DNA of 64,000 bases from Flavobacteriales bacterium (GCA_028281825.1 JANQJC010000124.1:1-64000); one strand, 5' to 3'; positions 1 through 64,000 are shown, counted from the stretch's first letter. Notes: generated from the letters alone by a model not told the origin. Numbers and translations: made by a program.

Positions 1-92
1 GTTCTTGACTTATCTAGCCCTAACGTAATCTCTGTTTCTTCTCACTTGATGTAGTTTTTGTTTGTGTAAAACTAATTACTGGTAAATATAAA

Positions 93-117
93 AGCCCTAA
101 CCAAATTGGCCAGGGCT
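93..117 (-). terminator. Putative intrinsic terminator downstream of the 144..425 minus-strand ORF
   Basis: Minus strand AGCCCT-GG-CCAA-T-TTGG-TT-AGGGCT followed by TTTTAT; two nested stem segments. Confidence 0.5.
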
Positions 118-143
118 AATATGCGATATACACATCAATGCTA

Positions 144-425
144 CTATCCCATGTTTTCAAAATCAATCGTCATCTTAAAAGCCCTTGAGGCTTTCTGAAC
201 TACTTGTTCCCAATTTTCTCTGGGACAATCAAAATAAATGGAGTAGAGCTCATTAATACTCTTTCTGCTTTCAAGCAACAAGGTTAGTTTTTTTCTAATT
301 ATATCTAATTCCTCACCGTTAGCAGTCTCCATTTTTGTTTTCCAAAGTAGCTCTTGCTCATCAATACACGACATTAATTCATGATAGTCATTTTGAGTTG
401 CCTGGATTGATTGCGAATTAAACAT
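144..425 (-). CDS. Hypothetical protein (93 aa)
   Basis: ORF with no antisense competitor, followed by a hairpin; no family recognised. Confidence 0.5.
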   Translation of the reverse strand: MFNSQSIQATQNDYHELMSCIDEQELLWKTKMETANGEELDIIRKKLTLLLESRKSINELYSIYFDCPRENWEQVVQKASRAFKMTIDFENMG

Positions 426-451
426 ATATTGAGGTTTTAGTTCGTTTATTA

Positions 452-1012
452 TTACTTGTCTTCCACGCTCTTCCAGCCTTCTTTGGCCTTTTCAAAACGG
501 GCTTCAAGCTCATTTACTTCCTGGCGCATCTCATCGCTAAGCTTATTCATATTTTCATCTACTTTCATCTTTTTAGTTTGGAAGGTCTTGTCTATTTCTT
601 CCACGGTTTCGTCTAGCTCTTCATAAGCTATATCATCAATCTCTTGTACAAACTCTTTGAACTCATTAAATGACTGCTCAGCCCTATCGCCTTGCGTTTG
701 GAAATCAGCTTTCACTTTTTCAAACCGGGCTTCTATCTCAGCCACTTCTTTTTTGGCTGTTTCATCCATTTCTTCTGTATTTGCTTCTGCTTTCTGCTTT
801 AGCTCATTGTATTTGGTTTCCACTTCTTCCCAGTTTTCAACACTTTCCTGCTTTACATCAGCTTCCACTGAATTCACGTATTCTTTGAATTCCATACGTG
901 CCTCCGTAGCTTCTTTTTGGGTTGATTCTGAGCAGCTCACTATACCCATTATTAAAAGGGCAAATGCCGTGGTTACTCCATATATCTTCATTGTTCTACT
1001 CTTAGTTTTCAT
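452..1012 (-). CDS. Putative coiled-coil lipoprotein with internal duplication
   Basis: N-terminal hydrophobic segment ending in a lipobox-like GIVSC; E/K-rich helical body with two related halves. Confidence 0.7.
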   Translation of the reverse strand: MKTKSRTMKIYGVTTAFALLIMGIVSCSESTQKEATEARMEFKEYVNSVEADVKQESVENWEEVETKYNELKQKAEANTEEMDETAKKEVAEIEARFEKVKADFQTQGDRAEQSFNEFKEFVQEIDDIAYEELDETVEEIDKTFQTKKMKVDENMNKLSDEMRQEVNELEARFEKAKEGWKSVEDK

Positions 1013-1072
1013 AACTTATTTTGGTTTTAATTGATTATTACTTTATTTGAAAATTCTTGATGGTGTTTATAC

Positions 1073-1723
1073 TTAAAAGATGATACCTACACCACCCATC
1101 ACGTTCCAGTCCCTGTTCTTAAGGTCGAGCGCATCATTGGTATCTTCTATTTCTTCTGCTCCGAAGCCATAGCGTGCATCCATTGATAAAAATAGTATAC
1201 CTAACTCAAAGTCTACACCCGCGCCTACAATACCACCATAATCTGAGCGATTTATATCTACATTTCGCTCAACCATTACATCAGTATCGGTCTGTTGAAC
1301 AGTATAGCTTGCGCTAGTCCTGTAGGCGTAATAGGGCCCTGCAAAAATGTTAGGATAAACTACATCGGCTATCGGCAGCCTGAGTTTGGCAAGTACAGGT
1401 ACCTCAAAATAGTTAATCTCATACTTTTCCTGAATGTTCAATGCATTTCTTTCATGCACAGCACCTTTCTTTCTAAACAAGAATTCAGGCTGTATTGCAA
1501 AGAATGAAACAGGGCTAATCTTCAAGAAAGCACCCGCAGCTATTGAATTTCTGAAGTTAACATCTTCAATGTCATTTCCATAAAGCTCACTTTGCGAAAA
1601 GCCAGCTTTACCACCAAATGCCACATTGGATTGACTAAATGCTGCAAAAACACCAAACAAAAAGATGATTAAAAAAACTATACCTTTTATTAAGGTCATA
1701 TTCATTTCATTTTCTACTTTCAT
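1073..1723 (-). CDS. Outer-membrane beta-barrel protein (porin/OMP_b-brl-like)
   Basis: Signal peptide (MTLIKGIVFLIIFLFGVFAAFSQ), GGKAGFSQSELYG..., terminal aromatic (GGVGIIF). Track ORF begins at 1825; internal Met at 1723 or 1705 is the more likely start. Confidence 0.7.
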   Translation of the reverse strand: MKVENEMNMTLIKGIVFLIIFLFGVFAAFSQSNVAFGGKAGFSQSELYGNDIEDVNFRNSIAAGAFLKISPVSFFAIQPEFLFRKKGAVHERNALNIQEKYEINYFEVPVLAKLRLPIADVVYPNIFAGPYYAYRTSASYTVQQTDTDVMVERNVDINRSDYGGIVGAGVDFELGILFLSMDARYGFGAEEIEDTNDALDLKNRDWNVMGGVGIIF

Positions 1724-2248
1724 AATCTTTGGTTTTAATGATTGTTGTTTATTAATAAAACAACCATGCCAAAGTAGATAAGAGGACATTAAACCCCTCA
1801 TAATCAGTAATTTAACTAAAAGCAAGAAAGGTAAGTAAGAAATTCTACAGTTAAAATGGGGAATTAAATACCCAATATTGGGAAAGAATCCTCAAGATTA
1901 ACGAGTGTCACAACAAAATTTCAGCACACAAGCAAACACACTTACAAATGCCAAATGACTCATTCTAAAGATTTTACGGACCATAAAAGCATTACGCAAT
2001 ACTATTTATAGGCCTTACTTTGGTTGGGTGCAGCAAGAAAATGGATAAAGAATTTTTATTTGAACTAAACAAAAATGGCTAAATAAGCCATGTAAGTTCA
2101 ATTTCTGCCAAAAATGACATGGTTAAACTTGAAAGAGTTTCAGATTAATACTTCAGTAAAGCTTAATATTTAATTCCTTATAATAGAGACTTCTTTTTAA
2201 GTCCTTACTAACCATTCTTTTTTCAATTATTAGCTTACTTTAGATTAA

Positions 2249-2746
2249 TTGAAAGGGTTAATTCAAATATTAGTAGTTGCATTTTCGCTTTTAGGCACTT
2301 GCAATTTGTTTGGGCAAGATAATTCCAACAGAATTGCTATCAATAGAAACTCTGTTTTTATAGAATTTGGTGGAAATGCTCCTTTTATTTCCCTGAATTA
2401 TGATTGTTTAATCCGAACGAAAAAAGAAAACCTTAAATATGCTTTGACAGTTGGGGCTACCCATCATTTTAATGACATATTTGATATTTTGGTTGCACCA
2501 CAATTTAATGTATTGATTGGCAGAAATCTTATGGCAGAAGCTGGAACTGGAGTGACCATTCCAATTTCGTATATTGAAGATTGGGTATATATATTAAGGT
2601 TTGGTGGTAGGTATCAGAAAATCGGCGGAGGGATGATGTATCGGTTAGCTTTTACCCCTCTTATTTCTCCCCATAACGAAATGATTTTCTTTCCAATGTT
2701 TGGTGTTTCTATTGGTTATACATTTAAATGCAATAAAAAAAAGTGA
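2249..2746 (+). CDS. Hypothetical secreted/outer-membrane protein
   Basis: TTG start, signal-peptide-like N-terminus (LIQILVVAFSLLGTCNLFGQ), beta-rich body. Confidence 0.5.
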   Translation: MKGLIQILVVAFSLLGTCNLFGQDNSNRIAINRNSVFIEFGGNAPFISLNYDCLIRTKKENLKYALTVGATHHFNDIFDILVAPQFNVLIGRNLMAEAGTGVTIPISYIEDWVYILRFGGRYQKIGGGMMYRLAFTPLISPHNEMIFFPMFGVSIGYTFKCNKKK

Positions 2747-2820
2747 ATGGTATCCAGAGATGTGTAATAATATCGAGTATTAGTTAGTCTTAACATGAGA
2801 CTCTTATTTTGTCATTAAAG

Positions 2821-4758
2821 TTACACTCCTTTTAGGATATCATCTAAACTCCTACCTTTTTTGGTTTCATGAAAAACTTCTAACATCCACTTTTCTTGGT
2901 CAATAGCAGCTTTAATCCTCATTCTTAAAGCACTATCTATTTTACTATTCAGAAGATGGATTAAGTATTTCCTTGTTATTGCGGCTTTTATTGGCACCGG
3001 CACTTTTTCGCATTTCAAAAGTGCTTCCCATGCCTTGATGGCGTCGCCAGCATTGTAATAGGTTATCGCAAGGTTTTGTTTAGCTGTCTCAAAATTAGGA
3101 TTGATTATCAACGCTTGTTTGAAAAAATAAATCGCGCTATCTAAAGCGCTTAACTGTTGATAACAGGTAGCAAGGTTAGTGAGTGTCAATATATGATTAG
3201 GGTTGCAACGAAGTGCATTGATAAACTCACCTTTCGCTTCTTGTATTTTTCCTCCGTGATAAAATGAAAGGCCTGAATAAAAACCTATTGGCACCTTAAA
3301 ATAGTTTACATTATAAATGGCTTGATCTATTTTTTCATGAAAACTCATTACTTTATTCCATTGCTTTCTATTGCGGGAGTCATCCATTTTCTTAGCCAGG
3401 GCGTCGTTTTGAATTTTTAAATAATAGCCGCAGGCAACTGCCATTGACAAAATGCCTATTATAGGTAAGATAAATCTCGAGCCAGAATTTGATACAGCCT
3501 TTTCATTCTTATCAACTAAAGCAAGCATTCCAAGTATAAGTACCATGTGCGGCACTCTTTCTGTTGGAAATGAGAAACTGAAAATGGCAATCAATCCAGC
3601 AAAGCCAAAAAGCAATGATGCTCCAATGCTCCTATTTTCCCTGCTTCCCAATAATTTGAAAATATTGACGACAAGTAATACAATCAATACCACTGTTACC
3701 ATAAAACCCAACAAGCCCATTTCAGTCAGTATTTTCAATAACTCGTTGTGTGGTCGGAGAAAATACTTACTTCCGTGGTCACTTTTGGGGTCGGTAATCC
3801 CATATTCTCCAATTCTGAGCGGCCAATTACCCGCCCCAACACCTATCAATATATTATCCTGAAAAAGTGATATACTTCTATTCCATATCAGCAGACGTTC
3901 CGTAGTTGAGTTGTACTCATTATGAATATTGACCTCTTTATCTGTCAACAATTCAAAATAGTTCGTTTTAGCATTTAGATAACCCAAACCACCCACCACA
4001 CCTATCATTAGTAATGCTATATACCCCCATTTGAAAACAATACTTCGATAATTGAAAACATAAACTCCCATGCATGCTGCCACCCCAAAAAGAAGGGCCA
4101 AATAAGTCGCCTTATTCTGTAAAGCTATAATCATCAATATGTCAGAAAACAATAGTACACCCATAATAAGTTTATACTTCTTATCTCCTAACAGGATGAA
4201 TAGAAACGGCATACACATGAAAAAAAGCGGTGCAAAAAGATTAGGGTTCACCATTTGCGAGCCTACCTCTCCCATTTTGTTCCATTCAAAACCTAACTTG
4301 ATAAATTCCAGCACTCCCAATGCCAGCAGCAACCCATTGAAAACAAAAACTATCCATAGAAACAACTTCCTATTAAGCCCATCTAATATTAATAACGCAC
4401 TTAACAACAAGAAAAACAGATAGCAGACAACTGAGGATATGATATCGGACCAAGCCTCCACTAAATTTACAGCGTGGTAGCTTGAAATTACTTTCGCCAC
4501 AATAAATGCAAGAAAAGCTAAAGAAACTGGTCTTCTTAAGACATCAATCAGTGCTTTGGAAACCTCAAACCTTCCTCCTCTTGATAACAAAAAAACGAAC
4601 ACTCCAACAGCAATAGAGCATGAGAGAATTAAATGTCTTACAAAATAAGCAGGGTCGAAGTTATCTTCAGTAAGCACCAAAATAGGTAACACCATGCTTC
4701 CAAATAGAAACACTGTTGTGAGGTATGAAAGTTTACCCGCCCTTGTTTTTTTTGCCAT
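2821..4758 (-). CDS. O-antigen ligase/polymerase-like membrane protein with C-terminal TPR region
   Basis: Many TM helices, Wzy_C-like loop (GVGAGNWPLRIGEYG...RPHNELLKILTEMGLLGF), TPR-like C-terminus (NPNHILTLTNLATCYQQLSALDSAIYFFKQALIINPNFETAKQNLA). Confidence 0.85.
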   Translation of the reverse strand: MAKKTRAGKLSYLTTVFLFGSMVLPILVLTEDNFDPAYFVRHLILSCSIAVGVFVFLLSRGGRFEVSKALIDVLRRPVSLAFLAFIVAKVISSYHAVNLVEAWSDIISSVVCYLFFLLLSALLILDGLNRKLFLWIVFVFNGLLLALGVLEFIKLGFEWNKMGEVGSQMVNPNLFAPLFFMCMPFLFILLGDKKYKLIMGVLLFSDILMIIALQNKATYLALLFGVAACMGVYVFNYRSIVFKWGYIALLMIGVVGGLGYLNAKTNYFELLTDKEVNIHNEYNSTTERLLIWNRSISLFQDNILIGVGAGNWPLRIGEYGITDPKSDHGSKYFLRPHNELLKILTEMGLLGFMVTVVLIVLLVVNIFKLLGSRENRSIGASLLFGFAGLIAIFSFSFPTERVPHMVLILGMLALVDKNEKAVSNSGSRFILPIIGILSMAVACGYYLKIQNDALAKKMDDSRNRKQWNKVMSFHEKIDQAIYNVNYFKVPIGFYSGLSFYHGGKIQEAKGEFINALRCNPNHILTLTNLATCYQQLSALDSAIYFFKQALIINPNFETAKQNLAITYYNAGDAIKAWEALLKCEKVPVPIKAAITRKYLIHLLNSKIDSALRMRIKAAIDQEKWMLEVFHETKKGRSLDDILKGV

Positions 4759-4784
4759 GATAATAACTACTGCCTGAAAATAAC

Positions 4785-4811
4785 AAAAGCAGGAAATATA
4801 CTCCTGCCTTT
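4785..4811 (-). terminator. Putative intrinsic terminator of the 4837..9366 gene
   Basis: Minus strand GCAGGA-GTATATT-TCCTGC followed by TTTTGTTATTTTC. Confidence 0.6.
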
Positions 4812-4836
4812 GAAATTAATTAACCACAACCTTTTT

Positions 4837-7800
4837 CTACTTTCCACCTACAATCAGCTTTCCAGTGCCAATAAACTCATCGTCAGCTATCACCTTGTAG
4901 GTATACACACCATCTGCCATACCCTTGCGGAATATCCGTACAACCTGCTGGTCTGTCGCCACATCTCTCTGAACCATCCTTCCCTCAATGTCATATATCT
5001 CTATGTATACCTGCCTGGCTTCCACTCCTTGTATCTCCAGTGTGGTACTCTCATTGAATGGGTTAGGGAATACCCTTAATGTATGCCCCGGGTCACCAAT
5101 ATCCCCAATACTCAACGGAATGAGGAAGTCCACAAACCTTTCTCCTATAGTATGGAAAACCTCATTGGTAGCTACATGTTCATTATCAAAATAGATATGG
5201 GCGGTATTGCGTACCACGGTTCCTTTCAACAGGCCCGGCTTCAGGTTAACCGTGAACTTCACAAAACCAGCGTTCTCCATAGTGCCAACAGCACCTGGCG
5301 GTAAGCTAATGTCGCTTAACTCCCATCTTACCACTCCCCTGTCTTCTACCGTGAACTCGAAGGCATGGCTCGATTCGCCCTTCACTATAGTCATGGGATC
5401 AAGCTCTTCTGGCAAGGTATCCTCAATAACTATAACAGTGGTAGTGTCACTTCCCTGGTTCTGGAAGCGTACCGTATATTCCAATTGCTCGTCAGAAGTG
5501 ATATAATGCTGCACGTCAACGCCCAATGGACTGCCATACATACGGTTGCAACTACAGTCTTCTGTTATCTCCGTGCAGTCGAAGTCAATGGAGGGGATTT
5601 GGTCACCATTCTCAAGAATGTCGGAATAGCCCAATGAGACCATGCCTTGAACTGCACCTCCGCAACCCTCTACCGTTATTGCAGGAGCTGGCAAATAAGG
5701 GTGGGTCGGTTCTTGTTCTGCCTCAAGGCGGTAGGTAAACCCGTTAGCATCCAAACGTATCGTGTCCGTTTCCTGGCTATTGAGGTTAAACAAGTCTGTT
5801 GCGTATACTATATCATCCTGAAGGATAAAATAATCCAGGTCTCCGGCCATGTCTCCCAGCCCGGTATTCTTTATCCGGAACTCCACACTGTCATTATTCA
5901 CGCAGTAGGCCTCCAATTCTACCTGGGCCCCACCGTACAAATCATATACATCACAGCATTGTGAGGCATTATGGATACCTCCCGAACACACCGAGTAACC
6001 TATCAGGCCGGGGTCACAGTCCACTGTTACTGTGATGGCTATCCAGCCTGAGGCTCCCGCTGGTACGCTATCCAGTTGAAATTCATACAAGTTACCGCTC
6101 TGGGGGGTCTCCCAGGGTACTGAACTCCAGTTGACCGTGAGATAGGGACCCGCCGCAAACACCAGCGTGGGATTATAAGCCGTATGGGTACCAATATTAT
6201 GATAGTTCAGATGATAGGTGGACGTAGAGCAGGGAACCAGGCAAATGATACTCAGGTCTATATCCAATAAAGCACAATCGTAATCAGGGACCATACCGAT
6301 ATCAGCCTCTACAATACAAGTGCTGCTGTCTGTAGTGACCACCTGGGAAGGGGAACCGCAATGAGTCCAGTTGGCAGGAGTTTGTGCAGTAATTGTATAG
6401 GTGCCATAAGGGACAATAAAGCTGTATCGACCTGCATTATCTGTGGTGGCGTATATGGTATTGCCACCGCTCTCCGCCTCTACTATCCAGTTGGATAATG
6501 GATTGTCACTACCATCATATAAACAACCACCACCACTATTCTCATAAACTGTACCAGTGATTCGCACTAGAGGGTTACCTAGTGAATCTGTCCCATACCC
6601 AATTGTTAGGTGAGTGGTTATAATAGAATCACAGCCACCCACAGATATCGTATCGTGATAAATTCCTTCTTGGGTATATGTACTGGTACCAACAGTAAAA
6701 GCATCTCCATCACAAATGTTGGCATAGAGAACCGTGTCGCCACCAAAAACATCCAAATGCAATGTAACATTGGTGTTACATCCTCCATTTGTAGAAAAAT
6801 CGTATTGATAAACTCCTGTCTCAGTGTATGTGTTCGAACCTAAAATATAGCTACCACCATTACATATTGAAGAAAAAATGCTGGTATCCGTGTTTGCTGA
6901 TAATACTGTTAGATTGGTTCTCACGATTGAGTCACAACCATTAACAGTTGATAAGGTATTTACATAATATCCTGGTGCAGAATAGGTACCTGTGCCAACC
7001 GAAAAACTATCTCCATCACATATCACAGCTTCTATATTCACATCATAGGTAGGATAATAGGAGGCATGGACGGTTATCAAAGAGTCACATCCATATTGTG
7101 AAACCCTTGAGATATTATATGTACCTTCTTGACCAATGTAAAAATACTGCCATACTCCAGAAGGCCTATAACCCGACATGTCAATGAACTCTCCTGGACA
7201 GAATTGAACACTAAACGTAGTATCTACATGTGGTTCTACTGTAAGTTGTGTGATTACCGTTGAATCACAACCAATACTACTGGTTAAAGAATCGACATAA
7301 GTGCCAGCAACATAATATACGCTATTGCCCACCACTAATGAATCTCCCTGGCAAATAGTTTGTGGGTTTTGAATCACTGGAGGTTGCACTATTATTTCTA
7401 TGGTGTATTCTGTACTACAACCATTAGTATCTATAAGAGTTTGATTATATACCCCTGCCATTGTGTACGCATTATTACCAAAAGTATAACTCTGCCCAGG
7501 GCAAATAGAAACGCTAAATGAGGTATCTGCCGGTATCACCCTAAGGTTAGTGATGATGATTGAATCACACCCATTGATACTTTGTAGGTTACTGTAATGG
7601 ATTCCTGGGTCTCTGTATATAACACCACCTACTTCATAAGTTTCACCTTCACAGATTATGACATCATTAGTAAAACTATATTCAGGTAACACTGTTAGGT
7701 TTACTGTTACAATTGAATCGCAGCCAAATGATGACACTAAAGTGTTTGTATAAGTGCCAGAATTATAGTAGACAGATTGACCGATAACTAAAGAATCACC

Positions 7801-9366
7801 TGAACAAATCACTGGGCTATAAGTGCTAGTAATTTGATTAACTACACCAAGATTGGTAACAACTACTGAATCGCATCCAAAATTTGATGTTAATGTATCA
7901 GTATAAGTTCCACTTGCCGTATATGAGTTTGAACCTATATTGTAAACGTCTCCTGTACATATTTGTCTATTAACTGTTGTGTTGATTTGACTACTTACAG
8001 TAAGTTGAGTTATCACAATGGAATCACAACCGTGCAAAGTAACTATGGTGTCAGTATAGGTACCTGTTTGGGTATAAGTGTTTTGCCCTACCGTGAAAGC
8101 ATCGCCCAAGCATATTTGTTGATTGATTACTGTTGGCGGGCCACAGGGAGAACCTATGCTTCCTAAACTATCTATTTTGATTGCATAGGCTCCGCCTGTT
8201 ACCATATAAGAAGTAGTTTGAGCAGCAATAATATACCCTCCATCAGAAGTTCTGTCAATTGAAAAAGGTCTATCATCAGCATTACCACCATAAGTCCTAT
8301 ACCATTCCTGTTGTCCATTTTGGTCAAGTTTTACGAGGTATATATCCCTGCTACTTCCATAGCCGGTTGATGAACCCAATACCATATAACCTCCATCATG
8401 AGCCTCAATAACAGGCTTACCAAACCATAAATCGTTTCCTACGATTCCTATATTTTCTGTCCATTGCTGAACACCCAGACTATCCGTTTTTACGACAAAC
8501 AGTGGCCTACCAACTTCTGTAGCCTGATTGATATATGAAACACCGTTTACTATATATCCACCATCAGAAGTTGCTTCTACTGAGACCCCAGTTCGTGTAC
8601 CTAGGTTTACTGAACCCCATCCATTGCCAGTATAGTGTTGTTCCCATTCTTGATTTCCGTTTACATCGGTTTTCACCAACCATAAGTAATATGCATAATC
8701 ACTAAGTATATAGTCTATACCCGCGATAATAAATCCACCATCGATGGTTCTCTTGATATTAAAAAAGTTCTCAGCCTCACTATGTCCAGGTGTGCCAATT
8801 CTGTTTGCCCAAAGTATGTTTCCAGCATCATCAACTTTGGTTAAATAACCATCACGATCACCTCCCAATGTGGTTCCATAGGTACCCGAAACTGCATACT
8901 CGCCATTTGTAACCTCTAAAACTCCTCTGCAAAAACCTTTATTGTTGTTTGTTTCCGGAGGGTTAACAATATTCCAAACCCTATTTCCATTGGCATCGTA
9001 CTTAAACACAATGCCAGTTTGTGAAATTCCATCACCAACGGCAATATATTCACCATTTTGAGTCTGGATTACATCAACCATATTTCCAATTACCAAAGCA
9101 CCTGTATTACTTCCTACAGTGGTATCACCCAAGTTTTCCCATTCAAGCACTCCATTGGCATCCGTCTTTACCAAATAAGGGTAACTTATACCATTTAACT
9201 TATGGTGTCCAGTGAAAATGAATCCCCCATCAGAGGTTTCTTTTCCTTGCTTGAAAGTTCTCAAACCGTCAGGGCCGCCAAATACAGCTTGCCAACCTTG
9301 TCCTTTGGTATTACTTATACCCATCAAGTTCAAGCAAATGAGAAGTATGATATGTATCTTTTTCAT
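4837..9366 (-). CDS. Large secreted protein: beta-propeller-like N-terminus, about 10 Cys-paired repeats, DUF11-like region, T9SS C-terminal sorting domain
   Basis: Signal peptide; repeated TSDGGYI...VKTD blades; ten IC.GD...GCDSI..T.LTV units; C-terminal LRVFPNPFNESTTLEI...GRMVQ...GVYTYKVIADDEFIGTGKLIVGGK typical of type A T9SS sorting domains. Confidence 0.9.
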   Translation of the reverse strand: MKKIHIILLICLNLMGISNTKGQGWQAVFGGPDGLRTFKQGKETSDGGFIFTGHHKLNGISYPYLVKTDANGVLEWENLGDTTVGSNTGALVIGNMVDVIQTQNGEYIAVGDGISQTGIVFKYDANGNRVWNIVNPPETNNNKGFCRGVLEVTNGEYAVSGTYGTTLGGDRDGYLTKVDDAGNILWANRIGTPGHSEAENFFNIKRTIDGGFIIAGIDYILSDYAYYLWLVKTDVNGNQEWEQHYTGNGWGSVNLGTRTGVSVEATSDGGYIVNGVSYINQATEVGRPLFVVKTDSLGVQQWTENIGIVGNDLWFGKPVIEAHDGGYMVLGSSTGYGSSRDIYLVKLDQNGQQEWYRTYGGNADDRPFSIDRTSDGGYIIAAQTTSYMVTGGAYAIKIDSLGSIGSPCGPPTVINQQICLGDAFTVGQNTYTQTGTYTDTIVTLHGCDSIVITQLTVSSQINTTVNRQICTGDVYNIGSNSYTASGTYTDTLTSNFGCDSVVVTNLGVVNQITSTYSPVICSGDSLVIGQSVYYNSGTYTNTLVSSFGCDSIVTVNLTVLPEYSFTNDVIICEGETYEVGGVIYRDPGIHYSNLQSINGCDSIIITNLRVIPADTSFSVSICPGQSYTFGNNAYTMAGVYNQTLIDTNGCSTEYTIEIIVQPPVIQNPQTICQGDSLVVGNSVYYVAGTYVDSLTSSIGCDSTVITQLTVEPHVDTTFSVQFCPGEFIDMSGYRPSGVWQYFYIGQEGTYNISRVSQYGCDSLITVHASYYPTYDVNIEAVICDGDSFSVGTGTYSAPGYYVNTLSTVNGCDSIVRTNLTVLSANTDTSIFSSICNGGSYILGSNTYTETGVYQYDFSTNGGCNTNVTLHLDVFGGDTVLYANICDGDAFTVGTSTYTQEGIYHDTISVGGCDSIITTHLTIGYGTDSLGNPLVRITGTVYENSGGGCLYDGSDNPLSNWIVEAESGGNTIYATTDNAGRYSFIVPYGTYTITAQTPANWTHCGSPSQVVTTDSSTCIVEADIGMVPDYDCALLDIDLSIICLVPCSTSTYHLNYHNIGTHTAYNPTLVFAAGPYLTVNWSSVPWETPQSGNLYEFQLDSVPAGASGWIAITVTVDCDPGLIGYSVCSGGIHNASQCCDVYDLYGGAQVELEAYCVNNDSVEFRIKNTGLGDMAGDLDYFILQDDIVYATDLFNLNSQETDTIRLDANGFTYRLEAEQEPTHPYLPAPAITVEGCGGAVQGMVSLGYSDILENGDQIPSIDFDCTEITEDCSCNRMYGSPLGVDVQHYITSDEQLEYTVRFQNQGSDTTTVIVIEDTLPEELDPMTIVKGESSHAFEFTVEDRGVVRWELSDISLPPGAVGTMENAGFVKFTVNLKPGLLKGTVVRNTAHIYFDNEHVATNEVFHTIGERFVDFLIPLSIGDIGDPGHTLRVFPNPFNESTTLEIQGVEARQVYIEIYDIEGRMVQRDVATDQQVVRIFRKGMADGVYTYKVIADDEFIGTGKLIVGGK
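6600..8130 (-). repeat. About 10 degenerate coding repeats of about 48-60 aa (IC.GD...Y...G.Y.DTL....GCDSI..T.LTV)
   Basis: Direct reading of the translation: ICLGDAF, ICTGDVY, ICSGDSL, ICEGETY, ICPGQSY, ICQGDSL, FCPGEFI, ICDGDSF, ICNGGSY, ICDGDAF. Confidence 0.9.
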
Positions 9367-9550
9367 TGCTCAGTTTTTAATTGATGCTTTTATTCACACA
9401 ACAAATTTTGCATTCCTCCTATATAAATTCAACCACATTTTTTGTATTTTGTCTCTTTAAAATATTAACATGCTAACATGAAATACCTATTAAATAAAGG
9501 ATTATATATAATATTTTGTCTTTTAAAACTTACTTCTGAAACCTAACATT

Positions 9551-10972
9551 ATGCAAGACCAAGCCAATAAAGTTAAAAATAGCCGACTTATAAGTCTTTT
9601 AAGTGCTTTTGACAAAGAGGAGTTTAAAGAACTAAAAGATTTTGTCAACTCCCCATTTCACAACAAAAACACAAAAGCAATCCAACTATTAAAAGTTTTG
9701 GAAAGATACTTTCCTGATTTCAATTCTTCCAATTTAACCAGAGAAACCTTACACTCAAGGGTTTTTAAAAACCAAGCCTTCAATGACCTGAACATAAGGC
9801 GAACTATGAGTCAGTTATATCAGGTTGCTGAAAACTACATCGGTTGGAAACAACTAATGAGTAAACCAATTAACCTAAAAGTCGCTCAAATGAAGGCATG
9901 TAGACATAAGGGTTTGCAAAAACACTTTACCAAGAACTCAAAGGACGCAGGAGAGATGCTGAAGAATGAAAAATTCGACCTTGAATACTACTACAATCAA
10001 TATTCTATAGAGCAAGAAAGAGAATATTTTGAAGAGCAATATGGCGGCAGAAGAAGTGTAACCCATCTTCAAGAAGTATCTGATAGCCTTGACATTTTTT
10101 TCATGGTCAATAAGCTGAAGCAAAGTTGCACCACATTCTCTTATGAGCAGGTTTTCAAACACAAATATGACATCCACTTTACAGAAGAAGTTTTGAGCCT
10201 AGTGCATAATAAAGGCATCAACACTCCACTAGTAAACCTATATAGGTATGGGCTCTTAACTATGACTGAACCCGAGAATGAAGCCAATTACCTACACTTG
10301 AAATCACTTTTGAAAGAAGATTTAAACCTTAACCCAAGAGAGGAAAGAAACATACATGTCTTAGGTCAGAACTATTGTATCAGAAATGTAAACAAAGGAA
10401 AGCTGGAATATTTTCAGGAGTTATTCGAACTCTACAAATTGGGGCTCGAAAAGAAAGTAGTACAAAGCGATCTTAGCCAGTTTCCTCCTGCTTTCAAGAA
10501 TATCGTATCAACCGGACTGAAGGTAAAAGAGTACCAATGGGTAGAAGATTTTATATATAAATACTCTAACCTAATTGATGAAGAAAACCTGGCTGACTAT
10601 AAAAACTTTAATCTAGCTCGTCTTTGTTTTGACCAGCAAAGATTCAAAGAAACTAAGCAGTTTCTGCAAGGTGTAGAATTCAAGGACTTATTTGTAACTC
10701 TTAATGCCCGGGTGCTATTAATAAAAACTTATTATGAGCTTGACCAACCTGACCTTCTTGAACATCAACTTAAAAGCTTTGACAATTTCATCTCAAGGCA
10801 AAAGGATTTGTCATATCATGCTACTATATTTAAGAATACCGTAAGGTATATCTCTCGATTGGTTAAGCTGGATTACAATAAGCGAAAAGACATTGATAAA
10901 CTGGTTGAAAGAATTAAAAATGAAAAAACTCTTGCCGAGAGAGATTGGCTGCTATCTAAGCTGGTTAGCTGA
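9551..10972 (+). CDS. Uncharacterised helical (TPR-like) protein, 473 aa
   Basis: Long ORF, alpha-helical Leu/Lys-rich sequence; divergent from the T9SS cargo gene. Confidence 0.75.
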   Translation: MQDQANKVKNSRLISLLSAFDKEEFKELKDFVNSPFHNKNTKAIQLLKVLERYFPDFNSSNLTRETLHSRVFKNQAFNDLNIRRTMSQLYQVAENYIGWKQLMSKPINLKVAQMKACRHKGLQKHFTKNSKDAGEMLKNEKFDLEYYYNQYSIEQEREYFEEQYGGRRSVTHLQEVSDSLDIFFMVNKLKQSCTTFSYEQVFKHKYDIHFTEEVLSLVHNKGINTPLVNLYRYGLLTMTEPENEANYLHLKSLLKEDLNLNPREERNIHVLGQNYCIRNVNKGKLEYFQELFELYKLGLEKKVVQSDLSQFPPAFKNIVSTGLKVKEYQWVEDFIYKYSNLIDEENLADYKNFNLARLCFDQQRFKETKQFLQGVEFKDLFVTLNARVLLIKTYYELDQPDLLEHQLKSFDNFISRQKDLSYHATIFKNTVRYISRLVKLDYNKRKDIDKLVERIKNEKTLAERDWLLSKLVS

Positions 10973-11013
10973 AACTGCTGCTACTTAACATGACCAACTG
11001 CCATCATCATCGC

Positions 11014-11025
11014 TGACAAATGTCA
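11014..11025. promoter_or_regulatory. Candidate Crp/Fnr-type operator TGAC-AAAT-GTCA upstream of ccoI
   Basis: Perfect 4-bp half sites with N4 spacer; same dyad as 13519 and 23894. Confidence 0.55.
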
Positions 11026-11076
11026 TCGCAATCCATCATCCCAGTGTAGACTTTTGTTGAAATAATTTTCATTTGA

Positions 11077-13545
11077 TTGGAAAGTCAAGAACAAATAGTC
11101 GAATGTTACCACTGTGGTGAAATTTGTGAAACCACCGTCATTCCTTTTGATAATAAACCCTTTTGCTGCGAAGGTTGCAAAACCGTATATGAAATTCTCA
11201 GCAGTAACAATCTCTGCGAATATTATAGCATTGATAACAATCCAGGTATCAAGAATGATAAAGGCTTTGAAGAGCAATTCGCTTATCTGGAGAATAATGA
11301 CATACAGAAACAGCTATTGACTTTTACCGATGGAAAAACCAGTAAAGTAATTTTCCATTTACCTAAAATCCATTGTAGTTCATGTATATGGCTTTTGGAA
11401 AACCTGGGCAGGCTCAATAGAGGTGTATTAGCCTCTGAAGTCAACTTTGCCAAAAAAGAGATTACGGTTTCTTTTAAAAATGAGATTGTCAGCCTCAGGC
11501 AACTTGCTGAACTGTTGGCTTCGATAGGCTATGAACCCAACATCAACATGGCTTCTTCTGGAAAAGATAAACCAAATGCAATCCCTAAGTCACTCTATTA
11601 TAAAATTGGGATAGCAGGTTTTTGTTTTGGAAATATCATGCTCTTGAGCTTTCCAGAGTACTTAACGGACAACAATAACATTATTGGTGAGTATGCCCAA
11701 TTATTTACCTACCTAAATTTAGTTTTAGCATTACCTGTTTTCTTTTATTGTAGCACGGATTATTTCCAGTCTGCTTATAAAAGCTTGAAGCATGGTGTTG
11801 TCAATATTGATTTTCCAATCTCTTTGGGAATAATTATTCTTTTTGCACGAAGTGCCTTTGAAATCCTCAGCCAAACTGGTGCTGGCTATATGGATTCCTT
11901 AGCAGGCTTGCTGTTCTTTCTACTCATTGGCAAATGGTTCCAAACCAAAACTTACGAAGCACTTTCCTTTGAGCGTGATTACCGGTCTTATTTCCCATTA
12001 GCAGTATTAAAAAAAGTAGGCAAAACAGAAACCCCTACGCCAGTTAACCAAATCAAAATCGGCGATATTTTAAAAATCAGAAACCAGGAAATCATTCCAA
12101 CCGACTCTATATTAAGTAGCACAGCTGCATCAATAGACTACAGTTTTGTAACCGGGGAATCAACACCCGTTTATGTGGAGAAAGGCGCCTTTGTATACGC
12201 TGGTGGGAAACAGGTCGGAAATTCTATTGAGGTAATAGTAGAAAAAGAGGTGTCCCAGAGCTATCTGACTCAACTTTGGAATAAAAGAGATGAGCAAGAT
12301 GATACCTCATTGATAACTACAATCACAGATAATGCGAGTAAATACTTCACATTTGCTATTCTGGGGATTGCATTGATTACTGGTATCTATTGGTATTTAG
12401 TAGCACCATCACTTGTTTTTAGCACGGTCACCGCTGTATTGATAGTTGCTTGCCCTTGTGCTTTGGCCCTCGCCCTGCCCTTTGCCTTGGGGAATTCTAT
12501 CAGGATATTGGGCAAAAGATTTTTCTACGCCAAAAACACCAATGCTGTTGAAAATCTGGCAGCGATAGATACAATTGTTTTTGACAAAACCGGCACACTC
12601 ACAGATAGCAGTAATGTAAAAGTCAATTACCACGGAAAAGAATTAAGCGAGGAAGAATTGAGCTACATTAAATCCATAGCAGAGCACTCCACTCACCCTT
12701 TAAGCAGAGCAATCTACAGTAGTCTGAAAGCTCAGACGTACAAAACCGATAGTGTAGAAGAAATTCCAGGAAAAGGCTTAAGTGGAGTGGTAAACGGCAA
12801 TACCATAAAAATAGGCTCCATCCGATTTGTGGGCGAAGATGCTCAGGCAAAACAGCGCTCATCTGAAGTATACATCCAGATAAATGGTGAAACTTATGGA
12901 GCCTACCAAATAGAAAGACCTTACAGAACTGGTATTTCTAATCTAATTGGACAATTGAAATATAGAGAGATGGAAATCCATATCCTCTCTGGTGACAATG
13001 AAAGCGAGAAGGAACTACTTCAACAACTCTTTTCACAAAGGGAGAATCTCAATTTCAATTGTTCGCCGATAGACAAGTTGAACTACATCAAGCGCCTGCA
13101 GGAACAAGGAAAAAAAGTATTGATGGTAGGAGATGGCCTTAATGACGCTGGTGCGTTAGGACAAAGCGATGTCGGTATTGCTGTATCTGATGATGTAAAC
13201 AGCTTTGCCCCTGCCTGTGATGTGATAATGGATGTAAAAAAACTACCCGAACTTTTTCAATTTATTGACTTTGCAAAGAATAGTATTAAGGTGGTAAAAG
13301 CCAGTTTCGTGCTGTCTATATTTTACAACACAGTAGGGGTTGCTTTTGCAGTTCAGGGCCTACTGACTCCTGTTATTGCTGCTATTCTAATGCCATTGAG
13401 CTCAATTAGCGTAGTAGCTTTTGTGACTCTAGCTACCAATCTTATCTCAAGAAAAAACAACAGACAGTACATAATACCACGTCAAAGACGACTCTCAGAT
13501 AAGCAAGAAAAAGAAACAGTGACAAAAGTCACCATTCCAGCCTGA
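11077..13545 (+). CDS. ccoI: Heavy-metal (Cu) translocating P-type ATPase, CcoI/FixI-type
   Basis: N-terminal Cys cluster (CYHCGE...CCEGCKTVYE), HMA-like HCSSCIWLLENL, CPC (VACPCALALALPFALG), DKTGTLTDS; adjacent to cbb3 genes. TTG start in the track. Confidence 0.95.
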   Translation: MESQEQIVECYHCGEICETTVIPFDNKPFCCEGCKTVYEILSSNNLCEYYSIDNNPGIKNDKGFEEQFAYLENNDIQKQLLTFTDGKTSKVIFHLPKIHCSSCIWLLENLGRLNRGVLASEVNFAKKEITVSFKNEIVSLRQLAELLASIGYEPNINMASSGKDKPNAIPKSLYYKIGIAGFCFGNIMLLSFPEYLTDNNNIIGEYAQLFTYLNLVLALPVFFYCSTDYFQSAYKSLKHGVVNIDFPISLGIIILFARSAFEILSQTGAGYMDSLAGLLFFLLIGKWFQTKTYEALSFERDYRSYFPLAVLKKVGKTETPTPVNQIKIGDILKIRNQEIIPTDSILSSTAASIDYSFVTGESTPVYVEKGAFVYAGGKQVGNSIEVIVEKEVSQSYLTQLWNKRDEQDDTSLITTITDNASKYFTFAILGIALITGIYWYLVAPSLVFSTVTAVLIVACPCALALALPFALGNSIRILGKRFFYAKNTNAVENLAAIDTIVFDKTGTLTDSSNVKVNYHGKELSEEELSYIKSIAEHSTHPLSRAIYSSLKAQTYKTDSVEEIPGKGLSGVVNGNTIKIGSIRFVGEDAQAKQRSSEVYIQINGETYGAYQIERPYRTGISNLIGQLKYREMEIHILSGDNESEKELLQQLFSQRENLNFNCSPIDKLNYIKRLQEQGKKVLMVGDGLNDAGALGQSDVGIAVSDDVNSFAPACDVIMDVKKLPELFQFIDFAKNSIKVVKASFVLSIFYNTVGVAFAVQGLLTPVIAAILMPLSSISVVAFVTLATNLISRKNNRQYIIPRQRRLSDKQEKETVTKVTIPA
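13519..13532. promoter_or_regulatory. Candidate Crp/Fnr-type operator GTGAC-AAAA-GTCAC upstream of ccoS, inside the ccoI 3' end
   Basis: Perfect 5-bp arms, N4 spacer; centred about 82 bp upstream of the ccoS ATG. Confidence 0.55.
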
Positions 13546-13607
13546 TTACCCTCATTGGGCTACCCTTATCTATTGAGTTGTTTTGCCTTGAAAATTAATT
13601 CATACAA

Positions 13608-13799
13608 ATGAGTGTCATCTTTATACTAATCGGAGCAAGTTTAACAGTAGCAATCATATTCCTACTAGCCTTTTTATGGGCTGTAAAAAATGGACAATAT
13701 GATGATAGTTATACACCATCAGTAAGAATGCTATTTGAAAGCGGAACTCCAAAAACAGAAAAAGAAGACACCAACGGAACAGTTAACAAGAAAGCCTAA
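13608..13799 (+). CDS. ccoS: cbb3-type oxidase assembly protein CcoS
   Basis: MSVIFILIGASLTVAIIFLLAFLWAVKNGQYDD, single TM plus NGQYDD motif, position after ccoI. Confidence 0.92.
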   Translation: MSVIFILIGASLTVAIIFLLAFLWAVKNGQYDDSYTPSVRMLFESGTPKTEKEDTNGTVNKKA

Positions 13800-13803
13800 T
13801 TAT

Positions 13804-15990
13804 ATGAACATCGAGCAGTTTAATTACGATAATGGTACCGTACGAAAATTCGTAATCGCCACAAGTATCTGGGGAATTATAGGTATGACGGTTGGACTCT
13901 TAGTCGCCCTTCAGTTGGTTTGGCCTGACTTAAATTTAACCTCATGGCTGAGTTTTGGGAGAATAAGGCCACTGCATACTAACGCCGTTATTTTTGCATT
14001 TGTAGGTAACGGTATTTTTGCAGGTGTTTATTACTCGTTGCAACGCTTGCTCAAAACCAGAATGTGGAGCGATTTGTTGAGTAACATCAATTTTTGGGGT
14101 TGGCAATTAATCATTTTATCGGCAGTGCTTACCCTACCTTTTGGATACACCACTGGCAAAGAATACGCTGAACTTGAATGGCCAATTGATATCGCTATCA
14201 CCTTATTGTGGGTGGTATTCGGTGTTAATATGTTCGCCACCATATTGGTAAGAAGGGTTAAGCACCTTTACGTTGCGATATGGTTTTTCATTGCCACCTT
14301 CGTTACGGTAGCTGTATTGCACATCGTTAACTCATTTGAGTTACCTGTGAGTTTCTTAAAGAGCTATTCTTGGTATGCTGGTGTTCAAGATGCATTAGTG
14401 CAATGGTGGTATGGACACAACGCGGTGGCTTTCTTCCTTACTACCCCATACCTGGGCTTGATGTACTACTTTGTGCCTAAAGCAGCAAATAGGCCTGTAT
14501 ACTCCTATCGCCTATCGATTATTCACTTTTGGGCATTGATATTCATCTACATTTGGGCTGGCCCTCACCACTTATTATATACCGCATTACCAGACTGGGC
14601 ACAATCTTTAGGTGTTGTGTTCTCAATAATGTTGATTGCGCCATCATGGGGTGGTATGTTAAATGGGCTTTTGACCCTTCGTGGTGCCTGGGATAGAGTG
14701 CGCGAAAGTGCTGTTTTGAAATTCATGGTTGTTGCAATTACCGCTTATGGTATGTCAACATTTGAGGGACCAATGATGTCATTGAAATCAGTGAATGTAA
14801 TCTCTCACTTTACTGACTGGACTATTGCTCACGTACACGTTGGTGGCCTTGGCTGGAATGGTATGCTAACCTTTGGTATGCTTTACTGGTTGGTGCCTAA
14901 AATGTGGAAGACCAAGTTATTCTCGGATACACTGGCTAATGTTCACTTCTGGATTGCTACGCTTGGTATTTTATTATACGCCATCCCAATGTATTGGGCA
15001 GGTTTTACACAAGGTTTGATGTGGCAAGACTTTAACCCAGACGGAACTTTGGTAAATAAAGACTTCTTGGAAACCGTTACTCAGTTACGCTACATGTACA
15101 TGATGCGTGCCACAGGTGGTGGCTTATACATTATCGGTGCATTGGTTATGGTTTATAACCTGATTAAGACCGCTGCATCTGGTAGCTTTATGAAAGACGA
15201 AGCAGCTGAAGCACCAGCACTTGAAAAAGCCGAAACAGGTCATGCCGGTGAGTACTGGCACAGGTTTATTGAAAGAAGGCCAATACAAATGTTAGTATTG
15301 AGCTTAGTATTAATACTTATAGGTGGTTTGGTTGAAATGGTACCTACCTTCCTCATCAAATCAAATATACCTACAATAGAAAGCGTACAGCCTTATACTC
15401 CACTTGAACTGGAAGGGCGTGACTTATACATCAGGGAAGGGTGCTACAATTGCCACTCACAAATGGTAAGACCACTAAGATTTGAGACGGCTCGCTATGG
15501 TGAGTATTCTAAAGCCGGTGAGTTTGTGTATGACCATCCATTCCAGTGGGGTTCAAAACGCACTGGTCCTGACTTGCACCGCGAAGGAAGGGGCAACAAA
15601 CAAAACCGCCCTGATTCATGGCACTATCTGCATATGCTTGAGCCGCAGAATATATCTCCGGGTTCAATTATGCCGGCATATCCCAACTTGATAGAAAATG
15701 ACCTAGATGTGTCTAGTACCCCCGATAAGATTAGAGCGATGCAAACCCTTGGGGTGCCTTATGCCGAAGGTTATGACCAAGAAGCAGTGGCCGACTTGCA
15801 AATTCAGGCAATGGAAATTGCACAAAGCGTTGTGAAAGACATCTCAAAAGATGCCAGCGATGCTAAAGTAGAAGAGTTGAGTAAGAAAGAGATTATCGCA
15901 TTGATAGCCTATCTGCAAAGGTTAGGTTCTGATATCAATGTAGAGAATACGCAACAGGCATCAGCGGAAAACAACACCACTAACCCATAA
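13804..15990 (+). CDS. ccoNO: cbb3-type cytochrome c oxidase, fused subunits I and II (CcoN-CcoO)
   Basis: Heme-copper oxidase subunit I motifs (WWYGHNAVAFFLT, HIHVGGLGWNG-like AHVHVGGLGWNG) followed by a CcoO domain (EGCYNCHSQMVRPLRFETARYGEYSKAGE...GPDLHREG). Track ORF starts at a TTG at 13735; ATG at 13804 (MNIEQFNYDN) is more likely. Confidence 0.95.
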   Translation: MNIEQFNYDNGTVRKFVIATSIWGIIGMTVGLLVALQLVWPDLNLTSWLSFGRIRPLHTNAVIFAFVGNGIFAGVYYSLQRLLKTRMWSDLLSNINFWGWQLIILSAVLTLPFGYTTGKEYAELEWPIDIAITLLWVVFGVNMFATILVRRVKHLYVAIWFFIATFVTVAVLHIVNSFELPVSFLKSYSWYAGVQDALVQWWYGHNAVAFFLTTPYLGLMYYFVPKAANRPVYSYRLSIIHFWALIFIYIWAGPHHLLYTALPDWAQSLGVVFSIMLIAPSWGGMLNGLLTLRGAWDRVRESAVLKFMVVAITAYGMSTFEGPMMSLKSVNVISHFTDWTIAHVHVGGLGWNGMLTFGMLYWLVPKMWKTKLFSDTLANVHFWIATLGILLYAIPMYWAGFTQGLMWQDFNPDGTLVNKDFLETVTQLRYMYMMRATGGGLYIIGALVMVYNLIKTAASGSFMKDEAAEAPALEKAETGHAGEYWHRFIERRPIQMLVLSLVLILIGGLVEMVPTFLIKSNIPTIESVQPYTPLELEGRDLYIREGCYNCHSQMVRPLRFETARYGEYSKAGEFVYDHPFQWGSKRTGPDLHREGRGNKQNRPDSWHYLHMLEPQNISPGSIMPAYPNLIENDLDVSSTPDKIRAMQTLGVPYAEGYDQEAVADLQIQAMEIAQSVVKDISKDASDAKVEELSKKEIIALIAYLQRLGSDINVENTQQASAENNTTNP

Positions 15991-16001
15991 AACTTCAAAC
16001 C

Positions 16002-16172
16002 ATGCTAAAATATATTAAAGATTACATGACAACAATACACGGTATAGAGATATACCCTGTAATATCATTTACCATTTTCTTCACCTTTTTCCTGGTATTG
16101 CTAATATGGGTAATAAAGGCTGACAAGAAGAAAATAAGTGAAATAGAAAGATACCCTTTGGGTGATCAATAA
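16002..16172 (+). CDS. ccoQ: CcoQ-like small cbb3 oxidase subunit (56 aa), absent from the ORF track
   Basis: Direct translation MLKYIKDYMTTIHGIEIYPVISFTIFFTFFLVLLIWVIKADKKKISEIERYPLGDQ*; one TM helix, located between ccoNO and ccoP. Confidence 0.85.
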   Translation: MLKYIKDYMTTIHGIEIYPVISFTIFFTFFLVLLIWVIKADKKKISEIERYPLGDQ

Positions 16173-16209
16173 AAACAGAACACATTAAGTAACGCAAAAA
16201 GACAAAGGC

Positions 16210-17295
16210 ATGAATACTGATAATGAACTTATTTTCTGGCTGTTAGTAGGTGTAGGATTTCTTCTTCTACTTGCTATATTGGCTATGACCAATGCGGTTA
16301 AAAATTTGCTTGCTAGTGACTACTTCAAGAAAAAATTAATGGAAGTAGAAGAAAAGGCTAAAAAAGCAGCCCCATTTATTGCCCTGTTAATAATTGCCAG
16401 TTTACCAGCTAGCGTCTTTGCACAAGCTGGTGAAGTTGACTTGAGTGAACCATTATTGAAAATTACAAAGCAAGAGATACTTATAGTTGCTATTATAGAT
16501 GGCATCTTACTTATCGTATTCTGGTTCATGAAGCGCTTGTTTGACAATATGGTTGCAATGACCAGAACCCAAGAAGAACAAGTAGAACATGAAGTAAAAG
16601 AATCTCAAGCCATAAATAAGATACTTACTGATGCAGTTCCTATTGAGCGTGAAGATGAAATCTTAATGGATCATGACTATGACGGTATTCAAGAATTGGA
16701 TAATAATCTGCCGCCATGGTGGAAATGGGGGTTTTACTTCACTATTGGCTTTGCAGTGATTTATTTATTGAATTATCATGTGTTTGGAACAGGGGACTTG
16801 CAAATTGCAGAGTACAATAAGGAAATTGAACAAGCCAATGCAGATATTGCTGAGTACTTGGCAGAATCTGCCTTGAATGTGGATGAAAACAGCGTTACTG
16901 TCTTGACTGAATCCAGTGACTTAAATGTAGGCCTGGAAATTTATATGTCCTATTGCGCTGTATGCCATGGTCAAAACGGAGAGGGAGTGGTAGGTCCTAA
17001 CATGACAGATAACTATTGGATATATGGCCCTAGCATCAAAGATTTGTTTAAGACCATCAAATATGGAGCAAAGAATGGTATGAAGTCCTGGAAAGACGAA
17101 TTGAACCCATTGGAAATGCAACAGGTGGCTTCTTATATGAAGTCACTGCATGGTACCAACCCAGCCAACCAAAAAGAAGCTCAGGGTGACTATTATGCGC
17201 CTGAAGAAGAAGGTGATGCAGAAGCGACTATAGATAGTCTTGCAGTTGAAAGTGGAGTAGTAGCAGATACCATTGCCACTGAAGTGAGTGAATAG
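16210..17295 (+). CDS. ccoP: cbb3-type cytochrome c oxidase subunit III (CcoP)
   Basis: FixP-type N-terminal segment (DGIQELDNNLPPWWKWGFYFTIGFAVIYLLNYHVFG) and a cytochrome c domain with one CXXCH (YCAVCHGQNGEG). Confidence 0.93.
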   Translation: MNTDNELIFWLLVGVGFLLLLAILAMTNAVKNLLASDYFKKKLMEVEEKAKKAAPFIALLIIASLPASVFAQAGEVDLSEPLLKITKQEILIVAIIDGILLIVFWFMKRLFDNMVAMTRTQEEQVEHEVKESQAINKILTDAVPIEREDEILMDHDYDGIQELDNNLPPWWKWGFYFTIGFAVIYLLNYHVFGTGDLQIAEYNKEIEQANADIAEYLAESALNVDENSVTVLTESSDLNVGLEIYMSYCAVCHGQNGEGVVGPNMTDNYWIYGPSIKDLFKTIKYGAKNGMKSWKDELNPLEMQQVASYMKSLHGTNPANQKEAQGDYYAPEEEGDAEATIDSLAVESGVVADTIATEVSE

Positions 17296-17322
17296 AGTAT
17301 TAACAGCACAATCCGGGGTGCT

Positions 17323-18720
17323 ATGGAGCAGAATGAAAATACATTTAGAGACGGTATTGCTACCGTTGACCAGAAGGGAAAAAGGGTTTGGATATTTCCT
17401 AAAAAACCTAGTGGAATCTGGTATGACAGAAGGAAATGGCTAAGCTATTTCTTTCTAGTATTGCTCTTTACTGGACCTTACATTAAAATAGGTGGTGAAC
17501 CTATTTTACTCTTCAACATTCTCGAGCGTAAGTTTGTCATCTTTGGTAAGATATTTTGGCCACAGGACTTTCACTTGTTTGCCATAGCCATGATAACAGG
17601 AGTAATTTTTGTTGCCCTGTTTACTGTTGTGTATGGCCGCCTTTTTTGCGGCTGGGTTTGTCCGCAAACCATTTTCATGGAAATGCTTTTCAGACGTATC
17701 GAATACGCAATTGAAGGTGATTGGAATGCTCAAAAGCGCCTGAGAAACATGGAGTGGGACAAAGAAAAGATTATCAAAAAGTTTAGCAAACATTCCATTT
17801 TCTGGTTCATTTCATTTCTTATTGCTAACACTTTCCTGGCCTATATTATTGGATATGAAGAGTTATTCGCCATTGTAACAGATTCTCCTGCAAACCATAT
17901 TGGTGGATTAATTGCCATTGTTGCCTTCACCACAGTTTTCTATTTGGTGTTTTCTAAGTTCAGGGAGCAAGTTTGCACTGTAGTATGCCCTTATGGAAGA
18001 TTGCAAGGAGCTTTATTGGACAACAAGTCAATGATTGTAGCTTATGACCACGTGCGTGGTGAAGACAGAGGAAAAATAAGAAAAGATGAAGACCGCTCAC
18101 AAACCAGCAAAGGCGACTGTATTGACTGTCATCAATGTGTGCATGTGTGCCCAACTGGTATTGACATAAGAAATGGAACTCAACTTGAATGCATCAATTG
18201 CACTGCTTGTATTGATGCCTGTGACGCAGTAATGGATAAAGTTGGGTTTGAGAAAGGCTTAGTACGTTATGCCTCTGAAGAGAATATCACCAATAAAACT
18301 CCATTTAAGTTTTCTGTAAAAGCAAAAGCTTATTCTGTAGTGTTGGCTGGTCTTTTGGTGCTACTCACGGTATTGATAGCTGGAAGGAGTGATTTTGAAG
18401 CGACTGTTTTAAGAACACGAGGAACACTTTATCAACAACTGGAGAACAACCAGATTAGCAATATTTACGATATCAACATTGTGAATAAAACCAGGGAAGA
18501 ATTACCCGTAACCATTCGCATTATTGAGGGAGATGGAAAGGTACAAATAGTTGGTAAGGACATCATATTACCACAGCAAAAGGAGGTAAACGGTAAGTTT
18601 ATGATAGTGGTAGATGGTGATAAAATCACTAAAGTGAATACAAACTATGTGCTTGGGGTTTATAGCGGTGATAAACTAATTGAAAAAGTAAAAACAACAT
18701 TTGTAGCTCCAATGCTATAA
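17323..18720 (+). CDS. ccoG: cbb3 oxidase accessory protein CcoG (FixG/RdxA, polyferredoxin-like)
   Basis: FCGWVCPQTIFMEMLFRRIEYAIEGD; GDCIDCHQCVHVCPTGIDIRNGTQLECINCTACIDACD; C-terminal Ig-like domain. Confidence 0.95.
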   Translation: MEQNENTFRDGIATVDQKGKRVWIFPKKPSGIWYDRRKWLSYFFLVLLFTGPYIKIGGEPILLFNILERKFVIFGKIFWPQDFHLFAIAMITGVIFVALFTVVYGRLFCGWVCPQTIFMEMLFRRIEYAIEGDWNAQKRLRNMEWDKEKIIKKFSKHSIFWFISFLIANTFLAYIIGYEELFAIVTDSPANHIGGLIAIVAFTTVFYLVFSKFREQVCTVVCPYGRLQGALLDNKSMIVAYDHVRGEDRGKIRKDEDRSQTSKGDCIDCHQCVHVCPTGIDIRNGTQLECINCTACIDACDAVMDKVGFEKGLVRYASEENITNKTPFKFSVKAKAYSVVLAGLLVLLTVLIAGRSDFEATVLRTRGTLYQQLENNQISNIYDINIVNKTREELPVTIRIIEGDGKVQIVGKDIILPQQKEVNGKFMIVVDGDKITKVNTNYVLGVYSGDKLIEKVKTTFVAPML

Positions 18721-18735
18721 TCAAAAACATAAACT

Positions 18736-19170
18736 ATGAACTGGGGACATAAAATAACAATAGCGATAATAGCTTTCATGAGCTTTATCCTATATATGGT
18801 AGTACAGGCTTCTATGAGGTCTGTAGATTTGGAAGCCGCAGACTATTATCAGCAAGGAATAAGCTACCAGGACTTAATGGAAGCCACCAAGAATGCAGTT
18901 GGATTTGAAGAGAAATTCAAAGTTTCACAGGAAGTTGAAAACCTGGCGATAGAATACCCACAAGAACTTATTGGAGGCTCACTACAAGGAACCCTTCATT
19001 TTTTTAAACCCGACAATTCTAAGTTGGACAAAAGAGTAGAAATTAACATTGGAAATGGCGCTCAATATATTCCTTTGAATGAACTGAGCAAAGGAGTTTA
19101 CGTTTTAAAAATCCATTGGACGAAAAGCGGCAAGGATTATTACATTGAAAAAACATTGAACTTGGAGTAA
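18736..19170 (+). CDS. ccoH: FixH/CcoH family protein
   Basis: MNWGHKITIAIIAFMSFILYMVVQA...DYYQQGISYQ; position after ccoG. Confidence 0.88.
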   Translation: MNWGHKITIAIIAFMSFILYMVVQASMRSVDLEAADYYQQGISYQDLMEATKNAVGFEEKFKVSQEVENLAIEYPQELIGGSLQGTLHFFKPDNSKLDKRVEINIGNGAQYIPLNELSKGVYVLKIHWTKSGKDYYIEKTLNLE

Positions 19171-19171
19171 C

Positions 19172-19873
19172 ATGTTTCTTTGGACAGCATTTGTTTTTGG
19201 CTTATTAGGTAGTTTCCATTGCATTGGAATGTGCGGGCCTATTGCCTTGGCATTGCCCATCCACCACTACAAAGGTTGGCAAAAACCACTTGGTAGTTTT
19301 AGTTACAATGCAGGTAGAATTTTCACTTATGCACTACTAGGTACCATCCTTGGTTTTATCGGTCAGATATTCCGCATAGCCCAAATACAGCAAATTCTTT
19401 CTATTGTGATGGGAATTGTGATATTACTTGCTGTGATTATTCCATTCATCTTCAAATCAAGACCTACTTTCTATAATCCTTTCTATAGCTTAATTGGACA
19501 ACTAAAAGCCCTCTTTGGCAAGCAACTGAAAAAACGTTCTTTTAGCTCCCTTTTTGGTGTTGGGTTACTGAATGGCTTACTCCCTTGTGGAATGGTCTAT
19601 CTGGCTATGGCTGGTGCACTAGCAACCACAACACCTGTTAATGGAGCCATTTACATGGCTGCGTTTGGATTGGGAACATTACCTGTAATGTTTACCGTTC
19701 CATTATTAGGCAACTTCATGCCCCTTAGTTGGAGAAACGCGGTTAGAAAAGCTGTACCAGCAGTAGTAATCATCTTTGGCCTATTATTTATTCTGCGTGG
19801 AATGAATTTGGGTATCCCCTATGTGAGCCCACATGTGAGTGAAGGAAATCAAAGTATAGAAGCATGTCATTGA
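19172..19873 (+). CDS. Sulfite exporter TauE/SafE family (UreH-like) membrane protein, cbb3-associated
   Basis: GSFHCIGMCGPIALALP, GLLPCGMVYLAMAGAL; multiple TM helices; position in the cco cluster. Confidence 0.88.
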   Translation: MFLWTAFVFGLLGSFHCIGMCGPIALALPIHHYKGWQKPLGSFSYNAGRIFTYALLGTILGFIGQIFRIAQIQQILSIVMGIVILLAVIIPFIFKSRPTFYNPFYSLIGQLKALFGKQLKKRSFSSLFGVGLLNGLLPCGMVYLAMAGALATTTPVNGAIYMAAFGLGTLPVMFTVPLLGNFMPLSWRNAVRKAVPAVVIIFGLLFILRGMNLGIPYVSPHVSEGNQSIEACH

Positions 19874-21228
19874 ATAGTGACCTGATAAGAAAATATAATA
19901 TAGCTGGCCCAAGATACACCAGCTACCCTACCGTGCCTTATTGGGACCAAAAGCTAGCTATTAAGGATTGGAAAAGCTCCGTAATTCAGGCTTATGAAGA
20001 AAGCAAAGCCGAAGGAATAAGCCTCTACATACACCTACCCTTTTGTGAAAGCCTGTGTACTTTTTGTGGATGCCACAAGCGAATCACTAAAAACCATAAG
20101 GTTGAATTACCTTATGTTGAAGCAGTATTGAAAGAGTGGGATTTATACCTTTCATTATTAGGCGATTCCCCCAAGATAAAGGAATTACATCTCGGCGGTG
20201 GAACCCCTACTTTCTTCAGCACTAGTAACCTTGAAAAACTAGTCTTGGGAATTCTCGATAAATCTACTCCTATTGCTGATTACGAATTCAGTTTTGAAGC
20301 ACATCCTAATAGCACCGCACAAGAGCAACTGCAAATGCTTCACAACCTTGGATTTAGGCGAGTAAGCTTTGGTATCCAGGATTATGACCCAAAAGTTCAG
20401 AAGACTATCAATAGGGTGCAAACTTTTGAGCAAGTAAAAAAGGTACATGATTGGGCTGGAGAAATTGGTTACACCTCCATCAGCCACGATTTGGTGTTTG
20501 GTTTACCACATCAAACTGTGGAAAGTATAGAGATGACCATTGAAAAAACCAACTTACTAAAACCTGATAGAATTGCTTTTTATAGTTATGCCCATGTACC
20601 TTGGATAAAAGGTGTTGGTCAGCGAGGTTATGATGAAGAAGACCTGCCGAAAGATGAAGCAAAGCGTAAGTTATATGAAACAGGCAAGCAATTACTGGCT
20701 CGCAATGGATATATTGAAATAGGCATGGACCATTTTGCACTAAAAAGTGATTCTCTTTATAAGGCTATGCAAAACAACACTCTTCATCGCAATTTTATGG
20801 GCTATACCACGCAACACACTCAGCTGATGATGGGCTTAGGGATGTCTGCAATTAGTGACAGTTGGTATGCTTTTGCCCAAAACTCAAAAAGTGTTGAAGA
20901 ATACATTGAATTGGTTACCAAAGGCCATTTACCAGTATTTAGAGGACATCTACTCACTCGTGAAGACCTTGTAATCCGTCAACACATACTTAACCTCATG
21001 TGTAGATTTGAGACGGAATGCGGAGTAGAAGATTATTTATACAGAAATGAGATTAAAAAACGATTGAAGCCTCTGGAACAAGATGGCTTAGTAATGGTTA
21101 ACGAGGATAATCAAACCATTCATGTGACTGAAACAGGCAAGGCTATGGTGAGAAATATTTGCATGTGCTTTGACCTGAAGCTACACAGAAATAGACCAGA
21201 AACAAGGTTATTTAGCCAAACTGTGTAA
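19864..21228 (+). CDS. hemN: Oxygen-independent coproporphyrinogen III oxidase
   Basis: KYNIAGPRYTSYPTVPYW, radical-SAM CESLCTFCGCHKRI, LHLGGGTPTF; overlaps the upstream gene by 10 nt. Confidence 0.95.
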   Translation: MSLNSDLIRKYNIAGPRYTSYPTVPYWDQKLAIKDWKSSVIQAYEESKAEGISLYIHLPFCESLCTFCGCHKRITKNHKVELPYVEAVLKEWDLYLSLLGDSPKIKELHLGGGTPTFFSTSNLEKLVLGILDKSTPIADYEFSFEAHPNSTAQEQLQMLHNLGFRRVSFGIQDYDPKVQKTINRVQTFEQVKKVHDWAGEIGYTSISHDLVFGLPHQTVESIEMTIEKTNLLKPDRIAFYSYAHVPWIKGVGQRGYDEEDLPKDEAKRKLYETGKQLLARNGYIEIGMDHFALKSDSLYKAMQNNTLHRNFMGYTTQHTQLMMGLGMSAISDSWYAFAQNSKSVEEYIELVTKGHLPVFRGHLLTREDLVIRQHILNLMCRFETECGVEDYLYRNEIKKRLKPLEQDGLVMVNEDNQTIHVTETGKAMVRNICMCFDLKLHRNRPETRLFSQTV

Positions 21229-21234
21229 ACTTGT

Positions 21235-21242
21235 TAATTTTG
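21235..21242 (+). promoter_or_regulatory. Bacteroidota-type -7 element TAATTTTG ahead of the histidine kinase gene
   Basis: Exact TAnnTTTG match 24 bp upstream of the ATG; no clear -33 TTTG. Confidence 0.4.
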
Positions 21243-21265
21243 CTCCGTTTGAAACAAAAAAACAA

Positions 21266-22819
21266 ATGGAGGCTCCCAATAAGGTAACAAACGTGAAAAT
21301 CAAGGATATCTGTGAAGTCTTGTTTGAAACTGCGGCTGAAGGCCTTATTGTAGCTGATATGAGCGGTTCAATTTGTGTGGCTAATCCTAGGATAACAGAA
21401 ATGTTTGGCTATGCTGAAGATGAGCTTTTGGGAAAAAAGGTGGAAATACTTATACCACAAGAATATCATAAAAAGCACGTTGGGCATAGGGATGGGTACA
21501 GTCACCAACCTACAAAACGCTCTATGGGTATTGGCATGGATTTAAAAGCCAAACGCAAAGATGGAAGTATATTTCCTGTTGAAGTGTCTTTGAATCACTT
21601 TGATATGGAGGGCAACATGATGGTGATGGCGCTTATTTCTGATGTAACTGAAAGAAAAAGGGCTGATGAAAAAATTCTTCAATTAAACTCAGAATTAGAG
21701 AAGAGAGTTGAAGAAAGGACTCAAGCACTTGAAGAGAGTCAATTGCTTTATAGAACAATAGCTCGCAACTTCCCCAACGGTATTATTAGTGTATTTGATA
21801 AAGACCTTAACTATGTGTTTGCCGAAGGGCTTGAGATGTATAAGATAGGGATTACTAGTGATGAACTAAAAGGCACCAACTATCTCACTCGCCTACCTGA
21901 ATCAATCAAAGATGACATTCAATCACAACTTAAAAAAGTGTTTAAGGGGGAAAATATAAGTTTTGAGATTGAAGATAAAGGCCGAACATATATGCTTAAT
22001 GCAGTTGGCTTACAAAACGCCGAAGGTGATATAAACCAAATATTGGTTGTAGAACAAAACATCACCAAACTTAAAACTGCCGAAGAAAATATGAGAAACG
22101 CCTTAGAAAAAGAGAGGTATTTGAATGATTTAAAATCTCGTTTTGTGTCAATGGCTTCTCATGAGTTTCGCACACCATTAACTTCAGTACTTTCTTCAAC
22201 CTCACTTCTTTCAAAGTATATCGGCAAAACTGATAGTGCGGAGAAACAAGAAAAGCACATTAATCGAATCAAGTCGTCTGTACATCATTTGACTGCTATA
22301 CTAAACGACTTTTTATCACTTGATAAGCTTGAAGAAGGAAAAGTGGAATTACACCCTACAGACTTTGATTTTAAGGAGTTTGCCGGTGAGGTTAGCGAAG
22401 AAATTCAGGAAATGGCTAAAAAGGGCCAGCGATTGAATTATGAGCATGAAGGAGAAACAGAAGTTTATCTTGATAAACAAATGCTGAAACACATCCTCAA
22501 CAATTTGCTTTCGAATGCAGTGAAGTATTCACCAGAAGGCAAGGAGATTATATTCAATACTATTATTGATAAAAATTCCCTTACAATAAAGGTTAAGGAT
22601 AACGGTATTGGAATACCAAAGGAAGAACAAGCACAAATGTTTGAACGCTTCTTTAGGGCAAAGAATGCATTTAACATTCAGGGCACTGGGCTAGGGCTTA
22701 ATATCGTAAAGAAGTATATTGATATGTCAGGTGGTTCCATCACATTTGAAAGTGATACTGGCACAGGTACAACTTTTATTGTAAAATTGCCTTTGAAAAA
22801 TAACGTAATCCCCACCTGA
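21266..22819 (+). CDS. PAS-PAS sensor histidine kinase
   Basis: FixL-like PAS (MFGYAEDELLGKKVEILIPQEYHKKHVGHRDGY...GIGMDLKAKRKDGSIFPVEVSL), second PAS, HisKA (MASHEFRTPLTSVLSS), HATPase (LLSNAVKYSPEGKEI, DNGIGIP, GTGLGLNIVKKYI). Confidence 0.95.
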   Translation: MEAPNKVTNVKIKDICEVLFETAAEGLIVADMSGSICVANPRITEMFGYAEDELLGKKVEILIPQEYHKKHVGHRDGYSHQPTKRSMGIGMDLKAKRKDGSIFPVEVSLNHFDMEGNMMVMALISDVTERKRADEKILQLNSELEKRVEERTQALEESQLLYRTIARNFPNGIISVFDKDLNYVFAEGLEMYKIGITSDELKGTNYLTRLPESIKDDIQSQLKKVFKGENISFEIEDKGRTYMLNAVGLQNAEGDINQILVVEQNITKLKTAEENMRNALEKERYLNDLKSRFVSMASHEFRTPLTSVLSSTSLLSKYIGKTDSAEKQEKHINRIKSSVHHLTAILNDFLSLDKLEEGKVELHPTDFDFKEFAGEVSEEIQEMAKKGQRLNYEHEGETEVYLDKQMLKHILNNLLSNAVKYSPEGKEIIFNTIIDKNSLTIKVKDNGIGIPKEEQAQMFERFFRAKNAFNIQGTGLGLNIVKKYIDMSGGSITFESDTGTGTTFIVKLPLKNNVIPT

Positions 22820-23871
22820 TGAAAAAGATACTCTTAATCGAGGATAATGAAGATGTAAGGGAAACTACAGCCGAGATACTTGAGCTCGCTGACTATGACG
22901 TTTTAACAGCAGAAAACGGTAAGATTGGAGTTGAACTGGCAAAAACCAACAAGCCCGAACTTATTATTTGCGATATTATGATGCCCGATCTTGACGGTTA
23001 TGGCGTGTTGCGCATTTTGAGTAAAAATACTGAGACAGCAAACATTCCATTTATCTTTTTAACCGCAAAAGCCGAGAAGAGTGATATGAGAAAAGGAATG
23101 AATATGGGCGCTGATGATTATATCACCAAACCGTTTGAAGAAGCTGAACTGCTAGAGGCAATTGAGACGCGTCTAATACGAAGCGCCAACTTAAGAAAAG
23201 ACTTTAAAGGTGATTTGGAAAGCTTTAACCAGTTTATAGATGAAGCGAGGGGAATAAACGACTTAAGTGACCTTCCGAAAGACCGTAAGACTAAAGAATT
23301 CAATAAGAAAGAAGCTATTTTCAGGGAGAATGACTTTGCTAACTACCTCTATTTTGTCACCAAAGGCAAGGTAAAATGCTTCAAGACTGATGAATATGGT
23401 AAAGAGTTGGTAACAGATTTATATGGACCAGGTGATTTTATTGGATACATGAGCCTGCTGGAGGATACTGATTACAATGAAACTGCAATAGCTATGGAGG
23501 CAACTGAAGTGGCTATTATACCGAAACATGACTTTTTGTCCTTGCTCCAAAAAAACAGGGATGTAGCCAATCAATTTATTAAAATGCTAGCAGGAAATGT
23601 GCTAGAAAAAGAAAATCGCCTATTGCAACTGGCCTATGCCCCTGTTAGGGAAAGAGTAGCCAATGCACTACTTAAATTGATAGCCAAGGAGAATGATTCA
23701 GTGAAGTTGAAAATATCTCGAGAAGACTTGGCCAGTATTGTTGGTACTGCAAAAGAATCACTTATCAGAATGCTGTCTGAGATGAAAAAAGAAGGACTTA
23801 TTGAGAGTGAGGGGCAAACAATTACCATCATGGACCAAGATGGTTTGAAAAGGGCAGCAAGTGGATTTTAA
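22819..23871 (+). CDS. Response regulator with Crp/Fnr-type output (REC + cNMP-binding + HTH_Crp)
   Basis: REC (ILLIEDNED...IICDIMMPDLDG...FLTAKAE...DDYITKPF); cNMP-fold (IFRENDFANYLYFVTKGKVKCFKTDEYGKELV...GPGDFIGYMSLL); Crp HTH (RERVANALLKL...LKISREDLASIVGTAKESLIRMLSEMKKEGLI). Stop/start overlap TGATG with the kinase. Confidence 0.95.
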   Translation: MKKILLIEDNEDVRETTAEILELADYDVLTAENGKIGVELAKTNKPELIICDIMMPDLDGYGVLRILSKNTETANIPFIFLTAKAEKSDMRKGMNMGADDYITKPFEEAELLEAIETRLIRSANLRKDFKGDLESFNQFIDEARGINDLSDLPKDRKTKEFNKKEAIFRENDFANYLYFVTKGKVKCFKTDEYGKELVTDLYGPGDFIGYMSLLEDTDYNETAIAMEATEVAIIPKHDFLSLLQKNRDVANQFIKMLAGNVLEKENRLLQLAYAPVRERVANALLKLIAKENDSVKLKISREDLASIVGTAKESLIRMLSEMKKEGLIESEGQTITIMDQDGLKRAASGF

Positions 23872-23893
23872 TACTTCATTCCAATGTCCAAAA

Positions 23894-23909
23894 GGTGACT
23901 AAAGTCACC
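23894..23909. promoter_or_regulatory. Candidate Crp/Fnr-type operator GGTGAC-TAAA-GTCACC upstream of the uspA-like gene
   Basis: Perfect 6-bp arms, N4 spacer; intergenic between the REC-Crp regulator and the UspA gene. Confidence 0.6.
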
Positions 23910-23996
23910 ACTTACAATTAACCTCTCTCATTTTCCCGAATAAGTCATTGCTTTTTATTTGTAGCTAAATTGATAAACTACTAGTAGAGTTACTCT

Positions 23997-24836
23997 ATGG
24001 CTACGAAAAAAATACTTCTACCAACAGATTTTTCTGATAATGCCAATCATGCTATTGAGTATGCAATTGAGCTGTTTGGCTTTGAAGATGTGAAGTATAT
24101 ACTTATCAATGCATTTGTAGAACCCAATACAAGTGCTGATATGTTAGTTTCAATTAATGATATATTACAAAAGCAGGCAACCGCAGATTTAAATAAAATC
24201 ATATCAAGGCTTGTAAATAATCATCCTGATATTAAAGGCTTATTAGAGCATCGCCTAGAGTATGGCCCACTGGCAACCGCCTTAAAAATAACTACTGAAA
24301 AAGAACATGTTGACTATGTGGTCATGGGAACAAGAGGTGCTTCGGGTATTAAAAAGGCCTTAATTGGCAGCAATACATCGGCAGTAATCAGGAGGGTTAA
24401 ATGCCCGATAATTGCAATACCCGAAAAAGCTGAGATAAAACCCTTGAAGAACATCGCATTGGCCACTGACTATGAAGGGCTTGAAAACGATGAATTGCTT
24501 CAACCATTAGTTGACATCACGAAAAGAAACAGCAGCAAGATATTAGCTGTTAATGTATCTAGGGAACTTGTACTTGCAGGGCCAAATGAGTACGAAACCA
24601 AAGGAATGAGTTTGGGCAAGCAATTTGAAGGGATTAAGCAAAGCTTCTTTACAGTAGAAAATCCTGATGTGGTGCAGGGAGTGAGAGAATTTGCAAAAAA
24701 CCACAAGGTGGATATGCTGGTTATGATATCCAGAAAACACACCCTGTTTGAAAGGTTGTTTTCAACCAGTGTAACCAAAGAAATGTCGATGATTGGCGAA
24801 GTACCATTAATGGTGCTTCACAGCAGGAATACCTAA
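23997..24836 (+). CDS. Universal stress protein (tandem UspA domains)
   Basis: ILLPTDFSDNANHAIEYAIELF...VVMGTRGASGIKKALIGSNTSAVIRRVKCPIIAIP, then a second degenerate Usp domain. Confidence 0.92.
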   Translation: MATKKILLPTDFSDNANHAIEYAIELFGFEDVKYILINAFVEPNTSADMLVSINDILQKQATADLNKIISRLVNNHPDIKGLLEHRLEYGPLATALKITTEKEHVDYVVMGTRGASGIKKALIGSNTSAVIRRVKCPIIAIPEKAEIKPLKNIALATDYEGLENDELLQPLVDITKRNSSKILAVNVSRELVLAGPNEYETKGMSLGKQFEGIKQSFFTVENPDVVQGVREFAKNHKVDMLVMISRKHTLFERLFSTSVTKEMSMIGEVPLMVLHSRNT

Positions 24837-24912
24837 AATCCAGAAGGCCCAACGCAAAATAAATCGCGAAGGACCTTCAGGAACAACCAGCTAACTACAG
24901 CTTTCTCTTCAA

Positions 24913-26646
24913 TCACTTTTTGACGAAAGGTTTAGAAATTGTCTCAGTTGGGCTACTTATCCTTAGCAGATAAAACCCACTTACCAAACCGCTTACATCA
25001 ATTTTATTTTTGTGCCCTTGATGGGTATATGACTCTAATATTTTACCTGTCATATCAACTAGTGAAAAATTCCAATCCTCACCCTCATTAATCGGTAGTT
25101 CTACATTTAGCTCACTTGAAGTGGGATTAGGGTATATTTTCACTTTGCTTGATATTATTGACTCTTTAACAGCTAGTGGAGCAGGAACAAAATTTCCGCC
25201 ACATGGTGCAGGTATTGAATCATTAATGAACATCTCACGAATGGCATCAATCCTGGCCTTCATTGTCATAACAGAAGCTTCTGCTCCAGCACTATAGCTT
25301 CTACCAAAAACAAAAGCAATGTCCAAAGGTTCACGGTCACCTGGCCCTAGCGTGAATGGACCAATTGAACCAAGCCCTCGCCTGTCGCCAGGTGTGTTAC
25401 TAGCATCAATCTCAGTCCATGGGTTTACAGGCACTCCCCCGGTTCCCCAATATAAAGAGTCTGAATCTCCTGGAAACATATAACTGGTAGACTCACAACT
25501 TGTGCAATTATTAATATGGCCATTGCCCCCATATACCATTGGGGTGTTATCTCTCCATATACTTCTCATGTAGTTGTAATAGTCTTCCGCTGTCTGCGGA
25601 TCTCCCTGTACTCCTGGAGAATTATTATGATATACAAAACTTGACATTCCCAGCCTTTCATTGTCTACAATTCCGTCACCATACCCTAACCCATTTAAAG
25701 ACTCATTAACTCCTATTCCTACATTATTATCCAGATTATCATTATCCTGATATGGACCATCTAAGAAAACTACCGCTTGTGCAGGTGGATAGTCTCCATA
25801 ATGCTCAGGTACACTATTACTACCATCTATATCACTGCCGTTGTAACAATAATAGGCACCTCTTATCACATCAGAAGCTATGAAATCATCATTGGCAAAA
25901 CCGATATCCAAATCACTCCATAAACCTATTCGGGTATCATAGTAAGTAATACCAGATTTATTGATGATATCATAATGAACAAATACAGTATTGTTTAAAG
26001 CTGAATCTTCAGGACAGTCAAAAGCATAAGCCATTACCCTCACCTCAATACCCATAGACTCAGAGCCTGTTTGATGCCAACTGTTGCAGTCATCATTAAA
26101 AATATACAGTAAGGCTTCATCACCTCTTATCAGTGGATAGTCATAATCTTGTGGTTCATAATTCCCGTCGCTATCACTATCATAAAATGGGAACAAATAG
26201 TAAGAAATTCCCTGTTGAGTATTACCATGTGCCGGATATTCCGTTGCCCATGCGGGAATGTTTAAAGAGAGCCCATTGGCAAATGAATCCACTGAAGAAC
26301 GGTTAAGTTTCCATATCCTGTTGTAATTGACACTATCACAATCGCCCATGTAACTTAAAGGGCCTGGGTAAAACTCATCACTGATTTGCCCAGGGCGGCT
26401 AAAAGCTGAGTGTAACTGATTAGCCGCATCTAATCCTCCTATCCATAATCCAGCACTAAAAAAAGTGTGCTTTCCAGAACCATTTGGAACTTCAAAATGA
26501 GGCTGGTGGTTAGGGGTTGTGAATAAATCACCACTTATCTGAAAACCTGCATTGATATTATTTATACTAAGTGAATCATACGACTGTGAATAAGCAGTCA
26601 GATTTAATATGATTGAGTAGAGTAATAGTTTGACTTTCACCTTCAT
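24913..26646 (-). CDS. Secreted protein with T9SS type A sorting domain
   Basis: Signal peptide; C-terminal VKIYPNPTSSELNVELPINEG...LVDMTGKILESY...GLVSGFYLLRISSPTETISKPFVKK. Confidence 0.88.
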   Translation of the reverse strand: MKVKVKLLLYSIILNLTAYSQSYDSLSINNINAGFQISGDLFTTPNHQPHFEVPNGSGKHTFFSAGLWIGGLDAANQLHSAFSRPGQISDEFYPGPLSYMGDCDSVNYNRIWKLNRSSVDSFANGLSLNIPAWATEYPAHGNTQQGISYYLFPFYDSDSDGNYEPQDYDYPLIRGDEALLYIFNDDCNSWHQTGSESMGIEVRVMAYAFDCPEDSALNNTVFVHYDIINKSGITYYDTRIGLWSDLDIGFANDDFIASDVIRGAYYCYNGSDIDGSNSVPEHYGDYPPAQAVVFLDGPYQDNDNLDNNVGIGVNESLNGLGYGDGIVDNERLGMSSFVYHNNSPGVQGDPQTAEDYYNYMRSIWRDNTPMVYGGNGHINNCTSCESTSYMFPGDSDSLYWGTGGVPVNPWTEIDASNTPGDRRGLGSIGPFTLGPGDREPLDIAFVFGRSYSAGAEASVMTMKARIDAIREMFINDSIPAPCGGNFVPAPLAVKESIISSKVKIYPNPTSSELNVELPINEGEDWNFSLVDMTGKILESYTHQGHKNKIDVSGLVSGFYLLRISSPTETISKPFVKK

Positions 26647-27058
26647 AACATTTCCGTTTTTAATTTCCAGCCTAAAATTACTTCTGTAATAGGCTACCAG
26701 TCAAACCACGAAAACGTAGAAATATACCTGTCTATTTTATTAAACATTAGAAGTCAAGCCAACTCTAAAACCCTATAAACATAGGATTCACAAAGAAAAC
26801 CAAACTCTCATTTTATACTTCTCAAGGCATTTTCCACCCTTCTCATTAATTATACATGTCTGAAGTATAATTCTAGATGCATTTTTAAACATTTCTAAAT
26901 TCAATCTTATCATTTTTTTAGCTATTTTCACTGTAGGGTTTTCAATTCACTACAATCCCTGATTGTACCATAAAAAAAGAAAAAAAGAACAATTCAATCT
27001 AATAGAAGTTGAATATATTAATACAAACCTTTTAAAAGAATTTTAACATTTTTTATAC

Positions 27059-28612
27059 ATGTCTAATAAAGTTTCAGAAAGTCTATTCAGATTGATAAAA
27101 TCTCTTACAAAAGCTGAAAAACGCTATTTTAAGATATACTCTTCACGCCATACCATTGGTGAAAAAAACAATTATCAATTATTGTTTGATGCCATCGACA
27201 AACAGGATGAGTATGACGAAGAAGCTATAAAGAAGCAATTCAAAAAGCATGCTTTTATTAAAAAACTTTCTATCGCTAAGGGCCGACTTTACGATGCGAT
27301 ACTGCGAAGCTTAGACGCTTTTCATGCTAACAGTTCTATTGATATACAACTTAAACGCAATCTGCATAGTGTTGAAATACTCTACAACAAATCGCTTTAT
27401 GACCAATGCCATAGGGTATTGCGAAGTGCTAAGAAAACAGCACTCAAGTATCAGAAGCACACTTCACTATTGGAGATTTTCCGTTGGGAGAAAAAACTGA
27501 TAGAAAAGGATAACTATGAGGGTGTAACCAACGAAGACCTTGAAAAGGTATTGAGAGAAAACGAAGATATTCAGCACAAAATTGAAGTGTACAATGAGTT
27601 TTGGTATGTAAAAAGCCGATTATTCAACATTCTCAACAAAAGAGGAAAGGTCCGCACTGAAGAAGAACTTCAAAACTTTAAATCCATCATAGATGAATTC
27701 CTGGTAAAGGCTGAAAAGAAGGATCTTTATTTTAAAACAGAATATCTGTATCACCACATTTACAGCGCTTATTACTTTGGTATTGGTGATTACGAGAGTA
27801 GTTATAAGTATCTCCAACAAAATGTTAAGCACATAGAAAATCACATTGAACTCTTTAAGGAAGAGCCAAATGTTTATTTCTCGGTACTTACCAACGTTAT
27901 TTATATAGGTAGCCAGTTAAAGAGATACGACGAAGTATTTGACTACTTGAAAAGACTACGCGAATTACCAGAGAAACTTCTACTTAACAGGAGTGAGGAT
28001 ATGGACATCAAGCTTTTCTCAAGCGCTTACAGTATTGAGTTGACCATTTATCACCTTACAGGAGAATTTGAGAAAGGACTAGAATTAATTCCTATCGTAG
28101 AAGAAGGCCTAAAGCTATATGGTGACAAAATGAATAGTGTACGTAAGGCCTATTTTTACTTGAACATAGCCGTGCTTTACTTTGGATGTGAGCAATACTC
28201 CAACTCACTGAAATGGATAAACAGGCTGCTCAACGATATAGATATTGACAACAGTCAAGACATCCATTGTTTTGCTCAACTTTTAAACCTATTGATACAT
28301 CTAGAACTAGGGAATGAGAGATTGGTACCCTATGCATTGAAATCTACCCAGAGGTACTTGAATACCAGAAACAGGGTTTATAAGTTTGAAAACTCATTCC
28401 TTAACTTTATTTCGCGTGTACTGAAAATTGACGATAAGGCAGACCTTAAACAAGCTTATATAGACCTAACCACTGAACTTGAGCAACTTGCCAATGACAA
28501 TTTTGAGAAATCTGCTTTTGAATACTTCGACTTCCTGTCATGGGCTGAAAGCAAAGTAACAGGTAAACCATTTAAAAATATTGTCCAGGAAAAGGCTGTA
28601 GTTGTGGATTAG
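27059..28612 (+). CDS. Uncharacterised helical-repeat protein, 517 aa
   Basis: Long helical ORF; N-terminus pattern-similar to the 9551..10972 product. Confidence 0.75.
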   Translation: MSNKVSESLFRLIKSLTKAEKRYFKIYSSRHTIGEKNNYQLLFDAIDKQDEYDEEAIKKQFKKHAFIKKLSIAKGRLYDAILRSLDAFHANSSIDIQLKRNLHSVEILYNKSLYDQCHRVLRSAKKTALKYQKHTSLLEIFRWEKKLIEKDNYEGVTNEDLEKVLRENEDIQHKIEVYNEFWYVKSRLFNILNKRGKVRTEEELQNFKSIIDEFLVKAEKKDLYFKTEYLYHHIYSAYYFGIGDYESSYKYLQQNVKHIENHIELFKEEPNVYFSVLTNVIYIGSQLKRYDEVFDYLKRLRELPEKLLLNRSEDMDIKLFSSAYSIELTIYHLTGEFEKGLELIPIVEEGLKLYGDKMNSVRKAYFYLNIAVLYFGCEQYSNSLKWINRLLNDIDIDNSQDIHCFAQLLNLLIHLELGNERLVPYALKSTQRYLNTRNRVYKFENSFLNFISRVLKIDDKADLKQAYIDLTTELEQLANDNFEKSAFEYFDFLSWAESKVTGKPFKNIVQEKAVVVD

Positions 28613-28613
28613 G

Positions 28614-28949
28614 CTAAAGCTCTGACTTGATTTCAAGCAAAAAATCTTTTACTCTTTTTAGAGAGCCCATTATCTCCACCGTATTGATAGTATCTTCTTT
28701 ATTACCTTTAATCTTGTCTTTGGCACCTTGTATGGTAAAGCCGCGTTCCTTTACCAAATGAAAGATTATCTTCAGGTTATCAATATCAGCCTGTGTGAAA
28801 TACCGGGTGCCTTTCTTGTTTTTCTTCGGCTGTAAAATGTCAAATTCCTTTTCCCAATATCGGAGTGTAGACTGGCGAACATCAAACATTTTTGACACCT
28901 CCGAAATGGAATAGTACATTTTGGTTATTTCCTTCTCCTTCAGTGGCAT
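28614..28949 (-). CDS. MerR family transcriptional regulator
   Basis: MPLKEKEITKMYYSISEVSKMFDVRQSTLRYWEKEFDILQPKKNKKGTRYFTQADIDNLKIIFHLVKERGFTIQGAKDKI. Track start 28967; Met at 28949 preferred. Confidence 0.92.
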   Translation of the reverse strand: MPLKEKEITKMYYSISEVSKMFDVRQSTLRYWEKEFDILQPKKNKKGTRYFTQADIDNLKIIFHLVKERGFTIQGAKDKIKGNKEDTINTVEIMGSLKRVKDFLLEIKSEL

Positions 28950-28980
28950 AGGTGGTTGGATTGACACCTAAGGTAAAAAA

Positions 28981-29955
28981 TTAATCGAAAGATTGGTTGG
29001 AGCGAGAAGATAATTCGATAACCTTCTCATATTCTTCGGGGGTAAGGTCGTTGAAGAAGAAGTTAATTGGATTTATTTTCTCATTATCTTTGATTACTTC
29101 ATAGTGCAGGTGAGGTGCTGTAGATGTACCAGTGCTACCCACAAAACCTATCACCTCCCCTCTCTTTATTTTTTGACCTTCCCTAACGTTAAAACCACTC
29201 ATGTGCGCATATAATGTTTCATAACCATAACCGTGGTCTATCACGATATGCTTTCCATATCCGCGGTTCTTTGACTCTACACTTTTCACAACACCATCAC
29301 CAGTTGCATAGATATCAGTACCTCGCGGTGCAGTAAAGTCAATACCTGTATGAAAGTGCTTGATTTTATAGATAGGGTGTATCCTGTAAGTAAAACCAGA
29401 TGCTATCCTGGTAAGTTTTTCATTGGATACAGGCTGAATAGCTGGTATAGAGGCTAGCATCTTCTCTTTATTAAGTGCTAGCTGCACAATCTCGTCAAAC
29501 GACTTGCTTTGCACCACCAACTGCTTGGATATTTTATCAAGCTTCTTGGTAGTTTCAATAACCACTTCCGAGGCATCATCAAAACCTTCCAACTTATCGT
29601 ATCGATTAACACCTCCAAAGCCTGCTTCTCTTTTTGCTGATGGAATAGGCTCTGCTTCGAAAATGGTACGATAAATATCGTCATCTTTCTCCTGCAAGTC
29701 ACCCAAAACAGCTGCAATATGATTGGTACGCTCACTAAGTGTTTCAAATTGCATTTCCATGAAAGACAACTTGCGCTTTAGTTGCTTTTCTTTTGGAGAG
29801 TCGAAATAGCTGTATGCAATCCAAACTACTGTTGCTGCAAATACAATACCAGTAACTAGGTAGCTTAGAATCTTCCACACTTTGTCTACTAACTTCAGTT
29901 CGACTTTCTCGTACTGAAGCGTTCGTGTATCAAACCGGAATTTTACCTTAGACAT
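28981..29955 (-). CDS. M23 family metallopeptidase
   Basis: TYRIHPIYKIKHFHTGIDFTAPRGTDIYATGDGVV...HIVIDHGYGYETLYAHM...TGTSTAPHLHYEVI. Start at 29955 (MSKVKFRFDTRTLQYEKVEL) preferred over track start 30063. Confidence 0.93.
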   Translation of the reverse strand: MSKVKFRFDTRTLQYEKVELKLVDKVWKILSYLVTGIVFAATVVWIAYSYFDSPKEKQLKRKLSFMEMQFETLSERTNHIAAVLGDLQEKDDDIYRTIFEAEPIPSAKREAGFGGVNRYDKLEGFDDASEVVIETTKKLDKISKQLVVQSKSFDEIVQLALNKEKMLASIPAIQPVSNEKLTRIASGFTYRIHPIYKIKHFHTGIDFTAPRGTDIYATGDGVVKSVESKNRGYGKHIVIDHGYGYETLYAHMSGFNVREGQKIKRGEVIGFVGSTGTSTAPHLHYEVIKDNEKINPINFFFNDLTPEEYEKVIELSSRSNQSFD

Positions 29956-30116
29956 TGCTGAATATTTGCCTAAATTTGCCCAGCTTTCGCAGGGCAGCCC
30001 TTGTTTTAGGCGCCGTGAAAATAGCAAATTAGACTGAAAAATAAAAACATTGTGCCCTTTCAATAGCTATACTTTAGACGAATAAGGACATATACACGAC
30101 AGGACAGCGTATCATT

Positions 30117-32735
30117 ATGATAACTTCTAACGAGATAAGACAAAAATTCCTCGACTTCTTTGTATCAAAAGGTCACACGATAGTCCCATCTGCACCGATG
30201 GTGATAAAAAATGACCCCACTTTAATGTTTACCAATGCGGGAATGAACCAATTTAAAGACATCTTTTTGGGGAACTCAAAAGCCAAAGATGCTCGCGTGG
30301 CCAACACCCAAAAATGCCTTCGTGTTTCAGGCAAGCATAACGACCTTGAAGAAGTTGGAGTAGACACTTATCACCACACCATGTTCGAAATGCTAGGTAA
30401 TTGGTCTTTTGGTGATTATTTCAAAAAAGAGGCTATTGAATGGGCGTGGGAACTGCTAACTGAAGTATACGGATTGGACAAGGAAAGGCTTTACATAACT
30501 GTATTTGGTGGAGATGAAGAAGACAGTTTGCCCGAAGATACCGAGGCTAAGAACTTCTGGAAAAGCCACATCAATGAAGATAGGATATTGCCTTTTAGCA
30601 AGAAAGACAACTTTTGGGAGATGGGTAGCACCGGCCCTTGTGGACCTTGCTCAGAGATACATATTGATATCCGTAGTGATGAAGAACGCAAAAAAGTAGA
30701 TGGGAGGACTTTGGTAAACCAAGACCATCCCCAAGTTATTGAGATTTGGAACCTGGTTTTTATCCAATTCAACCGCATGGCCAATGGTAAGTTAGTCAAC
30801 CTACCACAGCAACATGTGGATACTGGTATGGGACTAGAAAGGCTGTGTGTTGCACTTCAAGGTAAGTCATCCAATTATGATACCGATGTTTTCCAGCCAA
30901 TGATAACTAAGCTGGCTGAAATGTCGGGCACCCAATATGGCAAAGACGAGAAAACCGATATTGCTTTGCGTGTGGTATCAGACCACGTAAGAGCTATAGC
31001 TTTTGCTATTGCTGATGGGCAATTGCCATCCAACAATAAGGCTGGGTATGTTATCAGGAGAATATTAAGAAGGGCTGTCAGGTATGGGTATAGTTTCCTA
31101 AATCTTAGTGACCCGTTTATCCATTCTCTCGTACCGGTGTTAGTGGAGAAATTAGGAGGGCATTTTCCTGAAATAAAGGCACAAGAAGACCTTATCGGAA
31201 AAGTAATAAAAGAGGAAGAAGAATCATTCCTGCGCACGTTGGAAACCGGCATCAAGCGCTTCAACGATTACTTAGACCAAAATGACTACAAAACCATAGA
31301 CGGGCGATTTGCTTTTGAATTGTACGACACATTTGGTTTTCCCATTGACTTGACTGGGCTATTGACAAGAGAAAAAGGTTTGGAAGTTGACCTACCTGCT
31401 TTTGAAACCGCCCTGCAAGAGCAAAAACAACGCTCAAAAGCTGACGCAGCAATCGATAAGGACGACTGGATTGTATTAACCCTTGACGACAAAGAGGAGT
31501 TTATTGGTTATGACTACCTGTCAGCAGAAGTTAATATCACCCGTTATCGCAAGATTAATACTAAGGGAAAAGACTTTTACCAATTGGTTTTCAATGTCAC
31601 TCCTTTTTATGCTGAAAGTGGCGGGCAGGTTGGAGATACTGGGGTTTTGGAATCTGGTGAGGATACGATTTATATTATAGATACTAAGAAAGAGAACGAC
31701 CTTATTATTCACATGACTGAAAAGTTGCCAGAAAACCTCCAGCAAACCTTTACTGCAAAGGTGAATATCAATAAGAGAAACTCAACTGCAAACAACCACT
31801 CTGCTACCCACTTGCTGCACGCGGCTTTAAGAGAGGTTTTAGGAACCCACGTTGAGCAAAAAGGTTCGCTAGTGAATGCAGAACACCTCAGGTTTGACTT
31901 CTCTCACTTTGCAAAAGTGACAGGCGAAGAATTGGCTAAAATTGAAAAAACAGTCAACACTAAAATACGTAAGAACATACAACTAGAGGAAAACAGAAAT
32001 GTGCCCTACAATAAAGCCCTTGAAATGGGTGCCATAGCACTGTTTGGTGAAAAGTATGGAGACATAGTTCGCGTGATTGTATTTGATCCTGAATTTTCAG
32101 TGGAGCTATGTGGGGGAACCCATGTGAAGGCCACTGGTCAAATTGGATTTTTGAAGATAACTTCTGAGAGCTCTATTGCTGCCGGAATTAGAAGGATTGA
32201 AGCTATCACCGGAGAAAAAGCCGAAGATTACGTGAACGAGAAAGTGAATGCTCTAGCTGAAGTGGGTGAATTAATCAAAAATCCAAAGAACCCATTGAAG
32301 GGGGTAAAACAGGTATTAGATGAAAATGCCAAACTATCCAAACAAATAGAGAACTTACAAGCACTTCAAGTAGGTATTGCTAAACGAGAACTTGCTGATA
32401 AAATAGAGGAACAAAACGGTATTAAGTTCCTTTCGGCTAAAGTGGACTTAAACCCAGAACAGGTGAAAAACCTGTGCTTCCAATTGAAAGGCGAGTTGGA
32501 TAACCTGTTTCTAGTGCTAGGTTCATCAACAGATAATAAACCGAATATTCAATTGTGTATCTCTGATAATCTGGTGAATGATAAAGGGCTAAATGCAGGA
32601 AAGATAATTCGTGAATTAGCTAAGGAAATCAAAGGCGGTGGGGGCGGACAAGCATTTTATGCATCCGCGGGTGGTTCTGACAGCTCAGGCTTAAGTAGAG
32701 CGCTTGATAAAGCCAAGGATTTTATCCCCGATTAA
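30117..32735 (+). CDS. alaS: Alanyl-tRNA synthetase
   Basis: MITSNEIRQKFLDFFVSKGHTIVPSAPM, TNAGMNQFKDIFLG, HSATHLLHAALREVLG, ELCGGTHVKATGQIG, C-terminal GGGGGQAFYASAGG. Confidence 0.98.
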   Translation: MITSNEIRQKFLDFFVSKGHTIVPSAPMVIKNDPTLMFTNAGMNQFKDIFLGNSKAKDARVANTQKCLRVSGKHNDLEEVGVDTYHHTMFEMLGNWSFGDYFKKEAIEWAWELLTEVYGLDKERLYITVFGGDEEDSLPEDTEAKNFWKSHINEDRILPFSKKDNFWEMGSTGPCGPCSEIHIDIRSDEERKKVDGRTLVNQDHPQVIEIWNLVFIQFNRMANGKLVNLPQQHVDTGMGLERLCVALQGKSSNYDTDVFQPMITKLAEMSGTQYGKDEKTDIALRVVSDHVRAIAFAIADGQLPSNNKAGYVIRRILRRAVRYGYSFLNLSDPFIHSLVPVLVEKLGGHFPEIKAQEDLIGKVIKEEEESFLRTLETGIKRFNDYLDQNDYKTIDGRFAFELYDTFGFPIDLTGLLTREKGLEVDLPAFETALQEQKQRSKADAAIDKDDWIVLTLDDKEEFIGYDYLSAEVNITRYRKINTKGKDFYQLVFNVTPFYAESGGQVGDTGVLESGEDTIYIIDTKKENDLIIHMTEKLPENLQQTFTAKVNINKRNSTANNHSATHLLHAALREVLGTHVEQKGSLVNAEHLRFDFSHFAKVTGEELAKIEKTVNTKIRKNIQLEENRNVPYNKALEMGAIALFGEKYGDIVRVIVFDPEFSVELCGGTHVKATGQIGFLKITSESSIAAGIRRIEAITGEKAEDYVNEKVNALAEVGELIKNPKNPLKGVKQVLDENAKLSKQIENLQALQVGIAKRELADKIEEQNGIKFLSAKVDLNPEQVKNLCFQLKGELDNLFLVLGSSTDNKPNIQLCISDNLVNDKGLNAGKIIRELAKEIKGGGGGQAFYASAGGSDSSGLSRALDKAKDFIPD

Positions 32736-33727
32736 GATTTAGGCTGTAGGTTATTGATGCTGATTGTACGCTCTATTACCACCTTGTTCTTCTTGTTTCG
32801 GGTTTGAAAGGTGATGTTGCGTTTCTCCCAGTCAATCTCGATAATTCCAAAGTTTTTATGGAGCCACATGCGCCCCATCCTATATGGGTTGCGCTTCTCA
32901 AAAGGCCAAATGGCCCTACCGTGTGTTAAACCACTTGAAGTGAAGTCGTAAATAGGATAATCTACATATTCAGAATTCAGGGCGCATATCTCAGAAATAT
33001 GTCTGTCACCGCTAATGAAGATGACGCCTGGAGCTTTGGTTTTCTTGATTAGTTTGAGCATTCGGGTTCTGGCACCTTTGAAATGCCCCCAGCCTTCATA
33101 TCCATGCAAGTCGGAAACAAACTGTACGCTTGTCCCAATGATATGAATAGCTGCATCACTATCAGTTAGTTCTTTCTCCAACCATGTCCATTGAGCCTCA
33201 CCGAGCATGTCCGTCTCATCGCCTGGTTTTTCACGGAAATAACGGGTATCCAGCAGAATTACTTTTACCTTTCTCTCTGCACTGCCATAACTATATAAGC
33301 CATACACTCCCTCCTGCTGGCGGCGTGGACTATCTTTTGAAACACCCATAAAATCAAGGTGCAGTTGCTGGGTTTCTTTCTTGAAACCAAACTCATTACC
33401 AATATCATTACCTCCAAAATCGTGGTCATCCCAAGTGCCAATAATGGGCACTTTGGCGATGAGTTTCTGATAATTAGGATTAGCTAAAGCTTTATCATAT
33501 CGCTCCTTGATTAAGTTCACGTCCTTGCTAGTGCCAAATAGCTGCCCATAGATATTATCCCCCAACCAAATCCAAAGTTGTGGGTTGTTTTCCAACACCT
33601 CATTCCAAATCTTTTGCTTCTTCCAGTGCATACTGCAAGAGCCAAAAGCTATTTTGGTTAAATCCTCTGTTTGTGCGGTAAGCAGTATGGGCAATGCCGC
33701 CAATGCAAGTACTAATAGTTTTTTCAT
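32732..33727 (-). CDS. PhoD-like metallophosphatase (alkaline phosphatase D family)
   Basis: Signal peptide from Met at 33727; IAFGSCS, WLGDNIYG, GTWDDHDFGGND, GDRHISEI. Confidence 0.9.
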   Translation of the reverse strand: MKKLLVLALAALPILLTAQTEDLTKIAFGSCSMHWKKQKIWNEVLENNPQLWIWLGDNIYGQLFGTSKDVNLIKERYDKALANPNYQKLIAKVPIIGTWDDHDFGGNDIGNEFGFKKETQQLHLDFMGVSKDSPRRQQEGVYGLYSYGSAERKVKVILLDTRYFREKPGDETDMLGEAQWTWLEKELTDSDAAIHIIGTSVQFVSDLHGYEGWGHFKGARTRMLKLIKKTKAPGVIFISGDRHISEICALNSEYVDYPIYDFTSSGLTHGRAIWPFEKRNPYRMGRMWLHKNFGIIEIDWEKRNITFQTRNKKNKVVIERTISINNLQPKS

Positions 33728-33863
33728 GATGGCGAAAATAGCGATTATAAACTTTCTCAAATCAGTATTTGTTAACCCTGTATCTCTTTAGCAATATGAC
33801 AATTTAACAATTGAGCCATTCGAATAACCCTAAAATTGGCTAATTTCGCCCAGAACCTGATTG

Positions 33864-34634
33864 ATGAAAACCAAGCAAGAAATAGTTGATAATTGGTTGC
33901 CCAGATATACGGGCACTCCACTAGACAAATTTGGTGATTACATCCTCTTGACCAACTTCCAGAATTATGTGGACATTTTTGCTGCTCGCGAGGGTGTGGA
34001 AATAATGGGCAAGGACAAAGCCATGCCGAATGCTACTTCAGGGCGCATTACTATTATCAACTTTGGCATTGGCAGCTCCAACGCTGCAACTGTTATGGAT
34101 TTGTTGAGTGCTATTCAACCCAAAGCTGCTCTTTTCCTAGGCAAGTGTGGTGGACTGAAGAAAAAGAACAGTATTGGCGATTTGATACTACCCATTGCCG
34201 CTATTCGCGGTGAGGGAACTTCTAATGACTATTTTCCACCTGAAGTGCCTGCCTTACCGGCATTTAATTTACAAAAAGCTGTTTCGACCACTATTCGTGA
34301 CCATGGAAGAGACTATTGGACAGGGACTATCTATACAACCAACCGCCGTGTGTGGGAACACGACAAGGTGTTCAAGAAAAAACTGAAAACACTGCGCGCT
34401 ATGGGCATTGACATGGAGACGGCTACCATTTTTATCGCGGGTTTCGCTAATCAAATCCCCAGCGGGGCTTTACTTTTGGTAAGTGACCAGCCAATGATAC
34501 CTGATGGCGTCAAAACTACAGAGAGTGATGCCAAAGTAACTGCCGAATTTGTACAAAAACATGTAACTATAGGTATTGACTCCCTCAATCAATTAATCAA
34601 TAATGGTTTAACAGTAAAGCATTTGTATTTTTAG
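33864..34634 (+). CDS. AMP nucleosidase
   Basis: MKTKQEIVDNWLPRYTGTPLDKFGDYILLTNFQNYVDIFA...FGIGSSNAATVMDLL...FLGKCGGL...MGIDMETATIF. Confidence 0.9.
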   Translation: MKTKQEIVDNWLPRYTGTPLDKFGDYILLTNFQNYVDIFAAREGVEIMGKDKAMPNATSGRITIINFGIGSSNAATVMDLLSAIQPKAALFLGKCGGLKKKNSIGDLILPIAAIRGEGTSNDYFPPEVPALPAFNLQKAVSTTIRDHGRDYWTGTIYTTNRRVWEHDKVFKKKLKTLRAMGIDMETATIFIAGFANQIPSGALLLVSDQPMIPDGVKTTESDAKVTAEFVQKHVTIGIDSLNQLINNGLTVKHLYF

Positions 34635-34637
34635 GGA

Positions 34638-35672
34638 ATGACGTTTGACCAAATAATAAAGGACCTTAGGAATAAAATCTACCAGCCTGTTTATTTTCTG
34701 ACGGGTGATGAGCCTTATTACATAGATGAAATCTCAGATTATATTGAGAGCCATGTGCTGGAAGAGCATGAGCGCGACTTTAATCAAACCGTGTTATATG
34801 GCTTAGATACCAGCGTGGACCAGATATTGAGTGAGGCGCGCCGCTTCCCTATGATGACGGATTACCAGGTAGTGATTGTGAAAGAGGCACAAAACCTCAA
34901 AAACCTTATCCCAAAAGAGGTACCTGATAAAATTGAAGACAGCCCCTTACTTGCTTACTTAAGTAAACCTCAAAAGTCGACCATATTGGTCTTTTGCTAC
35001 AAATACAAGAACGTGGATAAACGTACTGCTGTTAGCAAGTTTTTGATGAAGCATTCCTTGTTTTTTCAATCAGCGAAAATGAGGGATTATCACGTACCTG
35101 AATGGGTGATTAACCATGTGAGGGAGAAAGGGTTTAGGATAAACCCTAAGACTGCGGCTTTGCTCACAGAATACCTGGGTGCTGACTTAAGTAAAATAGT
35201 GAACGAGGTTGAAAAGCTTACTATCAATCTACCCGAAGGTGCTGAAATTGACGCCCAGACAATAGAAAAGTATATTGGCATCAGTAAAGACTACAATATT
35301 TTTGAATTCCAGGATGCATTGGGTAAAAAAGATTTTCTTAAAGCATTAAAAATTGCCAATTATTTTGCTGCTAACCCCAAAGCCAACCCGCTACCCATGG
35401 TTATGGCAAACTTATATAGTTATTTCTCCAAGCTTCTGGTTTTTCACTTTCTGAAAGACAAGAGCGACCAAAAACTCATTGCTTCTGAACTGAAGGTACA
35501 CCCCTTTTTTGTGAAGGACTACCAGACAGCAGCCAAGCACTACCCCTACCCTAAGCTTAAAGTGATTTTTGATGGTATGCGAACGATGGATGTGCAATCA
35601 AAAGGTGTTGGTAATACGGGCACAGAGAATAGTGCCTTGATGCAGGAGTTTTTGTTTAAAGTGATGAATTGA
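34638..35672 (+). CDS. holA: DNA polymerase III delta subunit
   Basis: VYFLTGDEPYYIDEISDYI...LSEARRFPMMTDYQVVIVKEAQNL...LTEYLGADLSKIVNEVEKL...FEFQDALGKKD. Confidence 0.93.
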   Translation: MTFDQIIKDLRNKIYQPVYFLTGDEPYYIDEISDYIESHVLEEHERDFNQTVLYGLDTSVDQILSEARRFPMMTDYQVVIVKEAQNLKNLIPKEVPDKIEDSPLLAYLSKPQKSTILVFCYKYKNVDKRTAVSKFLMKHSLFFQSAKMRDYHVPEWVINHVREKGFRINPKTAALLTEYLGADLSKIVNEVEKLTINLPEGAEIDAQTIEKYIGISKDYNIFEFQDALGKKDFLKALKIANYFAANPKANPLPMVMANLYSYFSKLLVFHFLKDKSDQKLIASELKVHPFFVKDYQTAAKHYPYPKLKVIFDGMRTMDVQSKGVGNTGTENSALMQEFLFKVMN

Positions 35673-35696
35673 TATTTTTAACCAAACCTAATTATT

Positions 35697-36107
35697 ATGA
35701 ACTATTGGCTAGTGAAATCAGAACCTTTTAAATACTCTTGGGAGCAAATGCTAAAAGATGGCCGCACCTTTTGGGACGGCGTGAGAAACTATGCTGCCCG
35801 TAACCACATGCGCGCAATGAAAGAAGGAGACATTGTATTATTCTACCACAGCAATGAGGGAAAAGAAATTGTAGGTATAACCAAGGTAGTGAAAGAAGCT
35901 TACCAGGACCATACTACAGATGGAGATTGGAGCATGGTGGATATTTCACCCATTGAGACACTCAAAAACCCAGTTACCCTGGCACAGATAAAAGCGGATG
36001 AAAGGTTGCAAAACATGTGGTTGGTAAAACAGGGACGGCTATCAGTAATGCCTGTGCAGAAAGAAGAGTACGACACTATTCTTGAACTTGCAGGGCAAGA
36101 CCAATAA
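35697..36107 (+). CDS. EVE domain-containing protein
   Basis: MNYWLVKSEPFKYSWEQMLKDGRTFWDGVRNYAARNHMRAMKEGDIVLFYHSNEGKEIVGI. Confidence 0.93.
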   Translation: MNYWLVKSEPFKYSWEQMLKDGRTFWDGVRNYAARNHMRAMKEGDIVLFYHSNEGKEIVGITKVVKEAYQDHTTDGDWSMVDISPIETLKNPVTLAQIKADERLQNMWLVKQGRLSVMPVQKEEYDTILELAGQDQ

Positions 36108-36115
36108 CACCAGCC

Positions 36116-37009
36116 ATGCATACCAAACTACATGCTACCCTGATAATTTTGGGAGTGATTGCCTTTTCTTGCAATCAACCACCTTCTGAGTCAGAAGTTA
36201 TTGTAGAGGACACTATATCTATTCAGAAGGAATCTCAGGTAGAGATATTCTATGCCCACTCCAAAAAAGAGAACTATGTGGTTGGCATAGATACCAACCT
36301 TATTGAGAAATATGGTGGAGAAGAAATGAAAGCCATTGCATGGGGAGGACCCATGAAGATTTCTTTGGAGAATGGAACCTACTATGTGGAAGACATAGAA
36401 CAGGTAGTTAATTTTGATATTGATGAAGACTGTGGTGATAAGTATTACCGCTTTAAATTACCCATTGATACTGCAATTAAGTACCTGGAGAAAAGAAAAT
36501 ACAGCGATTCTTATTATTTTAATTGGAGTGCCATTTTTGATACCACAGCCAAAAGGTTTATAATAGAAGAAATATGGCACAGAGGTGAGAACAATAAAGT
36601 ACTGGCAGAAATTAAACACTTTAACATCTACTACGCTATGGAAGGCCTAGACAGCCTTCAAATACTTAACTTCTATCCAAAAAATGTGTTTGATGAAGAA
36701 ATAACAATAGAAAGTTGGGTAATTAATAATTCAAGTAATGCCATTGACCAAGCCAATGTTGATTTATCAGTATCAGAATACAAGGACAATAAGTCAGAGG
36801 AAGTCGTATCTCAAGCGAAATATAAAAACCTCAATTTATTAGTTGCACCCATTCCACCACATACTTTTCAAATCGTTAAAAAATCATTCAAAAACACATC
36901 ATACCAACCAGCTGCGGAAACTAAGCTTGTATACTTCAATACAGAGCAAGTGCTTAAAGACTACGGCTCCAACGGAAAGTTAGTGCCTTTAAACAAGCCC
37001 GTTAAGTAA
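36116..37009 (+). CDS. Hypothetical lipoprotein
   Basis: Signal sequence with lipobox-like VIAFSC; no family recognised. Confidence 0.65.
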   Translation: MHTKLHATLIILGVIAFSCNQPPSESEVIVEDTISIQKESQVEIFYAHSKKENYVVGIDTNLIEKYGGEEMKAIAWGGPMKISLENGTYYVEDIEQVVNFDIDEDCGDKYYRFKLPIDTAIKYLEKRKYSDSYYFNWSAIFDTTAKRFIIEEIWHRGENNKVLAEIKHFNIYYAMEGLDSLQILNFYPKNVFDEEITIESWVINNSSNAIDQANVDLSVSEYKDNKSEEVVSQAKYKNLNLLVAPIPPHTFQIVKKSFKNTSYQPAAETKLVYFNTEQVLKDYGSNGKLVPLNKPVK

Positions 37010-37029
37010 TCTACATTACATTTGATAAT

Positions 37030-37551
37030 ATGAATAAGAAGCCTGCTGTTTACTTGTTTTTGTTTTTATTGGTTATTGCTTTTTCTGGCTGCCCCATGGC
37101 TACTGACCACCCACTTGGTTACCCCGGTAAGGAAAAAATAGACAAGAGACTTATCGGAACTTGGGAGGCTATAGCTGACCCTGCTAATTTGGCTATAACT
37201 AAAGTGAAAATTAGCCAAAAAGATGAGTACAGCTACGATGTGAAGGTCATAGGTAAAGGAGAGCTATTCTCTGAAGAAACTGTAGTTTTCACAGGATGGG
37301 TAACCGAGTTGGATAAACACCAGTTTATCTATTTTAAGCCTGAGAATGGTGGGAAGGTAAGGTACTACCTATATTGTTACAAAATGGGTAAAAAAAAGCA
37401 TGACGACTTTTTTAGCTATGATGTAGGGCTCCTGCACAATGGTGTTGAAAAACTCTATGATACTGAAGAGTTTAGAAAAGAAGTAAGCGCCTCTCTTAAA
37501 ATTTCTAATTGTCTCACTGACGAGACATTATGGCGAAGAGTTAAACAATAA
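37030..37551 (+). CDS. Hypothetical lipoprotein
   Basis: Signal sequence with VIAFSGC lipobox; beta-rich body. Confidence 0.65.
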   Translation: MNKKPAVYLFLFLLVIAFSGCPMATDHPLGYPGKEKIDKRLIGTWEAIADPANLAITKVKISQKDEYSYDVKVIGKGELFSEETVVFTGWVTELDKHQFIYFKPENGGKVRYYLYCYKMGKKKHDDFFSYDVGLLHNGVEKLYDTEEFRKEVSASLKISNCLTDETLWRRVKQ

Positions 37552-37553
37552 CT

Positions 37554-38684
37554 CTATTTACAAAAATCCTCGATTTTTTCACAAACATAAGTTATCTCTT
37601 CTTCTGTAAGCTGATAATAGGAAGGTAATCTTAATAAGCGATTAGAAAATCTATCAGAATTAGGCAGTGGCCTACCATCATGTTTATCTTTATAGTAAGG
37701 ACTGGCGTGTAAGCTCAAGTAATGGAATACTGCCATTACACCTTGCCCTTTTAGGTGTTCTATCAACCTTTGCCTGTCATCCAAACTTTTGCAAACTATG
37801 TAGAAAAAATGGCCATTGTTGGTTGCGTATTCAGGCACATGGGGCAATTCAAAATGTTCCCTTAGGTGGCTTAAACGGTCATAGTATTGATTCCATATCC
37901 AAACCCGCTTTTGCTGAATGGCCTCTAAATTTTCGAGTTGTGCCCACAAAAAAGCTGAAGTGATTTCAGATGGAAGAAAAGATGACCCAATGCCTATCCA
38001 GTTATATTTATCAATCTCTCCACGGAAATAAGCTGCTCGATTAGTACCTTTTTCCCATAGTATTTCGGTTTTGGCTATATCCTTTTCATCTCTTACCACT
38101 AGCATACCTCCCTCACCAGCTATGATGTTTTTGGTCTCGTGAAAAGAAAAGGTGCCAAAGTTGCCTATGCCGCCGAGTGGTTTCCCCTTGTAAAAACTAT
38201 CAATTGCCTGGGCAGCATCTTCCACCACATAAAGGTTATGCTTTGATGCAAGCTCCATTACTTTATCCATATCCACAGCCATACCGGCATAATGCATTAC
38301 CACAATAGCTTTTGTTTTGGGAGTAATTAGCGCTTCTATTGAGTTGGGATCCAAATTAGGGTGGTTGCCGCAACTATCCACAAAAATAATTTTAGCACCT
38401 CTGAGCACAAAAGCATTGGCTGTGCTCACGAAAGTATATGAAGGCATAATTATCTCATCACCAGACTTAATTTCCATTAATAAGGCTGACATTTCCAGGG
38501 CATCGGTGCAAGAGGTTGTTAAAAAGGTTTTTCTGAAACTGTATTTTTCCTCGAACCACTTTTGGCATCTGGCAGTAAAAACACCATTCCCAGAAATCTT
38601 CCCTGAATTAACTGCTTGTTCAATATAATCCAATTCGTTGCCTATGATGAAAGGTTTATTGAACTTGATTTTATACTCCTGCAT
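37554..38684 (-). CDS. dTDP-4-amino-4,6-dideoxygalactose transaminase (RffA/WecE family)
   Basis: FNKPFIIGNELDYIEQAV..SGKISGNGVFT..CQKWFEE, DEIIMPSYTFVSTANAFVLRGA, VVEDAAQAIDSFYKGKPLGGIGNFGTFSFHETKNI. Confidence 0.92.
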   Translation of the reverse strand: MQEYKIKFNKPFIIGNELDYIEQAVNSGKISGNGVFTARCQKWFEEKYSFRKTFLTTSCTDALEMSALLMEIKSGDEIIMPSYTFVSTANAFVLRGAKIIFVDSCGNHPNLDPNSIEALITPKTKAIVVMHYAGMAVDMDKVMELASKHNLYVVEDAAQAIDSFYKGKPLGGIGNFGTFSFHETKNIIAGEGGMLVVRDEKDIAKTEILWEKGTNRAAYFRGEIDKYNWIGIGSSFLPSEITSAFLWAQLENLEAIQQKRVWIWNQYYDRLSHLREHFELPHVPEYATNNGHFFYIVCKSLDDRQRLIEHLKGQGVMAVFHYLSLHASPYYKDKHDGRPLPNSDRFSNRLLRLPSYYQLTEEEITYVCEKIEDFCK

Positions 38685-38748
38685 ATAGGCAAAGATAAAA
38701 TCTAAATGTGATTATTCATTTAAAAATGAGCATACTGACTTTCTGGGC

Positions 38749-40344
38749 TTACCAGTTGATATAGTAAACCAAGGTATGTATACCAGTGAGCAGAAAAACG
38801 AGGCCACCTGATATAGATAATACCCAGCCTGCCGTCTTACTTTTCTCAAACACCTGATGTAGTGAATAAATTCCACCCAGCAGAAGAAATGGGTAGGCAT
38901 AAGTAAGATGCCGATGATCCGCCATACCATATACTACACTGAACATAACAGACACAAACAGTGGGATAAACAACATGATAAGAAGTACAAAATTTTTCCT
39001 AAAAAGCCTTTTTCCAAAAACCACCAATAGGATTAAAATCATAGCAAAGCAGAAGTACTGCACAAAATAATTTATCCCACTGCCAATAAAGGAGTAAAGA
39101 ATGTTGGACGGAAACCTCATGGAACGATATGACATGTCGAACTTCTGCTCAATGAAATTGTGGAATATCTTTAGTTTATTCCCTATGTAGTATTTGAATG
39201 GATACCGTTCCCTGACTTCATTAGTTAGGCCTGATATCCTGGCAATATTTACTTCTTGAAGCTGGAGTCTATCTTCTATTGGAATGCTCCTGTCTAAACA
39301 AGTGTTGTAATCTGACTTGATTGTTTGCACCAAATCCATCAACTCTTGATCTTCTTTAATCCAATCAGGTAAAAGTTCATTACCTAAAGGATTGATACCT
39401 TTTGCGAAAAAGGAGTCGGGCAAAATCCAGGCACTTAGGCTGGTTTTCTCCCAAAAAAGCCAATTCTCTCCTGATTTAATTACAAAGTTATTCCACTCCT
39501 GAAAGGTCTTGTTTAAGCTTTTTGCATAGTGCGTTGATGTTTCCAATAAGATAAACTCTTCTGTATTCTTGTAGTTTCTTACTACCCAGAGACTTTCTAT
39601 TACTATAATTGGAGCTATGAACAAAAGCAGCTTTACTTTCCCTTGAGGCCTACCAAGGGTTTTGTATATCATGTAAACTGTAATAAGTCCAAAAAAAGGT
39701 ATGAAAAACGGGCGCATAAAAATGGCCATCATCATATTAAAACCCATTAACAAAAACATCCAGGGAGAAACCGTTCCCTTTTTTGTGGTAACGTATGCAA
39801 AGTGTAACGCTATGATGAGCAGAGAAATAGATAAGCTTTCGGACATGATGTAAAAGGCATACTTACTGACATAGACTGATAGCAGATAAACAGACAAGAA
39901 AGCAGCAAAAGCTAATTTACTCTTGGTCAGCATATAGACCAGGTGTGCTAGAAAATAGGCAGCAATCGCAGAAAATATTAATTGAATTAGCACAATGAAG
40001 TTCATGCCGCCATCAATGCCAAGTACTTGAAGGGCAGGAAACAGCAGTACAGCATAACCAGGCATCCTGAAAGCAAACTCTTTTTGTAGATTTGCATTGG
40101 GGTCTTTATCCCATTCAATATCCCTTATTGCATCCGGATAAATATGGCGCCTCCAGAGCCAGTAACCTTTATCCCTCATCAAGTTGTAGGCCAACTTGAA
40201 GTAATATTCTGAATCACCAGAACCAACGTAATAGCCTCTTTGGGGATTAAGACCAGAAAGTAAAAAGTAGCCTTGCACCAGCTTGAACACAAAGCAAAAT
40301 ACTATCCACATCTTCCAGTTGGAAGGCCTCAAAAATTCCCTCAT
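38749..40344 (-). CDS. Multi-TM glycosyltransferase-like membrane protein (GT39/mannosyltransferase type)
   Basis: About 10 hydrophobic helices; SGDSEYYFKLAYNLMRDKGYW and RMPGYAVLLFPALQVLG patterns typical of such proteins. Confidence 0.65.
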   Translation of the reverse strand: MREFLRPSNWKMWIVFCFVFKLVQGYFLLSGLNPQRGYYVGSGDSEYYFKLAYNLMRDKGYWLWRRHIYPDAIRDIEWDKDPNANLQKEFAFRMPGYAVLLFPALQVLGIDGGMNFIVLIQLIFSAIAAYFLAHLVYMLTKSKLAFAAFLSVYLLSVYVSKYAFYIMSESLSISLLIIALHFAYVTTKKGTVSPWMFLLMGFNMMMAIFMRPFFIPFFGLITVYMIYKTLGRPQGKVKLLLFIAPIIVIESLWVVRNYKNTEEFILLETSTHYAKSLNKTFQEWNNFVIKSGENWLFWEKTSLSAWILPDSFFAKGINPLGNELLPDWIKEDQELMDLVQTIKSDYNTCLDRSIPIEDRLQLQEVNIARISGLTNEVRERYPFKYYIGNKLKIFHNFIEQKFDMSYRSMRFPSNILYSFIGSGINYFVQYFCFAMILILLVVFGKRLFRKNFVLLIMLFIPLFVSVMFSVVYGMADHRHLTYAYPFLLLGGIYSLHQVFEKSKTAGWVLSISGGLVFLLTGIHTLVYYINW

Positions 40345-40418
40345 TATCTAGGAGTTCTGCTGGTAAATAGGTTTAAAGATGGATAAAATTAATAAAGTTT
40401 GGACAAAATGTAAACTCA

Positions 40419-41228
40419 TTATACTTCGAATACGGCGACTAAGCTCCCACCGAAAGGGAGCTCCAATCTCTTGAGAATAGAGAGTTCAATCTTGCATAAA
40501 AAATTCATTATAGCACCCACTGCTCCCAGGGAAGTGTGCTGCTCTTTTTCTGATGCCATTAACTCTTCATCACTTCTCCTTCTTCCAAACTTATAGGGCA
40601 ATACCCGCACCAATAAAGTCAACGGCCACAAAAAAGAAAAGAAATAAGATACATAGTCTAGTTTCAACCCTGATGATTGGGCTAAGTTCTTGAGCATTGT
40701 CTTTGTGTACCTTCTATGATGACGAGCATAATCATCCATTTCAGACCACAGCCAGTTGTATGCCGGAGTCGTGATAACTATAGTATCCCCTTTTTTGAGT
40801 TTAGCTTTAATTTCCTTCATAAAAGCCGTATCATCTTCAATATGTTCTATTACATCAAAAAGACCAACGGTTCCAGCATTAAAACCTTCAAAATCAAATT
40901 CCTGAAACAGGCAATTGTATACTTTTTGCACCCCCCTGTTTTTAGCTGCCAGGCAACCTTCGTAGCCAGGTTCTATGAGTGCAATATCTATCTCCGAAAA
41001 GTTTCTTTGCAAAAACATGGCTTGCAAGCCATTTCCACCTCCCACATCGGCTATATTATTGCCCGACGCACCCACTTTTTTTATGGCATTGATGATAACG
41101 TTATTCCTGTGGTGAAACCAAAAGCTCCGCTCTTCAAATTTCAGATAGTCGGCATTACCTTTTTCTGGGTAGTCCAGTTGATAGTTTTTACCTGTAGTGT
41201 ATATGCCTGCGGTATCCTGTTGAAGCAT
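40419..41228 (-). CDS. SAM-dependent class I methyltransferase
   Basis: NIADVGGGNGLQAMFL, GLFDVIEHIEDDTAFMKEIKAKLKKGDTIVITTPAYNWLWSEMDDYARHHRRY. Confidence 0.9.
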   Translation of the reverse strand: MLQQDTAGIYTTGKNYQLDYPEKGNADYLKFEERSFWFHHRNNVIINAIKKVGASGNNIADVGGGNGLQAMFLQRNFSEIDIALIEPGYEGCLAAKNRGVQKVYNCLFQEFDFEGFNAGTVGLFDVIEHIEDDTAFMKEIKAKLKKGDTIVITTPAYNWLWSEMDDYARHHRRYTKTMLKNLAQSSGLKLDYVSYFFSFLWPLTLLVRVLPYKFGRRRSDEELMASEKEQHTSLGAVGAIMNFLCKIELSILKRLELPFGGSLVAVFEV

Positions 41229-41243
41229 GGGACTAATATAACC

Positions 41244-42485
41244 TTATTCTGATTGATTGTAGAGCACCATACTCAATGCCTTTTCATCAAAAACCTCGTT
41301 GGCAATTTCTAGTAGTTGAGAGCTGGTTAAAGCATCTACTTCTTTATGAATGTCTCTTAGTGACTTCACTTCATTAAAAATCAGGAAGCTTTTACCATAA
41401 CCTATCAGCTTGTTGTTGTTGCTCTCGTAACTGATAGCCTGATAACCCATTAGCTGCAACTTGGCCTTGTGCAACTGCAAAGTCCCTAATTTCTTCTCTC
41501 TTAGTTTTTTTAATTCAGTCTTTACCAGCTTAATGGTCCTATTCAAGTATTTTTGGTCAGTACCCAAATAGATGAGAAACAAACCTGTATCAGAATAGGC
41601 TGAATAGTGTGACTCCAAATTATAGGTTATACCGTGCTTCTCCCTGATGTTTAGATTAAGCCTTGAATTCATGCCAGGGCCACCAAGCAAGTTATTCAGC
41701 AAGCGCAAACCCAGGCGCCTTTTATCCTTCAGTGAGTATGCTTCATTACCCAATATAACGTGAGCCTGATAGGTATTCCTCTTAATGACTTTTGTCTCAG
41801 GCTTGTATCCCGTAAATGGCAACCTTGGCGGCCTGCCATTAGAGGCTGGTATATGGCCCAGATATTTTTCACTCAAGACGAGAAATCGCTTAGCTGAGAG
41901 CTTACCTACTGAGCAAAACACCATTTGGTCGGTAGTATAATTCCTACTAATGAAATCCAATACCATACGCTTGTTGAAAGTCTTCAGCTTATCTGGTTCA
42001 CCCAGTATGTTCTTACCCAGCGAATGTCCTTTGTACACCAACTCTTCAAAGTCGTCAAATATCTGTTCAGAAGGAGAATCCAAATAAGAATTTATTTCAT
42101 CTATTATTACTTCCTTCTCCTTTCTCAACTCCTTTTCAGGAAAAATAGAATTAAAAGTAATGTCGCTTATCAATTCAATGGCTCGAGCATAGAACTCCCT
42201 TAAAAAAGTTCCATAGATAAAGGTCTCTTCTTTGGTGGTATAGGCATTCAACTCCCCACCTACATCCTCTAGCCTGCTCAATATATGATAAGCTCGCCTG
42301 TTTTTGGTTCCTTTAAATAGCACATGCTCAATAAAGTGGGCCATTCCTGCTTCTTGCTCATTCTCATCGCGAGAACCTACATTAATAATAAGCCCACAAT
42401 GCGCCACTTCAGCATCCACCTGTTTGTGCACCAGGCGAATACCGTTAGGCAAGGTGTGATAGAAATAATCTCTCTCTGTAGACAC
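41244..42485 (-). CDS. M16 (insulinase-like) zinc peptidase
   Basis: HFIEHVLFKGTKNRRA (HxxEH), EVIIDEINSYLDSPSEQIFDDF, GGPGMNSRLNLNIREKHGITYNL. Confidence 0.95.
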   Translation of the reverse strand: MSTERDYFYHTLPNGIRLVHKQVDAEVAHCGLIINVGSRDENEQEAGMAHFIEHVLFKGTKNRRAYHILSRLEDVGGELNAYTTKEETFIYGTFLREFYARAIELISDITFNSIFPEKELRKEKEVIIDEINSYLDSPSEQIFDDFEELVYKGHSLGKNILGEPDKLKTFNKRMVLDFISRNYTTDQMVFCSVGKLSAKRFLVLSEKYLGHIPASNGRPPRLPFTGYKPETKVIKRNTYQAHVILGNEAYSLKDKRRLGLRLLNNLLGGPGMNSRLNLNIREKHGITYNLESHYSAYSDTGLFLIYLGTDQKYLNRTIKLVKTELKKLREKKLGTLQLHKAKLQLMGYQAISYESNNNKLIGYGKSFLIFNEVKSLRDIHKEVDALTSSQLLEIANEVFDEKALSMVLYNQSE

Positions 42486-42529
42486 TGTTCAGCTATTAGG
42501 CGCGCAAAGGTAATAAAAGAGTAGCCTGT

Positions 42530-44047
42530 TTAATTAGATGGGCTTTCCTGTAATGATTCTTTTTGCAGCAGTAGCAAACCGGCGATGACTAAAAATGGCA
42601 TAGCAGGGATACGATACCTTACTATACTTCCTAGCACAGGAGTGGTGAAACCGGTCAAGAGATAAACAACCAATACAAAACTGAGGCAAAATATCAGCCA
42701 CTTTTTGTTTACCGATTGCCATCTACCTCTTATGAAGGCATAAAGGATGAAAAGAAGTATTGCGAAGTTCTCAAGACCTGCAAATAGTGTAAATGGCTGT
42801 AAACTCTCCAATGGCCAAGGGCGGAAGAAGGCATTGTAAAAAGCCCTGGGTAGCGCCTTTACAAAACTCAGTACATTAGGTTCTAGCTCCCCTGTGTGTA
42901 TACTACTGCCTGTTTTACCGTAATCTTTAATCACATGAAAAGTGATATCATCGGCGTATACCATGAGCCTTTTTTCTGTAATCAAACTATCCTTTACTGA
43001 CCAACACTCGGTCACCCCGCTTATTTCAGCGATTTGGCTTGAACGGTCATACTCAATTTGGTCATAATATTGAGACTCAATGTAAAAGGTATCCCTTTTC
43101 AAGCCTTCAATACTCTCTAAATAAACACCACCTTTTACCAAGAGGTTAAAGTCCTTTTGCTTGGCAGACAATAGTTGCAATGGATTAGGTACTGGCAACA
43201 AATGATGGGCACCCAAGCCTATTACCAAACACACTAGCATGGTGATTGTGTATTTAAAAACAGGTTTCCTCTCATTAGAAAACCTCAGCCACAGGTTAGC
43301 AATAAGGGCTGGTATTATTGCCCCTAAGATGTAAAACTTAGTAAAAGCTATTAATGCGACTGAAAACGCTATCCACAATACACTGAAAATAGGCGAGCCT
43401 TGCTTGTCCAATGCCCTGTGAAAGAAGTATATGAGAAATCCCAAACCAAAGAAAAGAATGCCTTCTTTCAGCACACCAGAACCCCAAAACAAAACAGAAG
43501 GCAGCAAGAAGACAGCAGCAAACAACAACTTACTTTTGTCTTTTACTATTGGCTCAAAGGTTTTGTAAATAGCTGTAAGCCCCAGCAGTGAGATAAAGCA
43601 CATGAAGACTGAATGCACATTGTAGTAACCAAAAGAGAGTAACCGAACTGCCGCATTGAAACGAATGATAGTGTGGCTATCGTTATATAGATTGCTATCA
43701 TACTCACGAAACCAGTTGTTCATTTGGTCATAGTACTGGTTGAAATATTCTCCATCGTTTTGAAAACCAAAAAGCATCTTGAAGTAATCTACAGGATGTG
43801 CTTTCAAGGCATCGTACATGGGTTTGCTATCATCAAAATACTTGTAGATGTCGGCAGTAAACCTATCTGTGTAATAGAAAGTATAGATAGCCCAAAGCAC
43901 CACCCCAAAGAGCATCTTTAATACAAACACTCCTTGAAACCACCTAACAGGAATGGCACTTGTTTTGAAAAATGAAATACGGGAAATAAGAAAAAGAAAT
44001 ACGGCTGCCCAGGCAACGCTTAAAGATATTTCGAGCAGTAGGTCCAC
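42530..44047 (-). CDS. Multi-TM membrane protein, possibly glycan-related
   Basis: Many TM helices; ORF in the surface-polysaccharide gene neighbourhood. Confidence 0.65.
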   Translation of the reverse strand: MDLLLEISLSVAWAAVFLFLISRISFFKTSAIPVRWFQGVFVLKMLFGVVLWAIYTFYYTDRFTADIYKYFDDSKPMYDALKAHPVDYFKMLFGFQNDGEYFNQYYDQMNNWFREYDSNLYNDSHTIIRFNAAVRLLSFGYYNVHSVFMCFISLLGLTAIYKTFEPIVKDKSKLLFAAVFLLPSVLFWGSGVLKEGILFFGLGFLIYFFHRALDKQGSPIFSVLWIAFSVALIAFTKFYILGAIIPALIANLWLRFSNERKPVFKYTITMLVCLVIGLGAHHLLPVPNPLQLLSAKQKDFNLLVKGGVYLESIEGLKRDTFYIESQYYDQIEYDRSSQIAEISGVTECWSVKDSLITEKRLMVYADDITFHVIKDYGKTGSSIHTGELEPNVLSFVKALPRAFYNAFFRPWPLESLQPFTLFAGLENFAILLFILYAFIRGRWQSVNKKWLIFCLSFVLVVYLLTGFTTPVLGSIVRYRIPAMPFLVIAGLLLLQKESLQESPSN

Positions 44048-44135
44048 TCAGCCAAAGATAGTTTTTGTTCTATTAGTTAAATCTCCACAATAAAATAATC
44101 TAAAAACTTGTTAGTGTACTATCAAAACACTCATT

Positions 44136-44981
44136 ATGCCCATTCGCTTTTACTTCCTAATTGTGTTAATACTTGGTGGCTCTTGCTCACAGCCTCAAGG
44201 TAAAAACTCGACAATACCTTCACCTATCAACCTATTTAACCCCGAAGGCAATACTATTGAAACACGCTTTTTGCCACATGAGGGTTTTGATAGAATCAGG
44301 GTAGAAGAAGGCTCATTTGCCGCTTACCTGAGAAGACTCCCGCTTAAACCTGATGGCAGTAAAGTGTATACTTATGATGGAAGAGTAAAAAAGAACAACC
44401 ATGTGTACTGCGGGGTTGTTGACCTAGAAATAGGAACCCGTGATTTACAGCAGTGTGCTGATGCTATTATGCGCCTGCGCGGCGAATACTTGTATCACTC
44501 CCAGCAATACGAGCAGATACATTTTAACTTTACTAATGGTTTCAGAGTAGATTACACTGAATGGATGAAAGGAAAAAGAGTAAAAGTAAGTGGGAACAAC
44601 ACTTCCTGGACTTCTTCTACCTCACCCTCAAATACTTATCAAGATTTCAGGAAGTATATGGATTTGATATTTGCTTATGCGGGAACCCTTTCATTGGCTA
44701 AGGAGCTTAAATCCGTCAGGCTCGAAAACATGCAGATTGGGGATGTTTTTATACAGGGTGGCAGCCCCGGACATGCAGTGATTGTGGTAGACATGATTGA
44801 AAACCCCGAAGGCGAAAAGTACTTTATGTTGGCTCAAAGCTACATGCCTGCCCAGGATATACAGGTGCTGCTCAACCCTCTTGACAAGGGAGTAAGCCCC
44901 TGGTACCCTCTTAATTTTGATGGGAACTTAGCAACCCCTGAGTGGACATTTAAAAGTACAGACCTAAAAAGATTTGAGTAG
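44136..44981 (+). CDS. DUF4846-type putative lipoprotein
   Basis: Lipobox-like ILGGSC; HEGFDRIRVEEGSFAAYLRRLPLKPDGSKVYTYDG...VDLEIGTRDLQQCADAIMRLRGEYLY. Confidence 0.75.
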   Translation: MPIRFYFLIVLILGGSCSQPQGKNSTIPSPINLFNPEGNTIETRFLPHEGFDRIRVEEGSFAAYLRRLPLKPDGSKVYTYDGRVKKNNHVYCGVVDLEIGTRDLQQCADAIMRLRGEYLYHSQQYEQIHFNFTNGFRVDYTEWMKGKRVKVSGNNTSWTSSTSPSNTYQDFRKYMDLIFAYAGTLSLAKELKSVRLENMQIGDVFIQGGSPGHAVIVVDMIENPEGEKYFMLAQSYMPAQDIQVLLNPLDKGVSPWYPLNFDGNLATPEWTFKSTDLKRFE

Positions 44982-45046
44982 TTCAGGCTCTTACTGAACA
45001 AGTAGCATGAAAAAACGTTAATTTAACCTCACAAAAAAACTTAACC

Positions 45047-45460
45047 ATGAAAAGACACGCAACATCAGTATGGGAAGGAAGTGGCAAAGAAGGCAAAGGC
45101 CATTTAACGACCCAAAGCACCGTACTTAGTGAAACACAATACTCCTACTCTTCTCGCTTTGAAGATGGTATTGGCACCAACCCTGAAGAGTTGGTTGCAG
45201 CAGCCCACGCAGGTTGTTTCAATATGAAACTATCGTTTGTGTTGGGTGCTGCCGGCTTTACACCTGAAAAACTAGAAACCAAAGCTGTTATCACTTTGGA
45301 GGATGGAGCAGTAAGCAAATCAGAGCTTACTTTAACTGCCGCTGTGCCAGACATCGATGCACAAAAGTTCGAAGAGTCAGTAAGGGATGCGGAAAAGAAT
45401 TGCCCTATTTCAAAGCTACTTGATACGGAAATTGTAGTGAACTACACGCTAAACAACTAG
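45047..45460 (+). CDS. OsmC family protein
   Basis: RHATSVWEGSGKEGKGHL...GIGTNPEELVAAAHAGCFNMKLSFVL...NCPISKLLDTEIVVNYTL. Confidence 0.93.
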   Translation: MKRHATSVWEGSGKEGKGHLTTQSTVLSETQYSYSSRFEDGIGTNPEELVAAAHAGCFNMKLSFVLGAAGFTPEKLETKAVITLEDGAVSKSELTLTAAVPDIDAQKFEESVRDAEKNCPISKLLDTEIVVNYTLNN

Positions 45461-46566
45461 TTTCTTATCACTGAGATAAGTCGGTGTTTTTCTTTATCCC
45501 AACATAACTGTTGAGCAGCTTTACTGGATTTTTGCTTCCATTCTGCAATTTGGTTAGGATTGGATAGCATTTCTTTCATTTTCGCAGCGATGTCTTCAGG
45601 CTTATGAGAAGGTATGAAATTACCAACCCCATATTGCCGTATGATGGTTTCTACTTCTGGCAGTTTGGATGCCAGCACTGGAATACCAGCTTGTATATAA
45701 TCAAACAGTTTATTAGGCAAGCTGTACCTGTAATTGATGTTGGTATCCTTATCCAGGGTAAGCCCTAAGTCGGCAATACGAGTGTATTGCATCATTTCCT
45801 CAAACGGCAAGCGCCCTTTGAAGATGACTTTACCTTTTAAGCCTCCTTCTTGGGACATGGTTTTTAGGGTTTCAATCACATCACCACTACCGAGAACTAG
45901 AAGGACTATGTCATCAAGGTATTTCATGGCTTGCACGGCCTCTTCCCCACCCCTGTCTACATTAATACCAGAGCCTTGTAAGATGATTAGTTTCTTATTT
46001 ACAGGTAATCCTAGCTGCTCTCTCGTTTTCTGCTCTTTTAATACCAGAGTTTGGGGTACATTGCGCACCACCGCCATCTCAACACCATATTCTTGCTTAT
46101 AAAGTTTAGCAATGGAATTGTTCACGGTAATCGCCTTTTTCACTTTTGGCAGGCAAAACCTTTCAATCTTTTGCCAAATACCCTTTACAAATGGCCGACC
46201 TTCCAACTCTGGAACTCCAGTGTAATACTCATGGCTGTCATAAATTAGTTCTTTGCCGCGCAGCCTACTCATTAGGTAATTAGGCAAAAGGGTATCAAGG
46301 TCGTTGGAATAAAGTAAGTCTACTTTGCTGAAAAGCAAAAACAAAAAAAGCCTGAAATTATATTCCGCGTAAAATAAAGGGCCTTTCCTGAAAAGCAGTT
46401 TCATACGCTTAGTGGCATATGGCCTTGTATCCATAGGAAGGCTGTTGTTTAGTTGGCGACCAACTAATTTCACATCATAACCTTCTTCTACCAGGCAAGA
46501 GCAAACACGGTTTACCCTTTGATCGGTAGATAAGTCGTTAGTAACGGAAACAATAACCCTTTTCAC
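45457..46566 (-). CDS. GT4-like glycosyltransferase
   Basis: VSVTNDLSTDQRVNRVCSCLVEEGYDVKLVGR, ELIYDSHEYYTGVPEL, C-terminal LPNKLFDYIQAGIPVLASKLPEVETII. Confidence 0.88.
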   Translation of the reverse strand: MKRVIVSVTNDLSTDQRVNRVCSCLVEEGYDVKLVGRQLNNSLPMDTRPYATKRMKLLFRKGPLFYAEYNFRLFLFLLFSKVDLLYSNDLDTLLPNYLMSRLRGKELIYDSHEYYTGVPELEGRPFVKGIWQKIERFCLPKVKKAITVNNSIAKLYKQEYGVEMAVVRNVPQTLVLKEQKTREQLGLPVNKKLIILQGSGINVDRGGEEAVQAMKYLDDIVLLVLGSGDVIETLKTMSQEGGLKGKVIFKGRLPFEEMMQYTRIADLGLTLDKDTNINYRYSLPNKLFDYIQAGIPVLASKLPEVETIIRQYGVGNFIPSHKPEDIAAKMKEMLSNPNQIAEWKQKSSKAAQQLCWDKEKHRLISVIRN

Positions 46567-46620
46567 AATGGCGAAAATAAACGCTTTTAAATGAAAGTAG
46601 AGTTATATTATGGGCAGGTA

Positions 46621-47262
46621 TTATTTTTTGCGAGCTATTAACAGGCCATCCCTTACTGGTAGCAACACATTTTCAACCCGGGTATCAGCATTTACTTTTT
46701 CGCAGTAATCCACAAGGGCAGCTGTGTCTATATCCATTTCCTCTCTTGGTAGGGTAACCTTGCCACTCCAAAGCACATTGTCTGCGATGATGTAACCACC
46801 AGGGTTCATCTTGTCTATCACCAAATCAAAATAGTTGCTGTAATTCTCTTTGTCGGCATCAATAAAAACCAAGTCTAATTTAACATCTAAAGTCGGAATG
46901 AATTCCAAAGCATTGCCGATGCGATAGTCTACTTTCTCTTCAATACCAGCTTTGGCCAAATACTTGCGTACCATAGTCTCCAACTCTTCATTGATATCAA
47001 TGGTATAGAGTTTACCATCCTCTTGCAACCCATTGCTCAGGCATATTGCCGAGTAACCTGTAAAAGTACCTATTTCAAGTATGTTTTTGGGCTTAATCAT
47101 TTGGCTTAACATGCGCAACACTTGACCTTGTATATGCCCTGATAGCATTCGTGGCATCAAGGTTTTGGCATAAGTCTCACGATTGAGTTCTGCTAGTACA
47201 CCCGTCTCTTGCTGGGTATATTTAGCGGCATAATCTTCTATGTTCTTGGGTAAAAAGTCCAT
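46621..47262 (-). CDS. O-methyltransferase (class I SAM)
   Basis: NILEIGTFTGYSAICLSNGL, LDLVFIDADKENYSNYFDLVIDKMNPGGYIIADNVLWSGKV. Confidence 0.93.
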   Translation of the reverse strand: MDFLPKNIEDYAAKYTQQETGVLAELNRETYAKTLMPRMLSGHIQGQVLRMLSQMIKPKNILEIGTFTGYSAICLSNGLQEDGKLYTIDINEELETMVRKYLAKAGIEEKVDYRIGNALEFIPTLDVKLDLVFIDADKENYSNYFDLVIDKMNPGGYIIADNVLWSGKVTLPREEMDIDTAALVDYCEKVNADTRVENVLLPVRDGLLIARKK

Positions 47263-47270
47263 CTTAGGTA

Positions 47271-49583
47271 TTAAAATGTGAAGCTCACGCCCGCACTAGG
47301 TAGAACAGGCAATTGGTCTACCCTTTCATATTTGATACGGTCGAAATAGAAAATATTTTGACGGTTGTAGGCATTAGTAACACCCACATTGGCTTCTAAC
47401 TCACTATTCTCATTGAATATAAACTTCTTCTTAAGTGTTAAATCCAACCTGTGGTAATATGGCAACCTACCTGTGTTTAAGTCATCGTACTGAATACCTA
47501 AACTACCATTCTCAGTAGTGTAGTCGCCAGTGAAGTCTCCGTTAAAATCAAGCAACTCATAGTAACCTTGAGTTTGCGTGAATGGAAACCCAGAACCCAT
47601 GTTCCAGCGTGCGTCCAACTCCCATGTATTGCCTTTACCGAATTTATAGGCTGCAACTAGATTCACGTTATGACGGCGATCGTAATGAGGGAAATATTCA
47701 TCAATTCCCGTCTCTGTTTCGTATTCGCGGGTTACCCTACCTAAACTATATACTGCCCAAATGTATAATTGCCTGTAATCATACTTCAGTAGCACATCAA
47801 TACCGTAGGCCCTGCCTTTCTCTATGATAAAGTCTTTCTTTTGGTAGTCAGGTATTTCACTATATTCCTCAGTGTCATCAAATAGCTTATCCCTATTGAT
47901 GTTAGTCAGCTGAGTGAAGTTGATAAGGTAACCTTCAACGTTAAGGGATATACGTTTGCTAATGTCGTATTCAAAGCCAGCAATATTATGAATTGCTTTT
48001 TGAAGGCGATGCCTTACATCCTCGTCATTGTATGTTTTAGGAAGATTCTCAGGACTTGATAGGAAGCCATAGAACAAGTTAACTACGTCCCTATCAGAGT
48101 TGGCACTTAGCAAGTTTTGTGAGTAGAAGCCACCAGCGTATTTAAGACGAAATTTTTTAGCCAGGTTGTACTTTAACCCCAACCTTGGTTCAGGAGAAAA
48201 TGTAGCTAAAGAGGCATAGTAATGCATCCTGAAGCTAGGCTCAATTACCACTTTATCCTTGGTAATGCGGTATTTGAAATAACCGGCAATTTCAGTGGTA
48301 AAGTCTTCCTGCTCAATCTTTCTATTCACACTATTGAAAAAGGTAAAGTCTGTGGCGAATCCAATTACTTCAATCCCATATTTCAATTCATTTCTACCCA
48401 AGAAGTAAGTAAAATCAAGGCCCAGGTTAAAACCTGAAATAGTACTACTATCAGGTGGTTGGTTTTCTTCCTGAAGCGTAATACCATATTGAGAATAAGC
48501 AAAGTCACCTGAAATTAATACTGGTGAGCCACTTGGAACCAAGATAAAATTACTACCAAAACCTGATGTTTTCCAGTCGTAGTCAGAAACTGCCTGATAG
48601 TTTACATTATCCCTAAAGTGGAAACCAAAGACATTGAACTTACTACCATTAGAGGCATTGAAAGACATCTTGCCATACAAGTCAGTAAAGCCAAATGGCA
48701 GGCCGCCTGAGTCAATATAGGTGTATAAGGCCTTGGAACTTTCTGCCAGATAGGAATGCTTACCTGAGAAAATGAACGAAGAGCTACCCTCATTATCATC
48801 TGTGGACTTCTTCAATGGCCCCTCTAATAGCAGCCTTGACAAAAACGGGTTCACAGCCACTTTACCACCAAACCTTCGGGTATTACCATTTCTTGTGGTG
48901 ATATCCATAATAGATGACGTTCTACCACCATGCTCGGCATTAAAACCGCCAGTACTCACATCAGCATTTCTGATTATATCCGGGTCAAACACCGAAAAGA
49001 AACCAATGCTATGGAATGGGTTGTAAATCACCATACCATCTAACATCACCTTGTTTTGAACTGGTGAGCCACCGCGAATATATATCTGCCCACCCTGATC
49101 ACCAGTGAATACGACACCCGGTATCACTTGAAGGTATTGAGCCAAATCGGGCTCACCACCAATAGTCGGTATCTGTTGCATTTCTTTTGGTGTAATCTTA
49201 AAGTCTGAAATCTTAACTTCAGTGGTTTTCTCTTGCGCCGCTGCCGATACTTGCACCGCCTGCATCTGCACTGAAGACTCCGATACTTCCATCTTCACCG
49301 TGGTGATTTCGTTGGCCTTTACAGTATATGTTTGCACCAATGAGTCATAACCCAGAGAAGAGACTTTTAGTGTTATTTCACCCGGTTGCAACTTAGTAAG
49401 TGAAAAATAACCGTTTACGTCTGTGGCTACACCTTGAGCGGTACCCTGTATCACCACGTTGGTAAATATCATGGGCTCGCCTGTTCCTTTGTCGTACACA
49501 AACCCCCTTATGCTTCCGGTTTGTGCAAATGTTGTAGTAGCAATGCAAACAAGCGAGAATAAAAATATCAGTCTTTTCACCAT
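47271..49583 (-). CDS. TonB-dependent receptor with carboxypeptidase-regulatory-like N-terminal domain
   Basis: GSIRGFVYDKGTGEPMIFTNVVIQGTAQGVATDVNGYFSLTKL; plug domain QVIPGVVFTGDQGGQIYIRGGSPVQNKVMLDGMVIYNPFH; C-terminal beta strand ending in F. Confidence 0.94.
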   Translation of the reverse strand: MVKRLIFLFSLVCIATTTFAQTGSIRGFVYDKGTGEPMIFTNVVIQGTAQGVATDVNGYFSLTKLQPGEITLKVSSLGYDSLVQTYTVKANEITTVKMEVSESSVQMQAVQVSAAAQEKTTEVKISDFKITPKEMQQIPTIGGEPDLAQYLQVIPGVVFTGDQGGQIYIRGGSPVQNKVMLDGMVIYNPFHSIGFFSVFDPDIIRNADVSTGGFNAEHGGRTSSIMDITTRNGNTRRFGGKVAVNPFLSRLLLEGPLKKSTDDNEGSSSFIFSGKHSYLAESSKALYTYIDSGGLPFGFTDLYGKMSFNASNGSKFNVFGFHFRDNVNYQAVSDYDWKTSGFGSNFILVPSGSPVLISGDFAYSQYGITLQEENQPPDSSTISGFNLGLDFTYFLGRNELKYGIEVIGFATDFTFFNSVNRKIEQEDFTTEIAGYFKYRITKDKVVIEPSFRMHYYASLATFSPEPRLGLKYNLAKKFRLKYAGGFYSQNLLSANSDRDVVNLFYGFLSSPENLPKTYNDEDVRHRLQKAIHNIAGFEYDISKRISLNVEGYLINFTQLTNINRDKLFDDTEEYSEIPDYQKKDFIIEKGRAYGIDVLLKYDYRQLYIWAVYSLGRVTREYETETGIDEYFPHYDRRHNVNLVAAYKFGKGNTWELDARWNMGSGFPFTQTQGYYELLDFNGDFTGDYTTENGSLGIQYDDLNTGRLPYYHRLDLTLKKKFIFNENSELEANVGVTNAYNRQNIFYFDRIKYERVDQLPVLPSAGVSFTF

Positions 49584-49782
49584 ACCTTATTTAGAGGAGC
49601 GGCAAATTTAAAAACATTTGCCTTGTGAGCGTCCCCGTATCCAATAAATTCAGGTAATTATATACAAGTCTGTCTATCTGCAAATTTCAAAAGCCAGCCA
49701 TAGCATACCTTAGCCAAGGTATAGGAGAGCACAAGACTATATTAATGCCTGTAACACAGCAAAAAACAGAAATCTAAATAAG

Positions 49783-49813
49783 TTGGTAAAAACTAACGGT
49801 TATTCTATATTTG
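49783..49813 (+). promoter_or_regulatory. Bacteroidota housekeeping-type promoter for secDF
   Basis: TTG (49783) - 20 bp - TATATTTG (49806-49813, exact TAnnTTTG); ATG at 49850. Confidence 0.6.
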
Positions 49814-49849
49814 CACGCTCAATTTTAAAAAGAACAAGATTCCCGCATT

Positions 49850-52800
49850 ATGCAAAACAAAGGTCTTATAGGATTTTTTGCCGTATTGCTAACGCTGATT
49901 TGTCTTTTTTACTTGTCTTTTACTGTAGTAACAAGAGGTATTGAAGATGATGCAGTTGCATACGCAGACGGCGATATTAAGAAAGAAGCCGCCTATCTCG
50001 ATTCAATGCAAGGTGAAAAGGTGTACAACCTTTTGATTAAGGAGTACTCTTATGGCGAGTGCAAGGAAAGAGAGATAGCACTTGGACTTGACCTTCGCGG
50101 TGGTATGAACGTAACCCTTGAAGTATCGCTTATAGATATGATAAGGGCACTTTCACTGGATAGCGATGACGAAGCCTTTAACCAAGCTCTTGATTTAGCT
50201 AAGGAGAAACAAGCAAGTACACAAGAAGATTTTGTAACGTTATTTGGCAAAGCATACGCTGAGGTTGCCCCTGACGGTCAATTGGTGAGTATTTTTGGTT
50301 ATAACCTTAAAGACAAAATCACCCAAGATGCAACCAATGCTGATGTATTGAAAGTTGTAAGGCAAGAAGCTGAAGACGCAATAGACAGGACTTTTAACGT
50401 ACTGAGAACCAGGATAGACAAATTTGGTGTTACCCAACCTAACATACAAAGGCTGGAAGGCTCAGACAGGATATTGGTTGAGCTACCAGGTGTGAAAGAC
50501 CCTGAAAGGGTTAGGAAATTACTACAAGGTACCGCCAAACTTGAGTTCTGGGAAACTTACGAGAACAAGGACATATTCCCAATAATTGAACAGGCTGACC
50601 AGGTATTGAAGAAGATTATATCTCCAGAACTTGTTGAAGATTCAGCTGCAACAGCGAGTGTTGATGGTGAAGAAACATCTGAGGAACAAGTGAATGAAGA
50701 GCCTGAGATTGAGGAACAACCAGATTCTGGTGAAGTTGGCCTTGAAGAACTCTTCGGTACCGACGAAGATGACACTTCATCCGTGTCTACGCCAGTTGCA
50801 GGTGCTAACCTGGAGAAAGAAAACCCGCTGTTGGCTATTTTCTCACCAAATATTTACCAGCAAAATGGCCAGTATGTTTTAGGTGAAGGGCCATTAGTGG
50901 GCGTGTGTCAGGTGAAAGACACAGCCAAAATCAATGATTACCTTTCAAGGAAGCAAGTAAAGGCATTATTCCCTCGCGACCTTAAGTTATTATGGCATGT
51001 GAAGCCTTATGCTGACAACGATGGCAGGATGATGATACAGCTGATTGCCATAAAGATGAGCAAGCGCGATGGCAAGGCTCCACTTGAGGGAGATGTAGTT
51101 GTTGATGCCCGTCAGGATTACAGCCAGTTTGGTGCCAAGCCTGAAGTAGAAATGGTAATGAATGCCGAAGGTGCTAATGCCTGGGCTAAATTAACCGAGA
51201 AAAACAAAGGCAAGAGTGTTGCCATTGTATTGGATGACTATGTGTACTCTTTCCCTACGGTGCAAGATAAAATTACGGGAGGACGTTCTTCTATCACAGG
51301 TAACTTTACCATTAACGAAGCGAAGGACCTTGCTAATATTTTGAAGGCTGGTAAGCTACCAGCCCCAGCCAAAATTGTTGAAGAAGCAGTTGTAGGCCCA
51401 TCATTGGGTAAAGAGTCTATCAAAGCTGGTATGTACTCGTTTATCGCTGCCATTATATTGGTATTGATATTCATGATACTATACTACAATAATGCTGGTA
51501 TCGTAGCCAATATCGCTTTGATAGCTAATGTGTTTTTCATCTTTGGTGTGTTAGCTTCACTAGGTGCTGTACTTACCTTACCTGGTATCGCTGGTATAGT
51601 ATTGACGATTGGTATCTCGATAGACACCAACGTACTGATATTTGAAAGGATACGTGAGGAGTTGGCTAAGGGAACTGGCAAGAAACTGGCCATTGCGGAA
51701 GGTTATAAACACGCTTACTCAGCTATTATTGATGCCAACGCCACTTCATTACTCACTGGTATCATATTATATATTTTTGGTTCAGGACCAATTCAAGGTT
51801 TTGCTACTACCTTCATCATTGGTATATTCTGCTCACTGTTTGCGGCCATTTTGATTACCAGATTGATATTTGACTGGCAATTAGGTCGTGGCAAGGACGT
51901 GAAGTATAGCACTAACTTTAGTGAGCGTGCTTTCAAAAACACAGCTATTGACTTTATTGGCAAGAGAAGAGTTGCCTATTTGATTTCAGGTATAGCAATA
52001 GCCGCCGGATTGACTTCTTATTTTGTAAGAGATTTCAACTATGGTGTTGACTTCTTGGGTGGCCGCTCATACGTGGTAAGTTTTGAGGAACCAGTCAGTG
52101 TAAGTGATGTTAATGCTTCTCTTACAACAGCTTTTGACAACAAAAGCCCATCTGTGGTTACTTTCGGTAGTCCTAAGATGCTGAAAATTGTGACTGCTTA
52201 CCGTATAGATGATGCATCGGAACAAGCAGACTCACTGGTAGAAGCTAAACTGTTTGAAGGATTACAACAGTTCTATAGTGCTGATATGACCTTTGAGAAG
52301 TTTAACAGTATCTCAGAAGACAACCCAATTGGTAAGCAAAGCTCACAAAAGGTTGGGCCTACCATTGCTGACGACATTAAGGATGCAGCATTAAGTTCGG
52401 TATTGTTCTCACTAGTAGTTATCTTCCTGTACATCTTATTAAGGTTTAGGAAGTGGCAATTTAGTTTGGGTGCCGTTGTGGCCTTATTCCACGATGTATT
52501 GATTATTCTGGGCTTGTTTGCCATGTTCCACCACATTCTGCCATTCTCAATGGAGATTGACCAGGCCTTTATCGCAGCGATACTGACGGTGATTGGTTAT
52601 TCTATTAACGATACGGTGGTTGTGTTTGACCGCATCAGGGAGTATCAACAAGACCATCCATTGCGTGCCAAGAATACTATCAAGGTTATTAATGATGCCC
52701 TGAACAGCACCTTGAGCCGCACGGTGGTTACTGGTCTTACCACATTTATCGTGTTACTTGTATTATTCTTATTCGGTGGTGAAACCATTAAAGGTTTCTC

Positions 52801-52912
52801 ATTCGCCCTATTGGTTGGTGTGGTAGTGGGTACTTACTCTTCTATCTTTATCGCAACACCAGTTGTAGTCGAGTTTTATAAGAAAGAAAAGGCCGACGAA
52901 GGAAAGGAATAA
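49850..52912 (+). CDS. secDF: Fused protein translocase SecDF
   Basis: GLDLRGGMNVTLEV, DRTFNVLRTRIDKFGVTQPNIQRL, SIDTNVLIFERIREEL, then SecF half: DFLGGRSYVVSFEE, VIGYSINDTVVVFDRIRE, NSTLSRTVVTGLTT. Confidence 0.97.
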   Translation: MQNKGLIGFFAVLLTLICLFYLSFTVVTRGIEDDAVAYADGDIKKEAAYLDSMQGEKVYNLLIKEYSYGECKEREIALGLDLRGGMNVTLEVSLIDMIRALSLDSDDEAFNQALDLAKEKQASTQEDFVTLFGKAYAEVAPDGQLVSIFGYNLKDKITQDATNADVLKVVRQEAEDAIDRTFNVLRTRIDKFGVTQPNIQRLEGSDRILVELPGVKDPERVRKLLQGTAKLEFWETYENKDIFPIIEQADQVLKKIISPELVEDSAATASVDGEETSEEQVNEEPEIEEQPDSGEVGLEELFGTDEDDTSSVSTPVAGANLEKENPLLAIFSPNIYQQNGQYVLGEGPLVGVCQVKDTAKINDYLSRKQVKALFPRDLKLLWHVKPYADNDGRMMIQLIAIKMSKRDGKAPLEGDVVVDARQDYSQFGAKPEVEMVMNAEGANAWAKLTEKNKGKSVAIVLDDYVYSFPTVQDKITGGRSSITGNFTINEAKDLANILKAGKLPAPAKIVEEAVVGPSLGKESIKAGMYSFIAAIILVLIFMILYYNNAGIVANIALIANVFFIFGVLASLGAVLTLPGIAGIVLTIGISIDTNVLIFERIREELAKGTGKKLAIAEGYKHAYSAIIDANATSLLTGIILYIFGSGPIQGFATTFIIGIFCSLFAAILITRLIFDWQLGRGKDVKYSTNFSERAFKNTAIDFIGKRRVAYLISGIAIAAGLTSYFVRDFNYGVDFLGGRSYVVSFEEPVSVSDVNASLTTAFDNKSPSVVTFGSPKMLKIVTAYRIDDASEQADSLVEAKLFEGLQQFYSADMTFEKFNSISEDNPIGKQSSQKVGPTIADDIKDAALSSVLFSLVVIFLYILLRFRKWQFSLGAVVALFHDVLIILGLFAMFHHILPFSMEIDQAFIAAILTVIGYSINDTVVVFDRIREYQQDHPLRAKNTIKVINDALNSTLSRTVVTGLTTFIVLLVLFLFGGETIKGFSFALLVGVVVGTYSSIFIATPVVVEFYKKEKADEGKE

Positions 52913-52934
52913 GCAGAATTACAATAAACTTCTT

Positions 52935-52970
52935 GAAAGCCCCTGCGCCATATGCAGGGGCTTTCTTATT
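52935..52970 (+). terminator. Intrinsic terminator after secDF
   Basis: GAAAGCCCCTGC-GCCATAT-GCAGGGGCTTTC then TTATTTTTG; perfect 12-bp stem. Confidence 0.85.
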
Positions 52971-52993
52971 TTTGTACCCTAATCATTAAGGCA

Positions 52994-53356
52994 ATGGATA
53001 TCCCAATTCTGTTTTTAAACCTTGGCGGCTCAGAGATAATGCTGATACTGCTGGTTGTGCTTCTGCTTTTCGGCTCAAAGAAAATACCAGAGTTAGCGAG
53101 AGGATTGGGTAAAGGTATCAGGGAGTTTAAAGACGCCACCCAAGGTATACAACGCGAGATTGAAAAGGGAATGAATGAGACCGAGGAAGTGATTGAAAAA
53201 GACACTACTGCAAAACCTCCAGCACCTAAACCTTATGTACCACCTCAATCTGTAGCTCGCAGGGATGATGATGAGCCAGAAGAAGCTGAACAAACAGAAG
53301 TGAAGGAGCCAACTGAAAAAAAACCTGATGAAGAGGAAGAAAAGAAGGAAGAATAG
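52994..53356 (+). CDS. tatA: Twin-arginine translocase TatA/TatE family subunit
   Basis: [43 protein letters not shown]. Track start 52952 lies inside the terminator; ATG 52994 preferred. Confidence 0.92.
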
Positions 53357-53377
53357 AGAAAAACATACTTTTTTATG

Positions 53378-53410
53378 AAAAGCCGGTCAAAAATGACTGG
53401 CTTTTTTGTT
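53378..53410 (+). terminator. Intrinsic terminator after tatA
   Basis: AAAAGCCGGTCA-AAAA-TGACTGGCTTTTTTG (one G:T pair). Confidence 0.8.
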
Positions 53411-53477
53411 TTTAAAGCACTTTACATCGATACGACATTAAATTTTCAATGAAATGTTAAAAAAATGTTATTAATTT

Positions 53478-53510
53478 TTTGCAACCCCACCTGTTTTTTA
53501 AATACTTTTG
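53478..53510 (+). promoter_or_regulatory. Bacteroidota housekeeping-type promoter for GSII
   Basis: TTTG (53478) - 21 bp - TACTTTTG (53503-53510); ATG at 53556. Confidence 0.6.
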
Positions 53511-53555
53511 TAAAAAATTCATACAAATTTCTCATCAACACTTAAATTTTTTGCT

Positions 53556-54602
53556 ATGACTAAAGTAAAATTAGAGTACATCTGGTTAGATGGCTATACT
53601 CCCGAAGCAAACCTGCGCAGTAAAACTAAAATAGTTGACGCCTCAGAATTTCATGGTGATGTGGCACAATGCCCTTACTGGTCTTTTGACGGCAGCTCAA
53701 CGCAACAAGCTGAAGGCAACTTTTCTGACTGTATCCTAAAGCCGGTCAGGGTAGTAAGGGATGTTCAGAGAAATAACGCATGGCTGGTGATGTGCGAAGT
53801 GTTGAACCCAGATAGAACTCCACACCCGAGCAATAAGCGTGCGCTTTTTGATGATGCCACTGATTTTTGGTTTGGTTTTGAGCAAGAATACATCCTGGTG
53901 CAAGAAAATGGCAAGCCACTTGGTTTCCCTGACCACGGCTACCCAGCACCACAAGGTATGTACTACTGCTCGGTAGGTACCGACAACGTGGCGGGAAGAG
54001 AGATAGTAGAAGAGCATTTGGATGTATGCCTTGGTGCAGGTATTGAAATTACCGGTATCAATGCAGAAGTAATGCTTGGCCAATGGGAATTTCAAGTAAT
54101 TGGTAAAGGGGCTAAGAAAGCTGCCGATGATTTATGGATTGCTCGTTACTTGCTATATAGGATTACTGAGTCTTATGGAGTGAAAGTTGAATTCCACCCA
54201 AAACCTGTAAAAGGTGACTGGAATGGTTCTGGCTTACACACTAACTTCTCTACTAAGGAAATGAGAGAAATAGGTGGTGAAGAAAAAATCAAGTCGATTT
54301 GCGAAGCATTTGGTAAAGTACACAAAGAACATATCGCTGTTTATGGTTCAGCAAACGACCAAAGACTTACGGGCTTGCACGAAACACAAAGTATCGAGAA
54401 GTTTAGCTATGGTGTGAGTGATAGAGGTGCCTCAATCAGGATACCAGTTTCAATGCCTGAAAACAACTGGAAAGGGTATTTGGAAGATCGTCGTCCAGCT
54501 TCAAACGCTGACCCCTACCAAATCGTTTCAAGAATAGTAACCACTGTAAATGACAGTAATGCCTTTAAAGCAGTGGCTACTGAAGAAGAAGTAATGGCTT
54601 AA
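53556..54602 (+). CDS. Glutamine synthetase type II (eukaryotic-like beta-grasp GS)
   Basis: LEYIWLDGYTPEANLRSKTKIV, WSFDGSSTQQAEGNFSDCILKPV, GFEQEYILV, NAEVMLGQWEFQV, GSGLHTNFSTKEMR; about 348 aa. Confidence 0.95.
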   Translation: MTKVKLEYIWLDGYTPEANLRSKTKIVDASEFHGDVAQCPYWSFDGSSTQQAEGNFSDCILKPVRVVRDVQRNNAWLVMCEVLNPDRTPHPSNKRALFDDATDFWFGFEQEYILVQENGKPLGFPDHGYPAPQGMYYCSVGTDNVAGREIVEEHLDVCLGAGIEITGINAEVMLGQWEFQVIGKGAKKAADDLWIARYLLYRITESYGVKVEFHPKPVKGDWNGSGLHTNFSTKEMREIGGEEKIKSICEAFGKVHKEHIAVYGSANDQRLTGLHETQSIEKFSYGVSDRGASIRIPVSMPENNWKGYLEDRRPASNADPYQIVSRIVTTVNDSNAFKAVATEEEVMA

Positions 54603-54650
54603 ACAATTGTTCATAGGATGTGAATATATTTTTCTATTCACAACAACCCT

Positions 54651-54687
54651 GGAAGGTCAAATTATTCATAATTTGGCCTTCCTTTTT
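54651..54687 (+). terminator. Intrinsic terminator after GSII
   Basis: GGAAGGTCAAATTAT-TC-ATAATTTGGCCTTCC then TTTTTATA (15-bp stem with one G:T). Confidence 0.85.
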
Positions 54688-54719
54688 ATATAACCTAATT
54701 AATACAATATTGTAATACT

Positions 54720-56915
54720 ATGTCCACACTAAGGTTTAAAGCACTTGAAAGTGTTTATACAAGAAGACCTGTTGAAGTAGAACTTCCTGCGACCAAGGTT
54801 TCTGATTTTTATGGCACCAATGTATTTGGGCGCCATGCCATGAGAGAATTCATGCCTGATGATGTTTACAAGCTGGTAATCGAAGCTATTGACAAGGGCA
54901 AACAATTGGAGCGTAAAATAGCTGACCAGGTAGCTTCTTCCATGAAGGCATGGGCCATGGATAAGGGTGCCACTCATTACACACACTGGTTTCAACCATT
55001 AACGGGAGCAACGGCTGAGAAGCACGATGCCTTCTTTCAACCCATTGGAGATGGCAAAGCCATTGAAAGTTTTGGCGGTGAGCAGTTGGTTCAGCAAGAG
55101 CCTGATGCTTCAAGTTTCCCAAGTGGTGGAATAAGAAATACTTTTGAAGCCAGGGGCTATACTGCCTGGGACCCTACTTCACCAGCCTTCTTATTAGGTA
55201 AAACTTTATGCATACCAACTGTATTTGTTTCATATACTGGTGAGGCATTGGACAAAAAAGTTCCACTATTGCGCTCGGCAGCTGCACTGGACAAAATTGC
55301 CACTGAAGTTTGCCAGAGCTATTTTGATAGAAACGTGAATAAAGTAGTAGCTACCCTTGGTTGGGAGCAGGAATACTTTTTGGTTGATGCTGCGCTGTTT
55401 AATGCAAGGCCAGACCTGGCTTTAACAGGCCGCACAGTTTTTGGGCATTCATCGGCAAAAGACCAACAATTGGATGACCACTATTTTGGCTCTATCCCCG
55501 AAAGGGCTGCTGCTTTTATGCGCGACTTTGAAGTAGAGTCATTGAAACTAGGTATTCCCGTGAAGACTCGCCACAATGAGGTAGCGCCTAACCAGTTTGA
55601 GTGTGCCCCGATATTTGAGGAAGTAAACCTTGCCGTTGACCATAACCTATTATTGATGGACTTGATGGAAAAAATAGCCCGCAAGCATAACTTCAGGGTA
55701 TTATTCCATGAAAAACCTTTTAAGGGTATCAATGGTTCAGGTAAGCACAACAACTGGTCGCTAGGAACTGATACCGGCAAGAACTTGCTCAGCCCAGGCT
55801 CGACGCCCAAGAGAAACCTTCGTTTTCTTGCGTTCTTTATTAATACCATTAAAGCAGTTCATGACTATGCTGATGTATTGAGGGCTAGTATTGCTTCAGC
55901 AGGAAATGACCATAGACTAGGAGCAAACGAAGCGCCACCAGCTATCATTTCCGTTTTTATTGGCTCGCAGCTTACTGCAATTTTGAATGAGTTGGAGGAA
56001 GCCTTAAAAAAAGACAAGAAGCTTACGCCTGATGAGAAAACCCAGCTGAAACTCAATATTGGTAAAATACCTGAAATATTACTAGACAATACCGATAGAA
56101 ACAGGACTTCACCTTTTGCATTTACTGGTAACAAGTTTGAGCTAAGAGCGGTTGGTTCTTCAGCTAACTGCGCAGGCCCGATGATAACCTTGAATACCAT
56201 CATGGCAAACCAGCTTACTGAATTCAAGAAGGATGTTGATGCCATTATTGCCAAAGGCTCTAAAAAGGATGATGCCATCTTTAAAGTACTGAGACAATAC
56301 ATCATCGACTCGAAGAAGATACGTTTTGAGGGCAATGGTTATGGTGAAGAATGGGTAAAGGAGGCTAAAAAGCGTGGTCTTTCTAATGTAAAGACAACAC
56401 CGCATGCCTTAGACTTCTACATGACAAAGAAAGCTAAGGAAGTTTTCATCAAGCATGGCATATTGAATGAAAGAGAAATAGAGGCGCGCCATGAGATTAA
56501 GTTGGAGAATTACACCAAGAAGATACAAATAGAGTCCAGGATAATGGGAGACTTGGCCATCAACCATATTGTGCCAACAGCAATTAAGTATCAAAACATT
56601 TTAATTGATAATGTACGAGGACTAAAAGAGATATTTGGTGCAAAAGAACTTGAAAAAGTAGCCGCTGGACAGCAAGCTGCTATCAGGGATATATCAGAGC
56701 GAGTTGCCATTATCCAGAAAGAGGTGAATAATATGGTAGCGGAAAGGAAGAAGTGCAACGTTTTGGATAATCCAAGGGAGACCGCTATAGCCTATTGTGA
56801 GAAGGTGATTCCTTACTTCGATGTAATTCGCTACAATGTCGACAAATTAGAGCTATTAATAGATGACGAAATGTGGCCTTTACCTAAATACAGAGAACTT
56901 TTGTTTAACAGGTAA
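54720..56915 (+). CDS. glnN: Glutamine synthetase type III
   Basis: FGRHAMREFMPDDVYKLV, THYTHWFQPLTGATAEKHDAFF, GWEQEYFLVD, NQFECAPIFEEVNLAVDHN, KPFKGINGSGKHNNWSL; 731 aa. Confidence 0.96.
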   Translation: MSTLRFKALESVYTRRPVEVELPATKVSDFYGTNVFGRHAMREFMPDDVYKLVIEAIDKGKQLERKIADQVASSMKAWAMDKGATHYTHWFQPLTGATAEKHDAFFQPIGDGKAIESFGGEQLVQQEPDASSFPSGGIRNTFEARGYTAWDPTSPAFLLGKTLCIPTVFVSYTGEALDKKVPLLRSAAALDKIATEVCQSYFDRNVNKVVATLGWEQEYFLVDAALFNARPDLALTGRTVFGHSSAKDQQLDDHYFGSIPERAAAFMRDFEVESLKLGIPVKTRHNEVAPNQFECAPIFEEVNLAVDHNLLLMDLMEKIARKHNFRVLFHEKPFKGINGSGKHNNWSLGTDTGKNLLSPGSTPKRNLRFLAFFINTIKAVHDYADVLRASIASAGNDHRLGANEAPPAIISVFIGSQLTAILNELEEALKKDKKLTPDEKTQLKLNIGKIPEILLDNTDRNRTSPFAFTGNKFELRAVGSSANCAGPMITLNTIMANQLTEFKKDVDAIIAKGSKKDDAIFKVLRQYIIDSKKIRFEGNGYGEEWVKEAKKRGLSNVKTTPHALDFYMTKKAKEVFIKHGILNEREIEARHEIKLENYTKKIQIESRIMGDLAINHIVPTAIKYQNILIDNVRGLKEIFGAKELEKVAAGQQAAIRDISERVAIIQKEVNNMVAERKKCNVLDNPRETAIAYCEKVIPYFDVIRYNVDKLELLIDDEMWPLPKYRELLFNR

Positions 56916-56965
56916 ACTCTTAAATATTTTTTATTTGAGCTATAGAGCCCATAAATAAAGGCGTT

Positions 56966-57010
56966 AAAACACTATGACCTCGAATATTTTGAGGCATAGT
57001 GTTTTGGTTT
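56966..57010 (+). terminator. Intrinsic terminator after GSIII
   Basis: AAAACACTATGACCTC-loop-GAGGCATAGTGTTTTGGTTTTC. Confidence 0.75.
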
Positions 57011-57124
57011 TCGCCAAATTATTTACTTTTGAAGTCCGCTAAATAACAGAGAGTGTTTTATTTGTAATGATTTATTAGTTATTTTAGCGCCCGAACAAAA
57101 CAGAAAACAACACCAATTTAGACT

Positions 57125-59140
57125 ATGAAAGTTTTCAAGAAATTATTTGCTGGAGTGCTTATCGCAGGGATGGCCCTTAACGCAACAGCCCAAAGCAACC
57201 AACTAACAAAAGCGCAGGGTGCTTATGACGCACAACAGTATGCTGAAGCAATTACCCTTTTTAAAGCCGCTTATAAAAAGGAAGATGACAAGCCAACAAA
57301 AGCAGAGATAATTTTTAAAACAGCAGATTGCTACCGCAAGATTGATGAGCACAAGCAGGCTGAGATTTGGTACAAAAAAGCTATCAGGGTCAAATACCCA
57401 GAGCCAATTGTACACTTGTACTATGCTGATGCGATGAAAAATCAAGGCAAGTATGAAGAAGCAATAGTTGAATACAATAAATATGCTGAGTTAGCATCTG
57501 GAGATCCAAGAGGCGCTAATGGCGCGGAAGCTTGTGCTTTGGCCAAAAAATGGATTGACAACCCAACTCGCTATGAGATTGAGAACGTTGCTCAAATCAA
57601 TGGAAGGCTGAATGATTTCTCACCAACTTATGCTTCAAAAAACTACAAAGAATTGGTGTTTACCTCATCTCGCGATGATGCTTCAGGTAAAGAAGTAGAT
57701 GGCTGGACCGGTGAAAGCTTTACTGACCTTTTTGAGACTAAGATTGACAGAAAAGGAAAATGGAGCAAGCCTTCTCCATTGGATGTAACCGTTAACTCTA
57801 TATATAACGAAGGTGCTTCTGCATTGACTCCTAAGGGAAATGTGATGTACTTTACTCGTTGCTCAAAAGCCAAAAAAGAAGCAATGGGTTGTGATATATT
57901 CAAGTCAAAGGCACAAGGCAGCAAATGGTCTGAGCCTGAGTTGTTGCCATTCTTCGCTAATGAGAATGACACAACTAAAAAATTGGTAACTAATGGTCAC
58001 CCAGCGATTGATGAAGAAGAGTCTATTATCCTTTTTGCTTCTGACAACCCAGAAGGTGGTCTTGGCGGTAAAGATATCTGGATGGCTAAATGGGATGAAG
58101 AAAAGAAAAGATGGGGTAAGCCAATCAATCTTGGCTCAACTATCAATACGCCAGGTGATGAGATGTATCCATTCCTTCACGCTGATGGCACGCTCTACTT
58201 CTCTTCAAACGGCCACATGGGCATGGGAGGCTGGGATATCTTCAAAGCTGAGAAGCTTGGAGAAGACAGTTGGGGTAACGTTACTAACATGAGGTACCCA
58301 ATCAACTCTGAGGGTGATGATTTTGGTATTATCTTTGAAAAAGAGGCTGAGAAAGGGTATTTTACTTCTAACAGAAAAGGTGGAAAAGGTGGTGATGATA
58401 TCTATTCATTCATCTTGCCACAATTGATATTCTCACTGCAAGGTGTTGTAACTGATGAGAAAAGCACTAAGCCGATTGAAGGTGCTACTGTATCTATTGT
58501 AGGTACTGATGGTGCTTCTCTAGAGACTACTACCGATGGCTCTGGTTACTACAAGTTTGATATCGCACCAGCTACCTCATACGTAATCACAGCTGGCCAC
58601 CCAGATTACTTGAAAAAGACTGGTAAGACTACTACAGTTGGACTAGAAGAAGACAAAGCGTTGGTTCACGATTTCCAATTGCAACCAATAGACAAGCCAA
58701 TTGCCCTTCCTAACATTTACTATGACTTGGGAGACTGGAAACTTCGTCCTGAGTCAAAGGTAGCACTAGATGGTCTGGTAACTACTCTTAACGAGAACCC
58801 GACTATTGTAATTGAGCTTGCTTCGCATACGGATACACGTGCGAGTGATGCTTATAACCTTACACTATCTCAAAAGCGTGCACAGTCAGTTGTGGACTAC
58901 CTGATTGAGAATGGTATTGACCCTGACAGGTTGGTAGCGAAAGGTTATGGTGAGTCTACTCCAAGAACAATAGACAAAGACTTTTCCTTCTTTAAGAAGG
59001 GTGATGTAATCAATGATGCTTTCATCAACAAGTACAAAAATGATGAGCAAAAATTTGAGGAAGCACACCAGTTGAACAGGAGAACTGAGTTTAGCGTATT
59101 AAGAAAAGACTTCGTTCCAAAAGAAAAGCCAAAGCAATAG
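57125..59140 (+). CDS. OmpA family protein with TPR, PD40 propeller and carboxypeptidase-regulatory-like domains (PorE-like architecture)
   Basis: TPR N-terminus, FTSSRDDASG / YFTRCSK / LFASDNPEGGLGGKDIWMA / YFSSNGHMGMGGWDIF propeller blades, GVVTDEKSTKPIEGATVSIV, OmpA ELASHTDTRASDAYNLTLSQKRAQSVVDYLIENGIDPDRLVAKGYGE. Confidence 0.9.
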   Translation: MKVFKKLFAGVLIAGMALNATAQSNQLTKAQGAYDAQQYAEAITLFKAAYKKEDDKPTKAEIIFKTADCYRKIDEHKQAEIWYKKAIRVKYPEPIVHLYYADAMKNQGKYEEAIVEYNKYAELASGDPRGANGAEACALAKKWIDNPTRYEIENVAQINGRLNDFSPTYASKNYKELVFTSSRDDASGKEVDGWTGESFTDLFETKIDRKGKWSKPSPLDVTVNSIYNEGASALTPKGNVMYFTRCSKAKKEAMGCDIFKSKAQGSKWSEPELLPFFANENDTTKKLVTNGHPAIDEEESIILFASDNPEGGLGGKDIWMAKWDEEKKRWGKPINLGSTINTPGDEMYPFLHADGTLYFSSNGHMGMGGWDIFKAEKLGEDSWGNVTNMRYPINSEGDDFGIIFEKEAEKGYFTSNRKGGKGGDDIYSFILPQLIFSLQGVVTDEKSTKPIEGATVSIVGTDGASLETTTDGSGYYKFDIAPATSYVITAGHPDYLKKTGKTTTVGLEEDKALVHDFQLQPIDKPIALPNIYYDLGDWKLRPESKVALDGLVTTLNENPTIVIELASHTDTRASDAYNLTLSQKRAQSVVDYLIENGIDPDRLVAKGYGESTPRTIDKDFSFFKKGDVINDAFINKYKNDEQKFEEAHQLNRRTEFSVLRKDFVPKEKPKQ

Positions 59141-59156
59141 CTTAAATAAAATAATT

Positions 59157-59197
59157 AAAAGTCCCGTGGCCTAGCAAGTGCTTCGGGGCTTTTTTGT
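59157..59197 (+). terminator. Intrinsic terminator after the OmpA-family gene
   Basis: AAAAGTCCCG-loop-CGGGGCTTTTTTG (one G:T). Confidence 0.7.
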
Positions 59198-59206
59198 TTT
59201 CAAAAG

Positions 59207-60373
59207 ATGAGTACATTTAAGTATACCCAAAGAGGAGTTTCGGCTGATAAAGAAGATGTGCATGAGGCCATTAAAGGACTCGAGAAGGGACTTTATCCCA
59301 ATGCTTTTTGCAAGATATTGCCAGACATTGTAGGTCATGATGATAACTATTGCAATGTGATGCACGCTGATACTGCTGGCACCAAGCCTTCCCTAGCCTA
59401 TATGTATTGGAAAGAGACTGGTGACAATAGTGTGTGGAAGGGCATCATACAGGATGCCATGATTATGAATATCGATGACCTGATATGTGTGGGTATAACA
59501 GATGATATCGTGCTTTCTTCTACTATCGGCAGGAATAAGAACTATATCACAGGTGAGGTTGTAAAACACCTGATACAAGGCACTGCCCAATATATTGAAG
59601 AACTGCGCGAGTATGGTGTAAACATTTACTTATCAGGTGGTGAGACCGCGGATGTAGGCGATATCGTGAGAACCCTGGATGTGGGTTTTACTGCTTTTGC
59701 CCGCGCCAAAAGGGAAGACATCATTGAAGTGGATATACGAGATGGTGATGTGATAGTGGGCTTGGCTTCTTTTGGGCAGGCTACTTATGAAGACGAGTAT
59801 AACAGTGGAATGGGCAGTAATGGGCTTACTTCAGCAAGGCATGATGTATTCCATAAACTATTGGCTGAAAAGTATCCCGAGAGCTTTGACCCATCAGTGC
59901 CAATGGATTTGGTATATGCAGGAAGCCGTTCATTGACCGAAAAGAATGATGAGATGCCCCTTAACGCCGGAAAGTTAGTACTCTCCCCTACCCGCACCTA
60001 TGCCCCTATCATTAAGCAGGTGTTGGATAAGCATAGAAAAGAGATACACGGCATTGTGCATTGCAGTGGGGGAGGACAAACCAAAGTACTTCATTTTGCC
60101 AAGGATATTCATATCACGAAAAATAATTTATTTGATACCCCACCTCTTTTCCAGTTAATCCAAGAAGAGTCAAAAACGGATTGGAAGGAGATGTACAAGG
60201 TGTTTAACATGGGACACAGAATGGAGTTGTATGTTCCTCTAGAAATTGCTGAGTCTATCATTGAGATTTCAAAATCGTTTAATGTAGATGCCCAGATAGT
60301 AGGCAAATGTGAGAAACATTCAGGTAAAAAACTGACTATCCGCTCAGGATACGGTGAATTCAATTACGAATAA
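59207..60373 (+). CDS. purM: AIR synthase related protein (PurM-like phosphoribosylformylglycinamidine cyclo-ligase)
   Basis: [87 protein letters not shown]. Confidence 0.85.
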
Positions 60374-60375
60374 AA

Positions 60376-61449
60376 ATGCTGGACAAACTAAGAGAAATAG
60401 CCAAGCGTTGGGAAGATATTGGTGAGCAATTGGGTAACCCTGAGGTTGCTGCTGACATGAAGAAATTTGTTCAGCTCAATAAGGATTACAAGGAGCTTGA
60501 GCCAATAGTAGAAGCCTATAAAAAATACAAAGCCCTAACGGATAGTATTACCGAGGCCAAGGAAATTCTTGAAACAGAGAAGGATGAAGAAATGCGGGAG
60601 CTTGCCAAGGAAGAGCTGGATATGGCGGAAGAAGAGCTGCCCAAATTGGAGGAAGAAGTTAAGCTATTGCTAGTACCGAAAGACCCTGAAGATAGAAAGC
60701 CCGCCATAGTTGAGATACGTGCTGGAACAGGCGGTGATGAAGCCAGTATTTTTGCCGGTGACCTATACAGGATGTACACCAAGTATTGCATGTCAAGAGG
60801 TTGGAAAACCGAATTAATGGATGCTTCTGAGGGCACTTCAGGGGGGTATAAAGAGGTGATTTTTAAAGTGGATACCGATGGCGCTTATGGTGATTTTAAG
60901 TATGAGGGAGGTGTGCATCGTGTGCAGCGTGTGCCAGCTACTGAAACCCAAGGGCGTGTGCATACATCAGCGGCATCAGTGGTGGTGATGCCTGAAGCGG
61001 ATGAGTTTGACGTGGAAATTAACATGAATGATGTTCGCAAGGATACTTTCTGCTCATCAGGGCCTGGTGGACAGTCTGTGAACACTACCTACTCAGCCAT
61101 ACGATTGACACATATACCAACAGGTATCGTTGCATCGTGTCAAGACCAAAAATCACAGATTAAAAACTTTGAAAAGGCCTTATCTGTATTGCGTTCCAGG
61201 ATATACGAGGTGCAATTGAAAGAGCATCTTGACCAGGTATCTGCCAAACGCAAAACGATGGTTTCCACTGGAGACAGGTCAGCCAAAATACGTACCTACA
61301 ACTATCCGCAAAGCCGAATAACCGACCACAGGATAAACCTGACTTTATACAACCTTTCAAATTTTATGGAAGGGGATATACAAGAGGTTATTGATGCCCT
61401 GAAAGTTGCAGAAAACGCAGAGAGACTGAAGGAAGGGGAAACAATTTAA
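60376..61449 (+). CDS. prfA: Peptide chain release factor 1
   Basis: [73 protein letters not shown] (GGQ). Confidence 0.97.
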
Positions 61450-61560
61450 TGCAACAATGCCCAGGGTGTGATATTTTCGTCGAACACACGGTGTTTTTTT
61501 CTAAATTTACTTGCTTTTTGCAGCCACAATAAGGTTGGTTACTATCGACATAATAACATT

Positions 61561-61989
61561 ATGAGAAAACTTTTATTTATTGCCGTAGCTTTACTGTTGA
61601 CTCCTACTTCGGAGTTATTTGCCCAATCACAAAACGATGGATGGGAGCATGTATTTCTTTTGGTTTCAGGTCATAATGAACTTGATGGTGTGAAAGCCTG
61701 GTTCAAAAAAGAGAATTGCGACGGTGAAGCTGTAATCCTTTTGAAGTTTACTAATACCAACGCCAATGCAGTTACGGTATCATGGTACAATGCCGCGTTT
61801 TCGCAGGATTTGAAATGGACGATGCACGAAGAAGTGACTCATAGCACCGTGGTGGGCGCTGGAGAAACCGTAACTGGCAGTTGCATTACTTCCGATGAGT
61901 TGTTTGTTCCAATATCCAACTTTTATGATGACCCATCTCAATTCAAGAGATTTTCTACCAATAACCTCATCGTTCAACCACTAAGATAA
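61561..61989 (+). CDS. Small secreted hypothetical protein
   Basis: Signal peptide MRKLLFIAVALLLTPTSELFAQ; Met at 61561 preferred over track start 61468; ends 18 bp before the next ORF. Confidence 0.65.
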   Translation: MRKLLFIAVALLLTPTSELFAQSQNDGWEHVFLLVSGHNELDGVKAWFKKENCDGEAVILLKFTNTNANAVTVSWYNAAFSQDLKWTMHEEVTHSTVVGAGETVTGSCITSDELFVPISNFYDDPSQFKRFSTNNLIVQPLR

Positions 61990-62007
61990 TTTGCAGGAGA
62001 TAATAAA

Positions 62008-64000
62008 ATGAAGTTACTTGTACGAATTAGTTTAACCCTAGCCGTTCTATTTTCACTAGCAACGGCAGCCGTTGCCCAGCAAACCACTTCCATTACATTA
62101 TTCTACAACGGTGCACAAGCCCAGGGGTGTTGTAATGTTTGTGGCACTGACTACTGGTGCGTTAACAACAACCCTTTTGGTGGTTGCGGAACACCTAACC
62201 CTACCTGGTCACTGAACTTTACTGACCCAGTGCCTGCTGGTAATATTATTACCGATGTATCTGCCACTTTTTATGTAGCCGACTGTGATGCCAGTTCAAT
62301 GCCAGCATCTATCAATTCTACTTCTATCGGCTCGGCACCAATTGGTGGTTCATGCTTATGTGGTACTTGTAACGGAAGGACAGCTACCCGTAGTTTTGGT
62401 TGTAATGGTATTACGGGATATACTTATGGAGCTACTAACTCATTAACGGTATCACCTAATGGCAGTGTATGTATACAAAGGGTAACACTTACTTTTACTT
62501 ATATACAACCAACTCCACAGCCTGCAGCTGGTAATAACGGACCAATATGTTCAGGACAAAACTTGCAGTTGACTGCTAGCCCAATAGCCGGAGCTTCATA
62601 TAGCTGGACTGGACCTAGCGGATTTACATCCAATCAACAAAACCCAACTATTGGTGGTGTACAATCATTCAACGCTGGCACCTATCAAGTAACAGCTACA
62701 ATAGATGGCTGCCCTGGCCCGACAGCAACAACCACAGTTAACGTACTCTCTACACCAAGTACCCCAACTGCATCTAATGATGGACCATTGTGTATTGGTG
62801 GTGACTTGCAGTTGAGCGCGACTACCGTGCCAGGTGCTAGTTACTCATGGACTGGACCTAATAACTTTACCTCTAACCAACAGAACCCAAGTATTAGTAA
62901 TGTTACTCCATCACAGGGAGGTACTTATACTGTAACTGCCAATGCCAATGGCTGCAACAGTGGAACAAGCACTACGGTAGTTACCATTAGCCCTGCACCA
63001 ACCGCCCCTGCGGTGAGTAATAATGGGCCAGTGTGCGCGGGACAAGATGTAAACCTGACGGCTACCACTATTCCAGGAGCGACCTATAGCTGGACAGGAC
63101 CCAACAATTATACTTCAAGCCAGCAAAATCCTACAATAACTGGCATCCCACTATCAGGTGCGGGAACCTATAGCGTTTCAGCAACGGTAAATGGTTGCCA
63201 GGGTAATTCAGCATCAACCACCGTGAATGTATTAAATGCTCCATCAGCGCCAGCGGTAAGCAATAACACGCCGATTTGTGCCGGACAAACCTTAAACCTT
63301 TTTGCAGCATCTGTCTCAGGCGCTATCTACAGTTGGACGGGGCCTAATGGATGGACATCATCAAGCCAAAACCCAGTGAGGGCAAATGCCAATGCTACTA
63401 TGGCTGGCACCTACACATTGATTATAACGGTAGCTGGATGCCCTAGTCAACCTATAACTACCGAAGTATTTATTGGGGATGCAGTTACCCCACCAACAGC
63501 GAGCAGTAATACTCCAATATGTACTGGAGGTACTTTGAACCTTAGTACTGGCACCTTTCCTGGTGCTACTTATCAATGGACGGGGCCCAGTGGTTTCTCT
63601 TCTACCGACCAAAACCCTGTTTTGCCTAATGTAAACACAAACAACCAGGGTACCTACTCAGTGATAGTTGACTTCGGCTCATGTGGTAGTGCAATAGGCT
63701 CTACTTCAGTAACCGTAAATTCAACCCCTGCTACACCAACAGCGGGAAGCAATAGCCCATTATGTGTTGGTTCTACGCTTAACCTCACTGCTGCTAATAT
63801 ATCAGGCGCAACTTACAGTTGGACAGGACCAGACGGGTTTACATCAACTAGTCAAAACCCAAGTATAAGCAACGTTACGGGTGCAGCTGCAGGTACTTAC
63901 ACGGTGACTGCCACAAGAAACGGTTGTACCAGCACATCGTCGGTAACTGTTTCAATTGGTAGTATACCCGAGGCACCAAATGCTGCTAATAATGGTCCTC
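62008..64000 (+). CDS. Large secreted repeat protein with Cys-rich N-terminal module and Ig/PKD-like repeats (3' end outside the window)
   Basis: ATG at 62008, signal peptide MKLLVRISLTLAVLFSLATAAVAQQ, open to the window edge (so absent from the ORF track); repeated NNGPICAGQ.LNLTA..I.GA.YSWTGPNGFTSS.QNP.I....AGTYSVTATVNGC. Confidence 0.9.
   Translation, partial: MKLLVRISLTLAVLFSLATAAVAQQTTSITLFYNGAQAQGCCNVCGTDYWCVNNNPFGGCGTPNPTWSLNFTDPVPAGNIITDVSATFYVADCDASSMPASINSTSIGSAPIGGSCLCGTCNGRTATRSFGCNGITGYTYGATNSLTVSPNGSVCIQRVTLTFTYIQPTPQPAAGNNGPICSGQNLQLTASPIAGASYSWTGPSGFTSNQQNPTIGGVQSFNAGTYQVTATIDGCPGPTATTTVNVLSTPSTPTASNDGPLCIGGDLQLSATTVPGASYSWTGPNNFTSNQQNPSISNVTPSQGGTYTVTANANGCNSGTSTTVVTISPAPTAPAVSNNGPVCAGQDVNLTATTIPGATYSWTGPNNYTSSQQNPTITGIPLSGAGTYSVSATVNGCQGNSASTTVNVLNAPSAPAVSNNTPICAGQTLNLFAASVSGAIYSWTGPNGWTSSSQNPVRANANATMAGTYTLIITVAGCPSQPITTEVFIGDAVTPPTASSNTPICTGGTLNLSTGTFPGATYQWTGPSGFSSTDQNPVLPNVNTNNQGTYSVIVDFGSCGSAIGSTSVTVNSTPATPTAGSNSPLCVGSTLNLTAANISGATYSWTGPDGFTSTSQNPSISNVTGAAAGTYTVTATRNGCTSTSSVTVSIGSIPEAPNAANNGP
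62530..64000 (+). repeat. Tandem Ig-like coding repeats, about 81 aa (243 bp) per unit; six full units plus the start of a seventh
   Basis: Equivalent codons (x-N-N-G-P) at 62530, 62773, 63016, 63259, 63502, 63745, 63985: spacing 243 five times, then 240. Confidence 0.92.

Follow-up and report, generated by a model that had tools for sequence, protein, structure and literature searches.

A predicted FNR/FixK-type operator in the cbb3 oxidase cluster of a Flavobacteriales bacterium and its candidate kinase/REC-Crp reader

Three copies of the dyad TGAC-N4-GTCA found in a 64,000-nucleotide stretch of DNA from a Flavobacteriales bacterium (hereafter the window, with positions counted from its first letter) are, judged by sequence comparison across the class, real control sites that belong to a class-wide operator of the FNR/FixK type. 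They quite probably serve as the operators of a low-oxygen regulon, which would be read by a relay consisting of a PAS histidine kinase and a REC-Crp response regulator and activated in class II fashion.

The cco cluster and conservation of its dyads

The genes and sites of the cluster all lie on the + strand. The first gene, ccoI (11077..13545), encodes a copper-transporting P-type ATPase of cbb3 oxidase assembly (Pfam E1-E2_ATPase, ATPase-cat_bd and HMA), and is followed by ccoS (FixS; 13608..13799; Pfam FixS, E 3e-21), the first gene of the cco operon, by ccoNO (13804..15990; Pfam COX1 and FixO), in which subunits I and II of the oxidase are fused, and by ccoP (16210..17295; Pfam FixP_N and Cytochrome_CBB3). 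In keeping with a gene order conserved in relatives, we take the next three ORFs to be ccoG (17323-18720), ccoH (18736-19170) and a DsbD/sulfite-exporter-like membrane gene (19172-19873); the ORF at 19864..21228 is presumably hemN, encoding an oxygen-independent coproporphyrinogen oxidase. Next come the genes for the PAS histidine kinase (21266..22819; Pfam PAS, HisKA and HATPase_c), the first PAS domain of which is FixL/DosP-like, for the REC-Crp response regulator proposed to read the operator (22819..23871; Response_reg, cNMP_binding and HTH_Crp_2), and for a tandem universal stress protein (usp, 23997..24836; Pfam Usp). Two ORFs with no Pfam match, at 9551-10972 (473 aa) and 27059-28612 (517 aa), flank the cluster; they are alike in size and look and are possibly paralogues.

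An earlier, sequence-only reading of the window had reported TGAC-N4-GTCA at three places, and the pattern proved exact at each of them (TGACaaatGTCA at 11014, TGACaaaaGTCA at 13520 and TGACtaaaGTCA at 23896). Operator 1 (11014..11025) lies 5' of ccoI, at a distance of 51 bp from the TTG start at 11077 instead of the 52 bp originally given. Operator 2 (GTGACaaaaGTCAC, 13520..13531) is located, as described, in the 3' end of ccoI and ahead of ccoS, which begins 76 bp downstream, a position relative to ccoS that is the same in relatives. Operator 3 (GGTGACtaaaGTCACC, 23896..23907) occupies the gap between the REC-Crp gene and usp where it had been placed, and a dyad is also present in the corresponding gap of another locus (L072). 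The same reading had allowed that further copies might have escaped the eye; a fourth TGACN4GTCA indeed occurs at 28246-28257, inside the 517-aa ORF mentioned above and with the promoter geometry absent. Being coding and without register, this copy was rejected as an operator and looks like a product of chance.

Four copies were observed in the window against 0.81 expected, and 2 of 100 shuffles reached four, which makes the count only mildly unusual. Across the whole assembly (4.02 Mb), 33 copies of the bare pattern stood against 50 matches to the reversed pattern, indicative of no genome-wide enrichment relative to this control; the local cluster alone therefore proved little. An all-A/T spacer was found in only four of the 33 assembly copies, three of which are the reported sites. 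Because searches of the family and order returned this genome only, the class was used for comparison, and footprinting, which the sequence-only reading had called for, was carried out on 60 loci centred on ccoNO. In this cco-centred sample, TGACN4GTCA occurred 42 times, mostly just 5' of ccoS, ccoI or usp, with 38 intergenic and four coding copies, compared to one intergenic and 22 coding copies among the 23 matches to the reversed control. The dyad is thus conserved at orthologous loci, and it is this conservation, not the insufficient window statistics, that secures the earlier view that three such dyads were unlikely to have arisen by chance.

We also counted every perfect dyad with four-base arms and spacers of 0-12 (3,328 kinds), no motif having been chosen beforehand. 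Upstream of ccoS, TGAT-N4-ATCA ranked first (21 of 58 regions) and TGAC-N4-GTCA second (19 of 58), with a mean of 0.24 per kind; the same two dyads ranked first and third upstream of usp, and TGAC-N4-GTCA was second upstream of ccoI and absent upstream of ccoP and ccoG. The compared genomes being related, these counts do not represent independent events. Allowing Y/R brought the dyad to 50 of the 58 ccoS upstream regions. The enrichment that was to be tested upstream of cco genes, usp and hemN was therefore found for ccoS, ccoI and usp; it was weak for hemN (9 of 26 upstream regions), and no operator was present directly upstream of hemN in the window.

Box consensus and promoter register

The half-site had been thought to be distinct from that of the FNR box. 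It is not, since its fourth base is T at some orthologous positions and C at others, pointing to the FNR/FixK-type box TGAY-N4-RTCA. The predicted operator is a variant of this box, (A/C)TGAY-N4-RTCA(T/G), which retains the TGAY-N4-RTCA core and lacks the outer T of TTGAT...ATCAA. The outer base was A in 44%, C in 33% and T in 11% of the half-sites of genomes with REC-Crp, and A in 71%, C in 24% and T in 3% of those of other genomes, so that A or C accounted for at least three quarters of the half-sites and T was rare; at the three window sites, it is C, G and G. An assignment of the TGAC form to REC-Crp and of the TGAT form to FNR was considered and abandoned, as both groups use both forms about equally.

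In flavobacteria, the -7 element TAnnTTTG spans positions -12 to -5 (PMC9723704). Counting from the first base of the dyad, TTTG started at +39 in 23 of 30 proximal or single sites and at +61 in 22 of 30 distal sites, other offsets being represented by at most five sites. Of the 30 pairs of tandem boxes lying less than 24 bp apart, 29 had a spacing of exactly 22 bp and one of 23 bp. With TAnnTTTG at -12 to -5, the box centres fall at -41.5 and -63.5. A centre at -41.5, known as the classic position of a class II activator and expected of FNR/FixK-type control, is here given by the register to TAnnTTTG, the start sites themselves being predicted.

In the ccoI promoter, TTTG begins exactly 39 bp past the first base of operator 1, as it does in relatives, which yields a predicted centre of -41.5. 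The near-consensus -7 element previously noticed after this dyad, GACTTTTG (11049..11056; consensus TAnnTTTG), is thus in the register seen in relatives, and the predicted transcription start is at ~11061. At sites 2 and 3, TTTG is found at +62 from the dyad and at +39 from a degenerate proximal box, the -7 elements being TTGTTTTG (13578..13585) for ccoS and TTTATTTG (23954..23961) for usp, with predicted transcription starts at ~13590 and ~23966, respectively. The proximal boxes, TGATtaccCTCA (13543..13554) and TAACctctCTCA (23919..23930), have predicted centres at -41.5, leaving the distal dyads at -64.5; both are weak, the latter being weak on its own, and lie 23 bp, not 22 bp, past their distal partners. 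Given the TTTG at +62 and the in-register proximal boxes, sites 2 and 3 are predicted to be the distal members of tandem promoters, site 2 despite its overlap with the end of ccoI. The window contains four further TGAY-N4-RTCA dyads, none of which has the register seen at the three reported ones.

A search of the assembly for box plus register returned 12 matches per register, compared to six each for the reversed pattern. Besides those of the window, intergenic matches with a close downstream start codon were located upstream of seven other genes. Tandem boxes with 22-bp spacing and an in-register TTTG preceded an ArsR-family gene, a gene for a 128-aa protein (no Pfam match) and a flavodoxin gene (G000 C77:20363-20427, C84:2129-2193 and C137:5583-5647; L249, L251 and L254). 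The other matches were upstream of paaA, encoding a phenylacetyl-CoA epoxidase subunit (G000 C116:24992, L238), of the gene for a YgaP-like membrane protein (C84:33329, L252), and of genes for a 180-aa and a 59-aa membrane protein. Some of these unlinked matches may be due to chance.

The kinase/REC-Crp pair and alternative readings

In the proposed mechanism, the PAS histidine kinase (21266-22819) would phosphorylate Asp52 of the adjacent REC-Crp (22819-23871), whose Crp-type dimer would bind (A/C)TGAY-N4-RTCA(T/G) centred at -41.5 and, where the promoter has two boxes, also the one lying 22-23 bp upstream. As a class II activator, REC-Crp would then stimulate sigma-A transcription at TAnnTTTG promoters, its targets being ccoI, the ccoS-NO-P-G-H operon, usp and a few unlinked redox genes. 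The domain architecture and the catalytic and recognition residues described below are seen in the sequences; phosphotransfer and binding are predicted.

The best PDB match of the first PAS domain was FixL 1d06 (E 3e-15), followed by DosP. His71 occupies the haem-ligand position, at which 67 of the 71 aligned ungapped rows (two FixL references included) have His; in that PAS cluster, haem binding is determined chiefly by the F-alpha His (PMC10468136). The kinase thus probably senses oxygen or redox state through haem, in the manner of FixL, and oxygen would be its likeliest signal. The position of the distal Arg of FixL (Arg220) is occupied by Met in this kinase and is variable in relatives, and the ligand may therefore not be O2; the equivalent residue in DosP is Met95. 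It is accordingly possible, although distinctly less probable than the low-oxygen activation favoured here, that the system operates as proposed with another signal or sign, the kinase sensing NO, CO or redox state, or REC-Crp repressing through the proximal site that overlaps the promoter. A second upstream site could indeed serve looping or repression. A centre at -41.5, however, is where a class II activator classically sits, and targets such as the cbb3 oxidase, the copper pump and usp fit low oxygen, the flavobacterium F. psychrophilum inducing its cbb3 oxidase under oxygen limitation (PMC9723704).

The organism belongs to the Bacteroidota, and the closest relatives identified through REC-Crp were MAGs labelled as Chitinophagales and Owenweeksia. 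Of 295 genomes sampled across the class, 143 had a REC-Crp orthologue (44-71% identity); the kinase gene almost always precedes these orthologues, and usp, ccoI or ccoGH often adjoin, in many families. Among the cultured relatives, Arcicella (L082) has the kinase/REC-Crp pair. At one locus from a bog MAG (L108:10001-11421), REC-Crp aligned in two overlapping pieces, suggestive of a frameshift or assembly error. D52 and K104 of the receiver were invariant in all 83 sequences, so that REC-Crp has the phospho-acceptor Asp, the conserved Lys and the adjacent kinase of a response regulator. A cNMP_binding fold and HTH_Crp place it in the Crp/Fnr superfamily, and its output domain is HTH_Crp_2, not the LuxR/NarL-type HTH of FixJ. 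An N-terminal Cys cluster with a further Cys for a [4Fe-4S] center was sought in the REC-Crp orthologues, and none was found. The recognition residues E-x-x-I-R (E in 83/83, I in 79/83 and R in 83/83 sequences) are common to REC-Crp and cco-linked FNR-type proteins; the Ile stands where FNR has Ser212. In a tree of Crp domains, all 83 REC-Crp sequences fell in one group with a support of 0.03, and we therefore make no claim as to ancestry. Autoregulation of REC-Crp or of the kinase gene through the box was considered and rejected, the box occurring in only 3 of 68 and 12 of 64 of their respective upstream regions; with the promoter of REC-Crp itself rarely carrying it, there is no signature of autoregulation.

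Genomes without REC-Crp frequently encode a cco-adjacent plain Crp-family protein with the CX2CX8C motif and a further Cys typical of FNR. Among 167 cco genomes, 76 had REC-Crp with no FNR-type match, 49 displayed the reverse, 28 had both and 14 neither (odds ratio 0.105, a statistic that ignores phylogeny), the two regulators being distributed in a complementary manner. Matches counted as FNR-type were those whose alignment started in the N-terminal Cys region of the query; they were tallied by hand with weak matches left out, and absence refers to one query at a threshold of E <= 1e-45 in assemblies that differ in completeness. Of the genomes tested, 34 of 36 with REC-Crp only, 17 of 18 with FNR only and 16 of 17 with both had the dyad in the 350 bp preceding ccoN. 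Where neither regulator was found, four genomes (G059, G091, G096 and G128) lacked an in-register box, three (G090, G223 and G248, each 71-95% complete) had one, and two (G133 and G193) had one together with a cco-linked Crp protein bearing the same helix; as natural knock-outs, such genomes are suggestive only. Two further loci (L260 and L261) encode cco-adjacent Crp-family proteins with the same recognition helix and box and with neither the CX2C...C cluster nor a receiver, possibly a third kind of reader.

It is unlikely that the dyads, while being operators, are bound here by a Crp/FNR protein other than the adjacent REC-Crp. FNR-type proteins beside cco in lineages without REC-Crp do share its recognition helix and box, and some genomes carry both regulators. 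Yet, this 96%-complete genome yielded no FNR-type match at E <= 1e-45, its two other Crp-like proteins (C39 and C3) have different recognition helices, and the box is kept in nearly all tested genomes with REC-Crp and no FNR-type match. No candidate other than REC-Crp is therefore visible here, and the most likely reader of the operator in this lineage is the kinase/REC-Crp pair, in place of FNR. The original proposal that the dyad is the operator of the local Crp-type regulator consequently stands as regards ccoI, ccoS and usp, with REC-Crp as the best candidate, but the box is not private to it, as FNR-type lineages share it. Finally, that the three dyads are chance palindromes unrelated to regulation is improbable in the extreme: the bare pattern shows no genome-wide enrichment and shuffled windows occasionally hold four copies, but footprinting already contradicts chance, as do the promoter register and the ranking of the dyads.

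Relation to known systems

The predicted operator has in common with the FNR/FixK/ANR box (TTGAT-N4-ATCAA) and class II FNR promoters the TGAY-N4-RTCA core, the 12-bp dyad, the -41.5 centre, the cbb3 operon as a target and the conserved E and R of the recognition helix. It differs from them in its outer base (A/C, not T), in a -7 element that is TAnnTTTG and not TATAAT, in the frequent presence of a second box exactly 22 bp upstream, and in a reader devoid of a Cys cluster. A FixL-type PAS kinase, a response regulator and a Crp-type protein without Fe-S are also found in the FixL-FixJ-FixK system of rhizobia, the targets of which, cbb3 (fixNOQP) and fixGHIS, are likewise shared. Here, in contrast, receiver and Crp-type output are one protein and there is no LuxR-type FixJ output domain, so that one transcription step would be skipped; a single REC-Crp would perform the work of both FixJ and FixK, and the box it would read is shared with the FNR-type proteins of sister lineages. 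The [4Fe-4S] FNR-type regulators found beside cco in other Bacteroidota have the same box, recognition helix and target operon, but carry an N-terminal Cys cluster where the present system has a receiver domain and a partner kinase.

On balance, we lean towards the view that a Bacteroidota-wide cis code (tandem (A/C)TGAY boxes at -41.5/-63.5 and TAnnTTTG) has been kept while the sensor has been exchanged, an Fe-S FNR in some lineages and a single-step relay of haem-PAS kinase and REC-Crp in others, the latter amounting to a FixLJK cascade collapsed into two proteins. In Proteobacteria, both this class of box and the control of cbb3 in class II fashion are already known. To our knowledge, the oxygen control of the high-affinity oxidase has scarcely been described in Bacteroidota, and no description of an operator or regulator for it was found in the open-access literature, consulted mainly as titles and abstracts; within that literature, the variant outer base, the tandem with 22-bp spacing, a REC-Crp protein as reader and the replacement of one reader by another appear to be undescribed. 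The analysis thus provides a testable operator, a promoter geometry and two alternative candidate readers for a phylum that is common in soils, in the sea and in wastewater, and what would be an example from nature of sensors being exchanged while the DNA code stays the same.
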